Of a stretch of 34,250 bases of DNA, positions 1-34,250 are shown one piece after another (position 1 is the first letter of the stretch; each line of letters opens with the position of its first letter). The stretch covers positions 1-34,250 of the forward strand of contig NZ_JALSKT010000078.1 of assembly GCF_026988655.1 (NCBI RefSeq), written 5' to 3'. The translations under genes were made by a program, and so were the position numbers. The notes under the pieces are model-generated. The model made no database searches, was not told the DNA's origin, and saw only the letters and a program-made list of their open reading frames with translations. Source of the stretch: Sulfurimonas sp. GTDB lineage: Bacteria; Campylobacterota; Campylobacteria; Campylobacterales; Sulfurimonadaceae.

Positions 1-67
1 CTTGATTTATCTCATTTTTAGTGTTTCTTTTAGCAACCTCTTCATCGAGTCTTTTTTTAATATTCAT
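1..67 (-). CDS. 5' end of an unidentified gene downstream of rpoN (partial)
   Basis: An ATG at 67-65 on the minus strand opens a frame that reads MNIKKRLDEEVAKRNTKNEI and continues without a stop to the window edge. It begins 5 bases after the rpoN stop codon (75-73), so it is probably the next gene of the same transcript. Only 22 codons are visible; they are charged and lysine-rich, with no signal peptide. The upstream sequence lies inside the rpoN tail and holds only a weak ribosome site. The product cannot be recognised, and a chance open frame is not excluded. Confidence 0.5.
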   Translation of the reverse strand, partial: MNIKKRLDEEVAKRNTKNEINQ

Positions 68-72
68 TGCGT

Positions 73-1344
73 TTACAAACCTAACTGATAGAGTTTTTTT
101 CTCTCGCTTGAGCCTGCGATATTGAGCTGTTTTCTATATTTCGCGATGGTTCTACGCACCATTTTTACCTTGAACTTATCTTGAATCAAATCAAGAAGCT
201 TCATATCACTCAAAGGCTTCACACGACTCTCTTGTTGGATGAGCGTTATCAAAAACTCTTTGATAGCTGCGTTTGAGATATCTTCATCTATGGCTGTAGT
301 AAAAAACTCTTTCATAGCAAGCACACCTCTGTCACAGGCGATATATTTGTTAGCAATAGCACGAGAAATGGTTGAGGGATTATGCCCAAATTCATCCGCA
401 AGAGTTTTTAAAGTAAGTGGCATGATCGCTCCACCTGTAAAAAATTCATACTGATACTCAACTATCATGAGCCCTACTTTGTAAAGCGTTGCTTTTCGCA
501 TATCAAGTGCATCCACAAGGGATTTTGCCTCTTTTATCTTTTGTGTAACAAACTCATGCTCAACACCATAAGCAGTGTCGATGTGTATGACTGGATAATA
601 CGCATCATTTAGCTTAACTTCTATCTGGTTTTCATCATTGAAGTAAATCATCAAATCAGGTACGACCTGCGCTGACTCTTCTTGATACTCTATGTTTGGT
701 GGGTTGCTAAAGGTAGAAAATATCCGCATCACTTCACTAAAATTCTCTTGCGAAGAGTAGCTGTGAATATTTTGCATATCACGAATAATTTCAACTGCAA
801 GTCCATAAGCCTTGTCGCTTATCTCTGAGTTGTCAAGTTGAAATAAAAAAGATTCAGATAAATCTTTTGCGCCTATGCCTACAGGTTCGATGTGCGCAAA
901 ACGCAGGCGAGTCTTCTCAAAAAAATCAATCTCAAGATCATTCTTTTGACAAAACTCTTCAGTTGCCCCCTCATAGTATCCAAACTCATCCAGATTTTCA
1001 ACAACATACTGCGCTATTTTTTGAGAAATTGGCGTGGGAAAAAGCGGTGCTCCGAGCTGTTCATCTAAAACTTCATAAAGCGATTTATGCTTTATCGTCA
1101 GGGCTTCTATCTGCTCAGTTCGAGAGTTGCTTACAGCACGTGAGATGATTTTTTTTGGAATCTTTTTTTCAAAATTCTCTTCATAGCCTGATTTTATTTC
1201 TATCACAGGATTGGCATCTACAAAAGGAGACATAGCTTCCCCCAAATCAGAAAGACTTGAGTGAAGTATCGGTAGCCAATTACGTAGAGTATTTGAGAGC
1301 TTATGCTTGGTCTCTACACTTTGAGATTGTCTTAATCCTGCCAT
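73..1344 (-). CDS. rpoN: RNA polymerase sigma-54 factor RpoN
   Basis: Sigma-54 directs RNA polymerase to -24/-12 promoters and needs an AAA+ activator to open DNA; in Campylobacterota it mainly serves flagellar rod/hook genes. The 423-residue protein has an N-terminal activator-interacting region (residues about 1-45, here not glutamine-rich), a core-binding middle and a helix-turn-helix-like stretch near residues 305-345 (LADEFGHNPSTISRAI). The C-terminal RpoN box, VRRTIAKYRKQ (about 396-406), contacts the -24 element. The gene lies 11 bases after lptB in the chain S4 protein-trpD-tsaE-lptB-rpoN. tsaE-lptB-rpoN is, to my knowledge, a conserved order in Helicobacter and Campylobacter. A candidate target promoter lies at 3791-3806 in the same window. 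The length is normal for the phylum. Confidence 0.96.
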   Translation of the reverse strand: MAGLRQSQSVETKHKLSNTLRNWLPILHSSLSDLGEAMSPFVDANPVIEIKSGYEENFEKKIPKKIISRAVSNSRTEQIEALTIKHKSLYEVLDEQLGAPLFPTPISQKIAQYVVENLDEFGYYEGATEEFCQKNDLEIDFFEKTRLRFAHIEPVGIGAKDLSESFLFQLDNSEISDKAYGLAVEIIRDMQNIHSYSSQENFSEVMRIFSTFSNPPNIEYQEESAQVVPDLMIYFNDENQIEVKLNDAYYPVIHIDTAYGVEHEFVTQKIKEAKSLVDALDMRKATLYKVGLMIVEYQYEFFTGGAIMPLTLKTLADEFGHNPSTISRAIANKYIACDRGVLAMKEFFTTAIDEDISNAAIKEFLITLIQQESRVKPLSDMKLLDLIQDKFKVKMVRRTIAKYRKQLNIAGSSERKKLYQLGL

Positions 1345-1355
1345 ATTTTCTAGTC

Positions 1356-2078
1356 TTAAAGCTTAAAGTTTTCGCCGAGATAATGCTTACGAACATCAGC
1401 ATTTTGTCCTATCTCATCACTTGTTCCACTTGCTAAAAGCTCACCTGCTTTGATAACATAAGCACGGTCACAAACATCCAAAGTTTCACGAACATTATGG
1501 TCAGTTATAAGTACGCCAATGTCATAAGAGACAAGCTGATGGATAACTTTTTGAATATCCATAACAGCGATGGGATCAACCCCTGCAAAAGGTTCATCTA
1601 GGAGTAAGAACTTTGGCTTATTCACAAGCGCACGAGCAATCTCCACACGACGACGCTCTCCACCGGAGAGACTAATTCCCTTACGATAGCGAATAGGTTC
1701 AATGTTGAACATATCCAAAAGCTCTAAGATGCGTTCCTCTTGGGCTTCTTCGCCTTTTATGCCTACTTGTGCGGCTATCATGAGGTTATCTTCAACTGTT
1801 AAATCTTTGAAGATAGAAGCTTCTTGAGGAAGGTAGCCAATACCTTTGCGTGCTCTAGCATGCAGAGGCATCCCTATCAAGTCTTCATCATCAAAAAAGA
1901 CCTTCCCACCAGAAGCTTCAACAAGTCCACAAATCATATAAAAGGTGGTAGTTTTTCCAGCACCATTTGGTCCTAAAAGTCCAACAACCTCGCCACTTTT
2001 TACTTCAAGAGAGATACTTTTAACTATCTCTAAATCTTTTATCTTTTTTTGTAGTTCTTGCGCTTTTAATGTGTGCAT
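1356..2078 (-). CDS. lptB: LPS export ABC transporter ATP-binding protein LptB
   Basis: LptB is the cytoplasmic ATPase that, with LptFG, drives extraction of lipopolysaccharide from the inner membrane. The 240-residue protein shows Walker [10 protein letters not shown] (36-44), the Q-loop in [11 protein letters not shown], the signature [15 protein letters not shown] (about 142-156), Walker [14 protein letters not shown] and the H-loop in [18 protein letters not shown] and DHNVRETL are typical of LptB rather than other ABC ATPases. The ATG at 2078 overlaps the 3' end of tsaE by 13 bases, which suggests coupled translation. rpoN follows 11 bases later. No permease subunits are nearby, as is usual for lptB. 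Confidence 0.95.
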
Positions 2079-2482
2079 ACAGTGTACTCTCTTTGCTTAT
2101 CTGAAATTTTTTCTATGTCGATGACCATGGTCTCGATGCCAACAGACTCTAAAAGTTCTATGAGTTTTTCATCGCCCCACTCTATAAAATGAAGCCCTTC
2201 TTTGTCTAACTCTTCAAGCATTCCAAGTGATATAAAATGCTCTACTCCATGATTGTAAATATCATAATGAAAAATTTTGTCACCATAGCATTGTTGCAAG
2301 GAAAAAGTAGGTGATGTGACATCATCCAAATAGCCTAGTTTTTTCGCAATATTTTTCACAAGTGTTGTTTTTCCTGCTGCTAAATCACCACGTAAAATGA
2401 TAACGCCATTTTGTATATTTTTTAAGATGTCATCAACAAGCACGTCAAGCTGCGTTTCGTTTAAAGTATAGCTTTTTTTCAT
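2066..2482 (-). CDS. tsaE: tRNA threonylcarbamoyladenosine biosynthesis ATPase TsaE
   Basis: TsaE is the P-loop ATPase that, with TsaB and TsaD, completes the t6A modification at A37 of ANN-decoding tRNAs. The 138-residue protein has Walker [10 protein letters not shown] (32-40), the family stretch [17 protein letters not shown], and the C-terminal FIEWGD typical of TsaE. The start at 2482 overlaps the trpD stop by 4 bases (ATGA), and its own 3' end overlaps lptB by 13 bases, so it sits in the middle of a translationally coupled chain. Its length matches the family. Confidence 0.94.
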
Positions 2483-3465
2483 AACTTGTTAGAAATCTCC
2501 ACTATCTGTTTAAGCTTTTTCTTTGCTCTAGCATTGCCTAATGCTTCACGTCCCATCTCAAGTCCATCTTGTATATCACGAGCCAAGCCATCGACCATCA
2601 AAGAAGCCGCAGTATTGAGCAACACTATGTCACGCTGCGCCTCTGTTGCAGAGTTGTCAAAGATATTTAACATAATTTTTGCATTTTCTTTTGCATCTCC
2701 ACCAGCTATGGCTTCAAGAGGAGCTAGCTTGAGACCATAATCACGAGGATTAAGTTCAAACTCTGTTAAAGTACCTTCTTTGAGACGAGTAGCGTAGGTG
2801 ATACCACTGATACCAATCTCATCCATGCCCTCTTGTGAACTTACAACAAGCGCTGAAGTTGCTCCATTGATTTTCAATGCTTCTGCCATTTTTGGCACAA
2901 AAACTTTATCAAAAACACCAAGCATATATTTTTGAATATTTGCTGGATTTGTTAGTGGTCCTAAGACATTAAAAATAGTCTTATTTTCTATGGATTTTCT
3001 CACCGGCATAATGAACTTCATAGCAGGATGATGATTTTGTGCAAACATAAAACACCAACCTGCCTCTTCTAAAAGTCTTGCATTTTTATCAATGCCCAAA
3101 GAGAGGTTAATACCCAAAGCTTCTAAAACGTCGGCACTTCCGCTTTTTGATGTTATGGAGCGGTTTCCATGTTTTGCGACCATTGCACCACAAGCTGCAG
3201 TAAGGATAGAAGTAGTAGTAGAGATGTTAAAAGAGCCTATCTTATCGCCACCTGTTCCAACAATGTCTATGGCATTTTTACGTGATTCTTGTGAAATAGG
3301 CAAAGCTATGGCAAAGCTTCGCATAACATCTGCTGCAGCTGCTATCTCTACTACAGGAGTATTTTCATCTAAAGTCATGCTAAGAAGTAAGTTGCGCATC
3401 GCTTCATCATTCATCTCGTGCTTAAAAAGTGAAGTAAATTGAGCTTTTGCCTCATCATATGTCAT
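2479..3465 (-). CDS. trpD: Anthranilate phosphoribosyltransferase TrpD
   Basis: TrpD transfers the phosphoribosyl group of PRPP to anthranilate, the second committed step of tryptophan synthesis. In the 328-residue protein the PRPP/Mg motifs are plain: GTGGD (70-74), NISTTT (80-85) and KHGNRSITSKSGSAD (98-112), followed by FNVLGPLTNPA. No TrpG glutamine amidotransferase domain is fused. Notably it stands alone, away from other trp genes, between an S4-domain gene (4-base overlap at its start) and tsaE (4-base overlap at its end). It is therefore likely transcribed with tsaE, lptB and rpoN rather than under a trp attenuator; none is visible upstream. Confidence 0.95.
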   Translation of the reverse strand: MTYDEAKAQFTSLFKHEMNDEAMRNLLLSMTLDENTPVVEIAAAADVMRSFAIALPISQESRKNAIDIVGTGGDKIGSFNISTTTSILTAACGAMVAKHGNRSITSKSGSADVLEALGINLSLGIDKNARLLEEAGWCFMFAQNHHPAMKFIMPVRKSIENKTIFNVLGPLTNPANIQKYMLGVFDKVFVPKMAEALKINGATSALVVSSQEGMDEIGISGITYATRLKEGTLTEFELNPRDYGLKLAPLEAIAGGDAKENAKIMLNIFDNSATEAQRDIVLLNTAASLMVDGLARDIQDGLEMGREALGNARAKKKLKQIVEISNKL

Positions 3466-3710
3466 GAGATTTCCTTAATGTATTGATCTTGTAATGATTT
3501 AGGAGTTGATTTCGTCGTAGGGATCTGTAAGACTTCGTATTTTTTAGCTTCATTGAGGTAATTTATAGTGATAACACTGCCAACTTCTACATTTTTACTC
3601 GCCTTTGCTACTGTACCATTAATAAGCACAACACCATTGCTAATCATATCTTGTGCAACTGAGCGCCGTTTAGTAATATTGACAGAATTTAAAAATTTAT
3701 CTATTCGCAT
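3462..3710 (-). CDS. Small S4-domain RNA-binding protein
   Basis: This is an 82-residue S4-domain protein that reads MRIDKFLNSVNITKRRSVAQ and continues with the S4 core DMISNGVVLINGTVAK and a basic C-terminus. Proteins of this kind (HslR/YbcJ-like) bind structured RNA, often the stalled large ribosomal subunit or rRNA; the exact target here is unknown. The open frame extends 15 codons further upstream, but GAGGAG lies about 10 bases before the ATG at 3710 and the homology starts at MRIDKFL, so this start was chosen. It is the first gene of the trpD-tsaE-lptB-rpoN transcript and overlaps trpD by 4 bases. Confidence 0.85.
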   Translation of the reverse strand: MRIDKFLNSVNITKRRSVAQDMISNGVVLINGTVAKASKNVEVGSVITINYLNEAKKYEVLQIPTTKSTPKSLQDQYIKEIS

Positions 3711-3744
3711 GAATTGCCTACTCCTCAATTTATTTTTTTTCTTT

Positions 3745-3750
3745 ATTGTA
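3745..3750 (-). promoter_or_regulatory. Candidate -10 element for the S4-trpD-tsaE-lptB-rpoN transcript
   Basis: Read on the minus strand this is TACAAT, about 35 bases before the S4-gene ATG and followed by an A-rich leader with GAGGAG. No clear -35 is seen, which is usual for sigma-70 promoters in Campylobacterota. Seen by eye only. Confidence 0.35.
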
Positions 3751-3790
3751 GACAAATAAAACTAAAAAGAATGTAAGAAATTGCTATAGT

Positions 3791-3806
3791 TGGAACATTT
3801 TTTGCA
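3791..3806 (+). promoter_or_regulatory. Candidate sigma-54 (-24/-12) promoter for the methyltransferase gene
   Basis: TTGGAACATTTTTTGCA spans 3790-3806. GG at 3792-3793 and GC at 3804-3805 are exactly 10 bases apart, the invariant spacing of RpoN promoters, and TTGGAAC...TTGC is close to the form I recall for Campylobacter and Helicobacter sigma-54 promoters. Transcription would begin near 3816-3818, giving a leader of about 60 bases before the ATG at 3879. It points at the methyltransferase gene and away from the S4/trpD operon. Confidence 0.6.
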
Positions 3807-3878
3807 TTAAATCGTGCTTAGCATACAAATCATAATTTTATAACAATTTTTAGGAATGATTCTTGCAAGATAATTCCT

Positions 3879-4832
3879 ATGGATAACATATACAAAACCC
3901 CTTTGTGGATGACAATAAAAAAAATAAAAAACAAACTTAAAATCACAAATACAAAAGAAACAGTTACATTTAAAGCTGTCAATCCGGATATAAGAAGTTC
4001 TCTTTATAATGGAAATAGTATTACAGTTAATAATGAAGATGTCATATATCGTGGCTACAAAAGCTGGCTAGATTTGGCACAGGTACTCAACTGCAGAATG
4101 CTCACACCTGAAAAAATTGATGACAATTTTGTCTTGATTCGTTATGAAAAACTTAATGAAGATAGTAGTTTTCATAAAAATATAGTAGACAAAGAAGAAA
4201 AATATGGAGAAAACTCCATCTTTAGTAAAATACACAAAAATGAAGAAACTGCATTTATTCACTATTATATGCAAGCACTTGAAAATGTAAAAATAGAGAC
4301 GAGAATAAGAATATTAAATCTTGGTGTCAATAGTGGCGATGAATTTGAAGCCATTCAAGCACTCAGTAAAAACTTTGAAAATCAAGAACTCATCGGTATA
4401 GATTATTGTTCCTCAGCTATAAACGCAGCAAAAGAGAAGTTCAAACGCAGTAGTAACATATCTTTTTACACGCATGATATAAATAAACTCGATGAACTAG
4501 AACTGGGTAAATTTGACCTCATCATTAGTATAGGGACATTACAAAGTTCAAATTTAGAATTTAACAAGCTACTTATGAATATCGTACAAAACCAACTCAA
4601 ACGCAGTGGCGCGATTATCCTTGGTTTTCCCAACTGTCGTTGGATTGATGGAGAGATGATTTATGGAGCAAGGGTAAAAAACTACCCTTTCTCAGAGATG
4701 GGGCTCCTATATAAAGATGTAATCTTCAGCAAGAAGTATATGCAACAAAAAAAGTTTAGAGTAACTGTTACAGGCAAAGACTATATCTTTTTAACAGCTA
4801 CTTCTATCTCAACTACGAAGCAAAACCACTAG
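3879..4832 (+). CDS. Class I SAM-dependent methyltransferase, target unknown
   Basis: This is a 317-residue protein with a C-terminal Rossmann methyltransferase domain. Motif I is ILNLGVNSGDE (about 143-153), where the usual DLGCGxG glycines are partly replaced. The acidic ribose-binding position is D in LIGIDYCSSAI (about 171-180), DINKL follows, and motif IV is FDLIISIGTLQSS (about 211-223). The first 140 residues are charged and match nothing I recognise; they may choose the substrate. There is no signal peptide. The gene is preceded by a sigma-54-like promoter, suggesting control with flagellar genes. It is a single-gene transcript whose 3' end overlaps the convergent ygiQ-type gene by 20 bases. 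Three copies of the octamer AAACGCAG fall within 186 bases of it (4421-4606). The substrate cannot be inferred. Confidence 0.82.
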   Translation: MDNIYKTPLWMTIKKIKNKLKITNTKETVTFKAVNPDIRSSLYNGNSITVNNEDVIYRGYKSWLDLAQVLNCRMLTPEKIDDNFVLIRYEKLNEDSSFHKNIVDKEEKYGENSIFSKIHKNEETAFIHYYMQALENVKIETRIRILNLGVNSGDEFEAIQALSKNFENQELIGIDYCSSAINAAKEKFKRSSNISFYTHDINKLDELELGKFDLIISIGTLQSSNLEFNKLLMNIVQNQLKRSGAIILGFPNCRWIDGEMIYGARVKNYPFSEMGLLYKDVIFSKKYMQQKKFRVTVTGKDYIFLTATSISTTKQNH

Positions 4833-6594
4833 CAAAATTATCTTTGGCGACAACTATTTGTTTTTGTCTCTCTTTTCGTTTTGTATCTTTTTCTACGAAG
4901 ATTTTTTTGCGAGTTTTTGGATCCATCTCTGTGTAATACATTACCGCACTATATGTTGATGGGGTTGGTGTAAATACCTGTGCTTGTTCTGGATTCATTT
5001 GCAACTCTTCTGTAGTAAAACGCTTCAACTCATGCATATCTTTCTCCTCACACCCCGGATGTGCAGCTATAAGGTAGTAAGTCAAAAACTGTTTTTTACC
5101 ACTCTCTTTGTTAAGTTTGTCATAAAGCTTTTTAAAATCTATAAGTGTTTGTTTTCCAGGTTTTCCCATAAGTTCAAGTACATGTTGTTGTGTATGTTCT
5201 GGTGCTACTTTCATCTGTCCTGATATATGGTGATCCACCATCTCTTTTAAGTAGTCATAACCATGTTTTTTATCAGCAGTTATCAAGTCATAACGTACTC
5301 CAGAAGCAACAAAAGCTTTTCTAACCCCTGGTACTTCTCGTACCTGTCTTAAAAGATTGATATTGCGTGAGTGATCTACTTTCATAGATTTACACAGGTG
5401 AGAAGCATCAACACAACGCTGATGATCACAAGTGCCAAGTTTGAGCTTTTTATTACACTCATAGCCATACATATTTGCCGTAGGACCTCCAACATCGGAT
5501 ATGATGCCTTTGTAGTCTTTATATTTATTAAACTCTTTTGCTTCTGCTAAAATATTATTTTCTGAACGTGTTCGGATGGTACGTCCTTGATGCACACCAA
5601 TGGCACAGAAGTTACACTCTCCCCAACAACCATGATGTGTCATGATAGAAAACTTGATAGTCTCCAAACACTTTACCTTACCATCTTTGGCATAGTAAGG
5701 ATGTAACTCCCTTGTAAAAGGTAAATCTGAATTAGCATCCATTTCATCTTCATTCAGATAATCACAAGGAGGGTTTTGAATGAGAAAGCGAGAATCAACA
5801 GGCTGACATAAGCCATTTGCCGATATTGGGTCATTGTTGTCATAAAAATCATCAAACAAATCAATGTATTTTTCTTTATCATCCAAACACTCTTGATGTG
5901 ATGGCAGTTGAATATAATCAAGCACAGGCTCTTTAGCAATATAACAGACCCCGCGAATATCACGATAGTCACGTTTTTCATCTATGGCACGTGTGAGCTG
6001 CTCAAGCGCTATTTCACCCATTCCGTAGATCATAATATCTGCTTTTGAATCAAATAAAATAGGCTTTTTAAGTTTATTTGACCAATAATCATAATGACTC
6101 ACACGACGAAGAGAAGCTTCAATCCCACCCAAGACTAAAGGAACTGTATTTTTAAAATGGCGTCGTATAAGATTGCAGTAAACACTTAAAGCTCTATCAG
6201 GTCGTTTGTTGTTTTTACCACCAGGTGTATAATCATCAGAGTTTCTAAATTTTTTGGTTGCTGTGTAGTTACTCACCATAGAGTCAACACTTCCACCACT
6301 CACACCCCAATAAAGACGAGGCTCACCAAGACGTGAAATATCATCAGCTGAATTAATATCAGGCTGACCTATCATTCCTACTTTATATCCCATGCGTTCA
6401 AGCATACGACCAACCATAGCAACACCGATAAATGGTGAATCAATGTAAGCATCACCACTCACAAGAATAACATCACAATAATCCCATCCTCTAGCGTCCA
6501 TCTCTGCACGCGTTGTAGGAAGAAAATCTTTTTCGCTAAAAGTTATGGTCTCTTTTTTGTGATTGTTATTTTTGTTTTTATTGCGTCTGCTCAT
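4813..6594 (-). CDS. YgiQ family radical SAM protein
   Basis: This is a 593-residue protein of the UPF0313/YgiQ family. The radical SAM cluster motif CWGECNFC (CxxxCxxC, about residues 321-328) sits in the centre, in a family-typical context (HHGCWGECNFCAIGVHQGR). The N-terminal third is a B12-binding-like fold with VSGDAYIDSPFIGVAMVGRM, and the C-terminus has the family stretch QVFTPTPSTYSAVMYYT. The biochemical role of YgiQ is not established. The ATG at 6594 has AAGGTGAG 5 bases upstream. The gene is monocistronic. Its last 20 bases overlap the end of the convergent methyltransferase gene. Its promoter lies in the 174-base gap shared with the response regulator. Confidence 0.93.
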   Translation of the reverse strand: MSRRNKNKNNNHKKETITFSEKDFLPTTRAEMDARGWDYCDVILVSGDAYIDSPFIGVAMVGRMLERMGYKVGMIGQPDINSADDISRLGEPRLYWGVSGGSVDSMVSNYTATKKFRNSDDYTPGGKNNKRPDRALSVYCNLIRRHFKNTVPLVLGGIEASLRRVSHYDYWSNKLKKPILFDSKADIMIYGMGEIALEQLTRAIDEKRDYRDIRGVCYIAKEPVLDYIQLPSHQECLDDKEKYIDLFDDFYDNNDPISANGLCQPVDSRFLIQNPPCDYLNEDEMDANSDLPFTRELHPYYAKDGKVKCLETIKFSIMTHHGCWGECNFCAIGVHQGRTIRTRSENNILAEAKEFNKYKDYKGIISDVGGPTANMYGYECNKKLKLGTCDHQRCVDASHLCKSMKVDHSRNINLLRQVREVPGVRKAFVASGVRYDLITADKKHGYDYLKEMVDHHISGQMKVAPEHTQQHVLELMGKPGKQTLIDFKKLYDKLNKESGKKQFLTYYLIAAHPGCEEKDMHELKRFTTEELQMNPEQAQVFTPTPSTYSAVMYYTEMDPKTRKKIFVEKDTKRKERQKQIVVAKDNFASGFAS

Positions 6595-6666
6595 TGTCTC
6601 ACCTTGATATAAATTAATCTAAATAGTAAGCGAATGATACACTATATGAACACAAGAAGAGATTAG

Positions 6667-6687
6667 ACCCTGAATCAAGTTCAGGGT
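6667..6687. repeat. Perfect 8-bp hairpin, probable dispersed intergenic repeat
   Basis: ACCCTGAA-TCAAG-TTCAGGGT forms a perfect 8-bp stem with a 5-base loop and continues into GAC. It lies between the divergently transcribed YgiQ-type gene and the response regulator, so it is not placed as a gene-end terminator, and no T-run follows. Its GC content stands out from its surroundings. Similar hairpins with the core CCTGAA...TTCAGG are, from memory, known as short dispersed repeats in many bacterial genomes. Only one copy is present in this window. Confidence 0.6.
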
Positions 6688-6743
6688 GACTTGAGTTTTG
6701 AAGTTATCTTAGTTTTGATTGACCGTGTATTAACGATACGCTA

Positions 6744-6759
6744 ATATACTTTAGTATAT
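6744..6759. promoter_or_regulatory. Palindrome in front of the response-regulator gene
   Basis: ATATACT-TT-AGTATAT is a perfect inverted repeat (7-bp arms, 2-base spacer) ending 9 bases before the ATG at 6769. It contains TATACT, a plausible -10, on both strands. It could be an operator, possibly autoregulatory, or the -10 region itself. At this AT content short palindromes are common, so confidence is modest. Confidence 0.35.
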
Positions 6760-6768
6760 ACTTCACTC

Positions 6769-7422
6769 ATGTCCAAAATATTACTTTTAGAAGATGATCC
6801 TATCTTATCTGAAACCCTTATAGAATTATTAGCAAGTGAAGGATTTGAAGTCTTTCATGTGTCTGATGGAGAAGCAGCACTTGATGCAACTTTTCTCCAT
6901 CATTTCAATCTTTTACTTCTTGATGTAAATGTTCCTTTTCTTAATGGCTTTGAATTTTTAAAAAGTTTGAGGCAAAGCGGTGACAAAACACCGGCTATAT
7001 TTATCACTTCTTTAAGTGATGTAGCTTCTTTGGCAAATGGTTTTGATGTTGGTGCAGATGACTACATAAAAAAACCTTTTGATTTTGATGAACTACTTAT
7101 TCGTATTCATGCTTTGATTAAAAAATCCTTTAACTCTTATATAGATGAAATTTGTGTAGATACTTTCAAGTTTTCAATAGATAAAAATGAACTTTATCAA
7201 AATGGCACTTTTATTGCGCTTTCACCTTATGAGCTACAGCTTACAAATATACTTTTTAAAAATCTTGATAAAACAGTTCCTAAAGAAGAGCTTTTAAATG
7301 AACTCTCACAAGGGAGTGAGATGAGCGAGGGAGCGCTTCGCGTTCATATCAATAAGCTGAGAAAAATTGGTTTACCCATCACTACCATCAAAGGGATAGG
7401 ATATCGTCTTGCACACACATGA
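6769..7422 (+). CDS. OmpR/PhoB-family response regulator
   Basis: This is a 217-residue transcription factor with a receiver domain and a winged-helix DNA-binding domain. The acidic pocket E8/D9/D10, the phosphoacceptor D52 in LLLLDVNVPFLNG, a T/S switch residue near 80-81 and K102 in KKPFDFDELL are all present. The C-terminal half (about 120-217) has the trans_reg_C pattern: SPYELQLTNILF, then EGALRVHINKLRKIG and IKGIGYRL. The kinase gene overlaps its 3' end by 14 bases, so the two form a pair. The regulon is unknown. A perfect palindrome lies just upstream, and the leader has no strong Shine-Dalgarno sequence. Confidence 0.93.
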   Translation: MSKILLLEDDPILSETLIELLASEGFEVFHVSDGEAALDATFLHHFNLLLLDVNVPFLNGFEFLKSLRQSGDKTPAIFITSLSDVASLANGFDVGADDYIKKPFDFDELLIRIHALIKKSFNSYIDEICVDTFKFSIDKNELYQNGTFIALSPYELQLTNILFKNLDKTVPKEELLNELSQGSEMSEGALRVHINKLRKIGLPITTIKGIGYRLAHT

Positions 7423-8470
7423 AAAACAAGCTTTTTTAAAGTTTTTTATTACCTATTTTGTGAGTGTTGCATTCCTTATTTTAGCAGCAGGATATTTTTA
7501 TTTTGAACAAACAAAAAACCATTACTTAAAAATGGAAGAATTTTCCCTTATAGAGTACGCTAGGCATATTAAAATGGGAATCTCACTAGATAATTACAAG
7601 AAAAAATACCATCACACTTTTATAAGTACAAACAACAAACATATAGATATAAGAAATTTTACAATAAATAAATATGAATTTTCAAAGCTCCTTCCTATGA
7701 ATAGAAATGGAAAATATCTGCAAGTTTTTAAGTCAAAAAAAGATTTTGATAATAAGATTTGGAGTTTCAAAAGCAGGGTTATAACAGTACAAATATTCCT
7801 CCTCTTACTATTTGCATTTTTAAGTTATAGACTAGCAAAAAGTGCACTTAAACCTTTACAGGAAAGTATTCACACCCTTGATAAGTTCGCTAAAGATTTA
7901 ATTCATGACCTAAATACTCCTGTTACTTCCATACAACTCAACATGAAACTCATTGAAAAAATTCCACAACTTCAAGAGACAAAAGCTTTGCAACGCCTTA
8001 ACAAAAGTGTTGCAAGTATTTCAGAACTGCATGAGAACTTAACAATCTTACTACAAGAAGAGACATTTCAAATGACGAATGTTAATGTATGTAAAATTGC
8101 TCAAGAAGTTGTTGAGGCACAAAGTGAGATATATCCAGAACTAGATTTTCAAGTAGAATGTGGAAATTTAAAAGCCAAACTCAATCCAAACGCAGTGAAA
8201 CAGATTTTGCAAAACATTATTTCAAATGCCTGTAAATACAATAGTAAAAATGGTTTTATAAAAATATACACCAAAAAAGATGCACTTTATATACAAGACA
8301 GTGGAAAAGGCATCAAAGAGCCACACAAAATTTTCGAGCGATCCTATAGTATGGAGCAAAGTAGCGGTTTTGGACTAGACATTGTCAAAAGACTCGCACT
8401 TGCTATGGAGATAAAAGTAGAAGTACAAACATCAGAAAAAGGAAGCCGCTTCATACTTCATTTTAACTAA
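7409..8470 (+). CDS. Membrane sensor histidine kinase
   Basis: This is a 353-residue kinase partner of the preceding response regulator. It has TM1 at about 11-31, a short extracytoplasmic sensor of roughly 90 residues, TM2 at about 123-141, an H-box with the phosphorylated His near 166 (LIHDLNTPVTS) and an ATPase domain. The ATPase domain has N-box QNIISNACKYN, G1 DSGKG and G2 GFGLDIVKRL. The only in-frame start that keeps TM1 is TTG at 7409, with ATAGGA about 8 bases upstream. It overlaps the regulator's last codons, so translation is probably coupled. The small sensor has no recognisable ligand domain. The 3' end is 6 bases from the convergent RCK gene, with no obvious terminator between them. 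Confidence 0.92.
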   Translation: MHTHEKQAFLKFFITYFVSVAFLILAAGYFYFEQTKNHYLKMEEFSLIEYARHIKMGISLDNYKKKYHHTFISTNNKHIDIRNFTINKYEFSKLLPMNRNGKYLQVFKSKKDFDNKIWSFKSRVITVQIFLLLLFAFLSYRLAKSALKPLQESIHTLDKFAKDLIHDLNTPVTSIQLNMKLIEKIPQLQETKALQRLNKSVASISELHENLTILLQEETFQMTNVNVCKIAQEVVEAQSEIYPELDFQVECGNLKAKLNPNAVKQILQNIISNACKYNSKNGFIKIYTKKDALYIQDSGKGIKEPHKIFERSYSMEQSSGFGLDIVKRLALAMEIKVEVQTSEKGSRFILHFN

Positions 8471-8476
8471 TTATCC

Positions 8477-9178
8477 CTACTCTTCAAGTTCTAGTTTGTC
8501 TTTAAAATCTTGCAATTTATCAATTAAACCAACGACAACGAGAGTGTCACCTGCATCAAGTTTATGGTCAATTCTATGATCTATAAATATAAGTTCCTGT
8601 CCAAGTTCTTTATCAATAATCGCAATCAAAATAATTCCAATAGCTTTAAAATCTATTTCACTAACTGAAACCCCTTCTAGAAAACTATTTTGTGGAAGTT
8701 CTATCTCTGCCATTTTAATATTGTTTTGATTATAGATAATCTCATCTAGTGCCTTTGTCACCGCTGGTCTTGTAAACATATTTACAACTCTTCTGGATGT
8801 TGCTTCATACAGATCTATCACACTTCCTGCACCAGCATATTTTAGTTTTCTTGTATTTTCATAGGAGTTGCTAATGGCGATAATATCTGCATTAGGATAC
8901 AAGGCTTTTAAAGTTAGTACTAAAAAAAGATTGTTTGCAGTTTTACTCATCGCACAATAGAGTAAATCGGTTTCAGGGTTTATACCAAGCGAGAGTACAT
9001 CTTCATTTTTCTTAATATTGATAAGTGTGATATCTACATCCTCATCTTCAAACGCAGTAGCACTCTCTTCAAGTGTATTAATGACTTTTATTTTATGACC
9101 ACTCGTAGCTAAATTTTTATATAAATGTCTTGCAAAGTTTCCATACCCAAAAAGTACAATATTTTTTTTGCCTGTCAT
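8477..9178 (-). CDS. Stand-alone RCK (TrkA-N/TrkA-C) potassium channel regulatory protein
   Basis: This is a 233-residue soluble protein with an N-terminal Rossmann RCK domain (NIVLFGYGNFARHLY, GxG at 11-13; hinge and crossover to about 130) and a C-terminal TrkA-C ligand-binding domain (about 155-225, ending DAGDTLVVVGLIDKL). Such proteins gate K+ channels or transporters in response to nucleotides or ions. It has no membrane segment. It follows the 6-TM channel gene after only 2 bases and would be co-translated from the same message. It may form hetero-octameric gating rings with the RCK parts of the two channels upstream, or act on a TrkH-type transporter elsewhere. The partner cannot be told from sequence. 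Confidence 0.88.
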   Translation of the reverse strand: MTGKKNIVLFGYGNFARHLYKNLATSGHKIKVINTLEESATAFEDEDVDITLINIKKNEDVLSLGINPETDLLYCAMSKTANNLFLVLTLKALYPNADIIAISNSYENTRKLKYAGAGSVIDLYEATSRRVVNMFTRPAVTKALDEIIYNQNNIKMAEIELPQNSFLEGVSVSEIDFKAIGIILIAIIDKELGQELIFIDHRIDHKLDAGDTLVVVGLIDKLQDFKDKLELEE

Positions 9179-9180
9179 TA

Positions 9181-10737
9181 TTATGCCTTTCTTTTTATGT
9201 TAGCAATTGCAGAAACATATCCAATACATATCAGTTTATCACCTGCGTTTAGGATAAAATCATCCTCTGGATTAAATATAAACTCACCAATACTTCCTTG
9301 AGTATGTGCTTTTTGAAAAACACCCAATAAAATAATTCTATATTTATTAAAGTTTATCTCTTTTATAGACTTAGAATCCATAAAATTGTTTTTAGTAACA
9401 ACAATTTCATCTATCTGCGTCTTAGCCTTCTCTTCTACGATAGAGAGAAGAACTTCAAACGCAGCTGGCTCACCTGCATACACTGAGCCCATCATACTTG
9501 CTATCTTTTCTGGCATTATAAGCTGATCAACTTTTGCAAATTTCATCTTTTGTGCAATCTCTTCATCAGAGCATCGTGCTGCAACATAGACATTTTCATT
9601 TAAACTTTTAACATTTATAGCGATAAAAGCATTCTGAATATCATCCGATGTTAAACATAAAACACTGGCTATACTATCTTGTATGCCTAATCGCTCAAAA
9701 GTATGACTTTGCGTTGCATCTGTACAAATGGCACTATACCCTTTTTCATATGCTAAATTTGCTTTTTCCTCGTCCAAATCAATCACCACAAAATCTATGC
9801 CCTCTTTCTCAAAACCTTGTGCAACAAGTCTACCAAGTAAGCCAAAACCACAAATAACAGTAAGATTTTGCTTCTTACCTATCTCCTGAACCACCCTATC
9901 TTCACGTAAAGAACTCAGCCTTTCACTAAAAGATGAAACAATAATGGAAGTAAAAAATGAGATAAGCCCTATACCTGTAATAATAATCAGCATAGACACA
10001 ACACGACCCTCTGTTGTTATTGGTGAAATATCTCCATATCCTACAGTAGATATGGTGACAAGTGCCCAATAAAAAGCATCAAAAAGGTTATGTATATTTG
10101 GATTGTCATTATCTCCCTCAAAGACATACAGCATTATTCCCGATATAAATATAAAAAATGCAGAAAGTGTAAGAAGTGTAAGAAGTTCAAATTTCTTATT
10201 TTTCAAAACAAATAAAAAACCTGTTAAACTTTTTGCATATCGAAGCATCTTAAATGCTCGAAAGAGAATTAAAACGCGTAGAACACGCACCCCTCTGTAA
10301 CTTGGCAGTATAGCAATCAAGTCTACTATTGCAGCAAGAGAAGAGATGTATTGCCATTTGGATTTAAATATTTTTCCAAATACCTTAAATAAAGAGAGCT
10401 TTTTATCAAAGAAAAGACTCTCCTCATACTCTTCAATAAGCATTTTATGTATATCACTATAAACCCATAAACGCAGTAAATACTCTACCACAAACACAAA
10501 AGTAATAAAATACAAATCAAAATCATCAAGCCAAACAGGAATGTGATTTCTCACATCAATCACCAAAATGGTCACACTTGTTAAAATAATTGTAATCATA
10601 AATATATCAAAATATTTTTTATAAGGATACTGATCATTTTCTAGTATATCTCTAAAAAAGCTTTTTATTTTTTGATACTTTCTTGAGCTTGCGAAAAAGT
10701 AAGCTAAAGAGACAAATATATTTTTTTTATCTTTCAA
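9181..10737 (-). CDS. Voltage-gated-type (6-TM) potassium channel with RCK domain
   Basis: This is a 518-residue channel. Membrane segments fill about 42-270 and include an S4-like helix with regularly spaced arginines (R148, R151, R154, R160, R166) and a pore with the canonical K+ filter TVGYGD (231-236). An RCK domain follows (NLTVICGFGLLGRLVAQGF, about 291-309), then a TrkA-C domain (about 430-515). The start is TTG at 10737: AAGGAA sits 6 bases before it, it overlaps the previous gene's TGA by 4 bases, and the next in-frame Met would remove the first helix. It belongs to a four-gene cassette with a 2-TM channel, a free RCK protein and a small membrane protein. Voltage dependence is inferred only from the arginine pattern. 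Confidence 0.92.
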   Translation of the reverse strand: MKDKKNIFVSLAYFFASSRKYQKIKSFFRDILENDQYPYKKYFDIFMITIILTSVTILVIDVRNHIPVWLDDFDLYFITFVFVVEYLLRLWVYSDIHKMLIEEYEESLFFDKKLSLFKVFGKIFKSKWQYISSLAAIVDLIAILPSYRGVRVLRVLILFRAFKMLRYAKSLTGFLFVLKNKKFELLTLLTLSAFFIFISGIMLYVFEGDNDNPNIHNLFDAFYWALVTISTVGYGDISPITTEGRVVSMLIIITGIGLISFFTSIIVSSFSERLSSLREDRVVQEIGKKQNLTVICGFGLLGRLVAQGFEKEGIDFVVIDLDEEKANLAYEKGYSAICTDATQSHTFERLGIQDSIASVLCLTSDDIQNAFIAINVKSLNENVYVAARCSDEEIAQKMKFAKVDQLIMPEKIASMMGSVYAGEPAAFEVLLSIVEEKAKTQIDEIVVTKNNFMDSKSIKEINFNKYRIILLGVFQKAHTQGSIGEFIFNPEDDFILNAGDKLICIGYVSAIANIKRKA

Positions 10738-12404
10738 TGTTTTCCTTGTTTGTTTGCTTTTTCATAGCCTAAAACATACTCTAATTCATAAATATTGTTG
10801 ATTATATACTCAAAATCATTATAACTCTCTTCATCGGCAACCATCAACAGTTCATCGCCTAATTCTAAGTCCATACGAGAATCTGGCATAAGGTAGATAT
10901 CATCACCTCTTTTTAAAAGAAGATACACCACATGTAGTAGTTCATCCCTATTTTCACGAGATTTTCTTAAATCAGCTAAGGTTATTTTTTTGTTCTCATT
11001 TAACTTTAGAGTAAGTGCATACGCATCTTCATCATCAATTTTCATTTCATAATACGAAGGGTTCATACCTGTTATATTATTTAACATATTAACAATTATC
11101 TCAGCCCATTCTTCATCTTGTTTTCTTGCCTCAAGAATAAAAATATCAGCCAAGGGTCTCGAGATATAGTTATATGTTGCATCTGCTAATATTTTTTCTA
11201 CAATATAGATTTTATTTATTTTAGAAGCTTGAAAAATATTTAAATCATCTAGTTCATTTTCTCTCGCTATTGTAAAAATCTTGGGATTAAGTTGTTTTGC
11301 CTGATTTAAAATAGTAAGATTTAATAAATCATTTTTTGTTGCAGCGATGATACAAGCACTGTTTTTTACATCTAAATCAATCAAGGTTTGAATATCATCT
11401 TCATCTCCAAAAATCGTTGTTTTTTTCTCTTGTATATATTTTTCTGAGTCAAAACTATGCACAACATACTCAACCCCGGCACGTTGAAGTCCAACTTGAA
11501 TGGCTTTACCCATGCGACCATATCCATAAATAATATATCTACCATGAGGAAAAAGGTCACGTTTTTTTAGTTTTAAAATATGCCCATACATCCACATCTC
11601 TAGAAGCCAAATATGTGGAGCAGTGATACCATAATAAATACGCTTAGAGATAATATCAAAAGGATTTTTAACATGTTTTAAATTCATATTACTAAAATGT
11701 TCAACCTGTTGCTGAGAAGTTGCTTTTACGATAATATTTATTTTTTTATTGAGGAGTTGGCTAATGGTTGCTATCTTCGAATTTACCATATCATCTTCAA
11801 AGAGTGAAATAATTCCAACACAGTTTTTTTCATGAATACCAGCGATTTTAAGCATTTTTTGATTTGTTGCATCCCCAACAAATGCAGGTACATGCGGGTA
11901 AAAGTTTTCAAGTACAAGTTCATCGATTTTATCTTCATCTTTATCTAAAACTACTACTTGATAATCCTGACCGTTAATTCTATCTATGATACTTCTTGTT
12001 ATGCTGTTATATCCAAGTATAATGTAAAAAGGATTTTCAAGACGTTTGACATGACTTCTAAAAGCATTCCTACTGAGTGCTTTTCTTAGTGTTTCATCTT
12101 GAATAAGAGAGACAATAGCCCCAATACCATAAAACCAGCCAACAACAGTAAAATAAATAGTAAAACTCACCCACATTCTTTGTTGATAGTTAAATGCATA
12201 AGGAGCTTCACCAAAGCCTATGGTGCTTGCCATATAGGTCACAAAATAAAAAGCATCAAAAAAGCTCATATTATATACATTACCTGCATCATCACTCCCT
12301 GGTATAAGCACTAGACCAAGAATAGATATAGCAAAGGTAATAATAATAACTAAAAAAGGTGTCCGTAATCTTTTAAGAATTATCCATATGATTTGTTCAT
12401 TCAT
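10734..12404 (-). CDS. 2-TM potassium channel with tandem RCK domains
   Basis: This is a 556-residue protein: TM1 (about 15-35), a pore loop with filter TIGFGE (61-66), TM2 (about 79-101), then two RCK units (IILGYNSITRSIID, about 128-141, and YIIYGYGRMGKAIQVGL, about 288-304) and a C-terminal TrkA-C domain. This is the MthK/GsuK type of design with both RCK copies in one chain. The filter is TIGFG rather than TVGYG; I/F substitutions occur in functional K+ channels (GFG in EAG/HERG-type channels), so selectivity is probably kept. The gene overlaps the 6-TM channel gene by 4 bases and follows the small membrane protein gene after 5 bases. Confidence 0.9.
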   Translation of the reverse strand: MNEQIIWIILKRLRTPFLVIIITFAISILGLVLIPGSDDAGNVYNMSFFDAFYFVTYMASTIGFGEAPYAFNYQQRMWVSFTIYFTVVGWFYGIGAIVSLIQDETLRKALSRNAFRSHVKRLENPFYIILGYNSITRSIIDRINGQDYQVVVLDKDEDKIDELVLENFYPHVPAFVGDATNQKMLKIAGIHEKNCVGIISLFEDDMVNSKIATISQLLNKKINIIVKATSQQQVEHFSNMNLKHVKNPFDIISKRIYYGITAPHIWLLEMWMYGHILKLKKRDLFPHGRYIIYGYGRMGKAIQVGLQRAGVEYVVHSFDSEKYIQEKKTTIFGDEDDIQTLIDLDVKNSACIIAATKNDLLNLTILNQAKQLNPKIFTIARENELDDLNIFQASKINKIYIVEKILADATYNYISRPLADIFILEARKQDEEWAEIIVNMLNNITGMNPSYYEMKIDDEDAYALTLKLNENKKITLADLRKSRENRDELLHVVYLLLKRGDDIYLMPDSRMDLELGDELLMVADEESYNDFEYIINNIYELEYVLGYEKANKQGKH

Positions 12405-12409
12405 TCATA

Positions 12410-12790
12410 TTATCTTTTTGATTTTATTGTATCACCCATAAACAAGATAACTGAAACTGTATTTGCTAAAAGTGCACCACCAGATAAAGAGATAATAGCA
12501 ACAGTAGCTTCTATGCCTACATCTTTTGCGACATACAAAGCAAATGCCCACACAGTTGCTGCAGCTATAAGCTGTATGTCTGCTACAATACTCGAAGCAA
12601 GTAAAACTGCACCGAGTTGCGTTCTATCACCAAGCTTCAATATAGTAGCAATAACGCTAACTACAATAGCTGCAAAAAGTTCATACGAACTATGTTGTAT
12701 CAGTATTGTAGGATCACCATAAAAAAACCCAAAATTAACTGTCATTGCCAATAGAAAAAATGACCCCGAAATGATTTTATGCATATTCAT
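12410..12790 (-). CDS. Small multi-pass membrane protein, first gene of the K+ channel cassette
   Basis: This is a 126-residue hydrophobic protein with four or five predicted helices (about 5-24, 36-52, 57-90 as one or two helices, 95-118) and short loops holding YGDP, KLGDRTQ and KDVG. It has no signal peptide and no cysteines. The ATG at 12790 has GGAG 8 bases upstream, so the first Met was chosen over Met3. I recognise no function. Related small proteins in this phylum may carry a DUF label (possibly DUF6394, recalled from memory). The 5-base gap to the 2-TM channel gene suggests co-expression and perhaps an accessory role, which is inference only. Confidence 0.75.
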   Translation of the reverse strand: MNMHKIISGSFFLLAMTVNFGFFYGDPTILIQHSSYELFAAIVVSVIATILKLGDRTQLGAVLLASSIVADIQLIAAATVWAFALYVAKDVGIEATVAIISLSGGALLANTVSVILFMGDTIKSKR

Positions 12791-12812
12791 AAATAAATCT
12801 CCAAATTGTAAA

Positions 12813-12828
12813 AGTATAAAATTATACT
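12813..12828 (-). promoter_or_regulatory. Promoter and overlapping palindrome of the K+ channel cassette
   Basis: On the minus strand TATAAT (12826-12821) sits about 31 bases before the ATG at 12790. It lies inside a perfect inverted repeat AGTATAA-AA-TTATACT (7-bp arms). A -10 embedded in a palindrome could mark repressor control, but AT-rich palindromes are frequent here. Confidence 0.4.
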
Positions 12829-12933
12829 CCTAATAATGTTATACAATATATGTTTTTGAGCTATTAACTAGTAATTTTTTAAATGTGTATTTTTCACACA
12901 CTATCCTATAGATAATTTTAAAGAAATTAAATG

Positions 12934-12939
12934 TATAAT
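12934..12939 (+). promoter_or_regulatory. -10 element of the acyl-CoA synthetase gene
   Basis: TATAAT 31 bases before the ATG at 12970. Because it lies downstream of an earlier in-frame ATG (12931), transcription starting near 12946 would exclude that ATG. This supports the later start. Confidence 0.45.
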
Positions 12940-12969
12940 CATTACAAATTAATATACAAAGATAAAAAT

Positions 12970-14634
12970 ATGATGTATCCTTATGAAAATTTAGAAAATT
13001 TTACACTACCAAACCTACTGAACCGTTCAGTGGAGTTGTATTCACAAAAAAAAGTTCTCTCCAAAGTAGATCAAGAACCAATGACGTATGAAGGTTTAAA
13101 TGAGAATGTTCATGAAATGATTCAGCTACTCAAAGAAAATGGTATAAGAAAAGGTGACAAGGTAGCACTTTTAAGTGAAAATATGCCTAATTGGGCTGTT
13201 GCATATTTTGCTGTAACTTACTTTGGTGGTGTCATTGTACCAATACTCCCGGATTTTCATCCAGCAGATGTTCAGCACATCATTCGACATTCTGAGGCTA
13301 AAGCGGTTTTTGTATCACAAAAACACCTTCAAACTATTGAGGAACTCGAAGACTCAAATATTAAGTTTGTTGTCAAACTAGATAAGTTAAAAATCATAGA
13401 CGAATTAACTAATCATTCTTATATTTCAAAACTTAAACAAAGAATATCTCCAAAAGAACTTCCTAAACCAGACGAAGATGATATGGCTGCTCTACTGTAT
13501 ACATCTGGAACGACCGGACACTCTAAAGGAGTTATGCTTTCACATAAAAACCTTGTCACAAATGCAATGTCAGCCTATAAAAATGTCCAGATAGTACCTG
13601 AAGACACATTTCTTTCCATCTTGCCACTTGCACATACACTAGAGTGTACAGTTGGCATGATAGTTCCAATCCTTCACGGTTCTGATGTTGTTTATATCGA
13701 CAAAGTGCCTACCCCAAATGTTTTAATAAAAGCATTTGCAAGCGTTAAGCCTACAATGATTTTAAGTGTTCCTCTTATTATAGAAAAAATATATAAAAAT
13801 AAAATACTTCCAAAATTTACGGGGTCATTTATAATGAGGACACTCTATTCTATTCCTTTTACAAGGAAAAAACTTAACCAAATCGCTGGCAAAAAACTTA
13901 TAGAAACTTTTGGAGGAAGAGTAAGGTTTTTCGGTATCGGAGGAGCAGGTCTTGCAAGGTATGTGGAACAATTTCTTATAGAAGCAGATTTTCCATATAT
14001 TGTAGGTTATGGTCTTACCGAGACTTCTCCACTGATTGCAGGTACACGACTTGGAGAAACAAAAAAAATAGGCTCTACAGGTTTACCAATGGTGGATGTT
14101 GATGTCAAAATACATGAACCTAATCCAATTAATGGAGAAGGAGAAATTTATACAAAATCTCCAAGTGTTATGCTAGGATATTATAAAGATGAAGAACAAA
14201 CAAAAGAGGTAATGGATGGTGAGTGGTTTAAGACAGGTGATTTAGGTTATATAGACGATGATGGATATCTTTTCATCAGTGGACGAAGTAAAAATGTCAT
14301 CATTGGAGCAGGTGGAGAAAATATTTATCCTGAACAAATTGAATCAATTATAAACCAAAACGAAACGGTACTTGATTCCTTAGTTATGGAACAAAATGGA
14401 AAGCTTGTTGCAAGAATTCATCTTGACTATGAATTAATAGATGAAATTTTTGATGCTAAAAAATTAACAGAATCCGAAATTAGAAATAAAATCGCAACTC
14501 ATCTTGAAGAAATGCGTGTAGAAGTAAATGAGCAACTTGCTTCATTTGCAAAAATACAAAAGTACATTGAGCAAATTGAGCCTTTTGTGAAAACACCAAC
14601 GAAAAAAATAAAACGTTTTTTATATACAGAGTAA
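12970..14634 (+). CDS. AMP-forming long-chain acyl-CoA synthetase (AMP-binding family)
   Basis: This enzyme activates a carboxylic acid, probably a fatty acid, to acyl-AMP and then acyl-CoA. It shows the P-loop LLYTSGTTGHSKGVMLSHKNL (about 175-195), the A5 motif GYGLTETSP (about 346-354), A7/A8 TGDLGYIDDDGYLFISGR (about 421-438) and VIIGAGGENIYPEQIE. The catalytic lysine region near the C-terminus is KTPTKKIKRF. The start was taken as 12970 (MMYPYENLENFTLP). An upstream in-frame ATG at 12931 adds 13 atypical residues and lies before a TATAAT at 12934. The next gene follows after 4 bases. Substrate chain length cannot be read from the sequence; recycling of membrane fatty acids is plausible. 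Confidence 0.88.
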   Translation: MMYPYENLENFTLPNLLNRSVELYSQKKVLSKVDQEPMTYEGLNENVHEMIQLLKENGIRKGDKVALLSENMPNWAVAYFAVTYFGGVIVPILPDFHPADVQHIIRHSEAKAVFVSQKHLQTIEELEDSNIKFVVKLDKLKIIDELTNHSYISKLKQRISPKELPKPDEDDMAALLYTSGTTGHSKGVMLSHKNLVTNAMSAYKNVQIVPEDTFLSILPLAHTLECTVGMIVPILHGSDVVYIDKVPTPNVLIKAFASVKPTMILSVPLIIEKIYKNKILPKFTGSFIMRTLYSIPFTRKKLNQIAGKKLIETFGGRVRFFGIGGAGLARYVEQFLIEADFPYIVGYGLTETSPLIAGTRLGETKKIGSTGLPMVDVDVKIHEPNPINGEGEIYTKSPSVMLGYYKDEEQTKEVMDGEWFKTGDLGYIDDDGYLFISGRSKNVIIGAGGENIYPEQIESIINQNETVLDSLVMEQNGKLVARIHLDYELIDEIFDAKKLTESEIRNKIATHLEEMRVEVNEQLASFAKIQKYIEQIEPFVKTPTKKIKRFLYTE

Positions 14635-14638
14635 GTCA

Positions 14639-15145
14639 ATGCATGAAGATACTATAGAAAATATTCATAAAGTTTTGCATAAAGATGAATCAGTCTTAGT
14701 TAAAGCAGAATTTTCAAAAACTTTTTATCTTCCCATTGTAAAACTCTACGGTTTAGGATTCTTACTGCTGCTTATCGCTTATGAATATGAAATTGGTGTT
14801 ATTGGAGCCGTTTTAGTTCTTCGAACTTTCTGGGTTCATCTGAGTGAGATTAAAGAAAAAAAATCATATAACTGCATACTAACACAAGAACGCCTTATTA
14901 TACTCAAAGGGCATACGATCAAAGAGATTTTTCCAATTAACTTAGAAGAGATACGAACTATCTATATTAAACCTTTCTCTAAAAAATTTAGTAATCTTAT
15001 CGATGTAGGCACCTTAGAAGTTGTAACAACCAGTGGAGGACGTTATGTTATCCGTAATGTGAAACAACCATATCTCTATCATAAGGCTATAATTGGAGAT
15101 ATCGTTTCAGCTACACATTACTCTAATAAAACTAAAAAATATTAA
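14639..15145 (+). CDS. Membrane protein with bacterial PH-like domain
   Basis: This is a 168-residue protein: a short cytoplasmic N-terminus, two closely spaced hydrophobic helices (about 30-48 and 52-67), then a domain (about 78-160) with the bacterial PH/YdbS pattern. That pattern includes YNCILTQERLIILKGHTIKEIFPINLEEIRTI, given here as landmarks at about 77-108, and later VGTLEVVTTSGG. Domains of this kind are small beta-barrels with no known enzymatic role. The gene lies 4 bases after the acyl-CoA synthetase gene, so a link to membrane lipid or envelope state is possible but unproven. Its 3' end overlaps the convergent pyrophosphatase gene by 4 bases. Confidence 0.7.
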   Translation: MHEDTIENIHKVLHKDESVLVKAEFSKTFYLPIVKLYGLGFLLLLIAYEYEIGVIGAVLVLRTFWVHLSEIKEKKSYNCILTQERLIILKGHTIKEIFPINLEEIRTIYIKPFSKKFSNLIDVGTLEVVTTSGGRYVIRNVKQPYLYHKAIIGDIVSATHYSNKTKKY

Positions 15146-16062
15146 AATTGTGGTTGAACAAATGGAACCACTTGTTTTTTACGACTTAAAACACCATCTA
15201 GCCATACTTTATGGTTTATAAACTGTGTATTAAACGCAGCCTCTATTTTAGATTCATCATCGCTTACTACGAGTAATTTTGAGCCTTCTTTCATGATGTC
15301 TGTTAAAAGAATGAGAACTGTATGTAGTCCACCTTCCTCTTTCATTTTTTTCATATCTTCTAGAAGTTCATCTTCACGTGGTTCAAGAACTGAGATATCA
15401 ACCATTTCAAGTTGTCCTATACCCACTTTCGTACCATTCATATTAAACTCTTTATAGTCACGAGTATTTAAGTCTCTAGCACTTGCACCATCTACTGCAG
15501 ATTTAACAATAAACATATCCATAGCAAGTTGTTTATAATTTTCAACTCCAGCAATAGCTGCCAACTCTTTTACAGCTTTTGTATCAACCTTAGTACAAGT
15601 TGGAGATTTGAAAATCACAGTATCACTTAAAATTGCCATCATCATCATACCGGCGATATCTTTAGGAACTTCAACACCATAACATCTGTACATTTCGTAA
15701 ATAACAGTGTTTGAGCATCCAATTGGACGTATCCATGCTTCTAGTGGTGCATCTGTCATCAAATCACCAAGTTTGTGATGATCAGCAATTCCTATAATCG
15801 TCGCCTCATCAATATCATCTTGAAAGTGTGGTTTATCAGTAGAATCAACGATAAATACTCTCTCCCCTGCTACAGAAGTTTTTAACATTGGAAGTGCACC
15901 ACCAAATTTATCTAAAATAAATTCAGTCTCAGCAGAAATCTCACCCTGACGAGCAGGAATATACTCTTCATTTTCAACTTGATTTTTTAAATATGATAAA
16001 GAGATAGCACCAACGATAGAATCACTATCAGGATTTTTGTGTCCAAAAACATATACTGACAT
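15142..16062 (-). CDS. ppaC: Manganese-dependent inorganic pyrophosphatase (DHH family)
   Basis: PpaC hydrolyses pyrophosphate to phosphate and pulls biosynthetic reactions forward. The 306-residue, family II enzyme has metal ligands in GHKNPDSDS (H8, D12, D14), D73 in FIVDSTD and the DHH motif at 94-96 (ADHHKLGD). SDTVIFKSPT carries a further Asp, and the C-terminal DHHA2 domain has SRKKQVVP, which binds pyrophosphate. The ATG at 16062 has AAAGG 7 bases upstream. The gene is monocistronic, with its own TATAAT at 16092-16087. One octamer AAACGCAG copy lies within it (15232). Confidence 0.95.
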   Translation of the reverse strand: MSVYVFGHKNPDSDSIVGAISLSYLKNQVENEEYIPARQGEISAETEFILDKFGGALPMLKTSVAGERVFIVDSTDKPHFQDDIDEATIIGIADHHKLGDLMTDAPLEAWIRPIGCSNTVIYEMYRCYGVEVPKDIAGMMMMAILSDTVIFKSPTCTKVDTKAVKELAAIAGVENYKQLAMDMFIVKSAVDGASARDLNTRDYKEFNMNGTKVGIGQLEMVDISVLEPREDELLEDMKKMKEEGGLHTVLILLTDIMKEGSKLLVVSDDESKIEAAFNTQFINHKVWLDGVLSRKKQVVPFVQPQF

Positions 16063-16086
16063 TGTAAGCCTTTAAATTTTTTCGTA

Positions 16087-16092
16087 ATTATA
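16087..16092 (-). promoter_or_regulatory. -10 element of the pyrophosphatase gene
   Basis: TATAAT on the minus strand, 24 bases before the ATG at 16062, implies a leader of about 18 bases with AAAGG in it. No convincing -35. Confidence 0.45.
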
Positions 16093-16126
16093 CTTAACTT
16101 TCATTAATTATATATTTCAATACTAT

Positions 16127-18952
16127 TTACTGATGTAAACGCAGCTCTTTTTTTAAATATTCACCCGTATAAGAACCTGTCTTTTCATGGTTTGCTGCAA
16201 GTTCTTCTGGAGAGCCTTCAGCGATGATGAGTCCACCACCACTTCCACCTTCTGGTCCCATATCTATGACATAGTCTGCATTTTTTATCATATCTAAATT
16301 ATGTTCGATGATAAGCATAGAGTTACCAAGCTCTACGAACTTATGCAATACATTTGTCAGCCTATCTACATCAGCAAAATGAAGTCCAGTCGTTGGTTCA
16401 TCTAAAATGTAAAGTGTTTTTCCTGTATCTTTACGACTTAACTCTTTAGAGAGCTTAATACGCTGTGCTTCTCCTCCTGAAAGGGTAACTGCATTTTGAC
16501 CTAGTGTTATGTAACCAAGTCCCACATCAACAAGTGTTTTCATTTTTTGATGAATTTTAGGAATAGGTTTAAAAAATTCAAAAGCTTCATCTACAGACAT
16601 ATTTAAGACATCTGCAATCGTCTTACCTTTATAAAAAACTTCCAAAGTTTGTTGATTGTAGCGCTGTCCTCTACACGTATCACACTTCACCATGATGTCA
16701 GGCAAAAAGTGCATCTCTATCTTGTTTTCACCTTCACCTTGACACTTTTCACAACGACCGCCTTTGACATTAAAAGAAAATCTTGAAGCAGTATAACCTC
16801 TAATTTGACTCTCTTTTGTTTGTGCAAAAAGATTACGTATTTCATCCATTACTCCTGTATAAGTAGCTGGATTACTTCTTGGAGTACGGCCAATAGGACT
16901 TTGATCTAGATAAATAACCTTATCAACATGCTCTAGTCCATTGATTTCTACACCGGCAACTTTATTGACCTTTCTTGCATGGTTAAGTAGTTCTCTTGCT
17001 GTTGGTAGCAATGTTTGCAACATCAATGAACTTTTTCCACTCCCGCTAACTCCTGTAATACATACAAAATTATTCAGTGGAATTTTTGCGCTCAAATTAT
17101 TGATATTATTTAATGTGACATTTTTTATCTCTATGTATTTATCTTGTGAACGACGATAAAAGTATTCAATTTTTTTACGTCCATAAAGATAATCAGCCGT
17201 AAGTGTTTTTGCTTTTTTTAGCTTATCTAAGGTTCCACTAAAAACAACTTCACCACCAAACTTCCCTGCTCCACTTCCTATATCCACGATAAAGTCCGCA
17301 TTTTCAATCGTCTCTTTATCATGTTCTACAACTATAACAGTGTTGCCTTTTTCTTGTAAACTTCTGAGTGTACGTATAAGCTTTAAAGTGTCACGTTCGT
17401 GTAATCCAATACTAGGCTCATCAAGTACATACATAACACCAGTCAAACCTGAGCCAATTTGAGAAGCAATGCGTATTCTTTGTGCTTCTCCACCACTAAT
17501 CGTTCTTGCATCACGTCCAAGTGTTATATATCCAAGTCCTACATCAAACAAAAAGAAGAGTCTCTCTTTTATTTCGTTAAGTATCGGTTCAGCTATCAAC
17601 TTTGATTGCAAATCAAAATATGAAAAATTATCTTCATTAGCAAAAAACTCATACGTTTGCGCTATTGGTTTTTCAAGCAGTTGTGCGATTTGCGTATCCG
17701 CCACTTTTACAGCTAACGACTCTCTTTTGAGTCTATTACCTTCACAGATATTACATACTTTTTCACTCATATAGTCAGCTAACTCTTTTTCATCTTTGAT
17801 CATGTCATACGCTATACGAATGATACCGGGGAAAATTCTTTTAACAGTATGGTTTTTCCATAAGAATTCCACTTCATCTATATTTCCATGAAGTATAGCT
17901 TTTTGCTGATGTACTTCGAGCTCAGAATATGGTACTGTAATGTCAATATCATTATGAGCACAAAAACCTTTTAAAAATGTAAAATAGTAACCTTTGTTAA
18001 AACCATAAACAATCTTCACAGCGCCCTTTTCTACACTTAAATCAGGGTCTATAATTTTATCTATATCAAGAGCATATCTAATTCCAAGACCATCACATTC
18101 AGCACAAGCTCCTTTTGGAGAATTAAAAGAAAAGCTTAATGGTTCGAGCGGTTCAAAACTTATTTTACAATCAAAACAAGCATTGTGTTCTGAGTAATGA
18201 ATATGCTGTTTACAGTCAAGCTCCTCATGATTTAAAACTTCTACTTCAAGTTCACCATAACTCTCTTTTAATGCTTTTTCAACATCAGAGGCGATACGTT
18301 CTTTATTTTCAGGCTTCACTATAACTCTATCGACTATCACTTTAATTGTATGTTTTTTTGTTTTAGAGAGTTCTATCTCTTCATCAAGACGTACCATAAC
18401 TCCATCTATTTGTGCTCGAACATAACCTTTATGAACCAAAGACTCAATCAAGTCTGCATACGCGCCTTTGTTTTCACGTACAAGTGGAGCCATAAGAACA
18501 AGCTTTGCACCTTCTGGCAATTTTTCTACCTCTTTAATAATATCTGATGCAGACATTTGTGAAATTTTCTTTCCACATTTATGGCAATATTGAATACCCA
18601 CTCGTGCATACAAAAGTCTAAAATAATCATATATTTCTGTTATCGTTCCAACAGTTGAACGTGGATTTTTTGAGGTTGTTTTCTGATCAATCGCAATAGC
18701 TGGCGTTAACCCCTCGATCTTATCTACATCAGGTTTACCCACTCTATCTAAAAACTGTCGCGCGTATGATGACAAACTTTCCATATAACGACGTTGACCC
18801 TCAGCATAAAGCGTATCAAACGCGAGTGTTGACTTACCACTTCCACTCAGTCCAGTCATAACAATAAGCTCATTTTTAGGAATAGTTAAATTAATATTTT
18901 TTAAGTTATTTTCTCTTGCACCAGTTATTATAATACTATCTTTTTTTTTCAT
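16127..18952 (-). CDS. uvrA: Excinuclease ABC subunit A (UvrA)
   Basis: UvrA is the damage-scanning ATPase of nucleotide excision repair and works as a dimer with UvrB. The 941-residue protein has the full set: Walker A GLSGSGKST (34-42), a first zinc-type CHKCGKK with CFDCK and CAECDGLG, and the signature ISGGEAQRIRIASQI. Next come the second Walker A GVSGSGKSSLM, the second zinc module CEKCQGEGE ... CDTCRGQRYN, the second signature LSGGEAQRIKLSKEL and Walker B LYILDEPTTGLHF. The ATG at 18952 directly abuts the stop of the TauE/SafE gene upstream, so the two are probably one transcript. An AAACGCAG octamer spans the last codons (16137-16144). Confidence 0.98.
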   Translation of the reverse strand: MKKKDSIIITGARENNLKNINLTIPKNELIVMTGLSGSGKSTLAFDTLYAEGQRRYMESLSSYARQFLDRVGKPDVDKIEGLTPAIAIDQKTTSKNPRSTVGTITEIYDYFRLLYARVGIQYCHKCGKKISQMSASDIIKEVEKLPEGAKLVLMAPLVRENKGAYADLIESLVHKGYVRAQIDGVMVRLDEEIELSKTKKHTIKVIVDRVIVKPENKERIASDVEKALKESYGELEVEVLNHEELDCKQHIHYSEHNACFDCKISFEPLEPLSFSFNSPKGACAECDGLGIRYALDIDKIIDPDLSVEKGAVKIVYGFNKGYYFTFLKGFCAHNDIDITVPYSELEVHQQKAILHGNIDEVEFLWKNHTVKRIFPGIIRIAYDMIKDEKELADYMSEKVCNICEGNRLKRESLAVKVADTQIAQLLEKPIAQTYEFFANEDNFSYFDLQSKLIAEPILNEIKERLFFLFDVGLGYITLGRDARTISGGEAQRIRIASQIGSGLTGVMYVLDEPSIGLHERDTLKLIRTLRSLQEKGNTVIVVEHDKETIENADFIVDIGSGAGKFGGEVVFSGTLDKLKKAKTLTADYLYGRKKIEYFYRRSQDKYIEIKNVTLNNINNLSAKIPLNNFVCITGVSGSGKSSLMLQTLLPTARELLNHARKVNKVAGVEINGLEHVDKVIYLDQSPIGRTPRSNPATYTGVMDEIRNLFAQTKESQIRGYTASRFSFNVKGGRCEKCQGEGENKIEMHFLPDIMVKCDTCRGQRYNQQTLEVFYKGKTIADVLNMSVDEAFEFFKPIPKIHQKMKTLVDVGLGYITLGQNAVTLSGGEAQRIKLSKELSRKDTGKTLYILDEPTTGLHFADVDRLTNVLHKFVELGNSMLIIEHNLDMIKNADYVIDMGPEGGSGGGLIIAEGSPEELAANHEKTGSYTGEYLKKELRLHQ

Positions 18953-19687
18953 TTATGCCCCGAAAATTTTATATGTTAAATATACTACAACTGTTAAATA
19001 AAACAGCATAAGCAGTTTTTTTTGTATTTTTGCATCTATTTTATGCTTCATGTGTATACCTAAGTAGACCCCAAATAGTGATGCTAAGCCTATTATTGTA
19101 CCACTCGTATAATCAATATGACCATGCATAGAGTGTGAGATAAGTCCTGAGATTGAAGAAAATACTACAAAGAACAATCCCGCAGAAGTAGCCTTACGTA
19201 AAGGCACTCGCAAAAATCCGACTAAAATCGGAACAAGTATCAAACTTCCACCTACTCCTATTGTCATACTAATGATTCCAATTACAAACCCTACAATAAA
19301 AAGTAAACCTTTATGTACCTCTTTTGTCTCTTCATGCACATGTGTCGTCATAAAAAGTCTTACAAGTGCAAAAGTTGCAAAAGCTAAAAATATAGCCTGT
19401 AAAGTAGCATCACTAAAATATGAAGTAATAGTCCCACTCAATAGTGCTCCAGCAAAACCTCCAGCACCAATAGTTGTAACCATGACAATATCTAAAGTAC
19501 CTTTTTTATTGTTAAGGTAACTACCATACAAAGAACTAAAAACCATCTGAACAACAGAAATACCAATTGCAATTTTAGTTTCATAACCTAGAAATATCAA
19601 TAATGGAACCAAAATAGTCCCACCACCAATACCAAACAAACCAGACAAGAAACCAACACCTAAGCCCAATAATACTAATTCAAACAT
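18953..19687 (-). CDS. TauE/SafE-family membrane permease
   Basis: This is a hydrophobic protein of 244 residues with about eight helices in two repeated halves, each opening with the glycine-rich family motif: GVGFLSGLFGIGGGTILVP near the start and GIISMTIGVGGSLILVP in the middle. Members export or import small sulfur-containing or organic anions (sulfite, sulfoacetate). In a sulfur-oxidising relative this could be sulfite export, but substrate cannot be read from sequence. The frame is open to a TTG at 19720, but that lies upstream of the promoter's -10 (19709-19714), so the ATG at 19687 (MFELVLLGL) was chosen. uvrA follows with no gap. Confidence 0.88.
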   Translation of the reverse strand: MFELVLLGLGVGFLSGLFGIGGGTILVPLLIFLGYETKIAIGISVVQMVFSSLYGSYLNNKKGTLDIVMVTTIGAGGFAGALLSGTITSYFSDATLQAIFLAFATFALVRLFMTTHVHEETKEVHKGLLFIVGFVIGIISMTIGVGGSLILVPILVGFLRVPLRKATSAGLFFVVFSSISGLISHSMHGHIDYTSGTIIGLASLFGVYLGIHMKHKIDAKIQKKLLMLFYLTVVVYLTYKIFGA

Positions 19688-19708
19688 ATAAGTCCATGAT
19701 TTTTCGGA

Positions 19709-19714
19709 ATTATA
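19709..19714 (-). promoter_or_regulatory. -10 element of the TauE/SafE-uvrA transcript
   Basis: TATAAT in the context GGGGTATAATTCC on the minus strand, 22 bases before the ATG at 19687. It rules out the upstream TTG as the start codon. It is arranged back to back with the flagellar operon's TATAAT at 19761. Confidence 0.5.
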
Positions 19715-19760
19715 CCCCAATATAGATTATAGTTTAATTTTAGTTTGTGTTTCGTTGAAG

Positions 19761-19766
19761 TATAAT
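19761..19766 (+). promoter_or_regulatory. -10 element of the cheX-fliN-fliO operon
   Basis: TATAAT 25 bases before the ATG at 19792; transcription would start near 19773 and include AAGG at 19781-19784 as ribosome site. No GG-N10-GC sigma-54 signature is present, so this flagellar operon appears to use the housekeeping sigma. Confidence 0.45.
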
Positions 19767-19791
19767 CTATGAATTATAACAAGGTTTGATA

Positions 19792-20217
19792 ATGCTAAAC
19801 ACGATAGAAGAAGCCACGAAAAATTTTTGTACTCATCAGATTGGTGAGAGGTGCGAAACTACAGACCGTCCGATAAAAGAAACAACATATATCGCTTATA
19901 TAGATATCTCTTCAGGTGATGGTAAAAAATATAGAATTTATTTAGCTCTAGAGAAAGGTTTTCTACAAAAGATTTCAAAACTTTTTCTTGAAGAAGATGA
20001 AAGTGATGATGAAACGCTGCAAGATATGCTCCTTGAAACTGTAAATTTAATAGTAGGAAGTGCCAAAGTAATTGCTGAAAACCTAGATAAACCTTATAAT
20101 ATCGGCACACCTTTTTTTCAAAAAATTGGTAAGTTTGATTATGATTATAATGAAATGAAAACATTTTGCATTGATGACAATAGTCTTATTATTGCAATTA
20201 AGGAATTAGATGCCTAA
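19792..20217 (+). CDS. CheX-like chemotaxis phosphatase
   Basis: This is a 141-residue protein with the CheC/CheX/FliY fold signature: the catalytic E-x-x-N motif is E82-T-V-N85 in LLETVNLIVGSAK, followed by IGTPFFQKIG and a C-terminal strand. CheX-type enzymes remove the phosphate from CheY-P and so shorten the motor-switch signal. Only one ExxN half is visible, as in CheX. The ATG at 19792 has AAGG 7 bases upstream; a TTG two codons earlier is less likely. It overlaps fliN by 8 bases, so it is made together with a switch-complex protein. That points to action at the motor rather than at the receptor array. Alternative: a degenerate FliY-type domain without activity. Confidence 0.78.
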   Translation: MLNTIEEATKNFCTHQIGERCETTDRPIKETTYIAYIDISSGDGKKYRIYLALEKGFLQKISKLFLEEDESDDETLQDMLLETVNLIVGSAKVIAENLDKPYNIGTPFFQKIGKFDYDYNEMKTFCIDDNSLIIAIKELDA

Positions 20218-20521
20218 AAATGACAATTTAACGGATGAGGGACTCTCATGGATGGATTATTCTGGGATTTTAGATATGGAAGTAGAATTTGTTGCTGACT
20301 TGGGTGAAACAGACCTAATGGTAAGTGAAATTTTAAAGCTAGAAAAGGGATCGATTATTGACCTAAAAAAACCTGCAGGAGAGAGTGTTGAATCCTATGT
20401 AAATGGTCGTATACTGGGCAAAGGTGAAGTTATGGTTTATGAAAAAAATCTTGCAATTCGTATAAATGAAGTACTAGATTCGAGTGCTGTTTTATATTAT
20501 TTATCCAAAGAGAGATTATGA
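20210..20521 (+). CDS. fliN: Flagellar motor switch protein FliN
   Basis: FliN forms the base of the C-ring that sets rotation direction and docks the export ATPase complex. The 103-residue protein is almost only the SpoA domain: ILDMEVEFVADLGETDLMVSEILKL, given here as residues about 20-44, then LEKGSIIDLKKPAGE, VNGRILGKGEVMVYEKNLAIRI and EVL at the end. Its size fits short FliN proteins. The ATG at 20210 has AAGGAA 6 bases upstream within the cheX tail. The stop overlaps the next gene's ATG (ATGA, 20518-20521). The operon order CheX-FliN-FliO resembles the FliY/FliN and FliN-FliO neighbourhoods of other flagellated bacteria. Confidence 0.93.
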   Translation: MPKNDNLTDEGLSWMDYSGILDMEVEFVADLGETDLMVSEILKLEKGSIIDLKKPAGESVESYVNGRILGKGEVMVYEKNLAIRINEVLDSSAVLYYLSKERL

Positions 20522-21444
20522 TTAGATTACTACTGCTCTTTATCTTACCATTTTCACTTTATGCTGCTAAAATTCTTAGCTATAATATTTATGATAGAAC
20601 AGACAGAGTTGATGTGATGATAACCTTTGATACACCATATAATGGTACTATAAGACAAAGTAAAACAAAATCAAAAATTATCATAAAACTCGAAGATACA
20701 TCTATAGAGTCTCCAAAAACAAAAAAAGTTGGTTCAAAGTTTTTACAAACACTTTCTATCATTCCTTTGAAATCTCAAACGCAGTTGATAGCAACTATAC
20801 CGACAAGCAACATTATGCTCTTAGCTTCAAAAACTGTTGATGGTTATGGTCTAAGACTTAGATTTATGCAAAAAGCTATAAATACAAAAAAATCACCCCA
20901 AAGCAATGAAGCATCAATAAATACTGCTGATTCGCTCATGAATCTTCCCACTAAAAAAGACAATCCTGTATCACAAAGTTATTATATAGTTATAAGTATT
21001 ATGATTATTGGAGTATTTTTACTCTTTTATCTTAAAAGAAAAGTGCAATCAAAAGGACAAACACAAACATCAAAAAAAGACACTTGGTTATTTAAGGCAA
21101 ATCAAACAAACACAGTAAAAGAAAAAAATCAAAAGAATGATGAAAATATTTCCATAAGATTTCAAAAAACAATCGATACAGAAAACAGTGTTGTAATGCT
21201 TGATTTTGCCAATCAGAGTTATTTAGTATTGTTGGGAAAAAGTAATATTTTACTAGATAAATTTACAGATAACAAGCCAACCTCTCAGCAAGAATTTGAT
21301 TCTATATTACAAAATAGGCATGAAGAATTAGAAGCTTTTTTATCAAACTCCAATGAAGATAGAAACATAAAACAGCAAGAAAAACAAGAACCTCTACAGG
21401 CATACAAAGAAAAAGCCGCTTCCTTACTTTATAGTGACAATTAA
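20518..21444 (+). CDS. fliO: FliO-like flagellar export apparatus protein with periplasmic domain
   Basis: This is a 308-residue protein with a signal sequence (1-17, ending LYAA), a periplasmic beta-rich domain (about 18-118, AMIN-like), a linker, one helix (about 155-172) and a cytoplasmic part. The stretch at about 210-250 (ISIRFQKTIDTENSVVMLDF, then SYLVLLGKSNILLDKF) follows the FliO core pattern of hydrophobic strands ending in LL-K. FliO assists FliP assembly in the flagellar export gate. The C-terminus (about 255-308) is charged and glutamine-rich. The periplasmic extension is absent from enteric FliO but, as I recall, occurs in Helicobacter. It overlaps fliN by 4 bases. Assignment rests on position plus a weak pattern. 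Confidence 0.66.
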   Translation: MIRLLLLFILPFSLYAAKILSYNIYDRTDRVDVMITFDTPYNGTIRQSKTKSKIIIKLEDTSIESPKTKKVGSKFLQTLSIIPLKSQTQLIATIPTSNIMLLASKTVDGYGLRLRFMQKAINTKKSPQSNEASINTADSLMNLPTKKDNPVSQSYYIVISIMIIGVFLLFYLKRKVQSKGQTQTSKKDTWLFKANQTNTVKEKNQKNDENISIRFQKTIDTENSVVMLDFANQSYLVLLGKSNILLDKFTDNKPTSQQEFDSILQNRHEELEAFLSNSNEDRNIKQQEKQEPLQAYKEKAASLLYSDN

Positions 21445-22592
21445 CTTATAAGGTTTTTATCACTATTAAATTTCTCTTTAAGTAGTTTTTTTATGGTATT
21501 GAGGTTTGCCATAGAAAGTTTATAATGCTCATCCATCATCTTATTTGTATGAAACACTTCTGTTACAGTGATACCATAAGGATCTTTTTTCTCTTTTGTA
21601 ATTTTCCCTGCATCATCAAAACTATATAAAAACAACTTTTTACGATTTATTTGTATGTAGTAAGTCAATACAATTTCATCAGTAAATTTCTTTTCAAGAG
21701 CTACTACAACACGCTGTTGCTCGCTATATTCATTATCTTTAATCTTTAAAAGAGTTTTTACATCTTTAAACTCTATATATCCTATATAGAGTTTATTATA
21801 TAAATTATGATACCTTTGAGTTTTAGCATTGTATAAAAAGCTCATATCAATGATATGGCGTTTATGTGCACGTAATGTTTTAGTAATCCAACTCATCGTG
21901 TTGTAATATCTAAAAGGATGCAGTTTCAACATATGTGCTTCTATCATTTTTGGAGATTTTATTTTTTCTTTTGGCAATAACTTTTGTTTATTATTTTTTG
22001 TAATATATTCTAAAACTTCAGCTGCTGAGAATGCTTTTGTGAACCACACTTTGCAATATGAAGGAAACTGTTTAGCACCTGTTGCACCATCATTTAAAAT
22101 TATCAATGCTTTAATTTCATAATTTGGAAATATAATTTCTAAAAGAGCTTTTTTCTTTCTTAATCTTTTACGTAACTTTATAACAGATTTTACAAGTGTC
22201 ATTTCAACAAAATAGAGTTCATTGTTTTTTGTTGTAAACATTGCATCAAACTCACTAATTTCTCTACTTTTGGTCCTATAAACAATCTGTTCTTTTTCGC
22301 TTATAGAGAGCGTATTAGCATAAGCTTTATGCTTGTTCTGATGGAAGCCTTTGAGTACAAACTTATCTATATAATCATTTTGCTCAGCATAACGCAAAAG
22401 TTTTTCATAGATGAAATTTTCAAAAACTTCACCTTCAAAAGAGCGATATGAACTTAGATAAGAAGGGTCATCCAAATTAATTCCTTTCCCTATTAAAGAA
22501 AGAAGATGTTTTGTGTTGTAATCATAATGAAAAAGATTATCAGAGATATTCTCTTTTTCCAAATTTTTAATTGAATTAGATATATCTAGCAC
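21441..22592 (-). CDS. Uncharacterised protein with degenerate PD-(D/E)XK-like segment
   Basis: This is a 383-residue, basic, soluble protein that I do not recognise as a named family. Around residues 54-58 (EGEVFE) and 112-135 (EISEFDAMFTT, then ELYFVEMTLVK) it follows the pattern of PD-(D/E)XK nuclease folds: a helix with Glu, a strand ending in E-x-D, and a strand with E-x-K. Here the last position is T132, not Lys, and K135 is the nearest lysine. LRKRLRKKKALLEIIFP and KALIILND follow, as in Card1/DUF1887-type domains. The C-terminal 180 residues show no motif. The start is GTG at 22592, sharing one base with the dusB stop. The 3' end overlaps fliO by 4 bases. A catalytic role is doubtful. 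Confidence 0.6.
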   Translation of the reverse strand: MLDISNSIKNLEKENISDNLFHYDYNTKHLLSLIGKGINLDDPSYLSSYRSFEGEVFENFIYEKLLRYAEQNDYIDKFVLKGFHQNKHKAYANTLSISEKEQIVYRTKSREISEFDAMFTTKNNELYFVEMTLVKSVIKLRKRLRKKKALLEIIFPNYEIKALIILNDGATGAKQFPSYCKVWFTKAFSAAEVLEYITKNNKQKLLPKEKIKSPKMIEAHMLKLHPFRYYNTMSWITKTLRAHKRHIIDMSFLYNAKTQRYHNLYNKLYIGYIEFKDVKTLLKIKDNEYSEQQRVVVALEKKFTDEIVLTYYIQINRKKLFLYSFDDAGKITKEKKDPYGITVTEVFHTNKMMDEHYKLSMANLNTIKKLLKEKFNSDKNLIS

Positions 22593-23545
22593 TATAAAGC
22601 CATCTCAGCATTTTTAAAAAATTCATTGATTACATCACGATATTCACCAATATCATCAATTCGATTAACCTTATCTCTCAACAAAGAAGCACCTCGTAAG
22701 CCTTTTGTATAGGTATGCGTATGCTTACGAAACATTGCAACACCATGCTGACCATAAAATTCAATCATTTTATCGTAATGCTCCATAATTATTTTATGCT
22801 TTAAATCCATATCAATATATTCATTTCCTGTTTTTAGCTGGTGAAAAATCCACGGAGCTCCAACAGCACCACGTCCAATCATTACACCATCAGCACCAGT
22901 ATGTTCTAAAACCCATTTTGCTTTTTCATAAGAGTCAATATCTCCATTAGCAATTACAGGAATTGATACTGCTTCTTTAATCTCTTTAATTGCATCATAA
23001 TCAACTGCTGCTTTAAACTTACCAGCACGAGTTCTTCCATGCACAGCTAAAAAATCAGCACCACTATCTTCAACAGTTTTTGCAATATCTACATGGTTTT
23101 TATCTTCAAACCCAAGTCTTATTTTGACGCTAGTAAGCTCTTTGTTTGATGTCTCTTTTATAGTCTTAATAATCTCACCCATCAAAGGAAGATTAAGAAG
23201 TAAAGAACTTCCACTACCATGACCGACAACTTTTGGTACAGGACAACCACAGTTAAGATCGATGATATCAATGCCTTCTTGTTCATTCAAGACTTCAATA
23301 GCACTACGCACGACATCAACATTAGCACCAGCAATTTGAACCGAATAGGGATTTTCAAGCGCAGACTTTTCAAGCATATGGAGAGTTTTTTCAGAACCAT
23401 GCGCTAAAGCATTGGAACTTAACATCTCACTTACTGTCAGATCTGCTCCAAATTGTTTAACTACACTTCTAAAAGGAAGATCGGTAAATCCTGCTAAAGG
23501 AGCAAGAACATATACCGGCTTATCAAACGAAAGATTTTTAATCAT
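22592..23545 (-). CDS. dusB: tRNA-dihydrouridine synthase (Dus family, DusB-like)
   Basis: Dus enzymes use FMN and NADPH to reduce uridine to dihydrouridine in tRNA loops. The 317-residue TIM barrel has an N-terminal LAPLAGFTDLPFR, the catalytic Cys101 in DLNCGCPVPKVVGHGSGSSL, HGRTRAGKF, VIANGDIDS and GVMIGRGAVGAPWIF, all diagnostic of Dus. The C-terminal helical domain is complete (MFRKHTHTYTKGL). DusB-like is favoured by the GCPVPKV context and the length. The gene comes 4 bases after the two-TM protein gene and is followed by the nuclease-like gene with a one-base stop/start overlap. Confidence 0.94.
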   Translation of the reverse strand: MIKNLSFDKPVYVLAPLAGFTDLPFRSVVKQFGADLTVSEMLSSNALAHGSEKTLHMLEKSALENPYSVQIAGANVDVVRSAIEVLNEQEGIDIIDLNCGCPVPKVVGHGSGSSLLLNLPLMGEIIKTIKETSNKELTSVKIRLGFEDKNHVDIAKTVEDSGADFLAVHGRTRAGKFKAAVDYDAIKEIKEAVSIPVIANGDIDSYEKAKWVLEHTGADGVMIGRGAVGAPWIFHQLKTGNEYIDMDLKHKIIMEHYDKMIEFYGQHGVAMFRKHTHTYTKGLRGASLLRDKVNRIDDIGEYRDVINEFFKNAEMAL

Positions 23546-23549
23546 AAAA

Positions 23550-24569
23550 TTATATAAAAAGACGAATATTAAAATGCTTATTACATTCTTTTAATGCAAC
23601 ATAAGCTTTAAAATTTTGATATTCATTAGCTTGTGAATTTTCTAAAATCTCTTTTACTGGTGCAACCATTTCTAAATCTAGCAATGCATAAAGATATGCT
23701 TCAATTGCATCTTCATTTTCATCTGAAAGTGTTTCAAAAAGTTTTATTCTTTGTTCTGGAATCATATCTGTACTAGATAATGCAACAGCAATGTCCAAGT
23801 AATCTTCTTTTTTTAGATCCAGTTTTTTAAACAATGATAAAAGCTTCTCATTTGATATATCTAAAGTATATTCATCAGCATTAATACGTGACAAAATAAC
23901 ATTTAAAGAATCTTTTGTTAAAAATTCTTTATATTTTTCAATATTATTAAGGGTTGCAGTTTTTACATAATCTGTATATACTTCTTGACATAAAGTTTTA
24001 GAATACTTATTTGCATTTGCAAGTAAGTCCTCAGCTTTAAGCTCACCTTTTTTATATTTATTTCTAATATTTTGTATTACAAGTTCATTATCAGAAGATA
24101 AATGAAACGGCTTCAAATCAACAACTTCACCATTTTTTATAGACTCTATTGTTTTGAGAACCTTATCAATACGTTCATCTTCAATTTTTCCTGAGACATC
24201 ACCTTTTGGAAATACTACACTATTTTCTAGTAAAGTTCCTAGTAGTTTATATCTCTCAGTTTTAAAAGTATAGTTCGTCTCTTTTTTTCCTAAATAAGTA
24301 TCTATGATCGCATTAATCATTTTTTCATAATCTTTTTCATATTTACGAAGTCTAAAATTTCTCAATATTGAATAAAAAGTCATATGAGCAACACTTGCAA
24401 AATAAAGAACAAACAACGGGATAACAACCCAAAGTGCAATTTTTAATGATGGCATAGGAATACCAAAAAAATCAATACTTATAGAGTCTTGTGAAACATA
24501 CGCATAAACATACCAACCAACTAATGCGATCCATACAAATGCAGCTATCGTGTACCTTTTAATATACAT
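23550..24569 (-). CDS. Conserved two-TM membrane protein, function unknown
   Basis: This is a 339-residue protein with two N-terminal helices (about 7-26 and 42-66) separated by a short loop (SQDSISIDFFGIPMP), then a long cytoplasmic, acidic, mostly helical region without motifs I can name. The C-terminal repeats of leucine/lysine-rich helices look like a solenoid or coiled scaffold. AAGGAA lies 8 bases before the ATG. The order accD-rlmH-dksA-this gene-dusB is, as I recall, the same in Campylobacter jejuni (Cj0127c to Cj0123c), so this is a phylum-conserved protein rather than an acquired one. No function is proposed. Confidence 0.72.
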   Translation of the reverse strand: MYIKRYTIAAFVWIALVGWYVYAYVSQDSISIDFFGIPMPSLKIALWVVIPLFVLYFASVAHMTFYSILRNFRLRKYEKDYEKMINAIIDTYLGKKETNYTFKTERYKLLGTLLENSVVFPKGDVSGKIEDERIDKVLKTIESIKNGEVVDLKPFHLSSDNELVIQNIRNKYKKGELKAEDLLANANKYSKTLCQEVYTDYVKTATLNNIEKYKEFLTKDSLNVILSRINADEYTLDISNEKLLSLFKKLDLKKEDYLDIAVALSSTDMIPEQRIKLFETLSDENEDAIEAYLYALLDLEMVAPVKEILENSQANEYQNFKAYVALKECNKHFNIRLFI

Positions 24570-24580
24570 AATTCAATTCC

Positions 24581-24931
24581 TTATTTAGATTTTTCTATAA
24601 TCTCTCTACAATCAATACAGTAAATTGCATGAGGTTTAACTTTTAATCGTTGAAATCCTATTGGATCCTCACACATTTCACAAATACCATATTCTCCACT
24701 AGCAATTTTAGCAAGGGCTCTGTCAATTTCAACAAGTTCCCTATTTTGCTGCTCTACTATTGCACTTTCAATCATAGAATTATTATTTGCGGATGCATAG
24801 TCACCCTCATCATTTAAATCTAATGAGTTTAATTCATTCAGCTCATTGTTTCCGCTTTTAATGTTTTTTTCTATTTGCTCTTTACGACTTTCTAAAATTT
24901 CTTTAAAATAGTTTAACTCACTTGCTTGCAC
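24581..24931 (-). CDS. dksA: DksA/TraR-family RNA polymerase regulator
   Basis: This is a 116-residue DksA-type protein that enters the secondary channel of RNA polymerase and modulates initiation, often with ppGpp. A coiled coil covers about 1-75, and its tip has D41-E-G-D44-Y-A, matching the DxxDxA tip essential in E. coli DksA. A complete C4 zinc finger follows (C84, C87, C105, C108). It is shorter at the N-terminus than enteric DksA, as is common in Campylobacterota. The start is GTG at 24931 with AAGGGA 7 bases upstream. Neighbours are rlmH (13 bases before) and the two-TM protein (11 bases after). Confidence 0.9.
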   Translation of the reverse strand: MQASELNYFKEILESRKEQIEKNIKSGNNELNELNSLDLNDEGDYASANNNSMIESAIVEQQNRELVEIDRALAKIASGEYGICEMCEDPIGFQRLKVKPHAIYCIDCREIIEKSK

Positions 24932-24944
24932 TTATCTTTCCCTT

Positions 24945-25403
24945 TTATTTATGATATGGATGGTTACTTAATAAAGAAAACCCTCTATAGATTTGCTCTA
25001 GTAAAACCACTTTGGCGATTTTATGACTCATTGTAATTTTTCCCAAACTAATCACAACATTACTCTTTTTTAGAAACTCTTCTTCAAAGCCATAAGCCCC
25101 ACCAATAAAAAACTTAATAGACATTTTATCATTTAATAGCTTACTAAATTCAAAACTATCTATAAGTTTTCCGTCTGGATGCAATGTTATACAAAAACCT
25201 TTCCCAATATAAGCTTCTAAAGCCTTAGTATATGCCTTTTGAGAAGCTTCTGGGGAAATTGTGTGTGCTTTTGTTACATCTTTATTAAATATTTCAACGT
25301 CCTTAACTGTAGAAAAACGAGAAATCATCTTCGTCAGTTCTTTATATAAAGGTTCATAAAGAGATTTTTCTTTTTTTGCAATTGAAATAATTTCTATATT
25401 CAC
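24945..25403 (-). CDS. rlmH: 23S rRNA pseudouridine-1915 N3-methyltransferase RlmH
   Basis: RlmH is the SPOUT methyltransferase that modifies pseudouridine 1915 in helix 69 of 23S rRNA, acting on the assembled 70S ribosome. The 152-residue protein has the SAM-binding knot in [13 protein letters not shown] and the C-terminal family hallmark [34 protein letters not shown], given here as landmarks around 119-152. The ending NHPYHK is diagnostic. The start is GTG at 25403, overlapping the preceding thiE-like gene's TGA by 4 bases. Confidence 0.96.
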
Positions 25404-25963
25404 TTCAATAACCCACTGCCAATAACATTATATCTTACATATTTAAACTCATCATCAAGTCTTACTCCACCAATAGCTGCTACATAATGTTTTGATTTGG
25501 ATGCTATTGCATCAAGTTCTGAGCCTAAGATACCTGAGATATCTTTTTTTGTCGTTGTATTTCGATATGCACCTAAGCCAATATAATTTATATCCATACT
25601 ATTAGCGGTTTCTACTTCTCTCTCATTATGAGTAGAAATACCTATAATTTTATCTTCATTCACAACACTACGCAGAATTTCTACTGCCTTTTTAGTGTCA
25701 CTGTTTATTGCTTTAAGATCTTCTTGACCGACATGCACACCATCACAAAATTCTATAAGTTCATAAGCATCATTAACAATTAAAAAACCTTCATAAATCT
25801 TTCTGATTAAAATTAACTTTTGCTTTATATATGCAATATCTGCATTTTTATTACGATATTGAATTATTTCTGCGCCATGCTTTTTTGCGAGTTCCACAAA
25901 AGCCTCTACAGAAACTCCTTTCGCATCTAACATATCTTGATCACAAAGGGCATAAAGGCGCAT
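25400..25963 (-). CDS. ThiE/TenI-family thiamine phosphate synthase-like protein
   Basis: This is a 187-residue TIM-barrel protein. The family pattern is visible: [10 protein letters not shown] near the N-terminus, [24 protein letters not shown] in the middle, [14 protein letters not shown], then [15 protein letters not shown] and a C-terminal AIGGV. ThiE couples the thiazole and pyrimidine phosphates into thiamine phosphate; TenI is a related thiazole tautomerase. It is shorter than typical ThiE (about 210), so TenI is a real alternative. The frame extends 22 codons upstream into accD, but MRLYALCDQ at 25963 is the family-like start, one base after the accD stop. No other thiamine genes are nearby. 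Confidence 0.78.
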
Positions 25964-25964
25964 A

Positions 25965-26810
25965 TTAATCTTTTTTAAGAAGAGTAAGCATATCTGAAAG
26001 TGTTTTTTTAAGCTTATTTCTATTGACAATCATATCAATCGAACCATGTTCAAGTAAAAATTCTGCTCTTTGAAAACCTTCTGGCAGCTCAGAACCAATA
26101 GTCTGCTCAATTACCCTTTGTCCAGCAAAACCAATCAATGCGCCAGGTTCAGCAATAATAATATCACCCAAATTAGCAAAAGAAGCACTTACTCCACCCA
26201 TAGTTGGATCAGTAAGTACAGAGATAAATGGAAGGTTATGTTTTGCTACTTTTGCTAAAGCAGCAGAAGTTTTACTCATTTGCAGGAGTGAAAATGTAGA
26301 TTCTTGCATTCTTGCGCCACCAGAAGCACTTAAAATGATAATCCCTTGCTTCTTTTGTATTGCACGCTCAGCTGCACGTACAATTTTTTCACCTTCAACA
26401 GAACCTAAAGATCCACCCATAAATGCAAAATCAAAAATAATAAGCTGAACAGGTACACCATTCATCTCACATTCACCACTAACAACAGATGACTTTCTTC
26501 CAGTCTTAGCATATGCTTCTTCGAGTCTCTTTTTATAAGGTTTTTTGTCAACAAATTTCAAGGGGTCAACAGGTTCTAAAGAAGCATCATATTCTACAAA
26601 AGTTCCCTCGTCAGTTAAGAGTTTTAATCTCTCATCTACACCGATTCTAATATGAAATCCACATTTTGGACATACATAATTTTGGTTTTCAACTTCTTTG
26701 TAATACATAAGCGAATGACATGATTTACATTTTATCCAATGTGAACCAGCTTCTGCTTTTTCAGGTTGTTTTGTTTCAAATGCGTTGGTAAAAAAGCTTA
26801 ATAAATTCAA
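25965..26810 (-). CDS. accD: Acetyl-CoA carboxylase carboxyltransferase subunit beta
   Basis: AccD and AccA form the carboxyltransferase that moves CO2 from carboxybiotin to acetyl-CoA, the first step of fatty acid synthesis. The 281-residue protein has the N-terminal zinc ribbon (C28, C31, C47, C50), then the crotonase-type core with [38 protein letters not shown] and the oxyanion-loop region [17 protein letters not shown]. The start is TTG at 26810: AAGGA lies 7 bases before it, and no later Met precedes the zinc ribbon. It heads the accD-thiE-rlmH-dksA-dusB transcript. Confidence 0.96.
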
Positions 26811-26841
26811 AAAAAATCCTTCAGTTATAATAAGTGAGTCT

Positions 26842-26847
26842 ATTATA
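26842..26847 (-). promoter_or_regulatory. -10 element of the accD operon
   Basis: GCTATAATAGAC on the minus strand contains TATAAT 31 bases before the TTG start of accD. The implied leader is about 25 bases and includes AAGGA. Confidence 0.5.
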
Positions 26848-26903
26848 GCAAATTATTACTTAGGAAAAGGATATTTTGTTTTTTGTAGAAGAAAAATACA
26901 CCC

Positions 26904-26920
26904 ATCTATCCAAGATAGAT
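26904..26920 (-). terminator. Possible terminator after gltBD
   Basis: ATCTATC-CAA-GATAGAT is a perfect 7-bp stem with a 3-base loop, 13 bases past the gltD stop. On the minus strand it is followed by GGGTGTATTTTTC, a short imperfect T-run. The stem is AT-rich and weak, so termination may be partial. Confidence 0.45.
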
Positions 26921-26933
26921 AAGTATATAAGGA

Positions 26934-28319
26934 TTATTTTAAAAGAGAGTCAGCGATACTTCTTGCTGCTTCACGACCATCAAATGCCGCTGTAACAACT
27001 AAGTCTGCACCACGATAACAATCACCACCTGCATAAATACCAGCAGTGGTTGTTTCATAGGTCTCTTCATTTATAATCACCCCACCCCATGAATTAGTCT
27101 CCACTCCATTTTCAGCTAAAAAAGATGGAACAACAGGATCAAATCCAAGTGACATTATAACAACATCAGCATTAACTCTATACTCAGAACCTTTCACTTC
27201 TTCCATTCGTTGACGACCAGATTCATCTTTTGCGCCGAGTGTAGTTTTAACCACTTCTACTGCAACTGCTTTGCCTTCATCATTTAAAACAATCTCTTTA
27301 GGAGAAACAAGAAAAGTAAAATCAACACCTTCTTCCATAGCATTTTTATACTCTTTTTTACTTCCTGGCATATTGTGTTCATCTCTACGATACAAACAAG
27401 TGACAGATTTTGCACCCTCACGCTTTGCAGTTCTTAGACAGTCCATAGCAGTATCTCCACCACCAACGACAACAACATTTAAATCTTTAAAATCAAATTG
27501 TTTGTCATATGACTTTTTAAAATTCTTTCTTTGAATATTTGTTAAATAATCCATAGCTTTATATACATTTGGTGCATTCTCACCAGAAATTCCAGCTAAT
27601 TTTGCTTTTGTAGCACCAACACCGATAAACATAGCATCATGCTTATCAGCAATCTCTCCAAAATCAATATCTGTTCCTACGTTAGTATTGAGAACAAGTG
27701 TAAGACCTGCCTCTTCTAATAATTGTACACGTCTATCTACTACTTTTTTATCAAGCTTGAAGTTTGGAATTCCATACGTTAAAAGCCCACCAGCACGGTC
27801 GCTTCTTTCATACATAGTCACAGCGATCCCAGAGCGAAGAAGATAAGTTGCAACAGAAAGACCAGCTGGTCCACTTCCAATTACTGCTACTTTTTTATCT
27901 GTCGTTATTCCTGGAAAATCTGGCGTCAATCCAGCTTTAAATCCTGTTTCAGTAATATGTGTTTCAATTGAACCAATAGTAATAGCACCGTGTCCATCAT
28001 TTAAAGTACAATCTCCTTCACAAAGCCTATCATGAGGGCAAACTCTACCCATAACTTCTGGAAATGGGGATGGCTCATTTGAAAGTTTAAATGCAAATTC
28101 CAAATCTTTTTCTGCAATAGACTTCAACCATTGTGGAATGTAGTTATGTAGTGGACATTTATTTAAACAAAATGGATCACCACATTGGATACATCTGTCA
28201 CTCTGACTTGATGCTTCATTCTTATCAAAGATATCATAAATTTCACCAAAATCTTTTGTTCTCTCAACTACTAATCTTTTACTAGGATCAATTCTTTCAG
28301 TTTTTAAGTATTCACGCAT
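26934..28319 (-). CDS. gltD: Glutamate synthase small (beta) subunit
   Basis: GltD supplies electrons from NAD(P)H through FAD and two 4Fe-4S clusters to the GltB subunit. The 461-residue protein has the N-terminal cluster ligands CIQCGDPFCLNKC (C43, C46, C51, C55) and CPHDRLCEGDC, an FAD-binding VAVIGSGPAG (about 145-154), a second nucleotide site VVVVGGGDTAMDC and the C-terminal IYAGGDC. The first in-frame ATG (28331) lies inside the gltB tail. The ATG at 28319 has GGAG 6 bases upstream and gives the family N-terminus, so it was chosen. It starts one base after the gltB stop. Confidence 0.95.
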   Translation of the reverse strand: MREYLKTERIDPSKRLVVERTKDFGEIYDIFDKNEASSQSDRCIQCGDPFCLNKCPLHNYIPQWLKSIAEKDLEFAFKLSNEPSPFPEVMGRVCPHDRLCEGDCTLNDGHGAITIGSIETHITETGFKAGLTPDFPGITTDKKVAVIGSGPAGLSVATYLLRSGIAVTMYERSDRAGGLLTYGIPNFKLDKKVVDRRVQLLEEAGLTLVLNTNVGTDIDFGEIADKHDAMFIGVGATKAKLAGISGENAPNVYKAMDYLTNIQRKNFKKSYDKQFDFKDLNVVVVGGGDTAMDCLRTAKREGAKSVTCLYRRDEHNMPGSKKEYKNAMEEGVDFTFLVSPKEIVLNDEGKAVAVEVVKTTLGAKDESGRQRMEEVKGSEYRVNADVVIMSLGFDPVVPSFLAENGVETNSWGGVIINEETYETTTAGIYAGGDCYRGADLVVTAAFDGREAARSIADSLLK

Positions 28320-28320
28320 T

Positions 28321-31300
28321 TTAGTCTCCATTCTCTAGGTTAAGAGGTAATTTAGTTAAATTTTTTGGTTTTACTAACCAGAAATTTCTTACTTCAACTC
28401 TGAAGTTTTCAAGTAAATCTTTTGCTTTTTCACTACCAGTCTCTACTAGATAATCTTTTAATAAACGTTTGAGATAATGACGAGCTTCATCACCCTCATC
28501 AGTATCTATTCTTACAGCTTCAATAAGCTCATGATTAACATTTTCTACAAACTCGTGATCACTATCATATACAAAACTAATACCACCAGTCATACCTGCA
28601 CCAAAGTTGATACCTGTTTTACCGAGTATCACTACAACACCACCAGTCATGTACTCACAAGCATTATCACCTGTACCTTCAACGATTGCCAAAGCGCCAG
28701 AATTACGAACAGCAAAACGCTCTCCTACACTTCCTGAAATGTATAGTTTTCCACCTGTTGCACCATAAAGACAAGTGTTACCACCAGCTGAAAACTCTTC
28801 ACCTTCATTTTCAGAAGTGATAATAATTTTACCACCATGCATTCCTTTACCAATGTAGTCATTTGCTACACCATCAAGGTAAATTGATACACCTGGAGTG
28901 ATAAATGCACCAAGTGCTTGTCCTGCTACACCTGTAAGATTTATTTTGATAGTATCTTGAGAAAGACCATCATCACCATAATACTGTGCAATTTCGCCAG
29001 AAATTAATGCACCAAAACTTCTATGAATATTTTTAATTTCTCTTTTTATTCTGATAGGATGATCAGGATGTTTAATAGCAGTCATAGCTTCTTTTAAAAC
29101 ATCTTTTTCAAAAGCATTATCATCAAAAGGAGGATTGAATTGTTGTTGATGCGTATTGACGCCCTCTTCTTGATGTAGGATTGCTGAGAAATCGAATTTT
29201 TGAGCAAAATCATTCTCTTTGACTTTCATTAGGTCAACACGTCCTATCATTTCTTCCATAGTTGCATACCCTAGTTCTGCCATTATTGCTCGTACATCTT
29301 CAGCTAAGTATGTAAAATAGTTAATAATTTGATCAACTTGACCTTTAAAAAATTCACTACGTAGTTTTTCATTTTGTGTAGCAATACCAACAGTACATTT
29401 ATTTACATGACAAATACGAAGCATTTTACAACCAACAATCGTAAGAACACCTGTACCAAATGCATATGATTCAGCACCTAGTAGAGCAGCTTTTACTACA
29501 TCAAGACCAGTTTTTAATCCACCATCAGTTTGTACTTCTACCAATGCACGAAGATTATTTGCTTTGAGTGCATTATGCGCTTCAGATAGCCCAATTTCCC
29601 ATGGATTACCTGCAAATTTGATAGATGTAAGTGGCGCTGCACCTGTTCCACCATCACCACCTGAGATGATGATTTTATCAGCATAGGCTTTTGCAACACC
29701 AGCTGCAATAGTACCAACGCCCACAGTTGAAACAAGTTTCACAGCTACACGAGCTTTAGGATTCACTTGCTTCATATCAAAGATAAGCTGAGCTAAGTCT
29801 TCAATAGAATAAATATCGTGATGTGGAGGAGGTGAAATCAGTGTAACACCAGGAACAGTATGACGAAGTTTCCCAATTAAAGGAGTTACTTTGTGACCCG
29901 GAAGTTGTCCACCCTCACCCGGTTTTGCACCTTGAGCAACTTTGATCTGAATCTCTTCGGCAGAACGCAAATACGCTGGAGTAACACCAAAACGACCAGA
30001 TGCTACTTGTTTTATTTTAGATACTCTCTCAGTTGCATATCTTGCTTTATCTTCTCCACCCTCTCCTGAGTTAGACTGTGCACCGATTCTATTCATTGCA
30101 GTAGCAATTGTTTCATGTGCTTCAGGAGATATAGATCCAAGACTCATAGCAGCAGAAGCGAAACGTTTAAAGATAGCTTCTTTTGGTTCAACTTCAGAAA
30201 TATCAATAGGTTTTCTATCAGATTTAAGATCAAAAAAGTCACGAATAAATTTCATTCCACGTCTATTTACAAGATTTTTAAGTTTATCAAAATTTTCTTG
30301 TGAAGGATGTTTAGAAATATCATGAATCGCATGAATAACAGCAGGTCCAAAATCATGATGTTCTTGACCTGTATAAAATTTGTAGTAGCCACCAATGTTT
30401 AATGGAAAGATTTTGTTAAACCCATTAGTTTGAAACGCAGCTTTATGTGCTTTTTCAAGTCGCTCATCTATATCTTCATAAGTTAAGCCCGAAAGTGTAC
30501 AATTTGACGCTTCAAAACAATCCTTAACAATCTCTTTGTGCAAACCCATTACATCAAACAGACCTGAGTTTCTATATGAAGCGATAGTAGCAATACCCAT
30601 TTTAGACATTATTTTTAATAATCCGCTGTTAAGTGAAGTATGTACAGCTTTAAATGCTTCAGGACAACTCAAGGTAATAAATTTTGAATTTGTTAGTTGA
30701 TTTGCTACTGTTGCAAATAAAACATGAGGATATATGGCACTTGCACCATAACCAATCAACACAGATGCACTATGTGAATCAACAACTTCACCAGTCACAG
30801 CAATCATGGAAACAAGATGACGAATTTTAGCTTCTAAAAGAGCAATATGTAAACGTCCTATCGCCATAGCCATTGGAATAATTTTCTTTTCATTATCAAA
30901 CGCAGTATCATCTAGTATAACAATTCTTGTACCATCATTTTTTACAGAATCAATGACCTTTTCTACCAATGCTTCAAGAGAAGCTTTTAAGTCTTTCGTG
31001 TAGCCTGTACTAAATGTTGTATTTTTGTAAAATTCTTGGTATCTTGGAGATGAAATATCACCAAAAGATTTTAAAACTGCAAGCTTTTCATGTGTAATAA
31101 TTGGAGAAATAGATTTTAATCTATGTGCATGCGTAGGAATTTCATTTAAGATATTGTGAATTTCACCAAAACCTGTATTTAAACTCATAACCACTTTTTC
31201 TCTGATTGAATCAATCGGTGGATTTGTTACCTGTGCAAATTTTTGTTTGAAAAAGTCTGTAAAATTTCTTTGTTTCTCAGAAAAAGCGGCTAATGGAGTA

Positions 31301-32760
31301 TCATCGCCCATAGAGCCTACTGCTTCTTTACCCTCTTTTATCATTGGTTCAATAACTTGTTCTACAACCTCTTGCGTTACATTAAAGTATCTTTGACGCG
31401 CTATAAGAACATCTTTATTTAGGTCTTTATATGCGCTATATTGTTCTTCAACATGCTCTTGAAGATAAATCATATGATCATTTAACCATTTCATATAAGG
31501 ATTTGTACTTTTTAAATAATCATCAATTTCATTTGATTTCAAAAGTTGACCATATTTAAGGTCGAGTCCTAACATCTCTCCTGATTGTAAACGTCCACGC
31601 TCTTTTATATCCTCTTCTGCAATATCAACAACACCATATTCACTTGCGATCAGAAGGTTATCATCTTTTGTGACGATATATTTTGAAGGACGGAGACCAT
31701 TTCTATCAAGTACACAACCAATATAACGACCATCTGTCACACTAAACGCAGCTGGACCATCCCATGCTTCAAAAACAGTAGAGTGATATTCATAAAAAGC
31801 ACGAAGTTGCGGATCCATATGTGGAGCATTTTGCCATGCAGGAGGGATAACTGCTCTTACAGCCTTAAAGAAGTCCATGCCATTGACAATTAAAAATTCG
31901 AAGAAGTTATCTGCAGATGCACTATCTGATGAACCAGGTTGTAATATTGGGAGTAATCTTTGAATCTCTTCATCCGTGAAGACGTCACTTTTGATAGATT
32001 CTGATTTGATAGAAACATTAATACGGTTCGCTTCAACAGAGTTGATTTCACCATTATGAGCAACAGCACGGAAAGGTTGTGCTAAACGCCATTCAGGTAA
32101 AGTATTTGTAGAAAATCTTTGGTGAAAAAGTGAAAATGAAATCTTAAAATTTTCATCCTGTAAATCTTTATAAAATTCTTTGATATGCGTTGGCATAACA
32201 AGTCCTTTATATGAAAGAACTTTTGAACTCATAGATGCAATGTAAAAATCTCTTTCATCAACAAGTTCATGTTCTGTCTCTTTACGAGAAAGATAAAGAA
32301 GTGCATCAAATCTGCTTGTAGCCATTATAGAGTTAGGAATAATAAAAAGTTGAACAATTTTTGGAAGTGATGCTAAGGCTTGTTCTCCAAGAGCATTTAT
32401 ATCTATAGGTACATTACGATGTAAAACAACTTTTAAGTCATTGTTTTGACATATATTTTCAAGAAGCTCTAAATGAGCTAAATCTTTTGTAAAAACAGTT
32501 GCAACTGCAAACTGTTCAGGTAATACTACGCCCTCAGCTTCAGCTTTAGCTTTTAAAAAATCTCTTGGCATAGAAAGAAGCAATCCGCTTCCATCCCCTG
32601 TTTTACCATCTGCTGCAACAGCACCACGGTGCATCATTCGCTCCAATGCAGTCACTGCGTCATTTAAGACTTTATGTGACGGATTGTTTTTGATATTGGC
32701 AACAAGACCAAAACCACAGTTATCCTTGAAGGATCTTAATAAATCATGATGTTCAACCAT
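28321..32760 (-). CDS. gltB: Glutamate synthase large (alpha) subunit
   Basis: GltB converts glutamine and 2-oxoglutarate to two glutamates, completing the GS-GOGAT route of ammonia assimilation. The 1479-residue protein opens with a short propeptide and the nucleophile Cys15 (DNCGFGLV) of the class II glutaminase domain. The central domain follows, then the FMN synthase domain with SGGDGGTGAAPLTSIKF (near 1035) and the 3Fe-4S ligands CKMLRICHVNKC (about 1111-1122). A C-terminal glycine-rich beta-helix completes it. GGGAG lies 5 bases before the ATG at 32760; a TTG four codons earlier overlaps that site. gltD follows directly. Three octamer copies lie in the gene (30433, 30898, 31744). Confidence 0.97.
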   Translation of the reverse strand: MVEHHDLLRSFKDNCGFGLVANIKNNPSHKVLNDAVTALERMMHRGAVAADGKTGDGSGLLLSMPRDFLKAKAEAEGVVLPEQFAVATVFTKDLAHLELLENICQNNDLKVVLHRNVPIDINALGEQALASLPKIVQLFIIPNSIMATSRFDALLYLSRKETEHELVDERDFYIASMSSKVLSYKGLVMPTHIKEFYKDLQDENFKISFSLFHQRFSTNTLPEWRLAQPFRAVAHNGEINSVEANRINVSIKSESIKSDVFTDEEIQRLLPILQPGSSDSASADNFFEFLIVNGMDFFKAVRAVIPPAWQNAPHMDPQLRAFYEYHSTVFEAWDGPAAFSVTDGRYIGCVLDRNGLRPSKYIVTKDDNLLIASEYGVVDIAEEDIKERGRLQSGEMLGLDLKYGQLLKSNEIDDYLKSTNPYMKWLNDHMIYLQEHVEEQYSAYKDLNKDVLIARQRYFNVTQEVVEQVIEPMIKEGKEAVGSMGDDTPLAAFSEKQRNFTDFFKQKFAQVTNPPIDSIREKVVMSLNTGFGEIHNILNEIPTHAHRLKSISPIITHEKLAVLKSFGDISSPRYQEFYKNTTFSTGYTKDLKASLEALVEKVIDSVKNDGTRIVILDDTAFDNEKKIIPMAMAIGRLHIALLEAKIRHLVSMIAVTGEVVDSHSASVLIGYGASAIYPHVLFATVANQLTNSKFITLSCPEAFKAVHTSLNSGLLKIMSKMGIATIASYRNSGLFDVMGLHKEIVKDCFEASNCTLSGLTYEDIDERLEKAHKAAFQTNGFNKIFPLNIGGYYKFYTGQEHHDFGPAVIHAIHDISKHPSQENFDKLKNLVNRRGMKFIRDFFDLKSDRKPIDISEVEPKEAIFKRFASAAMSLGSISPEAHETIATAMNRIGAQSNSGEGGEDKARYATERVSKIKQVASGRFGVTPAYLRSAEEIQIKVAQGAKPGEGGQLPGHKVTPLIGKLRHTVPGVTLISPPPHHDIYSIEDLAQLIFDMKQVNPKARVAVKLVSTVGVGTIAAGVAKAYADKIIISGGDGGTGAAPLTSIKFAGNPWEIGLSEAHNALKANNLRALVEVQTDGGLKTGLDVVKAALLGAESYAFGTGVLTIVGCKMLRICHVNKCTVGIATQNEKLRSEFFKGQVDQIINYFTYLAEDVRAIMAELGYATMEEMIGRVDLMKVKENDFAQKFDFSAILHQEEGVNTHQQQFNPPFDDNAFEKDVLKEAMTAIKHPDHPIRIKREIKNIHRSFGALISGEIAQYYGDDGLSQDTIKINLTGVAGQALGAFITPGVSIYLDGVANDYIGKGMHGGKIIITSENEGEEFSAGGNTCLYGATGGKLYISGSVGERFAVRNSGALAIVEGTGDNACEYMTGGVVVILGKTGINFGAGMTGGISFVYDSDHEFVENVNHELIEAVRIDTDEGDEARHYLKRLLKDYLVETGSEKAKDLLENFRVEVRNFWLVKPKNLTKLPLNLENGD

Positions 32761-32824
32761 TTTAACTCCCAAATTTATGAATTTTACATAAAATACATAT
32801 GAATTTAATCTCTTTTTAAAGAAA

Positions 32825-32844
32825 CTTAGTCTATTTAGACAAAG
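32825..32844. promoter_or_regulatory. Imperfect palindrome at the gltB transcription start
   Basis: CTTAGTCTA-TT-TAGACAAAG has 9-base arms with one mismatch. It lies immediately downstream of the gltB TATAAT (32857-32852), so it would cover the start site or form the first hairpin of an approximately 85-base leader. It is a candidate nitrogen-regulatory operator; the regulator is unknown. Confidence 0.4.
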
Positions 32845-32851
32845 TGCATAA

Positions 32852-32857
32852 ATTATA
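32852..32857 (-). promoter_or_regulatory. -10 element of the gltBD operon
   Basis: TATAAT on the minus strand within AAGTATAATT. It is mirrored by the recO TATAAT: ATTATACTT at 32852-32860 and AAGTATAAT at 32876-32884 form a perfect 9-bp inverted repeat with 15 bases between. Confidence 0.5.
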
Positions 32858-32878
32858 CTTTCTTTTGGTTTAAATAAG

Positions 32879-32884
32879 TATAAT
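32879..32884 (+). promoter_or_regulatory. -10 element of recO
   Basis: TATAAT in AAGTATAATATT, 54 bases before the recO ATG at 32939. It is back to back with the gltB -10, so the two polymerases would occupy overlapping DNA. Confidence 0.45.
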
Positions 32885-32938
32885 ATTAAAAAAGTTTTTT
32901 AGAAAATTTTCAGAAGTGTGTATATAGGAAGCAATTAA

Positions 32939-33556
32939 ATGCAAGGTTATATTATAAATCTCAACAAAGTCAAAGATGAAGATTTAATAGTTACTATTTT
33001 ATCAAAAGAGAACTTAGATACGCTTTACAGGTTTTATGGAGCACGTCATGGCGTTATCAATCTCGCCTTCAAAATAGATTATGAAAAAGAAGCTTCTTCC
33101 AAGGGTACTATCGCAAGATTAAAAGATGTCATCCATATAGGCTATAAATGGATCAATGATAACAACTTACTGCGTTTATGGCAAGATTTTGTCAGACTAT
33201 TTTTTAAGCATCTTAAAGATGCAGAAAATATTGGTTCTTTTTATTTTGATTTATTAGAAAATGCACAGCAAAACTGGAACAAACAAAACCCAAAACGTGT
33301 TGCTATTGAATCTTATGTTAAACTACTTGAGCATGAAGGTCGATTGCACAAAGATATGCACTGTTTTTTATGTTCACGAAAAATTGGGTCAGATGTTTCT
33401 CTTTTAAGAGCATATCTGCCCACTCATTATGAGTGTGCCCATACGCTACCTATAAATAGAACTGCCATAGAAGAACTTTTCAACAATAAATCAACCCTTT
33501 TCTTAAGTGATAAAGAGGTTGATAGGCTTTGGAATGTTCTACTCGAAGGCTTATAG
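32939..33556 (+). CDS. recO: Recombination protein RecO (Campylobacterota type)
   Basis: RecO anneals DNA and, with RecR, loads RecA on SSB-coated single strands. The 205-residue protein starts MQGYIINLNKVKDEDLIVTI, the OB-fold beginning typical of the divergent RecO of this phylum, then YRFYGARHGVINLAFKIDY. A helical region follows, with a reduced Cys pattern HCFLCSRKIG ... YECAHT near 140-167 that may hold zinc. It is shorter than E. coli RecO. The ATG at 32939 has AGGAAG 7 bases upstream. It is monocistronic and ends one base from the convergent methyltransferase gene. Confidence 0.86.
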   Translation: MQGYIINLNKVKDEDLIVTILSKENLDTLYRFYGARHGVINLAFKIDYEKEASSKGTIARLKDVIHIGYKWINDNNLLRLWQDFVRLFFKHLKDAENIGSFYFDLLENAQQNWNKQNPKRVAIESYVKLLEHEGRLHKDMHCFLCSRKIGSDVSLLRAYLPTHYECAHTLPINRTAIEELFNNKSTLFLSDKEVDRLWNVLLEGL

Positions 33557-33557
33557 T

Positions 33558-34112
33558 CTAAGCTCTTTTTTTTGCTACTAGTGATGCAACACGGGTGTTC
33601 TCACCTCTTAAATTTACATCTTCCCTTTCTTCATAGTAGATAATATCAAGACCAATAAAAGCGTGAAGTAACTCATTTGTTCGTAAAAGGTACTCTGGAT
33701 TTGCAGGTTGATCAAAATCTCCATGAGCAACTATAAAAGTTTCAAATATTACTATACCACCTGCTTTTAGAGCATCTTTAATCTGTGGGAAAAGTCTTCG
33801 ACTTAAATAATTTATATTTATAATCAGATCATACTCATTTGTTTTAAGATTATAAGTATCTAAATCTACTTCGATTTTATTTATATTTTCTTTTTCTTCT
33901 ACTTGTGAGAGTGCATAGTCACTCAAATCAACTGCATCAACTTCAAAGCCTTTTTCAGCTATAAAGTGAGTATTACGCCCTACTCCACATGCAATATCTA
34001 AGGCTTTACCAACTACTGCGTTTGAAATATATTTTTCAACAATTGGTTCTATATTTTTACGCATTGGCTTCTCTACATGACGCTTATTCCATCTTTGTTT
34101 ATCTTCTATCAT
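33558..34112 (-). CDS. Class I SAM-dependent methyltransferase (TehB-like)
   Basis: This is a 184-residue protein that is almost only a methyltransferase fold: motif I ALDIACGVGRNTHF (about 37-50), the acidic loop VDAVDLSDYAL, motif IV EYDLIININYLSRRLFPQI, and GGIVIFETF in the fifth strand. Size and motif I resemble TehB/UbiE-type small methyltransferases; the substrate is unknown. AAGGAG stands 11 bases before the ATG. It is not related in its N-terminus to the methyltransferase at 3879-4832. One AAACGCAG octamer lies in it on the coding strand (34016). Confidence 0.85.
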   Translation of the reverse strand: MIEDKQRWNKRHVEKPMRKNIEPIVEKYISNAVVGKALDIACGVGRNTHFIAEKGFEVDAVDLSDYALSQVEEKENINKIEVDLDTYNLKTNEYDLIININYLSRRLFPQIKDALKAGGIVIFETFIVAHGDFDQPANPEYLLRTNELLHAFIGLDIIYYEEREDVNLRGENTRVASLVAKKRA

Positions 34113-34161
34113 TTTTTATTTATCTCCTTAAAAGTATTGCCATCCTAAAGCACAAAATCAG

Positions 34162-34167
34162 TATAAT
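34162..34167 (+). promoter_or_regulatory. -10 element directly before an ATG
   Basis: TATAAT ends 7 bases before the ATG at 34175, so transcription would begin at or next to the start codon. Confidence 0.4.
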
Positions 34168-34174
34168 AATTAAC

Positions 34175-34250
34175 ATGAAAACAATATTTTGTATACTATT
34201 TGTAATTATATCTCAATGTAGTGCAGAGTTGAGTATAACAAATGACAAAA
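34175..34250 (+). CDS. 5' end of a secreted or periplasmic protein (partial)
   Basis: An ATG at 34175 opens a frame to the window edge that begins MKTIFCILFVIISQCSAELS, a compact signal peptide with likely cleavage after CSA; it does not fit a lipobox because Q precedes the Cys. Only 25 residues are visible, so the product is unknown. No Shine-Dalgarno sequence is seen, and a TATAAT lies 7 bases upstream. Confidence 0.6.
   Translation, partial: MKTIFCILFVIISQCSAELSITNDK

Follow-up and report, generated by a model that had tools for sequence, protein, structure and literature searches.

What purpose is served by a sigma-54 promoter element that is placed between a stand-alone methyltransferase gene and a divergent gene cluster ending in rpoN, the gene for sigma-54 itself? 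In the window (the whole stretch of DNA analyzed, 34,250 nucleotides), the plus-strand sequence TTGGAACATTTTTTGCA at 3790..3806 has GG at 3792-3793 and GC at 3804-3805 with 10 bases between them, the GG-N10-GC form of a sigma-54 -24/-12 site, with a predicted +1 at about 3817 and 73 bases separating its GC from the methyltransferase ATG at 3879. The sequence-only reading had placed the element correctly, had noted that rpoN is less than 3 kb away (it is 2.4 kb off, facing the other way), and had taken the element for a sigma-54 promoter, with conservation of the GG/GC pair as its own test; the placement, the sigma-54 identity and the conservation held, the pair being found in 111 of 113 genus genomes. 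Its further view, that driving the methyltransferase is what the element is for, fared poorly: the slot, as we call the element, is kept where that gene is elsewhere (26 of 27 loci), and its spacing is phased to the rpoN operon. That reading had missed both the fixed attachment of the slot to the divergent S4/rpoN operon and a second GG-N10-GC element, TAGGAATGATTCTTGCA, at 3851..3867.

The exact pattern TTGGAACNNNNNTTGCA occurs in two copies in the 1.97-Mb assembly, the second being antisense within an ORF; this rarity, together with genus-wide conservation above that of shuffled sequence, ruled out a chance match. The looser pattern TGG-N9-TGC gave 20 matches in the window against 9.6 expected, which is weak evidence and a poor proof of a sigma-54 site. 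Fifteen sigma-54-like sites from the same genome were chosen by hand for comparison from 90 pattern matches, mostly GCT sites; six of them precede genes with FlgH, FlgI, FlgE/F/G-type, flagellin-N, LPP20 or DnaJ domains, and the others are within ORFs or have no clear gene. The slot resembles the sites ahead of the flagellar genes. After the GC of the slot comes an A in 75% of 109 genomes; at the six own-genome sites for which a gene is recognizable, a chosen set consisting mostly of GCT sites, the base there is T. Both rpoN and an enhancer-binding activator are encoded in the genome, where a search for NtrC-type activators returned one strong match, at 243 bits, and five weak ones of at most 31 bits. 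The strong match is a protein of 379 amino acids with receiver, AAA+ and lid domains, in which no DNA-binding domain was found. Flagellar sigma-54 promoters of the Campylobacterota (FlgRS-RpoN) have a GG-N10-GC core. The slot shares that core, and the activator resembles that of the FlgRS-RpoN system, including H. pylori FlgR, described as enhancer-independent in the available part of PMC9696931, in that a DNA-binding domain was not found; unlike those flagellar promoters, the slot does not stand ahead of a flagellar gene. Judged from its sequence, the element at 3790..3806 is a real, highly conserved sigma-54 docking site.

On its other side lie five minus-strand genes, separated by short gaps or overlapping: an S4-domain (RNA-binding) protein gene at 3462..3710 (Pfam S4, 3e-10; start ATG at 3710 by translation and alignment), a trpD-like gene of glycosyltransferase family 3 at 2479..3465 (Pfam), which we take to be trpD, then tsaE at 2066..2482 (Pfam TsaE, 1e-23), an ABC-transporter ATPase gene at 1356..2078 (an ORF, with an orthologue translation in genome G012), presumably LptB, and rpoN at 73..1344 (three Pfam sigma-54 domains). 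Because of those overlaps and short gaps, the five are probably co-transcribed as an operon. The S4 and rpoN matches could be scored on a single contig in 98 genomes and are 2.7-3.6 kb apart in every one; of the 114 genomes with S4, five have them on different contigs and 11, some for want of an rpoN match, were unscored. A conserved TTGTA anchor marks the predicted -10 box, TACAAT on the minus strand at 3745..3750, which is probably the -10 of a sigma-70 promoter for the S4-rpoN operon. Between this box and the slot is a conserved minus-strand block at 3761..3778, about ACTAAAAAGAATGTAAGA on the plus strand, that is kept also in G012, a genome with no rpoN match. The predicted sigma-70 promoter and the slot are back-to-back and do not overlap; the window's spacing, measured from the -10 box as the anchor for phasing, is 44 nt. 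The slot stands at the head of the five-gene rpoN cluster, the location of an rpoN autoregulation site, and is not oriented to transcribe rpoN: both in the window and in every one of the 111 genus genomes with a slot, it points outward.

The genus set comprised 135 genomes, of which 21 have no S4 match and one, G103, has a truncated flank. With a slot called at a score of 11 or more out of 13 within 300 nt of the S4 flank, 111 of the 113 genomes with a readable flank have an outward-facing slot upstream of S4, whatever lies beyond it, and shuffled flanks reach that score in 39 of 22,600 cases. Of 27 S4 loci, chosen for the most part because their methyltransferase gene lies elsewhere, 26 keep the slot, with unrelated or convergent DNA on its far side. 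In two genus genomes there is, additionally, a weak site about 245 nt out that faces inward.

The two exceptions differ in kind. In G013, the slot is present behind an insertion and can be seen from the methyltransferase side, which makes this the 112th genus genome. In G012, assembled as one contig, there is no match to rpoN or to flagellin; S4, trpD, tsaE and the ABC ATPase gene are retained, rpoN is absent, and the slot has decayed to read TTGCAATATTTTTATTTCTTGCAT next to its preserved flanking block. Six further genomes, 65-94% complete, have the slot and no rpoN match (G061, G123, G135, G137, G146 and G151); in each the S4 contig ends short of the position of rpoN, so these six neither support nor refute a tie between slot and rpoN. 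Loss of the slot alongside rpoN is seen in a single genome, G012, and such a loss does not tell which gene within the putative operon would be the target. G012 (loci L209 and L331) is a natural loss of the sigma-54 system.

The spacing between the slot and the predicted -10 box falls into discrete classes. In 116 genomes, 111 from the genus and five from sister genera, it is 24 nt (1 genome), 32 (2), 33 (4), 34 (59), 43 (9), 44 (28), 52 (7), 53 (5) or 54 nt (1), and no value falls between the classes 24, 32-34, 43-44 and 52-54. The filler is varied, with 33 distinct sequences among the 37 of the 43-44 nt class. On a rough tree of S4/trpD DNA with 116 rows and 440 columns (440 nt), in which 30 of the 113 inner branches are starred, there are 15 or more changes of class, the starred branches alone forcing just 3-4 changes per class. 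Reconstruction gave 25 changes of spacing, 10 of 1-2 nt, 13 of 8-10 nt and two of 18-19 nt, with none of 3-7 or 11-17 nt among them. The steps are of the kind that rotational constraint would produce, although the fit puts the period at 9.6 bp instead of 10.5. Some of them may have arisen by tandem duplication. In the S4 flank of G097 (L261), the extra turn between -10 and slot looks like the product of a tandem duplication, the unit of which contains ATGTAAG.

Sister genera of the same family show the same slot in both directions. Among 20 sister-genus genomes, 17 carry rpoN close to S4 on one contig, and 14 of those 17 have the slot, facing outward in five (G222, G263, G431, G466 and G166) and inverted, so as to point inward, in nine (G413, G427, G270, G489, G294, G212, G249, G363 and G443). 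The nine inverted 17-mers occupy the same position, 33-34 nt from the nearest -10-like anchor. No slot was found in G457, G484 and G498 despite linked rpoN, nor in G330, G352 and G475, where rpoN was not seen near S4 (the G475 contig being too short to tell). None of 20 genomes from other families has a slot that stands out at the S4 position; two of them, G242 and G175, have weak outward sites.

The DNA past the slot follows no such pattern. Sequence conservation fades within about 4 bases, and of the longest ORFs beyond the slot in the 111 genomes, 54 share its strand and 49 are convergent, three genomes having no ORF there and five too little sequence. Because conservation fades so fast and the neighbors are split 54 to 49, the slot is not explained by a conserved RNA or by a conserved gene; what evolution has kept is, as far as sequence can tell, the binding site itself beside the operon promoter.

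The methyltransferase gene at 3879..4832 (plus strand) encodes a class I SAM-dependent enzyme of 317 amino acids with an N-terminal alpha/beta domain of about 95 residues (Pfam, AF2 model with pLDDT 90.7, and fold search). Its Rossmann methyltransferase domain scores above the Pfam cut-off and aligns with NodS (3ofk_A) at Z 17.5 and rmsd 3.0 over 186 residues. The N-terminal domain (3879-4187) may have the beta-alpha-beta-alpha-beta-beta fold of TusA/SirA, to judge from the match of its model to TusA (3lvj_C; Z 7.3, rmsd 2.8, 70 aligned), a score tied with methyltransferase fragments; Foldseek gave no E below 0.001 for this domain, none of eight N-termini had a credible Pfam match, and no cysteine motif was seen in it.

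The second sigma-54-like element in the window (3851..3867, plus strand) has the form GC-N12-ATG, with a predicted +1 at 3878, one base ahead of the ATG, and five genus loci with the methyltransferase located elsewhere (L014, L092, L019, L102 and L103) have a GC-N12/13-ATG element of their own. In 30 distinct S4-adjacent loci, a sigma-54 GC lies 11-14 nt before the ATG in 11 (the window being counted through its second element) and 23-26 nt before it in another 11; in the other eight the GC is 31-61 nt away, and a TATAAT-like box precedes the ATG by 5-6 nt. Twenty-six non-adjacent genus loci of the same subfamily divide into 17 with a TATAAT-like box, five with a sigma-54 element and four with neither. 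Start codons were chosen by alignment, L036 is without a box, and the counts leave out the duplicates L182 and L164, the false L162, the subfamily-B-like L104 and L106, and L050, which lacks its 5' end. At the corresponding places, 865 other ORFs (mechanically called, at least 150 residues long, from the loci compared, antisense included) have no sigma-54 site and 32 TATAAT-like boxes. Going by these distances and that background, start codons tend to coincide or nearly coincide with a predicted +1, and messages made under either sigma factor would be leaderless and translated as such. The methyltransferase may be under sigma-54 through 3851..3867 in the window, or through the S4 slot itself (at 11-14 or 23-26 nt) in 21 relatives.

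A flagellar or surface substrate, also proposed by the sequence-only reading, has been weakened. Methyltransferase relatives (E below 1e-20) occur in 117 of 135 genus genomes, among them G010 (99% complete) and G012 (one contig), neither of which has a flagellin match, and this retention speaks against flagellin as the substrate. Some records with relatives bear the titles Sulfurovum and Arcobacter, and the available part of PMC9321776 describes Arcobacter as a genus that lacks RpoN. In many subfamily-B genomes, flagellin genes are roughly 9-17 kb from the methyltransferase, by eye and uncounted; the intervening stretch in G065 holds topoisomerase, radical-SAM/BATS protein and exchanger genes, among others, so that little weight can be given to this proximity. 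Members of the second methyltransferase subfamily (L020-L029, L106) lie directly behind another gene in the loci examined, with little or no room for a promoter; in several loci we take that gene to be upp. One record titled Helicobacter pylori PMSS1, a MAG and possibly mislabeled (L163), encodes a methyltransferase 57% identical to that of the window.

The reading we favor, with a probability of about 0.6, is that sigma-54 holoenzyme docks back-to-back with the promoter of the rpoN operon and feeds back on its own operon. Because the slot belongs to the control region of the cluster that encodes sigma-54, its role is more likely that of a self-control switch than that of a methyltransferase promoter. 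In living cells, the holoenzyme would bind at the slot, inside the control region of S4-trpD-tsaE-ABC ATPase-rpoN, beside the complex formed at the predicted sigma-70 promoter; since the distances shift by roughly one helical turn at a time, the two complexes probably interact, and do so on the same face of the DNA. Holoenzyme at the slot would alter the output of the sigma-70 promoter, and through this altered output RpoN would feed back on itself, with either sign. In the sister genera with an inverted slot, the site would fire into the operon. The methyltransferase would then be a neighbor in some genomes only, its ATG set at or near the +1 of one of three elements: the slot, a sigma-70 box or a second sigma-54 element. 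If the outward promoter does fire, its transcripts could matter.

A bolder version of this reading is offered tentatively, as possible rather than probable. Sigma-54 holoenzyme, held in a silent closed complex at a slot that works in either direction, would regulate the sigma-70 promoter of its own operon in the manner of a transcription factor, by way of same-face contacts; selection would have preserved the slot and its phase as the orientation and the DNA downstream changed, and the methyltransferase would add leaderless sigma-54 mRNAs, their +1 at the start codon, that are interchangeable with sigma-70 ones.

That the element at 3790 is after all the sigma-54 promoter of the methyltransferase, with a 62-nt leader in the window, would fit its orientation, the concentration of ATGs 11-14 or 23-26 nt past a sigma-54 GC (11 loci each of the 30 S4-adjacent ones) and the complete lack of sigma-54 sites at the 11-14 position among the 865 other ORFs. 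We consider it unlikely nonetheless, in view of slots conserved at loci that lack the methyltransferase, a spacing locked to the rpoN operon, the nearer element at 3851..3867 in the window itself, and the eight S4-adjacent loci in which the gene has its own TATAAT-like box 5-6 nt before the ATG. It is about equally improbable that the outward promoter yields a functional RNA, either a small RNA or an antisense to a convergent gene. The uniform outward orientation in 111 genus genomes and the 49 convergent neighbors as possible antisense targets would suit such a role, but neighbors vary, the slot is inverted in sister genera, and the loss of conservation about 4 bases past the slot was the ground on which a conserved RNA was rejected.

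The two remaining explanations seem to us less probable still. A different regulator might bind the 17-mer, its match to GG-N10-GC being incidental; sites that occur in both orientations in one slot are typical of transcription factors, and A after the GC in 75% of 109 genomes departs from the T at the six chosen own-genome sites. Against this stand the match to the full sigma-54 consensus, the likeness to sites ahead of FlgH, FlgI, FlgE/F/G-type and other genes, and the decay of the slot in G012, which lacks rpoN. The chance is similarly slim that sigma-54 serves here to tie S4, trpD, tsaE or the ABC ATPase to flagellar timing, with rpoN a mere passenger. As the last of five genes, rpoN could be one, and loss of the slot with rpoN would be expected for any target gene; yet the linkage of rpoN to the operon holds in all 98 scored genomes, and those sister genomes in which rpoN is not seen at the operon are also without the slot.

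The self-control switch we favor has partial precedents. In the dmp system (Po/Pr), a sigma-70 promoter drives a regulatory gene of the sigma-54 system, and Johansson and colleagues, as cited in PMC3844500 and PMC3427379, reportedly described in 2008 how sigma-54 RNA polymerase at a non-overlapping divergent promoter controls the sigma-70 promoter. The arrangement predicted here is likewise one of back-to-back, non-overlapping sigma-54 and sigma-70 promoters; unlike dmp, the sigma-70 side drives the rpoN operon itself, there is often no co-directional gene on the sigma-54 side, the spacing comes in classes about 10 bp apart, and the slot is invertible. Autoregulation of rpoN through sigma-54 promoters has been reported for several classes, and in other phyla as lacking significance (PMC12316311, in its available part, the main text of which does not contain the word Campylobacterota, the current name being the only one looked for), and negative autoregulation has been reported in R. 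leguminosarum VF39SM (as cited in the available part of PMC3538637). As in those cases, a sigma-54 site heads the rpoN transcription unit; in the window's genus, unlike them, the site faces away from rpoN and lies four genes upstream of it. No description of the outward orientation, the spacing classes or the inversion was found in the literature searched, which covered few subscription papers.

If the feedback is real, the sigma factor of the family's flagellar cascade would control its own operon from a fixed slot, and RpoN dosage would be part of the flagellar checkpoint. The locus carries a warning for annotation, that a sigma-54 site is not necessarily owned by the next gene downstream. 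It also offers a natural series, with spacers of 24, 34, 44 and 53 nt, both orientations and one loss, suited to asking if a bound, silent sigma-54 polymerase regulates a neighboring sigma-70 promoter through helical phase. As to the number of rpoN genes, at least two matches were found in 28 of 115 rpoN-positive genus genomes, some of them fragments, and two matches in 14 of the 20 sister-genus genomes.
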